DNA from: Thermodesulfobacteriales bacterium
Lineage (GTDB): Bacteria > Desulfobacterota > Thermodesulfobacteria > Thermodesulfobacteriales > Thermodesulfatatoraceae
Direction: 5' to 3'
DNA: 47,644 nt
NCBI GenBank assembly: GCA_026988575.1
Contig: JALSKZ010000056.1
Coordinates: 1 to 47,644 of the forward strand
A program made the translations under genes and the position numbers. Numbering within the stretch: the stretch's first letter is position 1; the number at the start of each line of letters is the position of its first letter. Positions 1-47,644 of the stretch are shown piece by piece. Under the pieces are notes generated by a model. It saw only the letters and a program-made list of their open reading frames with translations, was not told where the DNA came from and made no database searches.

Positions 1-2099
1 TGGGCACAGACAGTTACACCGCTGATCCTGGTTCTACCATAAACGTATACGTGTACTATGACAGTTTTGGTCAGGAGCTTAGTGCGTCTGATTTTTCCTG
101 GACAGTTGATGGTGCTCAAGCCAGTGTAGAAGAAGATTCGGCTGAGATAGACGATTATTCTTATAGTGCAAGGCTTACCCTGCCTAGCGAGGCTCCCACT
201 GATGGTTCATATGAAGTTTGTGTTTCGGTAAAGGGAGGCGAACCTTCTTGTTTTACCGTATGGACTGAGCTTCCCAATGCGGCACCTATCTTTATCGAAG
301 GACTTCCAGAGGCCCTTACGCTTACGGTAAACACCTCCCACACCTTTGAGGTATCTCTTTACGACCCAGAGGGTGATCAGCTGACCTACACCTGGTATGT
401 GGACGATAATGAAGCAGGAAGCGAAGAAAGCTTTACCTATACACCTTCTGACACCGGCACCCACACGGTTAAATGTGTGGTCTCAGACGGCCAAAACACC
501 GTGGAGAGCACCTGTGAAGTGACCGTAGTAGAGCCCGGAAACGTGGATGCGGCCCTTACCGCCATCCGCACCTTTGGCGACGATCCCACTGATGAAAACT
601 ACAGCGCCATGATAGCCGCCATAGACGCCCTTGGTGATACCGCTTCGGCCCATATCTTAAAGTCCTGGGGCATTATGCTTAAGGCCTATCAGGACAACAA
701 AGACTTCCTTTCTGACTATCTCGGGGTGGATTCCCTTGAGGAGCTGTTAGACGCTGACGGCCTGGAACTTCTTGCCAACATGCTAAGGCAGGATGGCTAC
801 GATCCTGCCGTAAAAGACGTATGGGCAGATCTCGCCACTAAGTTTGGCCAGGCAGACAGCGAACTTGCCCTTGCCGAAAGTGCACTTGGCGATAGCTCCG
901 TGGCCCTTAAGCTTGATCCGGAAGAAGACACCTACTTTGACAAGTACGACGTAAAGATCATGCGTGCCCTGACAAGCCTTGGTAAGGCCCTCTGCTACCT
1001 GGGTGAGGCCGTTAACCTGGATAGTGTGAGCAACTGGAACGTGACTATTGATAACGAGACCGTTGACCTCCGCGACCTGATTGCCGCAGATGCGGAGATT
1101 CCAGATACCGCCTGGGAAGAATTCCTGGAAAACAACCCGAACTTCCTCACCTGGAGTGACACGGCCAAGCTTTCGGACTTCAAGAGCGCGGTAAGCGAGG
1201 TCAAGGAGCGGCTTTCGGCTTTAAAAGAGGCCTTTGCTGGTCTTAGTGAGGAAGAGCTTCTTGCCCGGGAAGAAAATGCCTTTGACATCGCTTCCCCTGC
1301 AGATGTAAAACGCCTGGAAGGTATTGCCAACTTCTTCGACTCTCTGGTGGCCGCCTTTGACGACTCTTCTGCCTCTCTTGCGGGCTGGGATGAAGATTGG
1401 ACTGCTGATAAGGCTGTACAGATTGGTGATAAGTGGTTTTCTGCTGATGTTTACGATTTTTATAAAGTGATCCTTGCACCTTCTGACAACCAGACCATCA
1501 CTATTTACGACCTGGTAAGCGGTGACAAGTCTCTGCGAGACCTCCTTGACTGCGCCTCGAGTGAAACCTGCTCCTTATACGATAATGAAACCGAAACCCT
1601 CTGGGAAAGCGATGTGATAGAGCTTGACGAAGAGCTTGACCCCATCACTGTGCCTGAGGTCGCTACTATAAACATTGACGGCAGCGCTGCTGACTGGGAA
1701 AATGTTCCTGTGGCCTACGAATACGCGGGCTACAAAATAAAACTTGCCCGCGATGGTGCCAACTTCTACGTGTATGTGGAAGGAGATTTTAATACTTATT
1801 TCAACCTGTACGTAGGTGGTTGGTATTATACTCAAGATGGTAGTGCTTACGGAGATGTAACCTTTTACTACAGTGCTTATGATAATTCTGTAAGTGCGTC
1901 CTTCAGCCAAAATGGACAATGGGAAAATGGAACCGCGGAGAAGATCGAACAAGACGGAGTCCTGGTAGCCATAGAAGCTGAATACGATGGCATGTGGCCT
2001 TATCTCAGCGCTGAAGATCTCATTAATAGCATTAGTATTTCGTCTGAGAATATGTGGAATTATCACAAATGCAAGCTCCTTCCTGTTAGCACGGAATAA
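1..2099 (+). CDS. Large secreted modular protein, 3' part (Ig/PKD-like and carbohydrate-binding-like domains)
   Basis: The reading frame is open from the left edge without a stop, so the true start lies outside the window and only the last ~698 residues are visible. An Ig/PKD-like beta domain is encoded at about 270-530, with the typical phrases DPEGDQLTYTWYVD and DTGTHTVKCVVSDG. A helix-rich acidic stretch follows (about 540-1600). A C-terminal beta domain (about 1650-2090) begins with INIDGSAADWENVP, a phrase typical of CBM9/DOMON-like sugar- or surface-binding folds. Composition is very acidic and rich in Asp, Tyr and Thr, as in exported proteins. The signal peptide would be upstream and cannot be seen. 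A strong hairpin terminator follows the stop. The exact function is not recognised; an adhesin or surface-layer-associated protein is the best guess. Confidence 0.7.
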   Translation, partial: GTDSYTADPGSTINVYVYYDSFGQELSASDFSWTVDGAQASVEEDSAEIDDYSYSARLTLPSEAPTDGSYEVCVSVKGGEPSCFTVWTELPNAAPIFIEGLPEALTLTVNTSHTFEVSLYDPEGDQLTYTWYVDDNEAGSEESFTYTPSDTGTHTVKCVVSDGQNTVESTCEVTVVEPGNVDAALTAIRTFGDDPTDENYSAMIAAIDALGDTASAHILKSWGIMLKAYQDNKDFLSDYLGVDSLEELLDADGLELLANMLRQDGYDPAVKDVWADLATKFGQADSELALAESALGDSSVALKLDPEEDTYFDKYDVKIMRALTSLGKALCYLGEAVNLDSVSNWNVTIDNETVDLRDLIAADAEIPDTAWEEFLENNPNFLTWSDTAKLSDFKSAVSEVKERLSALKEAFAGLSEEELLAREENAFDIASPADVKRLEGIANFFDSLVAAFDDSSASLAGWDEDWTADKAVQIGDKWFSADVYDFYKVILAPSDNQTITIYDLVSGDKSLRDLLDCASSETCSLYDNETETLWESDVIELDEELDPITVPEVATINIDGSAADWENVPVAYEYAGYKIKLARDGANFYVYVEGDFNTYFNLYVGGWYYTQDGSAYGDVTFYYSAYDNSVSASFSQNGQWENGTAEKIEQDGVLVAIEAEYDGMWPYLSAEDLINSISISSENMWNYHKCKLLPVSTE

Positions 2100-2118
2100 G
2101 AACTTAACCGATAGCTAA

Positions 2119-2154
2119 AAAAGAAAGGGGAGCTCCGGCTCCCCTTTCTTTTTT
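2119..2154. terminator. Bidirectional rho-independent terminator
   Basis: A GC-rich stem (AAGAAAGGGGAGC with GCTCCCCTTTCTT, tetraloop TCCG) is flanked by an A-run on the left and a T-run on the right. It can terminate the surface-protein gene on the plus strand and the converging minD-like operon on the minus strand. Confidence 0.9.
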
Positions 2155-2262
2155 ACTGCTGATATGCTTAAGGCAAAAGACCGGGCCGGAATTTTGCCTT
2201 CAAGAGGGCCTGGCGGACAAAGAAGGGCGTTTAATTTTCTAATTTACAAACCTGGTTGGGCC

Positions 2263-2994
2263 TTAAAATAGGAGCCTTTTTAAGCGACGGGCGATCTGGT
2301 TTAAGGCCTGGGCGGCTTTGCTTTCCGGGTCACTTACCAGAAGGGGTTTTTGTTGTCTGATACTCTTTTCCAATTTTTGATCCCTGGGTATGGCCCCTAG
2401 GTAATGAGGAGAAAGCCCCAAATAATGTTGGAGTACACGCTCCAGATGGCTGAAGTATTGCTCGCCTTCTTTTTCCGTGGCCTGATTGGCCAGAAGGAGA
2501 AAGTTTTGACGCCCGTAATCGCGATAGAGCACCTTGATAAGGGCGTAAGCATCGGTAAGGGAGGTGGGCTCAGGGGTGAAGACTACCACAATGTGTTCGG
2601 CCAGGCAGTTAAACCAAAGGACCACGTGGCCTATCCCCGCCCCGGTGTCAAAAAACACCAGGTCGTATTTTTCGGCCAGGCTCTTTAGCCCCAGCTCTAG
2701 AATTTCTTTCATGTCTGAGTCGGGCTGGACCAATTCCGCCACTCCCGAGGCTGCAGGTAAGACATCGAACCCGTAGCCACTATATACTACCGCTTTACTC
2801 ATGGGCAGCCCTTCAAGGAGTATGTGCCTTAAGGTTACCCGGGGGGCCAGAGACAACATGATATCCACATTGGCCAACCCCAGATCCGCATCTACAAGGA
2901 GAATGCGGTACTCTGGAGCCAAGGCCAGACATAAGTTCACCACCAACGATGTCTTTCCTACACCGCCCTTACCGCTGGTAATACTAATCATCAT
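2263..2994 (-). CDS. MinD/ParA-family ATPase (FlhG-like)
   Basis: A 243-residue deviant-Walker ATPase. It opens directly with the P-loop SGKGGVGKTS (residues 7-16), followed by DADLGLANVD (switch I region) and VFFDTGAG (Walker B). The C-terminus (ALNQIARRLKRLLF) is an amphipathic, basic helix of the kind that anchors MinD/FlhG reversibly to membrane. FlhG normally controls flagellar number and place, and MinD controls division-site selection. The FlhG-typical N-terminal activator helix (DQAxxLR) is absent and no minC, minE or flhF is nearby, so the cargo is unknown. The start overlaps the end of the upstream diguanylate cyclase gene by 11 bases, which implies translational coupling. Family assignment is firm; the role is inference. 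Confidence 0.85.
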   Translation of the reverse strand: MMISITSGKGGVGKTSLVVNLCLALAPEYRILLVDADLGLANVDIMLSLAPRVTLRHILLEGLPMSKAVVYSGYGFDVLPAASGVAELVQPDSDMKEILELGLKSLAEKYDLVFFDTGAGIGHVVLWFNCLAEHIVVVFTPEPTSLTDAYALIKVLYRDYGRQNFLLLANQATEKEGEQYFSHLERVLQHYLGLSPHYLGAIPRDQKLEKSIRQQKPLLVSDPESKAAQALNQIARRLKRLLF

Positions 2995-3691
2995 GATCCC
3001 ACACTCCGTTTAATAAAGCCCTTTTTTCTTCACTGGAAAGTCCTTCTAAGTCTAAAGATTTTTGTATTGCTATATCCTCGTGGACGATGCAGTTGCGGCC
3101 CCTTTTTTTGGCCAGGTAGAGTAGATGGTCTACGTGGTCCAGAAATTCGGTGGCTGACCAATTAGCAAACGGGCTATAAGTCCCTACTCCGAAACTGGCT
3201 GTGAGCTTGATGGGTTTTGTAGGAAGGCCAAAATTATGGTTTTCAATGCTCCGTTTAAGCCTCCTGGCCGCTGAAACGGCCCCTTCTAGCCCTGTACTGG
3301 GTAATATCACGGCAAATTCTTCCCCCCCGTAACGGGCCGCAATGTCGATCTTGCGGATGTTTTTTTTGATCAAGCGGGCCAATTGTTGTAAAACCTGGTC
3401 TCCGGTCACGTGGCCATACTGGTCATTTATGCGCTTGAAAAAATCCAGATCCAAAATAATGAGCGAAAAGGGTACTTTTTCGCGTTTGGCTCTCTCTATA
3501 GCCGTTTCCAGCTGTTTTTCAAAGAAGCGGCGGTTATAAAGCCCGGTCAAAAAATCCACCGTAGCCTGTTCTTTAAAATGGACACAGGCCTGGCGTAACT
3601 CTTTGAGGAGCTTGATCAACTCCTCCTTGTCGAGCGTTTTGCCTTCCTCTACCAGCTGATCTACCAGGGCCAAAAGTTGATCTATATCCAT
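2984..3691 (-). CDS. Diguanylate cyclase (GGDEF domain)
   Basis: A 235-residue soluble protein. A short helical N-terminus (about 1-43) is followed by a GGDEF domain starting at DFLTGLYNRRFF and containing the active-site signature RYGGEEF (GGEEF, residues 122-126). The inhibitory I-site RxxD is present as R113-K-I-D116, five residues before GGEEF, so the enzyme should make c-di-GMP and be product-inhibited. There is no sensor domain or membrane segment. It lies 36 bases downstream of murJ and overlaps the MinD-like gene, so the three probably form one transcript. The ribosome binding site before ATG 3691 is weak. Activity is predicted from intact motifs; the regulated process is likely surface motility or envelope growth, by context only. 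Confidence 0.92.
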   Translation of the reverse strand: MDIDQLLALVDQLVEEGKTLDKEELIKLLKELRQACVHFKEQATVDFLTGLYNRRFFEKQLETAIERAKREKVPFSLIILDLDFFKRINDQYGHVTGDQVLQQLARLIKKNIRKIDIAARYGGEEFAVILPSTGLEGAVSAARRLKRSIENHNFGLPTKPIKLTASFGVGTYSPFANWSATEFLDHVDHLLYLAKKRGRNCIVHEDIAIQKSLDLEGLSSEEKRALLNGVWDHDD

Positions 3692-3727
3692 GGGCTACTT
3701 TCTTTTCGGACATTTGTGTCCAGTAGA

Positions 3728-5305
3728 TTACGCCTTCTTTCTCCTTTGGAGAAATGACTCCAGCAGGTAGAGACCTTCGGTGGGCCCCAAAAGGGCTACC
3801 AGGGCAAAATATATAACCGCACAGGCGAGGATGCCGGCAAACAAGACTATACCAAACCAAAGCCCCTGCAGGGAGGTGAGGAAATGTTTCACAAGATAGG
3901 CTAAAAGGCCCAGGGCCAGGCACGCCACAGCCAGACGGGAGAGCCCCCTTCCAAGGTGGCGCCAGGGCAGGGGGCCTAGGGTCAACTCCAGATAAAACAA
4001 AAGAAAGAGGCATTGGCCGGTTAGGGCCAGACTGGTCGATAGAGCAACGGCTTTAAAGCTCATGACCTTTACCAAAGACCACACCAAAGAGAGGTTTATC
4101 CCCACGGCTAAAAAGCTGCTATACATGGGGATTTGGGGGCGGCCCAGGGCGTAAAACACGGGAACAGTGATCTTGGTAAGGGCATACGCTGGTAAGGCTA
4201 CAGAAAAGAGGGCCAGGGCCAGGGCGGTGTTTTGGGTATCCACAGGGGTAAAATTTCCGTGCTCAAAGATCAGGCGCACAACGGGGTGAGCCAAGATGAT
4301 AAGCCCCACGGCCGAAGGAAGGGCCAGAGAAGAACCCATGAGCAACGAAGAGATGTAGGTCTTTTTAAGGTTTTCCAGGGCCCCCTGGGCTGCTTGCCGG
4401 GAAGCCACAGGCAAAATGGCCACCTGCAGGGCCACGCCAAAGAGCCCCAAAGGGACATACATGAGACGGAAGGCATAGGCCAGCCAAGATACCGCTCCCT
4501 GGCCGCAAATACTGGCAAAATAGGTGTTTACAAATACGTTTAGCTGTACGGCCGAAAGGCCAATAACAGAGGGGGCCATTAACTTAAAGATCTCCCTTAC
4601 ACCTGGGTCGGTTATACTGGGGGTGAAACGGAATCTAAAGCCCAGGGCCCTCAGCTTGGGCCACTGGATAAAGGCCTGGAAGATGCCTCCAAGGACCACG
4701 CCTACGGCCATGCCCGTGATGGCTGGTAGCCCGAATCTGGGTACCACAAAGTAGAGCAATACTCCTGTAGAGACGGAAATGAGGTTGAAGAGGGCCGAAG
4801 AAATAGCAGGCAGAAAAAAGGTGCCCAGGGAATTTAACATACCCCCAAACACGGCCGAAAGGCTCACCAAAAACAGGAAGGGAAACATAATACGGGTGAG
4901 AAAGGTGGACAGCTCTACCTTGCCGGCAAAACTTGAAAAACCAGGGGCGAGCAGTTTTACCAGATAAGGGGCAAATATTTCTCCTAACGCCACCAAGGTT
5001 AAGACCAAAAGCCCTATGGTGCTCAGGGCCCGACTGGCCAAGAGCCAGGTATCTTTGAGACCATATTTTTCGTGCCATTCGCTGAAGACCTTGACGAAGG
5101 CCGAGGCCAGGGCCCCTTCGGCCAAAAGATCCCTTAAGAGATTGGGTATCCGGTAGGCCACCACATAGGCGTCCATTTGGAGGCCAGCGCCAAAAAAACC
5201 AGCCAGTACCTGCTCCCGTACCAGGCCCAAAATGCGACTTATAAAGACCGCTACCGTGACAGCACGGGCCCCTTGGGCTATCTTTCTGGTTGACTCCTGA
5301 GTCAT
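3728..5305 (-). CDS. murJ: Lipid II flippase MurJ (MviN)
   Basis: A 525-residue polytopic membrane protein with the MurJ/MviN N-terminus (SRILGLVREQVLAGFFGAG, then DAYVVAYRIPNLLRDLLAEG), about 14 predicted hydrophobic helices and the usual length for the family. MurJ moves lipid-linked peptidoglycan precursor (lipid II) across the inner membrane and is normally essential. It is the first gene of a minus-strand run with the diguanylate cyclase and MinD-like genes. It diverges from ribBA across a 139-base spacer. Confidence 0.95.
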   Translation of the reverse strand: MTQESTRKIAQGARAVTVAVFISRILGLVREQVLAGFFGAGLQMDAYVVAYRIPNLLRDLLAEGALASAFVKVFSEWHEKYGLKDTWLLASRALSTIGLLVLTLVALGEIFAPYLVKLLAPGFSSFAGKVELSTFLTRIMFPFLFLVSLSAVFGGMLNSLGTFFLPAISSALFNLISVSTGVLLYFVVPRFGLPAITGMAVGVVLGGIFQAFIQWPKLRALGFRFRFTPSITDPGVREIFKLMAPSVIGLSAVQLNVFVNTYFASICGQGAVSWLAYAFRLMYVPLGLFGVALQVAILPVASRQAAQGALENLKKTYISSLLMGSSLALPSAVGLIILAHPVVRLIFEHGNFTPVDTQNTALALALFSVALPAYALTKITVPVFYALGRPQIPMYSSFLAVGINLSLVWSLVKVMSFKAVALSTSLALTGQCLFLLFYLELTLGPLPWRHLGRGLSRLAVACLALGLLAYLVKHFLTSLQGLWFGIVLFAGILACAVIYFALVALLGPTEGLYLLESFLQRRKKA

Positions 5306-5324
5306 AGGGCAAGCTTAATGCCTA

Positions 5325-5403
5325 AGGCCTTTATAAAAAAGGCCTAAATTGGATTCTGCTTTTGACCAGGTTTATAATACGGGCTAAATAGTATAATTTA
5401 GCC
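5325..5403 (+). promoter_or_regulatory. murJ-ribBA divergent spacer with two inverted repeats and a promoter-like box
   Basis: Two perfect inverted repeats are visible: AGGCCTTT/AAAGGCCT (5325-5332 and 5338-5345) and GGCTAAAT/ATTTAGCC (5382-5389 and 5396-5403). TATAAT boxes sit at 5373-5378 and 5392-5397. The first has a modest -35 (TTGGAT, 5349-5354) 18 bases upstream; the second lies inside the second inverted repeat. An operator or attenuating hairpin for ribBA is plausible but unproven. No FMN riboswitch fits here. Confidence 0.4.
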
Positions 5404-5444
5404 TGCATCAGGTGATAAGGAATTTGCAAAGGAGGCCCTTTATC

Positions 5445-6680
5445 ATGCCTATGGCAACCATTGAGGAGGCCCTGGAAGATATTCGTGCGGGGCGGATGAT
5501 TATTGTGACCGACGACGAGGATCGGGAAAACGAGGGCGATTTGGTCTTGGCGGCCGAAAAGGTCACTCCAGAGGCCATAAATTTTATGGCCCGTTATGGT
5601 CGGGGCCTTATTTGCTTGGCCTTGCCTCGAGAAGACATAGAACGCTTGCAATTGCCCCTTCAGCCCCGACGCCATGGTAGCCGATTTGATACGGCCTTTA
5701 CCGTCTCTATTGAGGCCCGCTACGGGGTAACTACCGGAATTTCCGCTTACGACCGGGCCCACACCATAAAAGTGGCCATAGATCCTCAAAGTGGCCCTGA
5801 AGACGTGGTAACCCCCGGACACGTGTTCCCCATCCAGGCCCGCGACGGGGGGGTGCTCGTGCGGGCTGGTCATACCGAGGCCTCGGTAGACCTGGCACGG
5901 CTGGCTGGTTTGAGGCCGGCAGGGGTTATCTGTGAGATTATGAACGACGACGGCACCATGGCCAGATTGCCTGACCTGGAAAAATTTGCCCAAAAACACG
6001 GGCTAAAGATAATTACCATAAGAGACCTCATTGCGTATCGCCTGCGCCACGAAAGCCTGGTAAAAAGAGAAGTCATCACCAGGCTGCCCACGGTTTGGGG
6101 CGAATTTAAGCTGTATGCCTACACTAATCTGGTTGATCCTTTTACCCACGTGGCCCTGGTTTTGGGAGAGGTTACCCAAGACCCTATCTTAGTGCGGGTA
6201 CATTCAGAGTGCCTGACCGGAGACGTCTTTGGTTCTCTGCGTTGTGATTGTGGTCCGCAACTAATAAGGGCCCTGGAAATGATCGGCGAGGAGGGCCGCG
6301 GCGTACTCCTCTATCTGCGCCAGGAGGGCCGGGGTATAGGGCTGCTTAATAAGCTTAAGGCCTATGTGTTGCAAGACCACGGTAAAGATACCGTAGAGGC
6401 CAACGAGGCCCTGGGGTTTAAGCCTGATCTGCGCGACTATGGTATCGGTGCTCAGATATTGAGAGATTTGGGCGTCAAGAAGATGCGCCTTATGACCAAT
6501 AACCCCAAAAAAATTATCGGTCTGGCCGGTTACGGTCTCGAAGTAGTAGAACGGGTGCCCATAGAAATACGGCCACACGCGGAAAATTACCGATATTTGA
6601 AGTGTAAACGGGAAAAAATGGGGCATCTGTTGTCCTTTTTTGATGCTTCGTTGGCCGAAAAATCTAACGAGGGGGCGTAA
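5445..6680 (+). CDS. ribBA: Bifunctional DHBP synthase / GTP cyclohydrolase II (RibBA)
   Basis: Supplies both halves of riboflavin synthesis. The RibB half makes 3,4-dihydroxy-2-butanone 4-phosphate from ribulose 5-phosphate; the RibA half opens GTP. The N-terminal RibB half shows [24 protein letters not shown] and [11 protein letters not shown]. The C-terminal RibA half shows the zinc ligands in [17 protein letters not shown] and the GTP-binding stretch [14 protein letters not shown] 5445 is chosen because AAAGGAGG (5428-5435) lies nine bases before it; the longer frame from 5412 has no such site. It starts the ribBA-ribH-nusB cluster, with ribH four bases downstream. Confidence 0.96.
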
Positions 6681-6683
6681 TTG

Positions 6684-7151
6684 ATGGGTGTACGTGTACT
6701 AGAAGGACACTTTCAGGGAGAAGGATTACGTTTTGGTATAGTAGTGGGGCGTTTTAATAGTTTTATCAGTGAAAAACTGCTCCAAGGGGCCCTGGATGCC
6801 CTTTCGCGCCATGGTGTCGATTTAGACCAGGTTACCGTGGCCTGGGTGCCTGGTTCCTTTGAAATTCCTTTGGTGGCCAAAAAAATGGCCCAAAGCGGGC
6901 GTTTTGACGCCATAATCTGCCTGGGAGCCATAATCAGGGGGGCAACTCCCCACTTTGATTACGTAGCGGCCGAGGCCAGTAAAGGGATTGCCCAGACCAT
7001 GTTAGATACACAAGTCCCTATTGCCTTTGGCATATTGACCACAGACTCTATTGAACAGGCCGTGGAAAGGGCGGGAACCAAAGCCGGAAATAAGGGATTT
7101 GACGCCGCCCTTTCGGCCCTGGAAATGGCAAACCTTTTGAAAAGTTTCTAA
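6684..7151 (+). CDS. ribH: 6,7-dimethyl-8-ribityllumazine synthase
   Basis: A 155-residue lumazine synthase that condenses the RibB and RibA/RibD products in the penultimate step of riboflavin synthesis. Family signatures seen are [16 protein letters not shown], the substrate loop [10 protein letters not shown] and the phosphate-binding stretch [14 protein letters not shown], including the catalytic His. ATG 6684 is preferred over the in-frame TTG at 6681 next to the ribBA stop. The gene follows ribBA by three bases and nusB begins one base after its stop. Such capsid-forming synthases usually assemble as 60-mers or pentamers, which cannot be judged here. Confidence 0.96.
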
Positions 7152-7152
7152 A

Positions 7153-7584
7153 ATGGGCGCGCGTAGAAAAGGTCGAGAAATAGCTATTCAAATCTTGTAT
7201 CAGGCCGATGTGGCCGGGATGCCCCTTTCAGAGGCCTTTGAAACCTACGAAGATTTTTTTAAGCCCTCGGCCAAGGCCCTAGATTTTGCCAAAGAGCTGG
7301 TAAAAGGTGTTGCTGCTCACCAAGAAGAATTAGACGCCTGGATAGAGAGATTTTCGAAAAACTGGCGTATTGAACGTATGTCTGCGATTGACCGCAATAT
7401 ATTGCGCCTTGCTGTGTACGAGCTTTTCCATCGCCCTGATATACCTCCCCGGGTATCGATTAACGAAGCGGTGGAATTAGCCAAATCCTTTGGTTCAGAA
7501 GAATCAGCCGCCTTTGTAAACGGCATTTTAGATGCCCTATATAAGAAGGTTATAAACCGTGAAGAACGATCCTTTGCGCCCTGA
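7153..7584 (+). CDS. nusB: Transcription antitermination protein NusB
   Basis: A 143-residue all-helical protein that binds boxA RNA with NusE (S10) in rRNA antitermination. It matches the family from RRKGREIAIQILYQADV to the C-terminal block INEAVELAKSFGSEESAAFVNGIL, and the length is normal. Placement behind ribH is the classic rib-nusB arrangement of many bacteria. The following methyltransferase frame overlaps its end by 26 bases. Confidence 0.95.
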   Translation: MGARRKGREIAIQILYQADVAGMPLSEAFETYEDFFKPSAKALDFAKELVKGVAAHQEELDAWIERFSKNWRIERMSAIDRNILRLAVYELFHRPDIPPRVSINEAVELAKSFGSEESAAFVNGILDALYKKVINREERSFAP

Positions 7585-8413
7585 ATTTTGGAAGGCCTAT
7601 GCCAAAGAGCGGGACGGAGCCCAGGAGGGCCGTTTTAGCTCTCCAGAGTTCTGGGACAAAATTGCCGAGGGCTATGATGATCTGGAACAATCTCCCTTTT
7701 ATAGAGAAATGGTCGAAGAAATCCTTTCGACCATGCGTCAAAGAGGGGCCTTGGCCCCCCAGGCGCGGGTGCTTGATGTCTGTTGTGGTCCAGGAAATTA
7801 CGCCCTACGTTTCGCCCCCCTGGTCAAAGAAGTGGTGGGTATTGATATATCCCCCAAAATGCTCGCTAAGTTCAGGGAAAAGGCCAGGCAAAAAGGCCTT
7901 CAAAACGTAAAAATATTGTTACAGGATTGGTATACCTTTGAGGCCCAAGAAACTTTTCATACCGTATTTGTCTCCATGACGCCTGTTTTGCACGATCTTG
8001 ACTCCATAGATCGACTTTTGGCCTTGGCCCGTGAATTTTTGGTCTTGGTCCACTGGGCCGGGGTGCGAAAGAACCTTCTTTACGCCCGCATCTGGAAAGA
8101 AATCTTTGGTCGGGAGTGGAAATGGGGCCGGCCAGGGATTATCGTCCCCTTCAACTACCTTTATACCCTGGGGTATGCCGGGGATCTACGTTTTTTTACA
8201 GGTTACTGGGAGCGCAGGCGTCCTTTAGAGAAGGAGCTAGATCACTTACTTTGGCGTGCCTCACACGAGGGGATCCAGGTAGATAAAGAGGCCCGCGAAA
8301 AGATAAAACAGCTTCTTCAAGCCGAGGCCGTTGACGGACAAGTCTATTCCCGCACCAAAGTACGTATAGGCTTTCTCTTGGTCCATATCCCTCAAAGGGC
8401 ACAGCCCACCTAG
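7559..8413 (+). CDS. Class I SAM-dependent methyltransferase
   Basis: A 284-residue protein with the SAM-binding motif I VLDVCCGPGNYALRF near residue 75 and the acidic post-motif VVGIDISPKML. The start is a GTG (7559) overlapping the nusB end by 26 bases. No ATG occurs between there and the SAM domain except internal ones that would cut the N-terminal cap. No substrate-specific motif is recognised: the C-terminal half is aromatic and basic and could bind a small molecule, lipid quinone or protein. A 71-base gap separates it from the ABC genes. Confidence 0.8.
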   Translation: MKNDPLRPEFWKAYAKERDGAQEGRFSSPEFWDKIAEGYDDLEQSPFYREMVEEILSTMRQRGALAPQARVLDVCCGPGNYALRFAPLVKEVVGIDISPKMLAKFREKARQKGLQNVKILLQDWYTFEAQETFHTVFVSMTPVLHDLDSIDRLLALAREFLVLVHWAGVRKNLLYARIWKEIFGREWKWGRPGIIVPFNYLYTLGYAGDLRFFTGYWERRRPLEKELDHLLWRASHEGIQVDKEAREKIKQLLQAEAVDGQVYSRTKVRIGFLLVHIPQRAQPT

Positions 8414-8484
8414 GGCTCTAGTCCTTCTTGTCTTCGGCCTTATCCAGAGTTAAACATAGCTGATTTTAGAAAGGGGATGACCAG

Positions 8485-9411
8485 ATGATTAGGGCCCAGG
8501 GGCTTACGCGTACTTTTGGTTCTTTGGTGGCGGTAGAAGATATATCCTTTGAGGTACGTCCTGGGGAGATCATGGGGCTTTTAGGTCCTAATGGAGCGGG
8601 GAAGACCACCATTTTGCGTATGCTGGCCACAGAAATCGTCCCGGTGGCCGGCACCGCGGTGGTAGGAGGGGCCGATATCCTTAAAGAACCCTACCTAGTT
8701 CGTCAGAACCTGGGCTATCTTCCAGAGACAGCCCTCTTGTATGGGGGGCAGGAAGTGGGAGAATTTCTGAACTTTGTGGCAGAAAGCCGGGGCCTTTCCC
8801 CAGGGGAGAGACAAGAACGGCTGGCGTGGGTCGCTGAGGTTTGCGGTCTAAAAGAAGTGTGGGTTAAGCCCATTGGTGAGCTTTCTAAAGGGTACCGCCA
8901 ACGGGTAGGGTTGGCCCAGGCCCTGGTCCACGACCCTCCATGCCTTGTCCTCGACGAGCCCACTTCTGGGCTAGATCCTCTACAAATATGGGAGTTAAGG
9001 AGGCTTATCCGGACTCTGGCCCGGCAGAAGGCCATAATCTTTTCCACCCACATATTGCAAGAGATAGAGGCCCTGGCCGACTGGGTGACCATTATAAATC
9101 AGGGAAAAATAGTGGCCCAGGGGCGTTTTTCTGATCTGGCCCGTAAAGCCTCTCCTAATTGGGGCCTCCGTGTAGGGCTGGGCCAGAAATTTGATCTGTG
9201 GTCTGAGCTCTCCCTAAAAGTGGAATACCTGGGTCTAAAAGAAGATATACACTGGTACCGCATAGAGGGTCCTTTGGGCCTGGAAGAAAAGCTCTATCAC
9301 CTCTTTTGTGCCCACGGGGTAGTCCCCTTGGCCCTGCGGCGGGAAAGTGAAGACCTGGAGCAGGTATTCTTAAAGTTAATCAGCAAGGGTGGAAGCGATG
9401 TTCGGGTTTAA
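8485..9411 (+). CDS. ABC transporter ATP-binding protein (GldA-like)
   Basis: A 308-residue ATPase with Walker A GPNGAGKTT (34-42), signature LSKGYRQ (133-139), Walker B CLVLDEP (153-159) and the H-loop in IIFSTHILQE. It is followed by the ~90-residue C-terminal extension typical of ABC-2 exporter ATPases. It is cotranscribed with an ABC-2 permease/GldG fusion and a DUF4340 protein, the arrangement called Gld-like from Flavobacterium gliding genes. Outside Bacteroidota the cargo of these systems is not established. Its stop overlaps the start of the permease gene. Confidence 0.9.
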   Translation: MIRAQGLTRTFGSLVAVEDISFEVRPGEIMGLLGPNGAGKTTILRMLATEIVPVAGTAVVGGADILKEPYLVRQNLGYLPETALLYGGQEVGEFLNFVAESRGLSPGERQERLAWVAEVCGLKEVWVKPIGELSKGYRQRVGLAQALVHDPPCLVLDEPTSGLDPLQIWELRRLIRTLARQKAIIFSTHILQEIEALADWVTIINQGKIVAQGRFSDLARKASPNWGLRVGLGQKFDLWSELSLKVEYLGLKEDIHWYRIEGPLGLEEKLYHLFCAHGVVPLALRRESEDLEQVFLKLISKGGSDVRV

Positions 9412-11728
9412 GGCCTTGTTTAAAAAGGAGTTACAGGCCTATTTCAACGTCCCTATTGCCTATGTGTTTGCGGTGGTCTTTCTGCTGGTGGTTAACGGCC
9501 TGTTTATGACTACTTTTTTTCTCTCTGGGCTCTGTGATATGCGGTCCTTTTTTCAGGGGCTACCCTTATATTTGGTAGTTTTTATCCCCTCCCTTACCAT
9601 GCGGCTCTGGGCCGAAGAACGTAAGAGCGGCACTTTGTCTCTCCTTTATACCCTTCCTGTTTCTGAGTACACCCTGGTTTTGGCCAAGTTTACCGCGGCT
9701 TATCTCTTTACCTTGCTCGTCCTTGCTTCCACGTTGGTGATCCCGTTGATGCTTTCTGTGTTAGGATCACCTGACCCGGGGCCTATCTTTACAGGTTATT
9801 TGGGGGCTACTTTACTCACCGCCTTCCTCCTTGCCCTAGGGCTTGCTGTTTCGGCCTTTTTTACCGACCAGATCTTGGCCTTTATAGTGGCCCTTTTGGG
9901 GGGGTTGATCTCTCTCCTGGTGGGTACAAACCTGGTCTCCACTTCCATAGACAGTTGGTTGCCCGGGCTGGGCTCTTTCCTACGCGGGTCCCTGGGGCTT
10001 GGGGTCCATTACACAAACTTTGCCAAAGGTGTGCTTTCCCTTACCGACGTGGTCTTTTTCCTCTCTTTTACCCTAATTTTTTTGGTGATAAACGCCCTTA
10101 CCGTGGGCAATTTCTTGCGTTATAAGGGCCGTGGTCCTTTTGGGCTGGGGGTCTTATTGCTCCTAGGCATTGGTCTTTTGGGCAATGCCCTTTTATATGA
10201 CTGGGGCCTGCCGCGTTTTGATTTTACCGCCGCCAAGGTCTTTACCGTGTCCCCGGCGGCCCAAAAGGTCTTGGAAAAGCTAGAGGTGCCGGTCAAGGTT
10301 ACTTACTATGTCTCCCCTTCTGCTCAGCTTCCTACACCTATGAAACATATGGCCCGCGATGTCCGGGATATCCTGAGTGAGTTTGCGGCGCTTTCGCCTA
10401 ATTTTTCTTACCGAATTGTTGATCCCACCGGAGATCCAGAACTCATCGAAGCCCTAAAAAAAGAGGGTATTCTGCCCTTTTCTGTACAGACCATTGAAAA
10501 AGATCAGGTAAGCGTACGGCGTATTTACAGTGCCTTGGCCATTTCTTATATGGACAAAAAGACCGAGGTTATCCCCCAGGTCATTCCAGACAACCTTTCT
10601 ACCCTGGAATACGACATAGTATTGCGGATTTTTAAGCTTACACAAAAAAGCCCTCCCCTGGTGGCTTTGTTTACCCCTGACCATGGTCCTCTTGGGGCTC
10701 AAGATCCCTTTGCATTGGCCAAAGAGCTTCTAAAACAGGATGGCTTTAAGGTAAAGGGGGTTCCCCTGGATCGACATCATCCACTCCCCCCGGAAACCCG
10801 TTTGCTCTTGGTGCTTGATCCTGGGGCCTTGAGCCGGGATCAACTTGACCAAATAGACCAATTTCTTCATCAAGGCCATCCGGTCATAATAGCAGCGCAA
10901 GGATTTAGCTATTTTTATGGCCCGGGGGCTCAGGGAGGCATAACAGCCACGGCCCTTAAAAAGGATCTTTCTATTAATCGTCTCCTAAAGTCCTATGGTG
11001 TAGAAATAGACCCCCGGATGCTTCTTGATAAGCAAAGTGCTATCCTGGCGGTCTCTTCGGCCAGGCCCATGGGCATGTTTATGGAGGTGGTACGCACTCC
11101 TGTACGATTCCCCATGCAGGTCAAAGTCCTGCCCTACCAGATGAATCGTGATCTTTCGGTAACTAGTCATCTATCGGCCCTTTTGTACCTCTGGGGGAGT
11201 GCCTTAAAGACCCATCCAGGGCTCTGGAAAAAGGCGGGCCTTAAGGCCCAGGTCCTTTTTCACTCCAGTAAAGATTCCTGGTTAAGGCCTTATACTCCGG
11301 GGCCTTTTTTACCCGAAGACCTCCTGCCTCCTAAAGGGACAGGTCGGGGGCCGTATCCCTTGGCAGTTTTACTTTCCGGGAAATTCCCACGGGCCTTTAA
11401 GTTGAAAGGGACCAGGGATAACAGACCAAGTCACCTGGTGGTCATCGGCTGTAGTAGCATGTTTGATAACCATACCCTCCAGGCCTACGCCAACGCCGAT
11501 CTCTTATTGAACCTGGTGGAGAGCTTGACCCTGGGTGACGAACTGCTTTACATCCGGGCCAAGACCCAAATAGAGCACTATTTACCTAACATCAGTACCA
11601 GACAAAGGGCCTTCTGGCGCGTTTTGGTTACCGGCTTACCTCCTGTCTTGTGGATCCTGGTGGGGGTGTTGTGGGCAGGGTATCGGCGTCGGCGACGCCA
11701 AAGATGGGGGCAAGGAGGCCTAAGATGA
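9398..11728 (+). CDS. ABC-2 permease fused to GldG-type periplasmic domain
   Basis: About 776 residues. The N-terminal ~250 form an ABC-2 permease with six hydrophobic helices and the motif RLWAEERKSGTLSLLYTLPV, common to GldF-type permeases. Residues about 265-740 form the GldG-like extracytoplasmic region, beginning LPRFDFTAAKVFTVSPAAQKVL, and a final helix ends in a basic cytoplasmic tail (YRRRRRQRWG). GldF and GldG are separate genes in gliding bacteria; here they are one chain. ATG 9398 is chosen because AAGGGTGG (9384-9391) sits six bases upstream and covers the alternative GTG at 9389. The stop overlaps the next start as ATGA. Confidence 0.88.
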   Translation: MFGFKALFKKELQAYFNVPIAYVFAVVFLLVVNGLFMTTFFLSGLCDMRSFFQGLPLYLVVFIPSLTMRLWAEERKSGTLSLLYTLPVSEYTLVLAKFTAAYLFTLLVLASTLVIPLMLSVLGSPDPGPIFTGYLGATLLTAFLLALGLAVSAFFTDQILAFIVALLGGLISLLVGTNLVSTSIDSWLPGLGSFLRGSLGLGVHYTNFAKGVLSLTDVVFFLSFTLIFLVINALTVGNFLRYKGRGPFGLGVLLLLGIGLLGNALLYDWGLPRFDFTAAKVFTVSPAAQKVLEKLEVPVKVTYYVSPSAQLPTPMKHMARDVRDILSEFAALSPNFSYRIVDPTGDPELIEALKKEGILPFSVQTIEKDQVSVRRIYSALAISYMDKKTEVIPQVIPDNLSTLEYDIVLRIFKLTQKSPPLVALFTPDHGPLGAQDPFALAKELLKQDGFKVKGVPLDRHHPLPPETRLLLVLDPGALSRDQLDQIDQFLHQGHPVIIAAQGFSYFYGPGAQGGITATALKKDLSINRLLKSYGVEIDPRMLLDKQSAILAVSSARPMGMFMEVVRTPVRFPMQVKVLPYQMNRDLSVTSHLSALLYLWGSALKTHPGLWKKAGLKAQVLFHSSKDSWLRPYTPGPFLPEDLLPPKGTGRGPYPLAVLLSGKFPRAFKLKGTRDNRPSHLVVIGCSSMFDNHTLQAYANADLLLNLVESLTLGDELLYIRAKTQIEHYLPNISTRQRAFWRVLVTGLPPVLWILVGVLWAGYRRRRRQRWGQGGLR

Positions 11729-12675
11729 GCCGTTGTACCCTTATCCTGCTGGCCTTGGTCCTTACCCTCCTGGTGGGAGTCTATGCCTTGCACAAATCCC
11801 CAAGATACCAGTCCAGAGAGTCAGTTTTGGTGCTCCTAGGGAGAAAAGACTGGGCCTTGGCCGATAGAATAGACGTTTACCTTGGTGATAAGGGCCAGGG
11901 CCTTAAAATGCAAAGGACTCCCAGGGGGTGGGTAATTATCACCAAATATGAAAAACCCGCCAATAAGGTATTGGTCAAGGAATTTTTAGCCAATTTAGCC
12001 CGCTTGCGCGGAGAAGAACGGGTTTGTCAAAAAGACCTACTGGCCAGATTTAGCCTGACCCCTAAAAAGGCCTTACACATTGTACTTTATCGTAAAGGAA
12101 AGCTTCTGGGACACCTGTTAATAGGCAAACGTGGTCCTACGTGGCAGAGTGTCTTTGTGCGTGAGTTCTCTTCCCCGTGTGTGTATCTTGTATGGTCTAA
12201 CTTGCTGGCTCGGTTTGACATCTGGAAAGAAGTCCCTGATGTACCCAAAGAGAAGGAATTTGTGGATTTGAAGGTCCTTGATGTGCCTTTAAAAGGCCTA
12301 AAAAGCCTCAAGTTTTCCGGGACCCTTCCGGATCATAAAAGATGGTTTTGGAAAATTTATCGTCAAAAAGGAAGTTTTTTTTATTTAACTCCCTCCCGTA
12401 AAACAAGGCTTTCTGCTTCGGAGGCCGAAAAATTTCTCAGGAGATTGTTCCCGCTTTATGCCGAAAGCTTAGTAGAGCCCAGGGATTTTCCCTCGCCCAC
12501 CGCCCAGGTTATCTTTCAGAGCCAGTTGGGCCGGCAAGTCCAAATAGAATTTGGGCCCTGTGGGGGTAAGAGAGGAGAACGAGTCTGTAAAGTGAGAAAA
12601 GGGCCCTATGTATACGAAGTGAGGGAGGAACTTTTAAGGCCCTTTTGGCAGGGTCTTCAGGGCCCTGGAGATTAA
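11725..12675 (+). CDS. DUF4340-type membrane-anchored protein of the Gld-like ABC operon
   Basis: About 316 residues with an N-terminal membrane anchor (LILLALVLTLLVGVYAL) and a soluble, basic extracytoplasmic part with repeated YxxG/WxxI-like beta motifs. ATG 11725 is used because AAGGAGG lies seven bases upstream (11712-11718) and the codon overlaps the permease stop as ATGA; a longer frame from 11650 lacks a site. Position and topology fit the DUF4340 proteins that accompany GldA/GldFG operons, but the domain is recognised from memory and is divergent. Its stop codon overlaps the stop of the converging pilB-like gene by four bases, so there is no spacer or terminator between the two operons. 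Confidence 0.75.
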   Translation: MSRCTLILLALVLTLLVGVYALHKSPRYQSRESVLVLLGRKDWALADRIDVYLGDKGQGLKMQRTPRGWVIITKYEKPANKVLVKEFLANLARLRGEERVCQKDLLARFSLTPKKALHIVLYRKGKLLGHLLIGKRGPTWQSVFVREFSSPCVYLVWSNLLARFDIWKEVPDVPKEKEFVDLKVLDVPLKGLKSLKFSGTLPDHKRWFWKIYRQKGSFFYLTPSRKTRLSASEAEKFLRRLFPLYAESLVEPRDFPSPTAQVIFQSQLGRQVQIEFGPCGGKRGERVCKVRKGPYVYEVREELLRPFWQGLQGPGD

Positions 12676-14966
12676 CGGATACACACGGCGCGAATCTGTC
12701 TAAGGTCGGTTTCTCCAGCAACGACCTTCCATATGCCGTCTTGCTTTAGGGTTAGCATGCCGTTTCTCATGGCGGCGTCTCGTATTTCGTGTACCGGGGC
12801 CCCTTTGACAATAAGATCTCTAATATCGTCGTTGGCGATCAATAGTTCGTGTACGGCCAGACGTCCTTTATAGCCCGTCTGATTACATTGGCTGCACCCT
12901 TTGGGGCGATAAAAGGTGACCCCTTGGAGGTCTTCTTTTTTCAGGGGCTTTGTGGGGTGGGGGCCGTATTCGTCAATGAGCTGTTCTATTTCTTTTTCCG
13001 AAGGGGTATAGGGTTCTTTACAGTACTTACAAAGGCGTTTGGCCAGACGTTGCGCCAGTATGCCCAGCAGGGCATCGGCAAAGTTATAGGGATCCATCCC
13101 CATACCCAGGAGGCGGGTTACGGTTTCGGGGGCTGAGTTGGTATGTAACGTAGTAAAGACCAGATGACCAGTCAACGAGGCCTCGATTACGGTGCGGGCT
13201 GTTTCTTCGTCACGTGTCTCTCCAATCATTATTATGTCGGGGTCGGCCCGCAGGAAGGCCCTGAGCACTCTGGCGAAGGTAAGACCTATTTTGGGCTTTA
13301 CTTGTACCTGCCGCAACCCATCTTGAACGATTTCTACCGGGTCTTCGGCCGTCCAAATCTTTTTATTTGGTCGGTTGATGTAACGCAAGGCGGCGTGCAA
13401 AGTGGTGGTTTTACCTGAACCCGTGGGCCCCACCACCAAGATTAGACCATAGGGCATTTCCAGTAATTTTTTTAGGTTTTCAAGATTTTCTGCCGAAAGA
13501 CCAATGTCTTCCAGAGGCATGGCCTCCACCGAGGCCAAAATACGCATGACCACGTCTTCGTTTCCTTCAATGGTGGGGATAGTGGCCACGCGCACCTCAA
13601 AACTGCGTCCGTTTTTCATTTTAAATTTTATCTTTCCGTCCTGAGGGAGACGTTTTTCGGCAATATCAAGATTGGCCATGATTTTGTAGCGCGAGATAAG
13701 TGCACGCTTGTAGACAAAAGGTATGTTTTTGAATATGTGGCACTCACCGTCTATGCGCAACCTTACCTGGGCACCGCGTTTTCCAGTGAGGCTTTCTATA
13801 TGGATGTCGGAAGCCCCTCGGCGATAGGCCTCTTCTAGGATATGGTTTGCCAGTTGAACTACGATACTATCGGCTATCTCCTCACTTTCGTCCTCACCGG
13901 CCTCTTCTTCTTCATTAATTATCTCCAAACTTTCTAATTCTTCGGGTAGGTCAAAATCAGACTTGCCGTAAAAGTAGTCTATAAATTTTTGTATATCTTC
14001 TTTAAGGGCCACACGTAGCTCGAATTTTTCGGCCTTAAGTACTTGGCGAATAAGGTCTAAACGAATGGTATCTGAAGGGTCGTCTATGACTAGGACTACA
14101 CGACCTTCTTTTTCTTCTATAGGGATGCACAGGTTTTCGCGGAAGAAATTTTCTTTGATCCCTTCGATGCAGGAAGGTTTCGGGCCTACTTCTAGCTCGG
14201 AAAATTCCACAAAGGGATATCCGTAAAAGCTGCTTAAGGCCCGACCAATAGCTTCTTTGGGGATCCCAAATTCTTCAATAAGGACACTTTCGATGCTTAC
14301 GTTCTTTTCTTGGGCCTTTTTTCTGGCCAGTTCATAGGTCTCTTCGTCAAGTAGACCTTCACTAAATAATAATTGTAGGCGACCATATTTTTGCTGTATT
14401 TCTCGGAGGTGTTGGATCCGTTCGGTAAGGTCTTTGTAGTTGGCATTATAATGGGAGGCCCGCATGTAGGCCTCCAAGGCCTTGTCAAAATTCAATAAGT
14501 GTTCGTAAGCCCGCCCCAGGGAATAATTTATAAATAATAGATCCTCCACCGAAAGCTGACCCAAGGCCAGGGCCTGCTGGGCTACCTCTATTAGTCGTTC
14601 GTAACGACCTGTTTCTAAGAGGAGTTCCAGGAGGTTTTTATATACTTCGGGATCTTGGAAACCTAAGGCCAGCAGACGCTCAAAGGCCTCTATAGCCTCT
14701 TCACGAAAGCCGCCTTCCTTGAAGGCCAGGGCTTCTTCCAGGGCCAGCTCTTCAGGGGTTTTTTCCTCGACGGGGGGCGGTGGCGGTGGCTGTTTTTTTT
14801 GTAATAAGTCGATCCGGGCGTTTATCTCGGCGCGGAGGCTTTCCGCCTCGGGATCCTGGCCGAGATTTTTCAATACTTCTTCGTAGGCGGCAACAGCTTC
14901 GTCAATTAGTCCTTGTTCCGCATAAATTTCGGCCTCTTTAAGGGTTTGTTCCCATCTCTGGTTCAC
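12672..14966 (-). CDS. TPR-fused type IV pilus assembly ATPase (PilB/GspE family)
   Basis: A 764-residue secretion/pilus ATPase. Residues about 1-195 form TPR-like helical repeats, interrupted by a proline run (60-65). Residues about 197-260 resemble the MshEN/T2SSE-N domain, and the catalytic core follows. Walker A is GPTGSGKTT (513-521), Asp-box SDIHIE is at 386-391 and Walker B DPDIIMIGE is at about 575-583. Zinc cysteines C646, C649, C691 and C694 match PilB/GspE extension ATPases and are absent from PilT. The start is GTG 14966, overlapping the upstream 433-residue gene by 29 bases. It is the last gene of the mglB-mglA operon, so pilus extension is probably placed or switched by MglA, by analogy with Myxococcus. 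Confidence 0.9.
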   Translation of the reverse strand: MNQRWEQTLKEAEIYAEQGLIDEAVAAYEEVLKNLGQDPEAESLRAEINARIDLLQKKQPPPPPPVEEKTPEELALEEALAFKEGGFREEAIEAFERLLALGFQDPEVYKNLLELLLETGRYERLIEVAQQALALGQLSVEDLLFINYSLGRAYEHLLNFDKALEAYMRASHYNANYKDLTERIQHLREIQQKYGRLQLLFSEGLLDEETYELARKKAQEKNVSIESVLIEEFGIPKEAIGRALSSFYGYPFVEFSELEVGPKPSCIEGIKENFFRENLCIPIEEKEGRVVLVIDDPSDTIRLDLIRQVLKAEKFELRVALKEDIQKFIDYFYGKSDFDLPEELESLEIINEEEEAGEDESEEIADSIVVQLANHILEEAYRRGASDIHIESLTGKRGAQVRLRIDGECHIFKNIPFVYKRALISRYKIMANLDIAEKRLPQDGKIKFKMKNGRSFEVRVATIPTIEGNEDVVMRILASVEAMPLEDIGLSAENLENLKKLLEMPYGLILVVGPTGSGKTTTLHAALRYINRPNKKIWTAEDPVEIVQDGLRQVQVKPKIGLTFARVLRAFLRADPDIIMIGETRDEETARTVIEASLTGHLVFTTLHTNSAPETVTRLLGMGMDPYNFADALLGILAQRLAKRLCKYCKEPYTPSEKEIEQLIDEYGPHPTKPLKKEDLQGVTFYRPKGCSQCNQTGYKGRLAVHELLIANDDIRDLIVKGAPVHEIRDAAMRNGMLTLKQDGIWKVVAGETDLRQIRAVCIR

Positions 14967-16239
14967 TTCTTCCTACCCTTTTTACCCCCACTATGGGATA
15001 TTTTTGGTTACCAATAACAATGGCTCCTTGGCCCTGATTTTCCTGCGGCAAGTATTGGGCCTCTTCGGGAATGGTCACGGGTTCAGCGTCGTCTACCGCC
15101 AGGGCCAGTCCTTGATCTTCTTTCCAGAGCAAAATCAGGGTTTCTCCCTGGGTGAAGCCCTTTAAAACCGGCAATTTTAGGCGACGCAATTCTTCTTCGT
15201 CTCTTTGGGCCAAGGGGCCGGAGAGTTTATTTTTAAGCCTTACAAAGGGTAAAAATCCCCACGAGCCCAGAAGGGCCTTTAAGGGAAAATACCCCGTTAA
15301 AAGGAGATCTTGCCAGTTTTCTCTTATAGGCCCAATAAAGGCTATTTCCTCGGTAGGTACCAGGTATTTTTGTAGATTTTGTTCGCATATATAGGCTTCG
15401 TGGAAAGGTGGGGCCAGTTTTTTTACCCCTTGCCTTAAAGCAGTCTTTTGGGCCTTTAATTTGCGCAGCACCTCCTGGGCCAGATCTTTAAGTTCTGGTC
15501 GCAATTCAGGGGGTAAGTCTTCTACCAGGGTTTCTATTTCGTTGATCCCTTTTCGGGTTATGTTTTGCCAATTTTTGAGCCGTGGAGACTTGTTAAACAG
15601 CCAGTCAAAGAGCACAAGTCTTTGGTAGTCTAAGGTAAGTTGCCTGATAAGCCGACGTAGCAGCTTTTCTTCTTCGGTGGCAGCGGCGCTGGGATGAGTC
15701 TTTAATTTGGTAAGTACTTTGCGCAAATGTTCAATGTAAGGACCCGGTTCTTTACCATGGATGGTGATAAGATTAAGGGCCACAATCCCTTGATGTAGAA
15801 AATGAAGCCATTCAGGACGGGCCTCGTGGGCCCTGTCTTTGAGCCATGAGCCTACCTGGTGCATAAGATCAAATATTTCGTGGAGTTCAGGGGGGCTCTT
15901 CTCCTTGGCCTCTTCAAGGGCGGTAAGGAAATCCAGACAATTTTCAATAGTAAGTTCCCACTCCAAACTCAGGAGCACCGCGGCCAGTTTTTCCAGGTCT
16001 TTTTGGCTAAGTCCCCTATCTTCTTGGGAAGAAGAGGAGAGCTCGGGTTCTAGAAGTTCGTCTAACGAAGGGAATTCTATTACCTTAGAATCGTCTTTTT
16101 CTATGGGTTCCAGCTCAAGGGGGGTCTTTAAAGAGTCGTCTTCTATTACGTTTACCTCTTCTGTCTTGGTGCTGCCAAAGATTTCGTCTATGGCCTTTTC
16201 TACCGCCAAATCAAATTCTTTGTCGTCAGGTAGACTCAT
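14938..16239 (-). CDS. Unknown 433-residue protein between MglA and the pilus ATPase
   Basis: No family is recognised with confidence. The N-terminal ~75 residues are acidic and look disordered (SSSSQEDRG, repeated Glu/Asp/Leu). Residues about 80-300 are helical and rich in Leu/Lys. The last ~90 residues (from GETLILLWKEDQGLALAVDD) are beta-like and end in an acidic/basic tail. This last part faintly resembles a CheW-type fold, which is only a suspicion. There is no signal peptide or membrane segment. It overlaps mglA by ATGA and the ATPase by 29 bases, so all products should be made together. That makes it a candidate adaptor or effector linking the MglA GTPase with the ATPase. Confidence 0.75.
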   Translation of the reverse strand: MSLPDDKEFDLAVEKAIDEIFGSTKTEEVNVIEDDSLKTPLELEPIEKDDSKVIEFPSLDELLEPELSSSSQEDRGLSQKDLEKLAAVLLSLEWELTIENCLDFLTALEEAKEKSPPELHEIFDLMHQVGSWLKDRAHEARPEWLHFLHQGIVALNLITIHGKEPGPYIEHLRKVLTKLKTHPSAAATEEEKLLRRLIRQLTLDYQRLVLFDWLFNKSPRLKNWQNITRKGINEIETLVEDLPPELRPELKDLAQEVLRKLKAQKTALRQGVKKLAPPFHEAYICEQNLQKYLVPTEEIAFIGPIRENWQDLLLTGYFPLKALLGSWGFLPFVRLKNKLSGPLAQRDEEELRRLKLPVLKGFTQGETLILLWKEDQGLALAVDDAEPVTIPEEAQYLPQENQGQGAIVIGNQKYPIVGVKRVGRSEPEMGTNP

Positions 16240-16880
16240 AAGGCCCCTCCTTGAGCCCGCGTAATTTGTTTGCCAAAGATATATTTGCGGGCTACATATT
16301 TAACAGTGCGTTTGCTAATCTCCTTCAGGGTTTCAAATACGCCGATTCCCTTGGTAGCTGCGGCTTCGAAATAGGGTGCTCCTATGTCCTTATTTAAGTC
16401 CTCTTCTAATTCCTCTACGGAAAGGATAGGTATAGAAGAAGATATAAGATCTCGCTTATTGTACTGAAAGACCAAGGGTAAATCCTCTAATTTTAGATTG
16501 TATTCTGTTAAATTGTTGCGCAAATCAGTCAGACTTTCGATATTTTTTTCCCTCCTTTTGCGTAAAGAGTCTGCCACAAAGACTATGCCATCTACGCCTT
16601 TAAGTACCAGTTTCCTCGTGGCGCGATAATGAGATTGACCAGGTACGGTGTAGAGTTGGATACGGATGTTTAGCCCTTGTATTTTGCCCAGGTTTATGGG
16701 AAGGAGGTCAAAAAAAAGGGTCCTTTCCCCGCGCGTTTCTATAGTGAGGAGTTTGCCCCGGTATTTTTCACTTACCGCATTATAAATATAAAACAAATTG
16801 GTAGTCTTGCCCGACCTTCCTGGGCCATAGTAAACGATTTTACAGTGTATTTCGCGTCTATTTAGGTCGATTAAGGCCAT
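16236..16880 (-). CDS. mglA: MglA-family small Ras-like GTPase (polarity switch)
   Basis: A 214-residue GTPase with P-loop GPGRSGKTT (19-27), PM3 region TVPGQ (78-82) and base-recognition NKRD (141-144). The two residues that Myxococcus MglA uses for catalysis, Arg53 and Gln82, fall at exactly the same numbers here, in ERTLFFD and TVPGQ. In known systems MglA-GTP marks the leading pole and directs type IV pili or gliding complexes, and MglB stimulates its GTP hydrolysis. The gene lies four bases after mglB and overlaps the next gene by four. The family call is strong. Confidence 0.95.
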   Translation of the reverse strand: MALIDLNRREIHCKIVYYGPGRSGKTTNLFYIYNAVSEKYRGKLLTIETRGERTLFFDLLPINLGKIQGLNIRIQLYTVPGQSHYRATRKLVLKGVDGIVFVADSLRKRREKNIESLTDLRNNLTEYNLKLEDLPLVFQYNKRDLISSSIPILSVEELEEDLNKDIGAPYFEAAATKGIGVFETLKEISKRTVKYVARKYIFGKQITRAQGGAL

Positions 16881-16884
16881 AAAA

Positions 16885-17280
16885 TTAGCTTTCTGAGAGG
16901 AGATCTAATAGTTCTTGGGCTACTTGCGTAACCCGTAGTCTTACTAACCCCAAAGGGATTTCATCGGTAAATATAGTGACCAAAATAAAATCTTTACCCA
17001 CTTTACTGAAGTGAATGTTGTCTTTTTTACCCTTGTGGTAAAGGATAGAGAAATCTTCTTCACCGATTAACTTGGCAATTTGGGCCGTGGCGCCAAAATT
17101 TGCCGCGGCCAGGGCTGCAAGAGAAGTGGTGTCCACACCGTTGTCATTGCCGGCGGCTACAATGACGTTCCCTGCCTCGTCTATGAGGAGGGCCAGCGAT
17201 ACCCCCACCGAGACCAATTGCTTGTCTAAAACATTTTCAAGACGTTTGGCTTTCTCTTGCGTAACGATCATCATACTCAT
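16885..17280 (-). CDS. mglB: Roadblock/LC7 protein, MglB-like GTPase-activating partner
   Basis: A 131-residue Roadblock/LC7-domain protein. The fold signature is seen in VGVSLALLIDEAGNVIVAAG, then SLAALAAANFGATAQIAKLIGE, then the beta strand KDFILVTIF. MglB dimers act as the activating protein of MglA and fix its polarity. The gene order mglB-mglA with a four-base gap is the classical pair. It diverges from an HDOD gene across a 74-base spacer. The start context is weak, with several ATG codons close together (17280, 17274, 17271). Confidence 0.9.
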   Translation of the reverse strand: MSMMIVTQEKAKRLENVLDKQLVSVGVSLALLIDEAGNVIVAAGNDNGVDTTSLAALAAANFGATAQIAKLIGEEDFSILYHKGKKDNIHFSKVGKDFILVTIFTDEIPLGLVRLRVTQVAQELLDLLSES

Positions 17281-17354
17281 GACATTCTTTTTTTCGGTAA
17301 ACGGGCCTAGGTGCTAAAATTTTTAGGAAAGGATCCGTTAGGCCGAAGATAAAA

Positions 17355-18209
17355 ATGGGGTTTAGAACCATGGATATCGCCTCAAGACTGAAAAATTTAG
17401 ATAAATTGCCCACACTGCCCCAAGTAACGCAACGTATACTTGAGGCCCTAGCCCAAGATGCCTCGGCCAAAGAGCTGGAAAAGATAATAGCAGAAGACCA
17501 GGCCCTTACCGCCAGACTTTTAAAATTGGCCAATTCTCCCCTTTATGTCGGGGCAAACCCGGTCACCAGCCTCACACAGGCCATTGTGAGGCTGGGCCTG
17601 GGAGAGGTACGTAATGTGGTGTTGACTACAGCTATGCGTTATGTGCTGACCCCTACGGCCACCTACAAAAAATTTAACATTACGCGTTTGTGGATTCACG
17701 CTATTGGGGTGGCCCGAGCCGTATACCTCTTGGCTCAAGAAGAGGGGATGGCTTCACCAGAGACTTGTTATACCGCTGGTCTTTTACACGATATCGGCCG
17801 TTTGGCCCTGACGGTCTTTTTCCCTGAGGAATTTTTACGCATATTGGCCTTAACCGAGGCCAAGGATATTTCCTTCAAAGAGGCCGAAGAAGAGCTGGGA
17901 CTTTCCCATGCCGAGGTAGGGGCCCTGGTGGCGGAAAAATGGCGCTTTTCCGAAGAACTAATCCAGGCCATTAAATATCACCACGCTCCCAAACAGAACG
18001 GACGTATACTATCCATGGCCTTTTTAATCTTTAAAGGAGATATCGTGGCTAGGGCCGTAGGATTTGTACCTGAAGAAAATTTTTCTAAGCTTCCTAAATG
18101 GCCCAAGAGCTTACCCCTAAATAAAAAACTTCTGGCCAAGGTAGTCAATGTCCTCAAAAAAGAACGACAAGACCTGTTGTCTTTTTGGACCGATGTATTT
18201 GTTTCATAA
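17355..18209 (+). CDS. HDOD-domain signalling protein
   Basis: A 284-residue protein filled by an HDOD domain: LPTLPQVTQRILEAL at the N-terminus, AEDQALTARLLKLANSPLY, SLTQAIVRLGLGEVRNVVL, then GLLHDIGRLAL with the His-Asp pair and KYHHAP later. HDOD proteins are common in chemotaxis, c-di-GMP and stress signalling, and most lack proven enzyme activity. The His-Asp pair is retained here, unlike in the second HDOD protein near 38.5-39.7 kb. ATG 17355 and ATG 17370 are both possible starts, neither with a strong site. It is transcribed away from mglBA, so a link with motility is suggested by position only. Confidence 0.9.
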   Translation: MGFRTMDIASRLKNLDKLPTLPQVTQRILEALAQDASAKELEKIIAEDQALTARLLKLANSPLYVGANPVTSLTQAIVRLGLGEVRNVVLTTAMRYVLTPTATYKKFNITRLWIHAIGVARAVYLLAQEEGMASPETCYTAGLLHDIGRLALTVFFPEEFLRILALTEAKDISFKEAEEELGLSHAEVGALVAEKWRFSEELIQAIKYHHAPKQNGRILSMAFLIFKGDIVARAVGFVPEENFSKLPKWPKSLPLNKKLLAKVVNVLKKERQDLLSFWTDVFVS

Positions 18210-18421
18210 ATTTAATTTTATATTCCTACAGATATTTTCGATTTTAAAACATGAAAAGAAAATTACGTTAAATAAAGAAAGAATTTACGCAAATTTTTGC
18301 AAGCTTCTTTGAAAAATTCCTAACAAAGTCTTTCTTTCTTGGTTGACTTCCAATTTAATCGCTACTAAGGTCCGTTTTAGCCACTATATATCGGTGAAAA
18401 ATCCTTCAAGGAGGTAAATAG
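18210..18421 (+). promoter_or_regulatory. dsrA upstream region with promoter candidate and strong ribosome binding site
   Basis: A very AT-rich 212-base leader. A TTGACT hexamer at 18343-18348 is a good -35, but the -10 at normal spacing (TAAGGT, 18366-18371) is poor; another AT block, TATATA, is at 18385-18390. The AT tracts upstream (18210-18300) could act as an UP element for this highly expressed operon. AAGGAGGT at 18408-18415 is an optimal ribosome binding site six bases before ATG 18422. The exact transcription start is not certain. Confidence 0.45.
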
Positions 18422-19711
18422 ATGGGTGACATTAAGAAACACGAAACGCCGACCATTGATGATCTTAAAAAGGGACCGTTTCCAAGTTTTGTAGACGACA
18501 TTGAAATTTTTGGATTGAACAAAAAGAAACAGGCCTGTTTAGATCTTTTGGGGCAGTTGGAGCTTTCTTACAAGAACAAAGAGACGCACTGGAAACACGG
18601 TGGTATTGTAGGTGTTTTTGGTTATGGTGGTGGTGTTATTGGCCGTTATTCTGACCAGCAGGACAAGTTTCCGGCCATTTGGGCCTTTCATACCATTCGT
18701 GTTAACCAGCCGGCTTCGAAGTTCTATCACGTCTCGGCCCTGCGTAAGCTTTGTGATCTCTGGGATCATCGTGGAAGCGGTATGACCAACTTCCACGGTT
18801 CCACAGGTGACATGGTCCTTTTGGGCACCACCACGGAACAGCTTGAACCGGTCTTTTTTGACCTTACCCACCAGATGAATATGGACCTGGGTGGGTCAGG
18901 GTCTAACCTGCGTACGCCCTCTTGTTGTGTAGGTAAGGCCCGTTGTGAGTTCGCCTGTATTGATACTCAGGCCCTCTGTTATGATCTTACCATGACTTAT
19001 CAGGACGAGCTTCACCGGCCGGCCTTCCCCTATAAATTCAAGTTTAAGATTTCTGGATGCCCCAACGACTGTGTGGCGGCCATTGCTCGTTCGGATATGT
19101 CCATTATTGGTACCTGGATAGACGATATCCGCATTGATCAAGAGGCCGTAAAGGCCTATGTGGGTGGTGAGCTCAAGCCCAATGCCGGGGCCCATGCCGG
19201 CCGTGACTGGGGGGCCTTTGATATTCAGAAGGAAGTCATTGATCTCTGTCCCACCGGCTGTATGAGCTGGGATGGCAATAAGCTCACCATTGATAACAAG
19301 AATTGTGTCCGTTGTATGCATTGTATTAACGTCATGCCCGAGGCCCTGCGGCCTGGTACCGATACCGGGGCTACCATCCTGATGGGCGCTAAGGCCCCGA
19401 TCCTTGAGGGTGCCCAGCTCTCCACCGTAATGATTCCTTTTATTCGTCTGGAGCCCCCGTATGACAACCTCAAAGAAATCGTTGAAAACGTCTGGATGTT
19501 CTGGATGGAAGAGGGTAAGAACCGTGAGCGTCTTGGTGAATTGATACAGCGTGTTGGTCTGGCCAACTTCGTAGAGACCGTCAAGCTAAAGCACATCCCA
19601 CAGATGATCAGAGAGCCACGTTCTAACCCGTACGTCTTCTGGAAGGAAGAAGAGGTGCCTGGTGGGTGGAAACGCGATATAGCTGAGTTCCGTAAGCGTC
19701 ACCCTGCTTAA
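18422..19711 (+). CDS. dsrA: Dissimilatory sulfite reductase alpha subunit
   Basis: A 429-residue DsrA, the catalytic alpha chain of the cytoplasmic alpha2beta2 sulfite reductase that reduces sulfite with DsrC as cosubstrate. The sirohaem-[4Fe-4S] ligands follow the C-x5-C then C-x3-C rule: C169/C175 (in SCCVGKARC) and C213/C217 (in GCPNDC). A ferredoxin-like insert carries C276, C280, C295, C298 and C301. Length and sequence are those of the reductive, not the oxidative, type. It is followed by dsrB and dsrD in one operon; dsrC and dsrMKJOP are not in the window. Confidence 0.98.
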   Translation: MGDIKKHETPTIDDLKKGPFPSFVDDIEIFGLNKKKQACLDLLGQLELSYKNKETHWKHGGIVGVFGYGGGVIGRYSDQQDKFPAIWAFHTIRVNQPASKFYHVSALRKLCDLWDHRGSGMTNFHGSTGDMVLLGTTTEQLEPVFFDLTHQMNMDLGGSGSNLRTPSCCVGKARCEFACIDTQALCYDLTMTYQDELHRPAFPYKFKFKISGCPNDCVAAIARSDMSIIGTWIDDIRIDQEAVKAYVGGELKPNAGAHAGRDWGAFDIQKEVIDLCPTGCMSWDGNKLTIDNKNCVRCMHCINVMPEALRPGTDTGATILMGAKAPILEGAQLSTVMIPFIRLEPPYDNLKEIVENVWMFWMEEGKNRERLGELIQRVGLANFVETVKLKHIPQMIREPRSNPYVFWKEEEVPGGWKRDIAEFRKRHPA

Positions 19712-19717
19712 AAAACG

Positions 19718-19740
19718 TAAGGGGTGTTGATCTCCCCTTA
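19718..19740 (+). other. Intercistronic stem-loop between dsrA and dsrB
   Basis: A perfect seven-base stem (TAAGGGG with CCCCTTA, nine-base loop) occupies most of the 64-base dsrA-dsrB gap. It is followed by A-rich sequence rather than a T-run, so it is more likely an mRNA-stabilising or processing hairpin than a terminator. Confidence 0.55.
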
Positions 19741-19775
19741 AAAAATAAAAGCTTAAATAGCAAGGAGGTTATGAG

Positions 19776-21008
19776 ATGGCCGATAAGATTTATGAAGAGA
19801 TTCAAAATGTACAATTAGACGAGATTTTTAGCAAACCCTATGATCCGGAACTGGGTGAGAAACTATATAATCCTCAAAAACCCATGGAGAACCGTATTAC
19901 CGATATCGGTCCTCCACACTACGCACAGTTCTTCCCGCCGGTAATCAAAAAGAACTACGGTAAATGGAAGAGCCACGAGATTATCGAGCCCGGTGTAATT
20001 AAATATACCAGTGAGACTGGTGATGTGGTTTATGCGGTACGTTGTGCTACGCCGCGTCTGGCCACCACTGATTACATCCGCGAAATATGTGAGATCGCGG
20101 AAAAATATTGTGAGGGCTATGTCCGGTGGACTACTCGTAACAATATTGAGTTCCACGTCACCGACGAAGAGAAGCTTCGGGCCCTGCTTGACGATCTAAA
20201 GGGTCGTAAACACCCGGGTGGTTCCTATAAATTCCCGGTAGGTGGTACGGGTTGCAGTGTGACTAATATTGTTCATACCCAGGGTTGGGTCCACTGTCAC
20301 ACCCCGGCTATCGACGCCTCTGGTATCGTGAAGTCCGTTATGGACGATCTCTTTGAAGACTTTCAGAATATGAGGCTTCCGGCCAAGGTCCGTATCGCCC
20401 TGGCCTGTTGCTTGAATATGTGTGGTGCCGTGCACTGCTCTGACATTGCTATTCTGGGTATTCACCGTAAGCCCCCGCTAGTTGAAGACGAACGTCTAGA
20501 ATACGTGTGTGAAATTCCTCTGGTAATCGCTGCTTGTCCTTTGGGGGCTATTAAGCCGGCTACCGTAGAGATCGACGGCAAGAAGAAAAAGACCGTACGC
20601 GTAAACGAGAGCCGTTGTATGTTCTGTGGTAACTGTTACACCATGTGTCCAGCCATGCCGCTGGCCGACGGTGAGGGTGATGGTATAGCTATCCTGGTGG
20701 GTGGTAAGATCTCTAACCGTATTTCGGCACCTAAGTTCTCTAAACTTATTATTCCTTATATTCCCAACGAGCCACCTCGTTGGCCTACTACCGTAAAATG
20801 GGTCAAGAAGATTCTGGAGACCTATGCGCAGCATGCTCGTAAGTATGAGCGCGTGGGTGACTGGGCAGAACGTATAGGTTGGGAGAAGTTCTTCGAGCTC
20901 TGTGAGATTCCGTTCTCGGAAAAGACCATGGATGATTATCGTTTGGCTTACGATACCTATCGTACATCCATGCACTTTAAGTTCACTAGTCATGTGGAAA
21001 TAAAATAA
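19776..21008 (+). CDS. dsrB: Dissimilatory sulfite reductase beta subunit
   Basis: A 410-residue DsrB that completes the sulfite reductase with DsrA. The second sirohaem cluster pair is C212-x3-C216 (in CCLNMC). At the first pair the upstream ligand position reads Thr (T168-x5-C174). The ferredoxin domain shows C281-x2-C284-x2-C287-x3-C291, and the DsrB C-terminal block [11 protein letters not shown] is present. CAAGGAGGT lies just before ATG 19776. It is cotranscribed with dsrA upstream and dsrD 12 bases downstream. Confidence 0.98.
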
Positions 21009-21020
21009 GGGGGTTTCCTT

Positions 21021-21260
21021 ATGGAAATGGAAGAAATAAAACAAAAAATCTTGGAATTTATGCAAAAAAAGGCCAAGTCAAAGTCAAAGATCTACTTGAA
21101 GGATATGCAGCGTGCTATTCCTGATGCCAAGCCCATGCAGATCAAAAAGGCGGCTAATGAGCTGGTCCGGGAGGGGAAACTCGAGTACTTTTCCACAGGT
21201 AGTACCGTGATGTATAGCTTGCCTGGTCAGGATCTGGAAAAGGGAATGACATCTGAGTAG
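21021..21260 (+). CDS. dsrD: DsrD, winged-helix activator of dissimilatory sulfite reductase
   Basis: A 79-residue protein matching the DsrD family: short basic helices (KQKILEFMQKKAKSKSKIYL) followed by a winged-helix core (KAANELVREGKLEYFSTGST). DsrD is found with dsrAB in organisms that reduce sulfite. It has been reported to act as an allosteric activator of DsrAB rather than as a DNA-binding regulator. It closes the operon and is followed by a strong terminator. Confidence 0.95.
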   Translation: MEMEEIKQKILEFMQKKAKSKSKIYLKDMQRAIPDAKPMQIKKAANELVREGKLEYFSTGSTVMYSLPGQDLEKGMTSE

Positions 21261-21281
21261 ATCCTGTTAAAGGGTTGAATT

Positions 21282-21316
21282 AAAATAAGGGCCGCTTTAG
21301 CGGCCCTTATTTTGTT
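21282..21316. terminator. Bidirectional terminator after dsrABD
   Basis: A perfect 14-base stem (AAAATAAGGGCCGC with GCGGCCCTTATTTT) around the loop TTTA, with a T-run on either strand. It ends the dsr operon and the converging aldolase-like gene, whose stop is only ten bases away. Confidence 0.93.
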
Positions 21317-21325
21317 CTTCATGCT

Positions 21326-22645
21326 TTAAATCTTTACTATCTTGACGGGTACGACTGTCTCTTTGACCAGAGCCAGACTGTTTACCACCCGCAGTTTTTC
21401 AAACAAGAAACGTATTTTTTTCCCTAGATCGGTCATAATAGAGGCCTTTACCTCAGGGGGTAGATCCCACCAATCCTTTTTGAAGGGGCCAAAACCACGT
21501 TTTCTGGTCTTGTAGATAAATTGGGCCTCTGTAAGTCCCTCCTTCCACTCTGAGGCAAAGTTCTTTTTGAGAAATTCATATATTTTTTGACGAAAACTCT
21601 CTGGTAGGGCTGGGTGGTCGTAGATAAGGTTTTGAAATCCGGTGGCCAAATGTATTTCACAGCATTTTACCTCGGGAAAGAGGTGGAACATCTCTTCGGG
21701 AAGGGTAGAGGCCCCGTGTTGTACGGCACCTGCTAAACCGTATTCTTGGCGTGCCAACTCGGAAAGTGTGCGCAAAGTATCAAAGTCGACGGCTACCTTG
21801 GCTACAGAACCATCTGGTAGGACCACTCCCCCATGGCTGGTACCTGTTTGTACACTAATTTTAGAAAGCCCGGGTCTTTGAGAACAGGTTTGATTAAAGC
21901 CGTCTAAAAAGGCCCGTAGTTCTTCGGGCGTACTATTGTGTCCCCCAATTTCACCGATTTCTCCACCCAGGTTTACGTGTATCCCGGCAGGTTCTTTCTC
22001 TCGGATGTACTGGGCCATCTCGGCGGTCACTTCGTAGTTTAGCCTTTGTTGTTCAGTCACGGTCTCTTTTTCTATCTCTACCAGAGTGGATGCATCGATA
22101 TCGATTTGATAGAATTCTGCCTCCAGGGCCTCGTCTATTAGTTTTTTGATCTGGGCCTTTTCCTTTTCCGGTTCGGCAAAAAAGCTCTTCCGTTTCAGTT
22201 GAAAGTGATCGCCCTGGATAAAGACCGGCCCTGACCATCTTTCTCTAGCGGCGGCCACGGTAATAACGGTGGCGTACTCCAAAGGCCTCTGTAAGGTATA
22301 GGCCATTTCGGAACGGGCTATTTCAAATATTATGGCCCCTACCTGCATTTCTTTGGCCGTCTGAAAGACCGTGCGAGCAAAGTCGTAGGTGAGTCCGCGT
22401 ATGTTTATAGCGGGTACAGTAAAACCGGGAAAGTTTTGGGCCATTGCTTGGTAGAGGCCAAATATGGAGGCTGGTATAGCCCCTAAGGCCTTAGCTACTT
22501 CCTTGAGTAGGGTGAGACGTTTTTGCTTCTCTTCACGGTCGGCGGTAAATACGGCTTGGTAGATCCATTGGTCTAGATTCTGGCGTACCTTTTCGGGATC
22601 TTCCAAGATAAGCTGGCCGTTTTCTAATTTAATGTGGTCATACAT
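21326..22645 (-). CDS. Class II fructose-bisphosphate aldolase-like enzyme
   Basis: A 439-residue protein with the metal- and substrate-binding layout of class II aldolases: QGDHFQL (metal His region), the Glu motif GGEIGEIGGHN, QTGTSHGGVVLPDG (metal His and phosphate loop) and the late VQHGAST. The typical family length is 285-350, so this is a longer, divergent branch with N- and C-terminal extensions. The reaction is probably cleavage or formation of a ketose bisphosphate (fructose or tagatose), as needed for gluconeogenesis beside ppsA and pyk. The substrate is not certain. AAGGGGG precedes the ATG. It lies 70 bases after the ParB-like gene. Confidence 0.8.
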   Translation of the reverse strand: MYDHIKLENGQLILEDPEKVRQNLDQWIYQAVFTADREEKQKRLTLLKEVAKALGAIPASIFGLYQAMAQNFPGFTVPAINIRGLTYDFARTVFQTAKEMQVGAIIFEIARSEMAYTLQRPLEYATVITVAAARERWSGPVFIQGDHFQLKRKSFFAEPEKEKAQIKKLIDEALEAEFYQIDIDASTLVEIEKETVTEQQRLNYEVTAEMAQYIREKEPAGIHVNLGGEIGEIGGHNSTPEELRAFLDGFNQTCSQRPGLSKISVQTGTSHGGVVLPDGSVAKVAVDFDTLRTLSELARQEYGLAGAVQHGASTLPEEMFHLFPEVKCCEIHLATGFQNLIYDHPALPESFRQKIYEFLKKNFASEWKEGLTEAQFIYKTRKRGFGPFKKDWWDLPPEVKASIMTDLGKKIRFLFEKLRVVNSLALVKETVVPVKIVKI

Positions 22646-22715
22646 GTTTTCCCCCTTAATTGGCCTTTTTCCGATACAATCTATATTTCGACCAAAAGCT
22701 TAACTTAGTCAAAGA

Positions 22716-23645
22716 CTATAATTCCTTTAGGCGCGAGGCAAGGGAAGTCCACTTTTGTTTGAGGTCTTTTAAGTCCTTAAATTCGATCTGTAGTAAAATG
22801 GAATCTCTTTCAAAGGAGGGGGAGGGGGAAAGTCTCATCCCGGGTATGGAGAGTCGCTGGGTCAGTTTTTTAAATTCTTCCTCTCGACGGGTCAAGAGAG
22901 GTTGCCACCATTTTTTGAGGAGGAGGTATAGTTTTTCTGTCTTTTGGGGGGCAGATAGCCGTTGATCTGTTATTATTTCTTTTATTGCGGGCTGTCTTAG
23001 AATTTCCGTTATAGATTTATCTTCTCGCTGGGCCAAGTCTTTTAATATCTCTAATATTTGTCTCTGTCGGTTACTACCCGGTCTCAGCATCCCGAAAAGA
23101 CTGATTATCTGGTGACGATCTTGTGCTTCTAATCCTAAGAGTTGAAGGGCTAAGTGGGGGGTAATAATGTCTTCTAGCAGTAGTTTCTTGGCCTCTTCTT
23201 CCAAAAAATTTAGGGCCAAGAGAAATTGTAAGTTTTTGTAGGCCTTAGAATAACCGAGCCGGGGGAGAATTTTTTTTATCACTTCTTCTTCGGTCAAGAA
23301 ATGTAAAAACTTTTCTACCACCAAGGCTTGTTCAATAATGTTAAAGCCTCTGGTGTTCCTGTTTTCTTCGAAAGAAATAGTTAGACAGGTGAGATCGTTT
23401 ATCCAGGAAGGTAATATTTTACACAGGGTTTGAGGAATGCCTAGACGCTTTGCGGCTTTCAGGCGTCCTCGGCCACAAATAATTTGGTATTGGTCTTTCT
23501 TTTTTCGTAAGACAGGGGGGTGAATAATGCCTACGAGATCTATGGAATCAAGCAAATTTTGGGCACGACAAGGATAGGCCAGACAAAAGGCCTCGTCGTC
23601 AAAATCAATATCCTCAAGGCTTATGAAACGGTGCTTAAAATGCAA
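22716..23645 (-). CDS. Lone ParB-like (ParB/Spo0J N-domain) protein
   Basis: 309 residues. The N-terminal ~95 form a ParB-type domain ([19 protein letters not shown], then [14 protein letters not shown]). ParB uses GERRxRA at this place for CTP binding; the altered GRGRLKA suggests changed nucleotide use. A helix-turn-helix-like middle region follows ([20 protein letters not shown]), then a Lys/Leu-rich C-terminus with no recognised fold. The start is TTG 23645, inside the last codons of purC (25-base overlap), so it is read from the purC transcript. No parA or parS site is nearby, so it may be a nucleoid or regulatory protein rather than the chromosome-segregation ParB. Confidence 0.8.
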
Positions 23646-24535
23646 TCAGTTATTTCCTTCCCTGTAAGACGTCTTAGCGCTTCAATGTAGCGCCCTCTAG
23701 TTTTTTCGATGATATCTGGGGGTAATTCAGGAGCAGGCGGACGTTTGTCCCAACCTATTTGTTCTAACCAGTCTCTTAAAAACTGTTTGTCGAAACTTTT
23801 TTGGGGGCGACCTGGTTCATAGTCGTCTTTGGGCCAAAACCTAGAGGAATCAGGGGTAAGGATTTCGTCTATGAGGATGAGGTCGCCCTGGTAAATACCA
23901 AATTCAAATTTGGTGTCGGCTATTATGATGCCCCTTGTTTCGGCATAGGTAGAGGCCTTCTGGTAGATCTCAAGGGAGATATCGCGCACCTTAGAGGCCA
24001 GGTCTTTGCCGATGAGTTTAGCACATTCTTCAAAGGAGATGTTTACATCATGCCCCTCTTGGGCCTTGGTGGAAGGGGTAAATATGGGTTCAGGTAAACG
24101 GTCCGCTTCACGAAGATTTGCCGGTAGTTTAAGCCCACAGACAGTCCCTGTTTTTTTATATTCCTTTAGGCCTGAACCAGCTAAATAGCCTCGCACAATG
24201 CATTCTATAGGTAGGGGCTTAGCTTTGATTACTAACATACTGCGGGAGGCAAGTTCGGCCCGGTAGGGCTGGCACTCTTCAGGATAATGCTCTACGTCAG
24301 CGGTAACCAGGTGGTTCTTGATGGTATTTTTGAAAAAATCAAACCAGAACAGAGACATCTGGGTTAAGACTATCCCTTTGTCCGGGATAGGGTTGGGCAT
24401 GACTACATCAAAGGCCGAAATACGATCTGTGGCTACCATAAGGAGGTGTTGGCCCAAATCATACAGATCTCTTACCTTTCCACGATTTTTAAGCCTTAGC
24501 CCGGGAAAGGATGTTTTAAATACAGGTTTTGCCAT
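23621..24535 (-). CDS. purC: Phosphoribosylaminoimidazole-succinocarboxamide synthase
   Basis: A 304-residue SAICAR synthase that joins aspartate to CAIR in purine synthesis. It shows the N-terminal ATP-binding [13 protein letters not shown], the family stretch [14 protein letters not shown] and the C-terminal [11 protein letters not shown]. It is of the longer (about 300-residue) class. ATG 24535 overlaps the stop of the small Rho-N gene as TAATG, and its own 3' end overlaps the ParB-like gene. Confidence 0.97.
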
Positions 24536-24864
24536 TAAGCCGCCCTCTTTGACACCCGTCTGGTCCGTTTCTTGAACCTCGAAGCCAATTTTCGATAGCG
24601 CTTATAAAGCAACAAGTCTCCCTTTTCTTTGGCCTCTTCCGCAAGCTTTTTAAACTTGGCCACCTTGGCCTTCAATTCTCTTACACTACCACCCACCTTA
24701 CGTGGTTTTTCCTCGATGCCGTATATTTTTTTCAGTACAGAAATAAGTTCTTCTTTGTTCATACCGTGTACGCCCTGAATCTCAGGGATCTGGAGGGCAA
24801 TTTCACGCAGTTCTTTAACCGTCATCTTTTCCAGCTTTTTTTCAAGTTTAGGCAAATCAGCCAT
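24535..24864 (-). CDS. Small Rho N-terminal-domain-like basic protein
   Basis: A 109-residue basic protein. ATG 24864 is chosen because GGAGGTG lies just before it (revcomp of 24867-24875); the longer frame from 24903 has no site. Residues about 12-50 ([19 protein letters not shown], then [15 protein letters not shown]) match the Rho termination factor N-terminal helical domain. A Lys/Arg-rich helical tail ends in [12 protein letters not shown]. It lacks the Rho ATPase, so RNA or DNA binding without termination activity is likely. It is the first gene of a run with purC and the ParB-like gene. Confidence 0.8.
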
Positions 24865-24950
24865 TTTTACACCTCCCATAATAACTGCTGGCAATGTAAA
24901 CAAAAAAACAGGAAAATATCAAGACCTTTTGGGTACGATATAAAAGAGGG

Positions 24951-24980
24951 AAAAAGGGGCCCTTAAGGGCCCCTTTCTTA
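24951..24980 (-). terminator. Terminator after PEP synthase
   Basis: A ten-base perfect stem AAAGGGGCCC/GGGCCCCTTT around TTAA, overlapping the ppsA stop. It is followed on the minus strand by a T-run. Confidence 0.85.
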
Positions 24981-27413
24981 ATCGGCCTTGAGGCCGAGTT
25001 CTTTTTCTTTTTCGGCTATGATCAGCCGGGTGCGTACAATGGTGTCTGGAGTGAGGCTCATGGAGTCTATACCACACTCTACCAAAAAGGCTGCAAAATC
25101 TGGAAAGTCACTGGGGGCCTGTCCACAAATACCAATTTTTCGCCCCTTTTCTTTGGCCACCTTTATCACCTGGCGGATGAGTTTTTTCACTGCTGGATTA
25201 CGTTCGTCGTAAATATGGGAGACCAGTTCGGAGTCACGGTCAAGACCTAAAGTAAGCTGGGTAAGGTCATTGGAACCAATGGAAAATCCGTCAAACACTT
25301 CGGAAAACTGGTCGGCCAAGATTACGTTACTGGGGATTTCACACATTACGTATATTTCAAGCCCGTTTTCTCCTTGCTTAAGACCGTATTTTTCCATTAC
25401 TTTGACTACCTTTTTCCCTTCTTCTACGGTTCGACAGAAGGGGATCATGGCCTTTACGTTAGTGAGGCCCATTTCATCCCGTACCTTTTTCATGGCCTTG
25501 CACTCTAGGGCAAAGGCGGGCTCAAAATTGGGGTCATAATAGCGAGAAGCCCCTCGCCATCCGATCATGGGATTGTGTTCTACGGGTTCGTAGAGATAAC
25601 CTCCTATAAGGTTAGCGTATTCATTACTCTTAAAGTCAGACATGCGGACGATTACGTCTTTGGGCCAGAAGGCTGCTGCAATCATGGCGATGCCTTGGGC
25701 CAAAATATCCACGTAGTAATCGGCCTTATTGGTATACATGGAGGTTTTTTCGTCGATAAGTTTGACCACTTCCCGGATCTTTTTGTCCCGCCGGGCCTTC
25801 TTTTTGAGTTCCTCATAGTTAAGCAAGGCCAAGGGATGAATGGCGATGTGCGAACCAATGATAAATTCCAAGCGTGCAAGCCCCACACCGTCGTTAGGTA
25901 GTTGTCCTTGACTGAAGGCCTGCTCTGGTATTCCCACGTTCATCATGATTTTGGTTTTTGTCTTAGGAATCTTAGTAAGGTCAATACGTTCTACTTCAAA
26001 GGGGATAAGGCCTTCGTAGACCAGCCCTTCTTCTCCTTGAGAGCAGTCTACGGTGACTTCCATACCGGTTTTTATTACTTCGGTGGCCTTGTCAGTGCCT
26101 ACAATACAGGGTATGCCCAGTTCGCGGGAGATAATAGCAGCGTGACAAGTACGGCCTCCCCGGTTGGTTACGATGGCCGAGGCAATTTTCATGATTGGTT
26201 CCCAGTCAGGGTCGGTCATGTCGGTGACCAATACTTCGCCGGCCTTAAACTCCTCGATATTGGAGACGTTTTTGATAACCCGGGCCTTACCTTGGCCTAT
26301 TTTGCTGCCCACAGCCTTCCCGGTAACCAAGACTTTACCTTGGCCTTTGAGTTTATATATTTCGTAGTACTGCTCTTTTTTGGTCCCGTGTACCGTCTCG
26401 GGTCGGGCCTGGACAATAAAGAGCTCTCCCGTACCTACTTCCTTGCCGTCACCGTCTTTGGCCCACTCAATATCCATGGGACGACCGTAATGCTCTTCAA
26501 TGATGATGGCCCACTGGGCAAGTTTCAAGATTTCGTCATCTGAGATACAGAACAGTTTTTGGAGCTTTTTAGGGGTCTTGAGGTTCCTTACCGGGCAGCG
26601 CTCACTGGTACCGTAAACCATACGGTATTCTTTAGAGCCTAGTTTTTTGGAAAGGATGGGCTTGAAGCCCATCTTTAACGTGGGCTTGAATACGTAGAAT
26701 TCATCGGGGTTAACCTTGCCTTGGACAACATTCTCGCCCAGTCCCCAGGCGCCAGTAATGTAAACTACGTCTTTAAAGCCGCTTTCGGTGTCGATGGTAA
26801 ACATAACCCCTGAGGAAGCAGCATCACTGCGGACCATCTTTTGAATAGCCACCGACAAATAGACGTTAAAGTGGTCAAAGCCTTTGTCTTGCCGGTAAGA
26901 GATAGCTCTATCCGTAAAGAGAGAGGCAAAACAGCGTTTTACAGCGTTAATGACGTTTTCCACCCCCTGGATGTTGAGATAAGTATCTTGTTGACCAGCA
27001 AAAGAGGCGTCGGGAAGGTCTTCGGCCGTGGCTGAAGAACGTACCGCTACGTCTACGCTTTCTCCGTACTCTTCTTCTAACTTGTGGTAGGCCTCTTCTA
27101 TTGCTTCCGCAAGCTCCTTGGGCATTTGGGCGTTTAGGATGAGATGACGTACTTTTTTGCCCCGCCTCTGTAAGTCTTTGATGTTGTGTGTGTCAAGGCC
27201 TTCTAAGGCCTGGCGGATTTGCTCGTCTAGTTTGTTTTCCTTTATAAAATATCGATAGGCTGCTGCAGTTACGGCAAAACCATTGGGTACCTTTACACCT
27301 TTAGAAGTGAGGTTACGATACATCTCTCCTAAAGAAGCATTTTTGCCTCCTACTAAGGGTACATCTTTGATGGAAATCTCTTCAAACCAGAGAATAAGAG
27401 GCTCTTTAGACAT
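24978..27413 (-). CDS. ppsA: Phosphoenolpyruvate synthase
   Basis: About 811 residues. It converts pyruvate and ATP to PEP, AMP and phosphate, the entry step of gluconeogenesis from acetyl units. The N-terminal ATP-grasp half begins VPLVGGKNASLGEMYRNL. The phosphocarrier His lies in GGRTCHAAIISRELG (about residue 424). The C-terminal PEP-binding barrel carries GSNDLTQLTLGLDRDS and the cysteine motif ICGQAPS. Two ATG codons are adjacent; GGAGG sits six bases before the second (27413), which is chosen. Together with pyk the window encodes both directions of the PEP-pyruvate step. Confidence 0.96.
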   Translation of the reverse strand: MSKEPLILWFEEISIKDVPLVGGKNASLGEMYRNLTSKGVKVPNGFAVTAAAYRYFIKENKLDEQIRQALEGLDTHNIKDLQRRGKKVRHLILNAQMPKELAEAIEEAYHKLEEEYGESVDVAVRSSATAEDLPDASFAGQQDTYLNIQGVENVINAVKRCFASLFTDRAISYRQDKGFDHFNVYLSVAIQKMVRSDAASSGVMFTIDTESGFKDVVYITGAWGLGENVVQGKVNPDEFYVFKPTLKMGFKPILSKKLGSKEYRMVYGTSERCPVRNLKTPKKLQKLFCISDDEILKLAQWAIIIEEHYGRPMDIEWAKDGDGKEVGTGELFIVQARPETVHGTKKEQYYEIYKLKGQGKVLVTGKAVGSKIGQGKARVIKNVSNIEEFKAGEVLVTDMTDPDWEPIMKIASAIVTNRGGRTCHAAIISRELGIPCIVGTDKATEVIKTGMEVTVDCSQGEEGLVYEGLIPFEVERIDLTKIPKTKTKIMMNVGIPEQAFSQGQLPNDGVGLARLEFIIGSHIAIHPLALLNYEELKKKARRDKKIREVVKLIDEKTSMYTNKADYYVDILAQGIAMIAAAFWPKDVIVRMSDFKSNEYANLIGGYLYEPVEHNPMIGWRGASRYYDPNFEPAFALECKAMKKVRDEMGLTNVKAMIPFCRTVEEGKKVVKVMEKYGLKQGENGLEIYVMCEIPSNVILADQFSEVFDGFSIGSNDLTQLTLGLDRDSELVSHIYDERNPAVKKLIRQVIKVAKEKGRKIGICGQAPSDFPDFAAFLVECGIDSMSLTPDTIVRTRLIIAEKEKELGLKAD

Positions 27414-27416
27414 CAT

Positions 27417-27680
27417 ACTCCTCCTTTACATTATTATTTTGTGGGGGGTGTTTTCCCAAAGGAAATTGGGAAGCGACTGGAAATTTTTGGTTTTTGTAAT
27501 AAATTGCTTTAATATTTTTCCCATAAGAGATCAAAAATTTTTCCAACACCCATAATTGAGCTTAGCAATGGCCAAGCTTTAATGTCAAGAAATTTGAATT
27601 GAAGAACGATTTTATCCTCGTAAAAATTGGCTTTAGCTTTTGGTTCACTTTTCTTGTTGGTTTTATATCGGTTTTAGGAG
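27417..27680. other. Non-coding divergent spacer between ppsA and a winged-helix gene
   Basis: 264 AT-rich bases without a convincing gene. On the ppsA side a small hairpin is visible (TTCCCA at 27453-27458 pairing with TGGGAA at 27467-27472) within the putative ppsA leader. Several AT boxes could serve as divergent promoters but none is convincing. No riboswitch family is recognised. Confidence 0.5.
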
Positions 27681-27971
27681 ATGAATACATTACCTTGGGG
27701 CATCTTAGACGACACGGATTGGCGTATTCTCAAAGACCTTTACGCGTTGGCCCCCGATTGTGCCAAATTTTTAGCTCGCCGGTTACGTCTGGATCTCGGA
27801 GAAACCATGAAACGTTTAAAAAGGCTTGAGAACCTTGGCTTTTTAGAACGAGTGGAAGGACGTTTTTTGCGTAAAAAGGGGTTAAGACGTCCCAAACATA
27901 TGAATCACACTTATTACGAGCTTACCCGTTCGGCCAGGCTATACCTACGTACAGTATTATTCGAGGCATAA
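27681..27971 (+). CDS. Small winged-helix DNA-binding protein
   Basis: A 96-residue protein with a winged-helix core: DWRILKDLYALAPDCAKFLARRL (helices 1-2), then ETMKRLKRLENLGFLERVEG (recognition helix) and a wing ending in HTYYELTRSARLYL. It resembles small archaeal/bacterial DUF2250/ArsR-like regulators. AGGAG directly abuts the ATG and an in-frame stop lies at 27675, so there is no upstream alternative; the start must be leaderless, poorly initiated or at a rarer codon. It lies 45 bases ahead of lon and may regulate it. Confidence 0.75.
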   Translation: MNTLPWGILDDTDWRILKDLYALAPDCAKFLARRLRLDLGETMKRLKRLENLGFLERVEGRFLRKKGLRRPKHMNHTYYELTRSARLYLRTVLFEA

Positions 27972-28018
27972 CATCTCTATAAAAACAGTTTAGTTCTAAA
28001 AGCGAGGGAGGTTGCATG

Positions 28019-30427
28019 ATGGAATTTGAAGAAGAGGTCAGCACAGTGCCTGTTGAAGAGGAGACCATAGAGGTACCGGAATCCTTACCTTTGATGGCGG
28101 TAAGGGATATAGTCTTTTTCCCGGCCATGGTCATCCCCTTGTTTGTGGGCCGGGAGGCCTCTTTGGCGGCGTTAAACGAGGCCTTAGAAAGGGACCGACT
28201 CATCGTCCTTTCTACCCAAAAAAAGCCTGAAATAGAAGATCCTACCCCTGAAGACCTTTTTTCTGTTGGGGTTATTGCCTTGGTGATGCGCACCCTAAAG
28301 TTGCCTGATGGCCGGCTCAAGGTCCTGGTCCAGGCCTTAGCCCGGGCCAACATCGTAGAATATATTCAGAAAGAGCCCTTTTTTAAGGTGCGCATCGAAC
28401 CCATTAAGGAGGCTGAGCCTGGAGAAATAGATATCGAAACCGAAGCATTGACCAGGTCGGTAAAGGAAACAGCAGAGAAGGTTTTTGCCCTTCGTGGACA
28501 ACTAAACCCCGATTTGACCGCCATTCTAGATAGCCTTGAGGAACCAGGTCGACTAGCCGACATTATCGCCACTCATTTGCGTCTAAAAATAGACGAGGCC
28601 CAGGAACTGCTAGAGACTCTAGACCCTTTGGACAGACTCCAGAAACTACACAAGATTCTCCTTAGAGAGCTTGAAGTAGCCACCGTGAAGGCCAAGATCC
28701 AAACCGAGGCCCAAGAGGAGATGAACCGCACCCAAAAGGAGTATTTTTTGCGAGAGCAGTTACGGGCCATAAAACGTGAGTTGGGGGAGGTAGATGAACA
28801 CGCCCAAGAAATAGAAGAATTCCGCGAAAGGATTAAAAGGGCCCGCATGCCCAAAGAGGTAGAAAAAGAGGCCCTTAAACAACTGCGTAGGCTGGAAATG
28901 ATGCATCCTGACGCCGCCGAGGCTGCTATTATTCGGACCTACCTGGAGTGGTTAGCGGAGTTACCTTGGCGGAAACAAACCAAAGATAAATTAGACCTCA
29001 AGAGGGCCCGCAAGATACTAGATGAAGATCACTATAACCTGGAAAAAATAAAAGAGCGTATACTGGAATATCTTGCTGTACGCAAACTGAATCCCAAGGC
29101 CAAGGGGGCTATTTTGTGCTTTGTAGGGCCTCCAGGGGTAGGTAAGACGTCTTTAGGGCGTTCTATTGCCCGGGCCCTGGGGCGCAAGTTTTTGCGTATT
29201 TCTCTAGGTGGGGTACGCGATGAGGCTGAGATCAGGGGGCATCGGCGCACCTATATCGGGGCCATGCCCGGGCGCATTATACAGGGGTTAAAACAGGCAG
29301 GCACCCGAAACCCCGTATTTATGATCGATGAAGTAGATAAATTGTGTGCCGATTTTCAAGGAGATCCCGCCGCGGCCCTGTTGGAAGTATTAGATCCCGA
29401 ACAGAACAACTCCTTTGTAGATCATTATCTCGGTGTGCCTTTTGATCTTTCGCGCGTGATGTTTATTGCTACCGCCAATATGGTAGATCCTATTCCTCCA
29501 GCCCTTAGGGACCGTATGGAGATTATCTATTTGTCTGGTTATTCTACAGAAGAAAAGCTGATTATTGCCAAAAAGTACTTGCTTCCACGCCAGATCAAAG
29601 AGCACGGGCTCGATTTTAAGCTCGTCTGTCTCTCCGATGATACCCTCTTAAAGATTATAGATTTTTATACGGAAGAGGCCGGTTTAAGGGAGCTAGAGCG
29701 AAAACTAGCCGCTATCTGTAGGAAAATAGCCCTAAAGATTGCCGAGGGGCAAAAGGGACCCTTTAGGATAAGTCAGCGTAATCTTTCCAAGTATTTAGGA
29801 CCTCCGATTTATATCCCCGAGCTAGAACAAGATACCGATCAAATAGGTGTGGCTACCGGGCTTGCCTGGACGCAATATGGTGGGGAGGTGCTTTATGTGG
29901 AGGCCTTGGTGATGGAAGGGAAGGGGAACCTAATCCTGACTGGTCAGTTAGGAGAAGTGATGAGGGAGAGTGCCCAGGCCGCCCTCTCCTATACTCGTTC
30001 CAGGGCCAAAGAGCTGGGTTTAAAGCCCAATTTTTACGAAAAGTACGATATACATATCCATGTGCCCGCCGGCGCCATCCCCAAAGATGGCCCCTCGGCT
30101 GGGGTAACCATGGCTGTAGCCATGATTTCGGCCCTTACTAAGGTGCCTATATCTAAAGATATCGCCATGACTGGTGAAATTTCTTTGCAAGGAAAAGTCT
30201 TACCCGTAGGGGGCATAAAGGAAAAGGCCTTGGCGGCCCTGCGTAAAGGGATAACCAAGGTGATAATACCTGAAAAGAACGTAAAAGACCTGGAAGAAAT
30301 TCCTAAGGGTATGAGGCGCAAGATCGAATTTATGCCCGTGGCGCATATGGACGAAATCTTAGAAAAGACCTTGCTTTGGGAGAAAAGGAAGGTCAAAAAG
30401 TCCTCAAGGAGGCGCACAAAGACATGA
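28019..30427 (+). CDS. lon: ATP-dependent protease Lon
   Basis: About 802 residues with the three Lon parts: N-terminal substrate-recognition domain, AAA+ module (P-loop GPPGVGKTS at about residue 371) and the serine-lysine peptidase. The catalytic Ser is in PKDGPSAGVT (about 694) and the Lys is 43 residues on, in GGIKEKAL. Lon degrades misfolded and regulatory proteins in the cytoplasm. GGGAGG seven bases before ATG 28019 favours this over the adjacent ATG 28016. Its stop overlaps the start of the next gene as ATGA. Confidence 0.97.
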   Translation: MEFEEEVSTVPVEEETIEVPESLPLMAVRDIVFFPAMVIPLFVGREASLAALNEALERDRLIVLSTQKKPEIEDPTPEDLFSVGVIALVMRTLKLPDGRLKVLVQALARANIVEYIQKEPFFKVRIEPIKEAEPGEIDIETEALTRSVKETAEKVFALRGQLNPDLTAILDSLEEPGRLADIIATHLRLKIDEAQELLETLDPLDRLQKLHKILLRELEVATVKAKIQTEAQEEMNRTQKEYFLREQLRAIKRELGEVDEHAQEIEEFRERIKRARMPKEVEKEALKQLRRLEMMHPDAAEAAIIRTYLEWLAELPWRKQTKDKLDLKRARKILDEDHYNLEKIKERILEYLAVRKLNPKAKGAILCFVGPPGVGKTSLGRSIARALGRKFLRISLGGVRDEAEIRGHRRTYIGAMPGRIIQGLKQAGTRNPVFMIDEVDKLCADFQGDPAAALLEVLDPEQNNSFVDHYLGVPFDLSRVMFIATANMVDPIPPALRDRMEIIYLSGYSTEEKLIIAKKYLLPRQIKEHGLDFKLVCLSDDTLLKIIDFYTEEAGLRELERKLAAICRKIALKIAEGQKGPFRISQRNLSKYLGPPIYIPELEQDTDQIGVATGLAWTQYGGEVLYVEALVMEGKGNLILTGQLGEVMRESAQAALSYTRSRAKELGLKPNFYEKYDIHIHVPAGAIPKDGPSAGVTMAVAMISALTKVPISKDIAMTGEISLQGKVLPVGGIKEKALAALRKGITKVIIPEKNVKDLEEIPKGMRRKIEFMPVAHMDEILEKTLLWEKRKVKKSSRRRTKT

Positions 30428-31041
30428 AAGCACGGGTTTTTTTACTAAGATGGGTGGTTTTCCTGGGGGTTATCGCCAGCTGTTTGGCCGTACACGCCGA
30501 GACATATAATCTACTTGATGATCTGGGCTTTTGGTTAAAGTATCGCTATCAAACCCTGGAACAGAAAGAACTAACTAATTTTATAGACCAAAAAGGCTTT
30601 GAGGGGGCACGCTTTTTCTTTAGCGATCTAGATCGTTGGCTTACCTTTGATCTGCGTGAATATCTGCATGATTGGCACGTGAAGGTGAGTCTTTTGTCTT
30701 TGAAATATCGAGACCTTAAGCATCGTCCAGATCCCTTAGCGGCAAAGGTCATAAAGGAATATCAGGAATGTCTCGTTCGGGGGGAGAAGGTTATGCCTCG
30801 GGTCGTGGTCGATAAAAGGAATAAAGAACTAATATATCGTTATTTTATACCCATTTATACGAAAAAAAGCTGTTTAAGGTGTCACGGCAATAAGTATCAG
30901 TTAATTCCTTCTTACGCCACAAAGATAAAGGCCTTTTATCCTGAGGATCGGGCTGTGGGCCTAAAAGAAGGAGATTTGCGTGGGGTAATAAGCATAGATA
31001 TTCCCGCCCAATCTGTAAGGTATCTTGTCTCCAGCCAGTGA
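30424..31041 (+). CDS. Periplasmic single-haem c protein, Tll0287-like (DUF3365) domain
   Basis: 205 residues from ATG 30424, with AAGGAGG at 30406-30412 upstream and ATGA overlap with lon; a longer frame starting inside lon has no support. An N-terminal signal peptide (LLRWVVFLGVIASCLAVHA) is followed by a helical domain and one CxxCH haem c motif, KSCLRCHG, late in the protein, then GVISIDIPAQSV. This is the layout of Tll0287-like haem sensor domains, often joined to histidine kinases or chemoreceptors but here free-standing. It could be a soluble redox or gas sensor, or an electron carrier. Confidence 0.8.
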   Translation: MKARVFLLRWVVFLGVIASCLAVHAETYNLLDDLGFWLKYRYQTLEQKELTNFIDQKGFEGARFFFSDLDRWLTFDLREYLHDWHVKVSLLSLKYRDLKHRPDPLAAKVIKEYQECLVRGEKVMPRVVVDKRNKELIYRYFIPIYTKKSCLRCHGNKYQLIPSYATKIKAFYPEDRAVGLKEGDLRGVISIDIPAQSVRYLVSSQ

Positions 31042-31046
31042 TAGGT

Positions 31047-31070
31047 AAGGGGGCTCCGCCCCCTTTGTTA
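31047..31070. terminator. GC-rich hairpin between converging genes; also SECIS-like for the SlyD-like gene
   Basis: An eight-base stem AAGGGGGC/GCCCCCTT with a three-base loop. On the plus strand it is followed by TTTGTTATT and can terminate the lon operon. On the minus strand there is no T-run. There its loop (GGA) starts 23 bases after the TGA of the SlyD-like gene, which is within the range expected of a bacterial SECIS element. Confidence 0.7.
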
Positions 31071-31079
31071 TTAACAGCT

Positions 31080-31577
31080 TCAACCACTACCGCAGTTGCG
31101 CGCATCACAAGACATGTAATCAAAAGATGTGGCTTCGCGTACCTCTTCCACCTTGATTTTCATCTTTATATTATGTCCGGCAGCAGGATGATTAAAATCG
31201 GCCAGGATCCTGTGGTCGTCTAGTATTTCTTTTACCAGAAACATTACTTGACGGCCTGAAGGGGTGATCTCTTGATAATATTCGCCCTCTTTAATCATTT
31301 CCGGGTGTTTTATCTGACTGAGAGGGATCTCTTGGACCAGACGTTCGTCATAATTTCCGTAGGCTTGCTCTGGGGGGATGGTCACCACCAGTTCGTCCCC
31401 TTCGCTGCGGCCTACCAGGGTTTCTTCAATAAGGGGCATAAGGGAGTCTCTTCCGTATAAAAAATTGACCCTCATAGGGCGGGCAAACCATTCTGGAGTG
31501 TCTCTACCCTCTATCTCTAACTGGTAAGTAATGGTTACCACCCTGTTGGGGCCTATCTTCTTGGTAAAAAGATCCAT
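31080..31577 (-). CDS. SlyD-like FKBP-type peptidyl-prolyl isomerase with Cys-rich tail
   Basis: 165 residues from ATG 31577, which has GGAGGAAGAT upstream; the longer frame to 31649 lacks a site. An FKBP core with an inserted chaperone flap is seen: VVTITYQLEIEGRD, then GRSEGDELVVTIPPEQAYG and GHNIKMKIKVEEVREAT. SlyD proteins assist folding and bind nickel or other metals through a C-terminal His/Cys tail. Here the tail is SCDARNCGSG and then TGA. Reading through the TGA would add Ser-Cys before TAA (31071-31073), giving CGSG-U-SC, so selenocysteine is possible. It lies downstream of pyk. Confidence 0.85.
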   Translation of the reverse strand: MDLFTKKIGPNRVVTITYQLEIEGRDTPEWFARPMRVNFLYGRDSLMPLIEETLVGRSEGDELVVTIPPEQAYGNYDERLVQEIPLSQIKHPEMIKEGEYYQEITPSGRQVMFLVKEILDDHRILADFNHPAAGHNIKMKIKVEEVREATSFDYMSCDARNCGSG

Positions 31578-31645
31578 ATCTTCCTCCGAACAATAGTTTC
31601 TAATTAATAAAGCCTTAAAATATATCCCTGTCAAATAGAACTTTT

Positions 31646-33076
31646 TCACAAGCCCGGTGATAGGGGAATTATTTCTATACGGTGGGGGACAGTAGGGTGT
31701 ACCCGGGAAGGGCCTTCTATGAGGAGGATGGCGTCACCCTGAAAGGCATATTGATCTATGAATTTCGATACAGTTTTTTCCCAATGTAGGGGTTTTTTAC
31801 CGTAGTAAACAGGCCAGACCCCGAAGGAGAAAATCAGTTCTTGACAGGTCTTTTCGTGATTACTTACGCCCAATATCCAGCAAGGTAGGCGAAAACGAGA
31901 TACTTTTCTGGCTGTAGTACCACTTTCCGTGGGGCAAAATACAGTGGCTATGTCCATGTTTTTGACTATATTGTGAATGCTTTCCGACACTAGGTCTACT
32001 ATAGAGCGGGGTTTTTGGGGTTTGACACAGACCATATTGAAGAACCGTTCACGCTCTAAAAAAGGCTCTGTGGCCGCGGCTATCTTGGCCAGCATTTTGG
32101 TGGCCTCCACCGGGTACTTTCCTGTAGCTGACTCCTCAGAAAGCATTACGGCATCGGTTCCGTCTAGAATAGCATTGGCCACGTCGGTGGCTTCGGCCCG
32201 GGTGGGGCGTTTGTTGTGGGTCATGGATTCTAGCATTTGGGTAGCGGTAATGACGGGCTTGCCGTAGGTAAGGGCCTTTTGAATCAGAGATTTTTGGACT
32301 ATAGCAATCCTTTCTAAGGGGATTTCAACCCCCAGGTCTCCTCGGGCAATCATGATACCGTCAGCCACCTCTAATATTTCATCGATATGTTCTAAGGCTT
32401 GGGCGCGTTCTATCTTGGCGATAATAAACGGGTTATATCCTAGGTCTGAAGCGGCCTTTCTGACAGCCAATACGTCCTGGGCGCATCCCACAAAAGATTG
32501 ACTTACGGCATCAACTCCATGTTCCAGGGCAAAGGCTAGGATCTCTTTATCTTTGGGGGTGAAAGCGCATACTCCCAAATCAACGCCAGGGAAATTTATC
32601 CCCTTACGTGAGCGCAATTCTCCTCCTACCACCACCGTGCAAATCACGTCTTGGTCTTTTATCTCTTCTACCTGTAACTGTATTAGACCATCGGCTACAT
32701 AGATCAGGCTGCCCTTTTTTACTACCTTGAGGAGCTCGGGCCAATATACCGGGGCTATGTTTTCGTTTCCCAAGACCGACCTGGTAGTCAAGACAAATTT
32801 TTGGCCCCGTTTCAGATAAACAGGCTCTTTTTCAAGCACTCCTAAGCGGATTTTGGGTCCAGGTAGGTCGGCCATGAGGGCAACCCTCTTTTTGAGCTCC
32901 TTAGCAGCCTTGCGTACCCGACGTATTACCTGAGCGTGAGTCTTAAAATCGCCGTGGGAAAAATTTAACCGGACGATGTTTAGCCCTGCTTTCATCAGGT
33001 CCTTTATGGTGCTTAGATCCTCCGAGGCCGGCCCAATAGTACATACGATTTTGGTCTTGTGGGAGGGTAGTTGCAT
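31646..33076 (-). CDS. pyk: Pyruvate kinase
   Basis: A 476-residue pyruvate kinase that converts PEP and ADP to pyruvate and ATP. Motifs seen are KTKIVCTIGPAS at the start, LNFSHGDF, the magnesium/PEP site MIARGDLGVEIPLERI and DGTDAVMLSEESATGKYP. The C-terminal regulatory domain is present. AAGGAG precedes ATG 33076. It is transcribed just ahead of the SlyD-like gene. Having both Pyk and PpsA suggests switching between glycolytic and gluconeogenic flow. Confidence 0.96.
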   Translation of the reverse strand: MQLPSHKTKIVCTIGPASEDLSTIKDLMKAGLNIVRLNFSHGDFKTHAQVIRRVRKAAKELKKRVALMADLPGPKIRLGVLEKEPVYLKRGQKFVLTTRSVLGNENIAPVYWPELLKVVKKGSLIYVADGLIQLQVEEIKDQDVICTVVVGGELRSRKGINFPGVDLGVCAFTPKDKEILAFALEHGVDAVSQSFVGCAQDVLAVRKAASDLGYNPFIIAKIERAQALEHIDEILEVADGIMIARGDLGVEIPLERIAIVQKSLIQKALTYGKPVITATQMLESMTHNKRPTRAEATDVANAILDGTDAVMLSEESATGKYPVEATKMLAKIAAATEPFLERERFFNMVCVKPQKPRSIVDLVSESIHNIVKNMDIATVFCPTESGTTARKVSRFRLPCWILGVSNHEKTCQELIFSFGVWPVYYGKKPLHWEKTVSKFIDQYAFQGDAILLIEGPSRVHPTVPHRIEIIPLSPGL

Positions 33077-33161
33077 AGGGCTTGCTCCTTATCAGGTTAA
33101 TATTTTTGTTTTTTGTGCCAACAGTTAATAATCTAGTTAAGATATTTCGGTTAATTTCTAC

Positions 33162-34886
33162 TCAGTGTTTATGCTTTTCTAATAGCTTGTTGTAATAGTC
33201 GATAACCTCTCGCCGGGAAAGCATGCCCAGGAATAAGCGGGGGTTTTTTTCCGCCACCACCGGGAGTTGATCAATATTTCGGATAGTAAATTTGCGCATA
33301 ACCGAGTGAATGTCTTCCGTGGGGCTTACGGTAATTACATCTCTGCGGGCGATATCCTTAATTAGCAAGAGTTTTTGTAATATAGGGTCAAATAAATAAG
33401 ACCTTATATCATTGATAGAAAATATGCCCACTAATTCTCCTTGGCTATTTACCACGGGGAAATAATGTTGCTGGGTGTTTTGGAAGAAACGTACAAACTC
33501 TTCAAAGGACATGGTCTCGGGGACAAGGGACCATTTTTTTCTTTGCGGGTCAAAGATATCGTCTACTTTTAGGCCGTATAAGATATCGTGGGAAAACTCG
33601 CCGTAGTGGGCTGGAGATTCGAATTTAGTGGGTACTTGTCCTTCGTATAGGCTTTGATACCGAAAGTTCCCGGCCAAAAAGCGCTGTACAGTATAAGAAA
33701 TAGTTACCGACAAGGCCGAGGCCCCTAATAGGGGGAAGGCTCCGGTCATCTCGATGACCATAAAGAGACTGGCTAAAGGCACGCGTGCTGCTGCCCCAAA
33801 CAGAGCACACATACCTACCACTACGTAAGCGTGCGGAGATTGGTGAAATAAGTGGGCCACCACCCCTCCAACCATGGCTCCTACAAATAGGCTAGGGGCA
33901 AATACTCCCCCCGAGCCACCGGAACCTACGGTAAGAGACAAGGCCATTATCTTGGCCCAGATAAGGATGAGCATCAGGCCAAGGGGTAAATGGCCGTCTA
34001 TAGCCCTTTGGATCCAATAGTAACCACCCCCCAGGACCTGGGGAAACTTAAGGGCCATAAGGCCTACCAGTAGTCCCCCTAAAGCCGGTTTTAAGTAGTT
34101 ACTAATAGGTAAACGACGAAATATATCTCTGGTGCCGTAAAAGGCAGGGGGTAGAAACGTGGCTACTACACCGGCCAGGATACCCAGGGCCGCAAAAAAG
34201 AGATATTCTTCCAGACTGGTTACCCGAATATTGGTCGGAAAGCGAAATATGGGGTCCCAGCTAACCAGTACGCCGGTTAAGGTATAAGCCGTAACCGAGG
34301 CAAATAGGCTAAAGAGTACGGCATGCGCTTCTATATCTACTTCGGAATACAAGATACCCACCGAAAAGAGGGCTGCACCTATAGGGGAACGGAATACGGC
34401 CCCAAGGCCTGCGGCCATGCCGATCAACAGGAGTAGCCGTCTTTGGGGGACAGGGCGGTTGGTAAGAAAGGCATAAATAGAGGCAATGCCCGCACTAATC
34501 TGGACCACGGGCCCTTCACGACCGGCAGATCCTCCCGAACCAATGGTAATAGCAGAGGCCAACATTTTTACTAAGGGTACCCTGGGCCGTATATATCCTT
34601 CGGTCTGATGAAAGGCCTTTATGGCCGCATCGGTGCCGTGTCCTTCGGCCTCTGGGGCCAAACCATAGACTAATAGGCCGGAAAAGAGCCCACCCAAACT
34701 GGTAGCTAGGGGTAAAAGCCACCAAAAATAGGTCTCTTTGGGCGCCCCGGGATGGTAGTGAATCCAACGCTCTAAAAAGAGATAATGGGTTTTATCTACC
34801 AGGAAAGTAAAAATGAGGGCGGAGACCACGCCAATCAGGCCCAAGAAAAAGGCATCAATGAAAAGACGCGTGTATTCTTTTTTCAA
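33162..34886 (-). CDS. ClC-family chloride channel/transporter with CBS pair (second copy)
   Basis: 574 residues. Residues about 8-425 form the ClC membrane domain with the gating-glutamate motif GREGP (E124) inside GSGGSAGREGP and the later GSGGSGGVFAPS. Residues about 455-570 form two CBS domains (KWSLVPETMSFEEFVRFF, then RRDVITVSPTEDIHSVM), which usually bind adenine nucleotides. The selectivity motif GSGIP is replaced by GHGTD. By eye, the internal proton-glutamate site (E203 of E. coli ClcA) is Ile178. The start is TTG 34886, five bases after the upstream paralog. Confidence 0.9.
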   Translation of the reverse strand: MKKEYTRLFIDAFFLGLIGVVSALIFTFLVDKTHYLFLERWIHYHPGAPKETYFWWLLPLATSLGGLFSGLLVYGLAPEAEGHGTDAAIKAFHQTEGYIRPRVPLVKMLASAITIGSGGSAGREGPVVQISAGIASIYAFLTNRPVPQRRLLLLIGMAAGLGAVFRSPIGAALFSVGILYSEVDIEAHAVLFSLFASVTAYTLTGVLVSWDPIFRFPTNIRVTSLEEYLFFAALGILAGVVATFLPPAFYGTRDIFRRLPISNYLKPALGGLLVGLMALKFPQVLGGGYYWIQRAIDGHLPLGLMLILIWAKIMALSLTVGSGGSGGVFAPSLFVGAMVGGVVAHLFHQSPHAYVVVGMCALFGAAARVPLASLFMVIEMTGAFPLLGASALSVTISYTVQRFLAGNFRYQSLYEGQVPTKFESPAHYGEFSHDILYGLKVDDIFDPQRKKWSLVPETMSFEEFVRFFQNTQQHYFPVVNSQGELVGIFSINDIRSYLFDPILQKLLLIKDIARRDVITVSPTEDIHSVMRKFTIRNIDQLPVVAEKNPRLFLGMLSRREVIDYYNKLLEKHKH

Positions 34887-34891
34887 GTTTG

Positions 34892-36661
34892 TTACCCACG
34901 GGAGGCCCGACGTTTAAATTCGTTTAGCCTCTGGTTATAGAAATTTATCACCTCGCGTCGCGAAATCATACCCAAAAACCGGTGTGGATCATTATCGGCC
35001 ACCACCGGAAGTTGGTCAATATTGCGTATGGTAAATTTGCGCAATACCGTATTGATGTCTTCGGAAGGGTGAGTAGTGATAACGTCTCGTCGGGCAATGT
35101 CTTTGATGACCAATATATCTTTTAGATCTTCGTCAAACAAAAAGGGCCGGACGTCATTTACGGAAAAGATGCCTACAAGACGTCCTTCTTTGTCTACTAC
35201 AGGAAAGTAATGCTGTTCTGTACGTCCAAAGACCTTTAAAAATTGTCTGAAACTCATATCTTCGGGGATTACGGCCCACACTCTGCTGGGGCGAAAGATA
35301 TCTTTTACCTTGATGTCGGCCAGTATGTCGGTGAAGAATTCACCCCGGTGGGCAGGCGAGTGTACTGGGGTAGGCACCTGCGACTCGTATAAACTCGGGT
35401 AGGGCAGATAGTTGGAAAGTATAGTCTGGATGACATAGGCTAACATGACCGATAGGCCTGCAGCAGGCAGGAGATGAAATCCTCCGGTAATTTCTACCAC
35501 AATAAGGCTGTTGGCAATAGGGGCGCGGGCGGCTGCGCCAAAAACAGAGGCCATACCTACCACAATGTAGGCCGCTGGATTTTGGTGGAACAGACTGGCT
35601 ACAAAGCCGCCCAGCATTCCCCCTACGTATAAGCTCGGGGCAAAATCTCCACCTGACCCCCCTGAACCAACAGTCAGGGCAAAGCCAAGACACTTGGCAA
35701 AAGCGAGGGTCAACATGAGGTTGCCAGAGAGGTCTCCGTTAATGGCGTGTTGTACCCAGCCATAGCCTATACCTAGTATTTGGGGTAAGGCCAAGGCCAG
35801 TAGGCCCAATAGGAGGCCTCCTAAAGCAGGCTTTAAAAAGAAGGGGAGGGGAAGTCCTTCGAAGAAACTGTGGACAACTCCAAAGACGTTGGGCATTATG
35901 GCCCCCATTATCCCGGAAAAGACGCCCAATACCGCAAAAAATAAGTATTCTTTTCCGGAAATATCCGTTACCGATGGGGGAAGAGAAAACAGGGGGTTCC
36001 AGCCTCCGCTTAAAAAGCCTATGAATACGTAAGCCACCACCGCCGAAATAAGGGTGTAAAGGAGGGCTTTAGATTCGAATTCTATTTGGCTATATAGGAC
36101 TTCAATGGCGAAAAAGGCACAACCAATGGGAGACCTAAAGATGGCCGAAAGTCCAGCAGCCATTCCCATCAGGAGAAGAAGCCTCTTTTCGTGGGGAGGG
36201 CGTTTGGTCAAATGGCCGTAAATGGCCCCGATTCCCGAAGCAATTTGGGCAGTGGGGCCTTCACGACCAGCAGATCCTCCCGAACCCAGGGTAATGGCCG
36301 AGGCGACCATTTTGACAAAGGGGACCTGAAATTTGACTTCTCCTTTGCCAAAATGAAAGGCCCTTATGGCAGCATCCGTACCGTGCCCTCGGGCTTCTGG
36401 GGCAAAGAGATAGACGATAAGGCCTGCTAAAAGGCCTCCTAGAGTGGTGACTACGGGAATGAGGTGCAGACCATAAGCGCCAATCCATTCCTGGAGAGAA
36501 CCTCCTTCATTGGGTAACCCTGGGGGACGATATTGGGCTATCTTGACCAGAAAAAGTTCCCGGCAATAATCGACCATGTGGGCAAATACATACGCCGCAA
36601 GAGCCCCGACAAAGCCAATAATAAAGGTGTCAAGTAAGAGCCTTAAGCTCCGTTTTTCCAA
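34892..36661 (-). CDS. ClC-family chloride channel/transporter with CBS pair (first copy)
   Basis: 589 residues, a clear paralog of the next gene, with the same order of domains. GHGTDAAIRAFH, GSGGSAGREGP (gating E134) and GSGGSGGDFAPS are in the membrane part. A CBS pair is at the C-terminus (about 465-580, with RRDVITTHPSEDINTVL). By eye, the E202/E203 pair of E. coli ClcA reads Glu187-Val188 here, so the proton-pathway glutamate is missing, as in eukaryotic ClC channels. The start is TTG 36661 with AGGAGAAG just upstream. The two genes are almost contiguous and probably form one unit, perhaps a heterodimer. Confidence 0.9.
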   Translation of the reverse strand: MEKRSLRLLLDTFIIGFVGALAAYVFAHMVDYCRELFLVKIAQYRPPGLPNEGGSLQEWIGAYGLHLIPVVTTLGGLLAGLIVYLFAPEARGHGTDAAIRAFHFGKGEVKFQVPFVKMVASAITLGSGGSAGREGPTAQIASGIGAIYGHLTKRPPHEKRLLLLMGMAAGLSAIFRSPIGCAFFAIEVLYSQIEFESKALLYTLISAVVAYVFIGFLSGGWNPLFSLPPSVTDISGKEYLFFAVLGVFSGIMGAIMPNVFGVVHSFFEGLPLPFFLKPALGGLLLGLLALALPQILGIGYGWVQHAINGDLSGNLMLTLAFAKCLGFALTVGSGGSGGDFAPSLYVGGMLGGFVASLFHQNPAAYIVVGMASVFGAAARAPIANSLIVVEITGGFHLLPAAGLSVMLAYVIQTILSNYLPYPSLYESQVPTPVHSPAHRGEFFTDILADIKVKDIFRPSRVWAVIPEDMSFRQFLKVFGRTEQHYFPVVDKEGRLVGIFSVNDVRPFLFDEDLKDILVIKDIARRDVITTHPSEDINTVLRKFTIRNIDQLPVVADNDPHRFLGMISRREVINFYNQRLNEFKRRASRG

Positions 36662-36779
36662 TCACTTCTCCTGGTTATTTATATGTGCTTAGAAAGCAAT
36701 TTTTCTTGATAAATATACAAAATTTCTATTTTGTCTACATTAAACCAAGGATGAATAAGCCCCTTGGGTTAAGGCCCAA

Positions 36780-37379
36780 TCAGAAGCTGATTTTGGCCCC
36801 GAGCATAAGGGTGCTGTTATCCCAACTTTGGCCTCCTGGATTGTCCAGATTAATATCAAAAAGTTGGTATCTTATACCCACAGCAGCGGTGGTATTGATG
36901 TGAAAATAGGCCGACAAATTCCAGGTGAATACCCGTTTGGTGTCGGCAAAACTCAATATGGGGGGGGAATAAAAAAAGGTGGTCTCTATGCTTATGGGTA
37001 ATTTAGAAGGGGTCTTTTCTAGATTTACATCTCCACAGAAGTAAAAGCCCACTGAAAATACATCGGACCCCACCGAGGGTTTTACATGGCCCACCAGGGT
37101 CTCAAAACCTAAGCCCAGGTTGTAAGTCTTTTGGTAAAGATCTTTTACCAGGAGCCTTCCGTTAAAGAGCCAGGAATCTCGGTTATCTTTTTCGCTATAA
37201 AAAAGCCCTCCGCCGATATAAAGGGGGTTTCCCGCATAGGTATATATTTGTTGTTGGGCTTGAAAAGACAGGTCTTCGTCACTTACAAAGAGGCTCAAGT
37301 CGGTGGCTCGGGCCGGCGAAAAAGCGCCTAAAAGAAGGCCTAAAAAACACACTATCCATACCGTGGTCTTTCTTGTCAT
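36780..37379 (-). CDS. YfaZ-like outer-membrane beta-barrel protein
   Basis: 199 residues with a clear signal peptide (VWIVCFLGLLLGAFSPARA). The mature part is made of alternating-polarity beta strands and ends in a terminal Phe (LMLGAKISF), as outer-membrane barrels do. The phrase YIGGGLFYSEKDNRDSWLFN resembles the YfaZ family. The function of that family is not established. AAAGGAGG lies nine bases before ATG 37379. It diverges from dus. Confidence 0.75.
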   Translation of the reverse strand: MTRKTTVWIVCFLGLLLGAFSPARATDLSLFVSDEDLSFQAQQQIYTYAGNPLYIGGGLFYSEKDNRDSWLFNGRLLVKDLYQKTYNLGLGFETLVGHVKPSVGSDVFSVGFYFCGDVNLEKTPSKLPISIETTFFYSPPILSFADTKRVFTWNLSAYFHINTTAAVGIRYQLFDINLDNPGGQSWDNSTLMLGAKISF

Positions 37380-37414
37380 AGAATCTTCCTCCTTTGTGTT
37401 TATAATCTTTCTAT

Positions 37415-37450
37415 CTTGGCTTTTTACCCTAAAAAGGTTTAGGGGCCAAG
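37415..37450. other. Strong two-part hairpin in the yfaZ-dus divergent spacer
   Basis: CTTGGC (37415-37420) pairs with GCCAAG (37445-37450), and CCCTAAA (37427-37433) with TTTAGGG (37438-37444). The loop is four bases and one arm carries a six-base bulge. It lies in the putative 5' leader of the yfaZ-like gene. It could be an operator, mRNA leader structure or terminator of antisense transcription. Confidence 0.5.
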
Positions 37451-37548
37451 GAATTGTATTTGATTTTTCTTGCGTTAGGATATCTAAAAATTGAACTTTT
37501 AATATCCATCAGCTCCACTCTATAGATTTTATTGTTATTTGTCTATTT

Positions 37549-38487
37549 ATGCGTCTTGTCGTTTTGGCTCCCATGGCGGGTTTTACCCACAGTCCGTTTA
37601 GACGCCTAATCAGGGAATTAGGGGCGGACTGGACTTGGTCTGAATTGATTTCTTCCCGCATGATTTTAACCAAAGGCCTTGAAGACCCTTTGCTTAATTT
37701 TGTCCCCACCGAACGCCCTATACGTATACAAATACACGGGGCTGATCCTGAAGACGTATTTAAAGCGGCAGACCAGGTCCTCAAGCACTTAAGACCAGAC
37801 GGGTTAGATCTCAACGCTGGCTGTCCGGCACCGAAGGTCATAAAGACCGGTGCGGGGGCGGCTTTGTTGGCCAATCTAGACCGCCTTTATCACGTAGCTT
37901 TGGCGCTGGCCGAGGCCTGTAAGCCTTATGGGATATTGCCTTCGGTTAAATTTCGCCTGGGCTTCAAGCAAGACGAATTAGAAAGGATAGCCGAGGTCCT
38001 TTTAAAGGCCGGAATAAAAATTTTGGTATTGCATGCCCGGTTGGCCCAGGAGGGTTATGCCACCAAGGCGCGGTGGGCACGCATAGGCCATTTGAAACAA
38101 ATGGTAGGTAAAGACGCTTTGGTAATCGGCAATGGAGACGTGCAAAAACTTACCGACATCTACCAGATGTTTCAGGACACTGGCTGCGATGGGGTCATGA
38201 TTGGACGTGCAGCCCTGAGTCGACCTTGGATTTTTAGAGAATATCGCCTGGGCAGGAGTATAGATTTTTCGTTAAAAGACCGAATTTGTCTGTTAACAAG
38301 GCTTTGGGAACATTTAAGGGCCGAACGTGGTCCAGAAAGGGCCTTTAAGGTCTTAAAACTTTTTGTACCCAAGATACTAAAGGGCGTTAGGGGACGAAAG
38401 CAATTAGTTTCGTGTCTGCTCCGGGTAAAAGAGCCGGGCTTATTTTGGGAACAACTCAAATTTTACCATGAAAATAGAAGCCCTTAG
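37549..38487 (+). CDS. dus: tRNA-dihydrouridine synthase
   Basis: A 312-residue flavoprotein that reduces uridine in the tRNA D-loop using NADPH. The Dus motifs are clear: LAPMAGFTHSPFR (FMN end), LNAGCPAPKV with the catalytic Cys, and GCDGVMIGRAALSRPWIF. The subtype (DusA, B or C) cannot be fixed by eye. ATG 37549 has no visible ribosome binding site, and the protein starts only a few residues before the conserved APMAG block, so a slightly upstream non-ATG start is possible. The next gene overlaps its end by 20 bases. Confidence 0.92.
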   Translation: MRLVVLAPMAGFTHSPFRRLIRELGADWTWSELISSRMILTKGLEDPLLNFVPTERPIRIQIHGADPEDVFKAADQVLKHLRPDGLDLNAGCPAPKVIKTGAGAALLANLDRLYHVALALAEACKPYGILPSVKFRLGFKQDELERIAEVLLKAGIKILVLHARLAQEGYATKARWARIGHLKQMVGKDALVIGNGDVQKLTDIYQMFQDTGCDGVMIGRAALSRPWIFREYRLGRSIDFSLKDRICLLTRLWEHLRAERGPERAFKVLKLFVPKILKGVRGRKQLVSCLLRVKEPGLFWEQLKFYHENRSP

Positions 38488-39661
38488 GTTAACCCAACAA
38501 TTAAAGAGAAAGCCTACCTTATACGCTTTTAGTCATTGTGTAAATTGGTTTCGCCATATAATCCCCGAAGGGGAAACAGACCCTCAACGAATGGTCAGGA
38601 GGCTTTTGGTAGATAAGGCCCTTATTAGAGACATACTGAGGACGGCAAACTCTGTTTATTATAATCCAGGTGGGGTACCTCTGGCTTCTCTGTCTAAAGC
38701 GGTGGTGCTTTTGGGGTTAAACGCTGTGAAACACATTGTCCTTCAGGCGCCGGTGCTCTCCCTTGAGCAGGAAAAAAACCGTTTTTTTGTACAGGAAGAA
38801 GTCGTTTCTTTGCTTACCGCCTATATTGCCCGCGCCGCTGCTTGGCAAAAACGTCTGGATCCAGAACAGTGTTATTTAGTGGGCTTCTTTCGGCGGGTGG
38901 GGCGTGAAATTTTGGTCCTAAATGCCCCTGACCTTTATCGTCGTGTTTTGTCAAGGCCCATAGCCTTTCAGGCCTCTTTATCCGGGTTGGTAGCAGAAAA
39001 GCTCCTGACCCACTGGAATTTTCCGCCTCTTTTTATCGAGGGTTTAGAGGGTAAGCCCCTGGGCCCAGCGCCTACCGTACTGGTCAAGGTGGTTTTTTTG
39101 GCCGAGGCCCTGGCGTTAGATCTGCTAGAAAAGAAGCCTCTTAGGAGTTGGAGTCAGCTCTTTGAGACCACAGAAGGCTTAGAAAGGGCACTAGAGGAAC
39201 TTAAGCAAGACCTTGCTTTGTTCCCCCCCACGGTGGGCAAGCTTTTACAAGAAATAATGGCCAATAAGCCCAGCCTTTACCTCGGCCAAGAAGGATCTGA
39301 CGATATTATTGTCCCTAAAGGGGCCCTTATCTTGGCCCAGCGCGTCCTTCGTGTCCTTACCGAGGAGCTTAAGGCTAATGGAGCCTTGGTGATCAGACAA
39401 AACGGTCGCTGGACCTTTGAGAGTCTAGGGCCTGAGGTCCCCGAAGAATGTAAGCGTATGGATTTTAAAGAGCTCTTGGGCGAAAAATCCCCACAAGAAT
39501 TTCTGGTGCGAGGGCTAAGGGTCTTGGTTTTACCCTTTGAAGTAGCCCATATTCCGGCGGGGTTTTTGGTATTTTGGCGCAAAGGGACCTTTGCCGCAGA
39601 TGAATACGCTGGGCTTAAGTTGGTCAAAAGGACCCTTGATGGCCTCCTTAGCCACTTCTAG
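38468..39661 (+). CDS. Degenerate HDOD-like signalling protein
   Basis: 397 residues. Residues about 45-240 follow the HDOD pattern: LVDKALIRDILRTANSVYY, then SLSKAVVLLGLNAVKHIVLQ. Where HDOD proteins often keep GLLHDIG, this one has GFFRRVGREIL, so the His-Asp pair is lost and a binding role is more likely than catalysis. The C-terminal ~150 residues (from GALILAQRVLRVLTEEL) have a GAF-like alternation of strands and helices but no firm match. It overlaps dus by 20 bases and precedes the CheX-like gene, so it probably belongs to the same signalling group as that gene and the chemoreceptor. Confidence 0.75.
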   Translation: MKIEALRLTQQLKRKPTLYAFSHCVNWFRHIIPEGETDPQRMVRRLLVDKALIRDILRTANSVYYNPGGVPLASLSKAVVLLGLNAVKHIVLQAPVLSLEQEKNRFFVQEEVVSLLTAYIARAAAWQKRLDPEQCYLVGFFRRVGREILVLNAPDLYRRVLSRPIAFQASLSGLVAEKLLTHWNFPPLFIEGLEGKPLGPAPTVLVKVVFLAEALALDLLEKKPLRSWSQLFETTEGLERALEELKQDLALFPPTVGKLLQEIMANKPSLYLGQEGSDDIIVPKGALILAQRVLRVLTEELKANGALVIRQNGRWTFESLGPEVPEECKRMDFKELLGEKSPQEFLVRGLRVLVLPFEVAHIPAGFLVFWRKGTFAADEYAGLKLVKRTLDGLLSHF

Positions 39662-39736
39662 GGTTGGTCCCCAATTTTTTAGACAAAACCTGTTTCATCC
39701 GAAAAAAAAGCAAAAAGATGTCCTTGGGGGGCTAAG

Positions 39737-40396
39737 ATGCCTAAAACTAGTACAATAAATGAGGTAGCTAAGATATTCTGTCAGTCCGTAAAGGAGGTCC
39801 TAGAATCATCTACCCGGTCTAAAATACGTTACGCCCCGACCATTCAAAAGGTGCCTTCTATTAGCCTAAAGCCTGATCTTGGCTGTTTTGTCCAGTTTAC
39901 CGGGGATTATACCGGCCTTTTTATTATGAATTTTTCCGGCCAGGCGGCCTTAGAACTCTATCAGCAAGCCATGAAGTTTTTGGGCCTCCCTGAAGAAGAA
40001 TTGGCCAAGGATTATACAGCAGACGATGTAGTAAATTTCATCGGCGAGATGGTAAACCAGATTATTGGTAATGCCAGACGTAAAGTAGAGGCAAAATTCG
40101 GTCTTTTGGCCCGAAATAATCAACCCAAGGCCATTACTATTACTTCGGCCATTACCCTTTCGGTGGCTACCATGATAGAAAGACCCCTGTGTAGAAGACT
40201 TGCCTTTCGTACTCAAGAAGGACATAGTTTCTACGTGGAGATGAACATGGAACAGACAGAATTTATTCCTATAGAAGACCCCGAAGAGGCGGTAGACATA
40301 GACACCCTTTTTGAGGAACAGCAGAAACTGGTTGACCAGGATCAGGAAGAAGGTACTCAAGACGAGATCGACGCCTTGCTAGAATCCATAGGTTAA
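39737..40396 (+). CDS. CheX-like (DUF3334) protein with FliM-type C-terminal peptide
   Basis: 219 residues. The middle matches CheX/CheC-type CheY phosphatases, with an ExxN active-site pattern at E104-M-V-N107 in FIGEMVNQIIGNARRK. I recognise the overall type as DUF3334. The C-terminus, after an acidic Glu/Gln linker, ends TQDEIDALLESIG (207-219). This is nearly the same as the N-terminal CheY-binding peptide of FliM/FliY (SQDEIDALL). The predicted role is to bind CheY-like receivers through that tail and dephosphorylate or sense them. A strong site precedes neither ATG, but the frame is unambiguous. It lies upstream of a flavoprotein and a chemoreceptor. Confidence 0.82.
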   Translation: MPKTSTINEVAKIFCQSVKEVLESSTRSKIRYAPTIQKVPSISLKPDLGCFVQFTGDYTGLFIMNFSGQAALELYQQAMKFLGLPEEELAKDYTADDVVNFIGEMVNQIIGNARRKVEAKFGLLARNNQPKAITITSAITLSVATMIERPLCRRLAFRTQEGHSFYVEMNMEQTEFIPIEDPEEAVDIDTLFEEQQKLVDQDQEEGTQDEIDALLESIG

Positions 40397-40407
40397 CAGG
40401 AGGACCG

Positions 40408-41025
40408 GTGCCCCCTTATATTTTGGCCTTTATGGGAAGCCCTCGCTTGGGAGGCAATACAGATCTCTTACTCTCTTCGGTATTAGATGCCGCCAGCCAT
40501 TACGGGGCAAGAGTCGAGAAGATTCCTTTGGTCAAAAGGAATATTTCTCCCTGTTTAGAATGTGGGGCCTGTGACCAAACAGGACAATGTCCTCTCCAAG
40601 ATGATATGGTTGAGCTTTATCCAGCCCTGGAAAGGGCTGATATTCTCATCCTGGCCTCCCCTATATTTTTCTATAATATCACCGCCTTCACTCAGGCCCT
40701 TATAGAAAGGGCCCAGGCCTTATGGGTGCGTAAATACGTCCTCAAAAAGCCTCCATCTGTCTCTAAAAAGCGTTTCGGTATTTTTTTGTCCTTAGGGGCC
40801 ACCAAGGGGGCCAAGTTGTTTGAAGGGGCCGTAAGAATAGTACGTTATTTTTTTGATGCGGTAGATGTTTCCTACCAAGGGGGCCTTTTTTTCAGAGGTA
40901 TTGAAAAGAAGGGTGACATTTTGAAACACCCTGAGGCCCTACTACAGGCTCAGGCCTTAGGTAATAGCCTTGCGCAAGGTCTACCCCCTGCCCTTTGGCC
41001 CCTTTGCCGGGAAAAAACGCCCTAA
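40408..41025 (+). CDS. Iron-sulfur flavoprotein (NADPH-dependent FMN reductase family)
   Basis: A 205-residue flavodoxin-fold protein starting at GTG 40408, with AGGAGG about five bases upstream. FMN-phosphate loop GSPRLGGNTDLLL is at the N-terminus. The compact cysteine cluster CLECGACDQTGQC (C-x2-C-x2-C-x5-C) should bind one [4Fe-4S] cluster, as in methanogen Isf. Such proteins pass electrons between ferredoxin and small acceptors and may help against oxygen. It lies between the CheX-like and chemoreceptor genes. Confidence 0.88.
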   Translation: MPPYILAFMGSPRLGGNTDLLLSSVLDAASHYGARVEKIPLVKRNISPCLECGACDQTGQCPLQDDMVELYPALERADILILASPIFFYNITAFTQALIERAQALWVRKYVLKKPPSVSKKRFGIFLSLGATKGAKLFEGAVRIVRYFFDAVDVSYQGGLFFRGIEKKGDILKHPEALLQAQALGNSLAQGLPPALWPLCREKTP

Positions 41026-41111
41026 ATGAAGTTTGTTTTATTCCCTTAACCTAATTATCCGAAAATATTTCCCGAGCCCACTTCAAACAAATTTTTAAAG
41101 GGGGGGATGTG

Positions 41112-43013
41112 ATGCAACTGTTTAGGGTGTGGAGAGATTTGTCTCTACGGTGGAAGATTTTGTTGCCTTTTGTTAGTGGGGTGTTGCTATTTTCGGTGAT
41201 TACTTTGGGTTATTTCAAGTTCTGTTCCCAGAAATTGGTAGAGAGGAGTGCCTCCTCCAGGGTTAACGAAGCTTTTGAGACCTTGAATAAACTCATCCAA
41301 CAAGAAGAAATTAACGAAAAGTTTTTGGCCCTTATGATAGCTAATATGCCGGAAGTGCAGGCCTCTATGTATGCCCAAAACCGCCAGGCACTGTTACAGG
41401 CCATCCTTCCGGTGATGAAAAAGCTAAAAAAACAAGCCCATGAGGGTTTTTTCCTCCATTTTCATACTTCCGATGGGCATTCCTTTTTACGTACGTGGGA
41501 CCCCCAAAAATTTGGCGACGATCTATCTTATCGTTCCATGATTAGAGAGATAAAAAATACCCGTCGCCTGGTAAGTGGCCTTGAGGTGGGTAAAGGTGGG
41601 GTTGCGGTCAGGACTATTGCTCCCATCTTCTTTGATAAAGACTACGTGGGAAGCGTAGAGGTGTCTTTGCCTTTAGAAGGGATACTGAAAATGGCCAAGG
41701 GGGAAGACGAAAGCTATGGGCTCTTGTTGAAACCCCAAGTCTATTCTTACCAAGCCCAAAAGGCCAATCTAGGGCAAGTGGGTAATTTGGTCTTGGTTTC
41801 AACTGTGGGTTCGTTGGAAAGAAAACCCCTTAAGAAACTATTAGCTCAAGGCTTTTACGGTGGAGTGATGGTGGAGGGCTACAGGGCTTTAGGCCTTAGA
41901 CCCTTAAAAGATTATAAAGGGCAAGACATTGGTTTTTTAGCCATGCAGCATGATATTGGCCCTGATGTTCGATTTATAGAGGCCTCTGTACGCAGATCAG
42001 CTTTGATCATCCTGGGGGCCTTTTTGCTTACGGTCTTGGTGGCCACGGCTATAGGTTCGGAACTGCGTGCCTATTTACTCAGGGCAACACAACGCATGCA
42101 GGACATTGCCCAAGGTGAAGGCGATTTAACCAAGACTTTAGATGTCTCTGGCCGCGATGAAGTTGGCCAACTGGCCCAGGCCTTTAACTCTTTTACCGAA
42201 AAATTGAGGCATATAATTCGTCTTGTTAAAGCAGAAATAAGATCTTTGGGCCATAGCTCTAAAAGACTTGATGAATCTTCGGCAACTCTTAAACAGGGTG
42301 TTGATCTGTTTAAAGCTCATACGGGCCATATTGCTCGCATAAGCAATACCCTAAGGCAAAGGGCCGAGGAAGTGCAGCGTATGATTAACGAAATGGATCA
42401 TGCTATTAGTGAAATTTCTGAACAAACAACCAAAGCGGCCACCGTAGCGAATAAAGCCCACGACAAGATCCAAAACGTCGAGGGACTTATAACGGTCTTG
42501 AGTAAGGGGTCGCAAGAAATAGGCGAGATAATAAATTTTATTAACACCATTGCTGACCAGACCAACCTTTTGGCCTTAAATGCCACTATTGAGGCGGCAC
42601 GGGCAGGAGAAGCAGGCAAGGGCTTTGCCGTGGTAGCCAACGAAGTCAAGGAACTGGCCAGGCAGACAGGAGAGGCCACAGAAGACATCTCGCGCAAGGT
42701 GAAAGGCATACAAGATTCTTCGGCCCAGGTGGTAAAATCCATTCGGGAGGTGGCCCAAGTAATTACCCACATCAACGAAATCTCTAATACCATTGCGGCA
42801 GCGGTAGAGGAACAGACGGCTGCGGTTTCAGGCATTGCAGGTAATGTAGGCAACGTAACCTCTGAGGCCGAAAGCCTGCATAGCTTGGTGCCCAAACTGG
42901 AAGAAATTGCCGAAATGGCCCAGGAGAGTATGGTTAAGGTAAGTCAAGAAGGTCAGAGGCTATCCAAGCTTTCTCAAAAATTACAACGTCTTATGGATCA
43001 ATTTGTAGCCTAG
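41112..43013 (+). CDS. Methyl-accepting chemotaxis protein with large Cache-like sensor
   Basis: About 633 residues. Membrane helix 1 is at about 17-37, an extracytoplasmic sensor at about 38-296, helix 2 at about 297-316, HAMP at about 317-370, and a long methyl-accepting coiled coil ends at the C-terminus. The signalling tip contains [19 protein letters not shown], the invariant chemoreceptor hairpin. The sensor phrases [19 protein letters not shown] and [21 protein letters not shown] are typical of double-Cache (dCache_3-like) ligand domains. GGGGGG five bases before ATG 41112 favours that start over GTG 41109. No CheA/CheW/CheY is in the window. Confidence 0.94.
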
Positions 43014-43020
43014 TTGTCCG

Positions 43021-43046
43021 GGGGCCCCGTGAGGGGGCTCCTCTTT
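43021..43046. terminator. Probable terminator between the chemoreceptor gene and cooS
   Basis: GGGGCCCC (43021-43028) can pair with GGGGCTCC (43034-43041), with one G-U pair, around GTGAG. It is followed by TCTTT. It lies between two converging stop codons and could serve both genes; the T-run is short. Confidence 0.5.
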
Positions 43047-44946
43047 AAAGGGCCTTTCGTTTTTGGAGGATAATTTCTTCCATGTGTTGGGCTGTTTTTA
43101 AGGGGTCTTCCTCCACAAAGAAGTAACCTCCTAACAGATCTTTTAGGTCCTGTGTGAGGATTTTTACTACTTCGGGCCCTCCTGTTATGGGCGGTACAGG
43201 CCAAAGGTGTACGGGTACTCCCGAGGCCACAAAATAGGTGCCGATAGAAATGGCCTTTTCTGTGGTCCACTCTGGTGCTGAGCCTACTAAGGGCAGGTCA
43301 CTGATATCAACCTTTAAAAAATCGGCTATAGTAGCAGCCAATACCAACATGCGCGAGCAGTCTACACAAGACCCCATGTGTAGTACAGGGGGGATACCCA
43401 AGCTTTTACACACTGATCTCAGCCCCGCCCCAGCCCACTCATTCGCCTTGGCTTGCATCAATCCTGCCTTGGCGGCCGCGATGGCCCAACAGCCGGTACC
43501 TATTACCAGAATGTCTCGCTCAATTAAGGCCTTGGTGAGGCCTACGTGGAAGGAATCGTGTTTTATCTTAGGGTTGTTGCAGCCTACGATACCCGCTATG
43601 CCCTTTATCTTTCCGGAAACAAGGGCTTCTACTAAAGGTTTGGGGCTGCCTCCCAAAAGGGCAATGATCTCTTCGGCACTAAACCCCACCATGGCCTCCG
43701 TGGTAATTTTAGGAATATGGACCTTGTTTTTATCTCGTTTGGGAAAGGCTTCTATGGCCGTCCGGACGATTTTTTCGGCCACTTCGTTGGCGTGGGACTC
43801 CTCAAATTGGATATGCAGGGCTCCAGGGAAATGGGCCCGTTCGCTAGTCGAAATAAATTGGGTATGGAAACACCGGGATAGGGGACCCAAAGCCGGATAA
43901 ATACATTGTACATCCACCACCAGGGCCTCTACCGCACCGGTGATAAGAGCCAGTTCTTGGTATATAACGTTTCCCGCCACAGGGACTCCCTGCCGCATAA
44001 GGAGTTCGTTTCCGGTGCAGCACATGCCTACTACGTTTACCCCTTTGGCCCCTACCTCTTGCGCCAGCTCTTCCATGGCCTTTGTACGGGCTATTTCGGC
44101 TACTTTCTCCGAGAGAATGGGTTCATGTCCGTGTATGACTATGTTTACCTTATCTTCACAAAGTACCCCCAAATTCGTCTTAATAGATTTGCGTTTGGGG
44201 GTACCAAATAAGATGTCTTGAAGCTCTGTGGCAATCAGAGAGCCTCCCCACCCATCTCCCAGGGCCGTGCGCACTCCTTGGATAAGTAGCGAGAGGGCCT
44301 CATGGTCAACACCCATGTGGGTTCGGTGGAGGCATTCGGTGATCTCCCGGTCTATGTTGCGAGGCAATATGCCCAGTTTTTGGCCCCTCTGGGCCCATAA
44401 TTTTTCTTCTAGACCTTGCCAGAGATTAAATCTCTTTTTAGGGCTATAAGCCTTCAAAAAACTCAAGGGCCTTTCGTCCTGTTTGCCAAAATCTTCCAGG
44501 GCAATGCGGGCCACCCTTTGGGCACACTCCTCTAAGCTTAGATCTTCAGAAAGACCAAGCCTTTTGGCTACAGCGCGCAATTTAGACGTATCGGTAATCT
44601 GGTAAGCGCTATTTTTCCCGAGACTTACTTCGTTAAATAGTACCGCCACGGCTCGACCATGATCTGAATGGGCAGCTGCTCCAGCGGCCAGACCACGTAA
44701 GAGGTTGCGGGCTACCACGGTGTCTGCGGTGGCCCCGCATACCCCTCGGGGATTTTTTTCGGTTATTCTGCAAGGCCCCATGGCACAATTGCGACAACAA
44801 ATACCTTGGCTACCAAATTTACAGGAGGGAGTTTGCCGTTCTAAACGATCCCAGACCGTTTCGTATCCCTCTTGCCGACCCAAAGAGATCATTTCTCTGA
44901 CGGCGGGATCTATGCTTAGCTCTTCTACAGCCTTCTTTTTCTTCAT
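43045..44946 (-). CDS. cooS: Anaerobic carbon-monoxide dehydrogenase catalytic subunit
   Basis: A 633-residue Ni-Fe CO dehydrogenase (CO + H2O to CO2 + 2e-). The D- and B-cluster cysteines are in place: C42-x7-C50 and C51-x2-C54-x4-C59-x10-C70. The C-cluster ligands known from Carboxydothermus are all recognisable: the His in HGHEP and cysteines in VGMCCTGNE, VVDVQCIYPA, VGCNNPK, GTGCWAIA and GSCVDCSRM. The enzyme should therefore be active. It is solitary: no cooC nickel chaperone, CooF ferredoxin or acetyl-CoA synthase subunit is in the window. AAGGAGG precedes ATG 44946. Monofunctional CO oxidation or CO detoxification is the likely role. Confidence 0.97.
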   Translation of the reverse strand: MKKKKAVEELSIDPAVREMISLGRQEGYETVWDRLERQTPSCKFGSQGICCRNCAMGPCRITEKNPRGVCGATADTVVARNLLRGLAAGAAAHSDHGRAVAVLFNEVSLGKNSAYQITDTSKLRAVAKRLGLSEDLSLEECAQRVARIALEDFGKQDERPLSFLKAYSPKKRFNLWQGLEEKLWAQRGQKLGILPRNIDREITECLHRTHMGVDHEALSLLIQGVRTALGDGWGGSLIATELQDILFGTPKRKSIKTNLGVLCEDKVNIVIHGHEPILSEKVAEIARTKAMEELAQEVGAKGVNVVGMCCTGNELLMRQGVPVAGNVIYQELALITGAVEALVVDVQCIYPALGPLSRCFHTQFISTSERAHFPGALHIQFEESHANEVAEKIVRTAIEAFPKRDKNKVHIPKITTEAMVGFSAEEIIALLGGSPKPLVEALVSGKIKGIAGIVGCNNPKIKHDSFHVGLTKALIERDILVIGTGCWAIAAAKAGLMQAKANEWAGAGLRSVCKSLGIPPVLHMGSCVDCSRMLVLAATIADFLKVDISDLPLVGSAPEWTTEKAISIGTYFVASGVPVHLWPVPPITGGPEVVKILTQDLKDLLGGYFFVEEDPLKTAQHMEEIILQKRKAL

Positions 44947-45141
44947 AAAGGCCTCCTTTTATATAGAATTTTTCTTATAATAGAGGGTAGAAGGGAATAT
45001 CGGGGATATTAAATGACAAAAGACCTTATTTTTTTATGAAGTGTAAAAAAAAATGATAATATTTTAGAGAGAGGAGGCCGAGGAGAGAATCGTAGTTATT
45101 AAATTATTAAAATAGAGAGATAATATCGCCGGGGAGGTCTT
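44947..45141. promoter_or_regulatory. cooS - mini-reductase divergent control region
   Basis: 195 AT-rich bases between divergent genes. A palindrome AATATC-GGG-GATATT lies at 44996-45010. TATTATAAG-like promoter elements point toward cooS, and GGGGAGG precedes the plus-strand gene. No coding frame is credible. The palindrome could bind a dimeric regulator shared by both genes; it does not match the FNR/CRP consensus. Confidence 0.4.
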
Positions 45142-45951
45142 ATGCGTTGGGAGCCTGAAGCAGAAAAATTGCTTAACCGAGTACCTTTTTTTGTACGAGG
45201 CAAGGTGCGTAAAAAGATAGAGGGGTTGGCCAGGGAAAGGGGCCAAGAGTTGGTTAGCAAAGCTCTAGTGTTGGAGGCCAAGTCTCTATTTAGAGATAAA
45301 TCAGCAGAAATAAAAGAGGGGTTTAGTGTAGAGGCCTGCTTTGGGTCTTCAGGCTGTCCCAACGCGGTTACAGAATCCTCTTCTTTGTTAGATAAACTAG
45401 AAGCCCTCCTCAAAGAGGAAGACCTCACGTCTTTTTTACGCGAAAAGGTCGGGGGGCCTTTGAAGCATCACCACCAGTTTCGGGTTGCGGTTTCCGATTG
45501 CCCCAACGCTTGTGCTCAGGTACATATCAAAGACTTTGGGCTCCTTGGTCACGTGGAACCCCTATTGAATGGAGAGTGTAAGCTCTGTGGTAGTTGTGTT
45601 CAACAGTGTCAAGAGCAAGCCGTGGAATTGGGGGAGCGTTTTGTCCTTTTTGATCCGGTGCGTTGTTTAGGCTGTGGGGCGTGTCTAAAGGTTTGTCCCA
45701 CCGGGGCCCTTGTCCCCGGGCGTGTGGGTTATAGAGTTTTGGTAGGAGGAAAGCTTGGGAGACATCCCCAATTGGCCTACGAACTGGTCCCCTGGGCCAG
45801 TCCAGAGGAAGTAGTAAGACTCCTTAAGCGTGTGATCTCTTTTTATAAACTTTACAATCAGCGGGGAGAACGCTTAGGAGAAATAATTTCTCAACAAGGT
45901 TGGGCAAAATTTAAAACGTATGTGTTGGGAGATGAAGGAGATAACTTATGA
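45142..45951 (+). CDS. PCP_red - sirohaem sulfite/nitrite-reductase-like - ferredoxin mini-protein (Dsr-LP type)
   Basis: 269 residues with three parts. Residues 1-40 (WEPEAEKLLNRVPFFVRGKV) match the small PCP_red domain. The sirohaem-[4Fe-4S] ligands follow C66-x5-C72 (CFGSSGC) and C120-x3-C124 (DCPNAC), as in DsrA and assimilatory reductases. An inserted ferredoxin carries C146/149/152/156 and C175/178/181/185 for two [4Fe-4S] clusters. The C-terminus GYRVLVGGKLGRHPQLA is the usual close of the sulfite-reductase half-domain. It is much smaller than DsrA/B and has one half instead of two, like Dsr-like proteins of archaea or small low-spin sulfite reductases. The substrate is unknown. Confidence 0.85.
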   Translation: MRWEPEAEKLLNRVPFFVRGKVRKKIEGLARERGQELVSKALVLEAKSLFRDKSAEIKEGFSVEACFGSSGCPNAVTESSSLLDKLEALLKEEDLTSFLREKVGGPLKHHHQFRVAVSDCPNACAQVHIKDFGLLGHVEPLLNGECKLCGSCVQQCQEQAVELGERFVLFDPVRCLGCGACLKVCPTGALVPGRVGYRVLVGGKLGRHPQLAYELVPWASPEEVVRLLKRVISFYKLYNQRGERLGEIISQQGWAKFKTYVLGDEGDNL

Positions 45952-46550
45952 AGTGCCCGGGCCAAGATACTAGGTATTGGAAAGAAGACGCCATATTTGA
46001 AGTTTCCTGTCCTAATTGCGGGCAAAAAATAGAATTCTTTAGAGATGATACCTCTCGTACCTGCCCTTCTTGTGGGCATAAACTCCCCAATCCCCGTCTT
46101 GATTTTGGCTGTGCTGCCTATTGTCCCTATGCGGAAAAGTGTCTTGATTCCCTACCGCCAGAATTGCGCTATCAACAAAGTCTTGTCTTCAAAGAGCGCG
46201 TTCGTAACGAGGTGTTTAAGAGGTTGAAACACAGAGAAGAACTTTTAAACCAGACGATTAAGAGAGAAAAGTTTGCGGAGATTTTGGCCTTGGAAGAGGG
46301 GGCAGAATTGCCTATCTGTTTGATAGCTGCCTATTTATGGGACTTTACCTGGGAAGACTCTCTAGAGATTTTAAAAGGACTTAAGCTCCCCCAGGACTTA
46401 CAAGAAGATATCATGAATACCCTGCTGGGAAAACGGAACCCCGAAGCAAAAATCGTACAGGATGCACAGGTTCTTTCTTCAAAGGCCTTGGGTAAAGGAG
46501 AAGGGGTACTTAAAACACCTACCGCCAAACGTCTGGCCACAAATCTTTGA
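45948..46550 (+). CDS. Cysteine-rich zinc-ribbon-like protein coupled to the mini-reductase
   Basis: 200 residues. Two CxxC pairs (C21/C24 in CPNCGQ and C39/C42 in CPSCGH) form a zinc-ribbon-like fold. A further set, C55-x3-C59-x5-C65 in CAAYCPYAEKC, together with C3 in MKCPGQDTRYW, could bind another metal or Fe-S centre. The C-terminal two-thirds is helical. I recall similar proteins in sulfate reducers annotated loosely as phosphohydrolases, but no HD or other hydrolase motif is visible. The start overlaps the mini-reductase stop as ATGA, so the two are made together and probably work together. Confidence 0.72.
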   Translation: MKCPGQDTRYWKEDAIFEVSCPNCGQKIEFFRDDTSRTCPSCGHKLPNPRLDFGCAAYCPYAEKCLDSLPPELRYQQSLVFKERVRNEVFKRLKHREELLNQTIKREKFAEILALEEGAELPICLIAAYLWDFTWEDSLEILKGLKLPQDLQEDIMNTLLGKRNPEAKIVQDAQVLSSKALGKGEGVLKTPTAKRLATNL

Positions 46551-46634
46551 CCTTCCTGGTCGTTACCCAGGTCAAGATAATAGCCAGGGTAGTTTTACCT
46601 AGCGTTTATAATACTGGAGAGAGTAAGGGGAAAA

Positions 46635-47644
46635 CTAGAAGCGCTTGCCTTTGTAGCCCCGGGGAGTGATGAGCCACGGGCCAAAGCAAAAGCTTCCTGA
46701 GTTTCCGATAAAAATCGTGGTCTGCATGTCTATTTCGTGGTCAAGGAGTTTCTCTAAGGTGGTAAGCAAGAGGGTCTCTCCCTCGCGGCTTATGGCCCGG
46801 GCCAGACCCACAGGGGTCTTTCCTGGCAAAATATTAAGAAGCAGCCGGTGGGCCTTTTTAAGAGGTTCTTTCCTGGTGCGACTCATGGGGTTATAAAGCA
46901 CCAGGACGAAGTCGGCCTCAGCTGCGGCGCGCAGGCGCTTTGCAATGGTCTCCCAGGAGGTTAAGCGGTCAGAGAGGCTTATCACGGCAAAGTCGTGGGT
47001 AAGAGGCGCTCCAAGGCGGGCGGCCCCGGCGTTTAAGGCCGAAACCCCGGCAATTACTTGAACTTCAAAGTCTGGCGGTGCTCCGTCTTCAGCCAAAAGC
47101 TCAAACACAAGGCCGGCAAGCGCATAAATGCCCGGGTCTCCCCCGCAAACAAGGGCCACCTTGGCCCCCTTTTGAGCAAGCTCTATGGCCTTTTGCGCCC
47201 GTTCAACTTCTTTGGTCATGCCAGAGGTAAAAGTCTGTTTCCCAGCAAGAAGGGGAGCAATCAGGTCAAGATAACACTTGTAACCCACCACGTAGGTGGC
47301 CTCTCTTATGGCCTTGCGGGCAAGAGGGGTCATCTCGGAAAGGCTTCCAGGCCCGGTGCCTACGATAGAAAGCTTTCCCCAAAAGGGTGTCTCTTTTGCC
47401 GCCACTGCAAGAGTAAGGCCAGCGACCTTGGTCTTTGGGATAAGGAGCCTTGCCTTTTCCCCTGCGGCAAACATGGCCGCAGGCTCAGCTACTGCTGGCG
47501 TGCCAAGAGAGGTGTTTGCGGCAAAGCTGTTAGCAAGGCCAAGGCGTGCGCACTCCTTGGCCAGGCTCTCGGGGGCAATCCCCATAAGCTTTAGCCCGTA
47601 TTTTTGGGCAAATTCGCTAAGCCCTTTTACCGCAGCCTTTTTGC
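46635..47644 (-). CDS. CbiG C-terminal domain fused to precorrin-3B C17-methyltransferase (CbiH/CobJ), 5' end outside window
   Basis: The frame stays open to the right edge, so the N-terminus is missing. The first ~115 visible residues (KYGLKLMGIAPESL, then LGTPAVAEPAAMFAAG and LIPKTKVAGLTLAVAAK) match the C-terminal part of CbiG. From about KLSIVGTGPGSLSEMTPLAR a tetrapyrrole methylase begins, with the SAM-binding CGGDPGIYALAG and VIAGVSALNAGAARLG of CobJ/CbiH. The two enzymes act one after the other in ring contraction of the corrin ring in cobalamin synthesis. A CbiG-CobJ fusion is known in some anaerobes. Its codon use seems somewhat richer in G+C than the genes before it. Confidence 0.88.
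   Translation of the reverse strand, partial: KKAAVKGLSEFAQKYGLKLMGIAPESLAKECARLGLANSFAANTSLGTPAVAEPAAMFAAGEKARLLIPKTKVAGLTLAVAAKETPFWGKLSIVGTGPGSLSEMTPLARKAIREATYVVGYKCYLDLIAPLLAGKQTFTSGMTKEVERAQKAIELAQKGAKVALVCGGDPGIYALAGLVFELLAEDGAPPDFEVQVIAGVSALNAGAARLGAPLTHDFAVISLSDRLTSWETIAKRLRAAAEADFVLVLYNPMSRTRKEPLKKAHRLLLNILPGKTPVGLARAISREGETLLLTTLEKLLDHEIDMQTTIFIGNSGSFCFGPWLITPRGYKGKRF

Follow-up and report, generated by a model that had tools for sequence, protein, structure and literature searches.

A widely conserved iron-sulfur protein family that joins PCP_red to a sulfite-reductase-like module, with a probable role in nitrosative stress

The stretch of Thermodesulfobacteriales DNA analysed here (the window, 47,644 nucleotides) carries on its forward strand, at positions 45142–45951, an open reading frame that begins with ATG, has the ribosome-binding site GGGGAGG immediately 5′ of it, and encodes a 269-residue protein, P0001. 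Three helices forming a PCP_red domain occupy residues 3–47 (45148–45282; Pfam E 1e-16), and they are followed by a NIR_SIR domain at residues 63–261 (Pfam E 1.3e-22) into which a 2[4Fe-4S] ferredoxin is inserted, visible as two Fer4 Pfam matches between C146 and C185 (45577–45696). The two ligand pairs of the [4Fe-4S]/sirohaem cluster are C66-X5-C72 (45337–45357) and C120-X3-C124 (45499–45513), and the ferredoxin cysteines are C146/149/152/156 and C175/178/181/185. By analogy with C472 of MjFsr (PMC10229431), C124 is expected to be the bridging ligand to the sirohaem iron. Two further conserved motifs lie within the body of the protein: an HHxFR motif (H110-H111-Q112-F113-R114; 45469–45483) and GGKLGRHP (residues 202–209; 45745–45768), the counterpart of GGKTGR in Fsr. 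The AlphaFold2 model of P0001 has a mean pLDDT of 91.5; Foldseek matches its body to Fsr (E 1.9e-17) and DsrAB, and its front to the PCP_red NMR structure 2kru (0.9 Å over 50 residues). A preliminary description of this gene had noted the twelve cysteines, the PCP_red domain at the front, and a single module with all four cluster ligands that is unlike DsrAB, and all of these are borne out.

Apart from this family, PCP_red is known from dark protochlorophyllide reductase, and the copy in P0001 is the only one in the source genome. The resemblance to BchB/ChlB, the proteins represented by 2kru, is confined to this domain, which stands at the back of BchB and at the front of P0001; Pfam finds nothing in P0001 of the nitrogenase-like catalytic domain of DPOR/COR.

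The stop codon of the P0001 gene overlaps by 4 bases the start of a second forward-strand gene, P0002 (45948–46550), and the two are probably translationally coupled. P0002 is a conserved partner, a zinc-ribbon protein of the HD family that has lost its HD motif. This loss extends to all relatives from the same order that were examined, whereas many other Desulfobacterota keep the motif; the members that were read all retain the zinc ribbon. On the other side, a divergent intergenic region (44947–45141) separates P0001 from cooS (43045–44946, reverse strand), which encodes a Ni-CODH catalytic subunit, a Prismane-family homologue of Hcp. Of two CooS-type matches in the genome, the copy in the window scores above the CODH cut-off and is a stand-alone catalytic subunit. 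We considered CODH as a functional partner and rejected it, as cooS lies within 4 kb of a family gene only here and at one other locus, an arrangement that we put down to chance or to an echo of Hcp. Farther away, 24 kb from P0001, lie dsrA and dsrB (ending at 21008) and a 79-residue open reading frame that fits DsrD (21021–21260), making a complete dsrABD set at 18422–21260.

P0001 is a real, widely conserved and unstudied iron-sulfur protein. The family is found chiefly in the Desulfobacterota: 35 genomes among 41 relatives have a match, as do 34 of 99 genomes sampled across the phylum, although some of the latter matches are AsrC-like or distant and 21 genomes were counted as carriers. When 84,980 species, each represented by a single genome, were scanned, 272 relatives were confirmed. 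The records of the best 80 of these are labelled Desulfobacterota or Deltaproteobacteria, with a few Proteobacteria or unclassified bacteria, and because the alignments of these 80 begin at residue 1 to 3 and run onwards, they include PCP_red. None of the 12 cysteines varies across 95 full-length relatives, so the arrangement is not due to chance; H110, GG-LGR and P209 are likewise invariant, and GGKLGRHP as a whole nearly so. Among 19 family members scanned, every one has PCP_red and none has the NIR_SIR_ferr half-domain (PF03460), whose position PCP_red takes. In a tree of the NIR_SIR part, the family, together with three close reference rows, forms one clade (support 99/97) that stands apart from DsrA, DsrB, the AsrC-like and alSir-like proteins and two small NIR_SIR proteins; the reference rows are long-branched, and the branching order outside the clade is therefore unresolved. 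A literature search for PCP_red together with sulfite reductase returned nothing, and in the papers that could be searched we found no account of the family, of its architecture or of the loss of its sulfite site.

Some variation exists at the margins of the family, and the members without PCP_red or C72 tell against the reading favoured below. Members at four loci (L069, L070, L095 and L096) do not have PCP_red, and relatives from the same taxonomic family, at four loci (L095, L097, L099 and L128), carry a copy of about 207 residues that lacks PCP_red, has C-X4-C for C-X5-C, and is followed by a UvrA-like gene. Two divergent homologues (L104 and L105) have a PCP_red-like front and have lost the second cluster cysteine, C72, and the family is matched three times in one genome (G071). 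A search of plasmids gave AsrC or unannotated matches at 26–29%.

It is instructive to examine which genes accompany the family elsewhere. Within 4 kb of the family gene at 110 distinct loci, tblastn located a dicluster ferredoxin at 41, a zinc-ribbon/HD protein at 40, Hcp at 17, a Crp/Fnr regulator at 12 and a flavodiiron protein at 6. In these relatives the family gene forms an operon with the ferredoxin, the zinc-ribbon/HD protein and often Hcp; we call the ferredoxin FrdX-like because it keeps company with Hcp in operons as FrdX does, a label that does not rest on its sequence. On the scale of genomes, Hcp is present in 18 of the 21 that carry the family and in 41 of 78 others (p 0.006, a statistic that ignores kinship). 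DsrB is present in only 14 of the 21, and the occurrence of the family is thus not linked to sulfate reduction. The preliminary description had pointed to a corrinoid gene near P0001 as fitting a tetrapyrrole theme. The gene is real (CobJ/CbiH, 46635–47585), but neither it nor any other tetrapyrrole gene recurs beside the fetched relatives, and we set it aside as a clue.

In the relatives, a perfect TTGA-N6-TCAA precedes 49 of 107 family operons and 16 of 860 other open reading frames of the same loci (Fisher p 2e-38), an imperfect control in that many of these upstream regions are coding DNA; relatedness among loci exaggerates the significance given by the p value, yet it does not account for so large an effect. 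After shuffling of the same upstream regions, the motif remained in 1 of 122. The sites, which are predicted by consensus match alone, lie mostly 50–90 bases ahead of the start, and they are found in 21 of 63 loci that have neither the ferredoxin nor the HD gene nearby. FNR-type regulators bind the same form of operator, and for this reason HcpR is the likely reader but not the only possible one. The alternative CRP-type HcpR site, TGTGA-N6-TCACA, was rejected, being not enriched (1 observed, 1.3 expected). The motif fits that published for HcpR of delta-proteobacteria other than Desulfovibrio, wyTTGACnnnnGTCAArw (PMC1274295). This regulatory link may already have been noticed on one occasion, as an HcpR-controlled, nitrite-induced gene of Desulfovibrio vulgaris, 206515, annotated "putative sulfite/nitrite reductase", is reported to have an HcpR site and to lie in an operon with a polyferredoxin gene (PMC545781, 2004). 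By this description 206515 is a candidate orthologue of the P0001 family, although the site before it belongs to the CRP type (TGTGA-N6-TCACA), unlike that of the family. This conserved link to Hcp, the FrdX-like ferredoxin and HcpR, which the preliminary description had missed, points to nitrosative stress, and we consider a role of the family in it very probable. As the relatives' gene stands beside, and is apparently co-induced with, genes that answer stress from nitric oxide and nitrite, its product probably handles reactive nitrogen and not sulfite.

The comparison with known sulfite reductases leads in the same direction. The best structural match of P0001 is the C-terminal domain of Fsr (7np8, 7npa), and ligand spacing, ferredoxin insertion and the GGKxGR motif are common to P0001, this domain and the group III Dsr-LPs; in contrast to Fsr, P0001 has neither Fsr-N nor the half-domain. 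AsrC (TIGR02912) also contains a NIR_SIR domain with an inserted 2[4Fe-4S] ferredoxin and is about 29% identical over the shared part, but it has an N-terminal half-domain, annotated AsrC proteins keep R, R, H and K at the anion site, and asrC genes stand with asrA and asrB, neither of which neighbours the P0001 gene. Fsr holds sulfite by R355, R423, K460 and K462 (PMC10229431). R355 falls in the NIR_SIR_ferr half-domain, missing from the scanned family members; the position of R423, which is F61 in P0001 (45322–45324), is Tyr, Phe or Trp in 91 of 95 relatives; and the positions of K460 and K462, Q112 and R114 in P0001, are Glu/Gln in 81 and Arg/Lys in 94 of the 95. Hence only the fourth of the four anion-binding residues is kept. 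P0001 has the sirohaem-cluster motif and the two ferredoxin clusters that define group III Dsr-LPs (PMC3448663), but with one sulfite-binding residue its family falls short of the three or four that published Dsr-LPs retain (PMC3448663), and of the at least three asked of a group III member. The strong selection on the cluster and electron path, set against a sulfite site that has not been kept, is our main argument against sulfite as substrate. The argument from the pocket is indirect and is not proof: FsrII with F420H2 is active on nitrite and hydroxylamine but leaves sulfite unreduced, and its failure with sulfite has been ascribed to electron potential, not to the pocket (PMC9295563). Nonetheless, a pocket with an aromatic residue and Glu/Gln in place of Arg and Lys would appear a better fit for NO, hydroxylamine or nitrite than for sulfite.

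Taken together, these observations are best explained if P0001 belongs to an uncharacterised iron-sulfur family of the HcpR/Hcp nitrosative-stress regulon that probably binds sirohaem and either reduces an N-oxide or passes electrons to Hcp; we give this explanation as a whole a probability of about 0.6. Its parts are not equally firm. Judged from sequence, the binding of sirohaem or a related tetrapyrrole is slightly favoured, although the loss of the half-domain that contributes R355 in Fsr tells against it, and N-oxide reduction as the reaction of the family is a tentative proposal that may well be wrong. In the mechanism that we envisage, electrons would enter from the small ferredoxin into the two ferredoxin clusters of P0001 and pass from there to the [4Fe-4S] centre of C66, C72, C120 and C124, which would bridge to a sirohaem sitting, as it does in Fsr, where the two subunits of a homodimer meet. 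PCP_red might fill in for the missing half-domain as a lid or dimer contact, and the substrate would be NO, hydroxylamine or nitrite, unless the electrons are handed to Hcp. The boldest version, in which these sirohaem-[4Fe-4S] enzymes would form a class of their own, with PCP_red standing in for half of the customary fold as the tetrapyrrole lid, and would reduce NO or hydroxylamine with Hcp and its ferredoxin, strikes us as unlikely. If sirohaem is indeed bound without the usual half-domain, the module would be smaller than any solved to date, with a bearing on the origins of sulfite reductases. The question also bears on NO and hydroxylamine detoxification in strict anaerobes and on the electron source of Hcp where a ferredoxin gene replaces hcr; this conserved and co-regulated family, with its sulfite-reductase core and impaired sulfite site, is a direct candidate in both matters.

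It is also worth weighing other ways to read these features. P0001 could be a pure electron-transfer partner, a multi-cluster ferredoxin that arose from a sulfite reductase, lost sirohaem, and now feeds Hcp (or CODH). The operon with Hcp and the dicluster ferredoxin, the invariant ferredoxin cysteines and the disappearance of the half-domain and of three anion-binding residues all agree with this, but the retention of both cluster ligand pairs and H110 in every full-length relative and of GGKLGRHP in nearly all exceeds what a bare cluster needs, and the addition of a domain from a tetrapyrrole enzyme would be left unaccounted for; we regard it as rather unlikely but not negligible. Less probable still is a tetrapyrrole carrier, a maturation factor or a sensor of NO or redox state. 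The preliminary description had left room for an assembly factor, as it had for another oxyanion as substrate. The union of a sirohaem-binding fold with the genome's only PCP_red domain would fit such a function, as would a P0002 partner that in this order keeps its zinc ribbon and has lost its HD site; the two extra ferredoxin clusters, however, speak for electron delivery, and tetrapyrrole genes do not recur in the neighbourhood.

A small assimilatory or detoxifying sulfite reductase, the main reading of the preliminary description, has in its favour that Fsr, AsrC and Dsr are the closest solved structures or named families and that every cluster ligand is present. Sulfite reduction is nevertheless unlikely given that PCP_red replaces NIR_SIR_ferr and three of the four sulfite-binding Arg/Lys are missing or replaced. 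Furthermore, P0001 scores 88.7 bits against the AsrC model, far below the curated cut-off of 324.1, the conserved neighbours are Hcp, FrdX and HcpR and not sulfur genes, and the source organism already has DsrABD; we consider this reading highly improbable. Finally, a decayed dsrB, suggested by the shared order of NIR_SIR and ferredoxin and by a local match to the DsrB model, is dismissed on the separate, well-supported clade, the invariance of the ligands and the occurrence of the family in genomes where dsrB was not found.

Returning to the favoured reading, that of an iron-sulfur family of the nitrosative-stress regulon, the source organism departs from the pattern seen in its relatives. 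In the window no ferredoxin gene adjoins P0001, and the 44947–45141 region upstream of P0001 contains no HcpR-type operator (best match, 5 of 8 positions). Hcp is absent from the genome, and single queries, run without a positive control, found neither an HcpR homologue nor an FrdX-like gene in it. In contrast, the nearest relatives in the same taxonomic family, at four loci (L111, L112, L118 and L121), keep the ferredoxin, P0001, P0002 and the operator. P0001 is thus a pared-down member, and what it does now may not be what the family does; a role in nitrosative stress is less certain in this organism, without Hcp, than in the family at large.

The source genome has five NIR_SIR matches: DsrA, DsrB, P0001 and two small proteins, both closest to the NirB model. 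The first of these, of 235 residues (L003, 1492–2199), has NIR_SIR_ferr and adjoins an Rrf2-like regulator, and the second, of 237 residues (L005, 1213–1926), adjoins a SecF-like gene. Elsewhere in the window, at 33162–36661, two tandem genes encode chloride-channel-like proteins with CBS-like C-termini.
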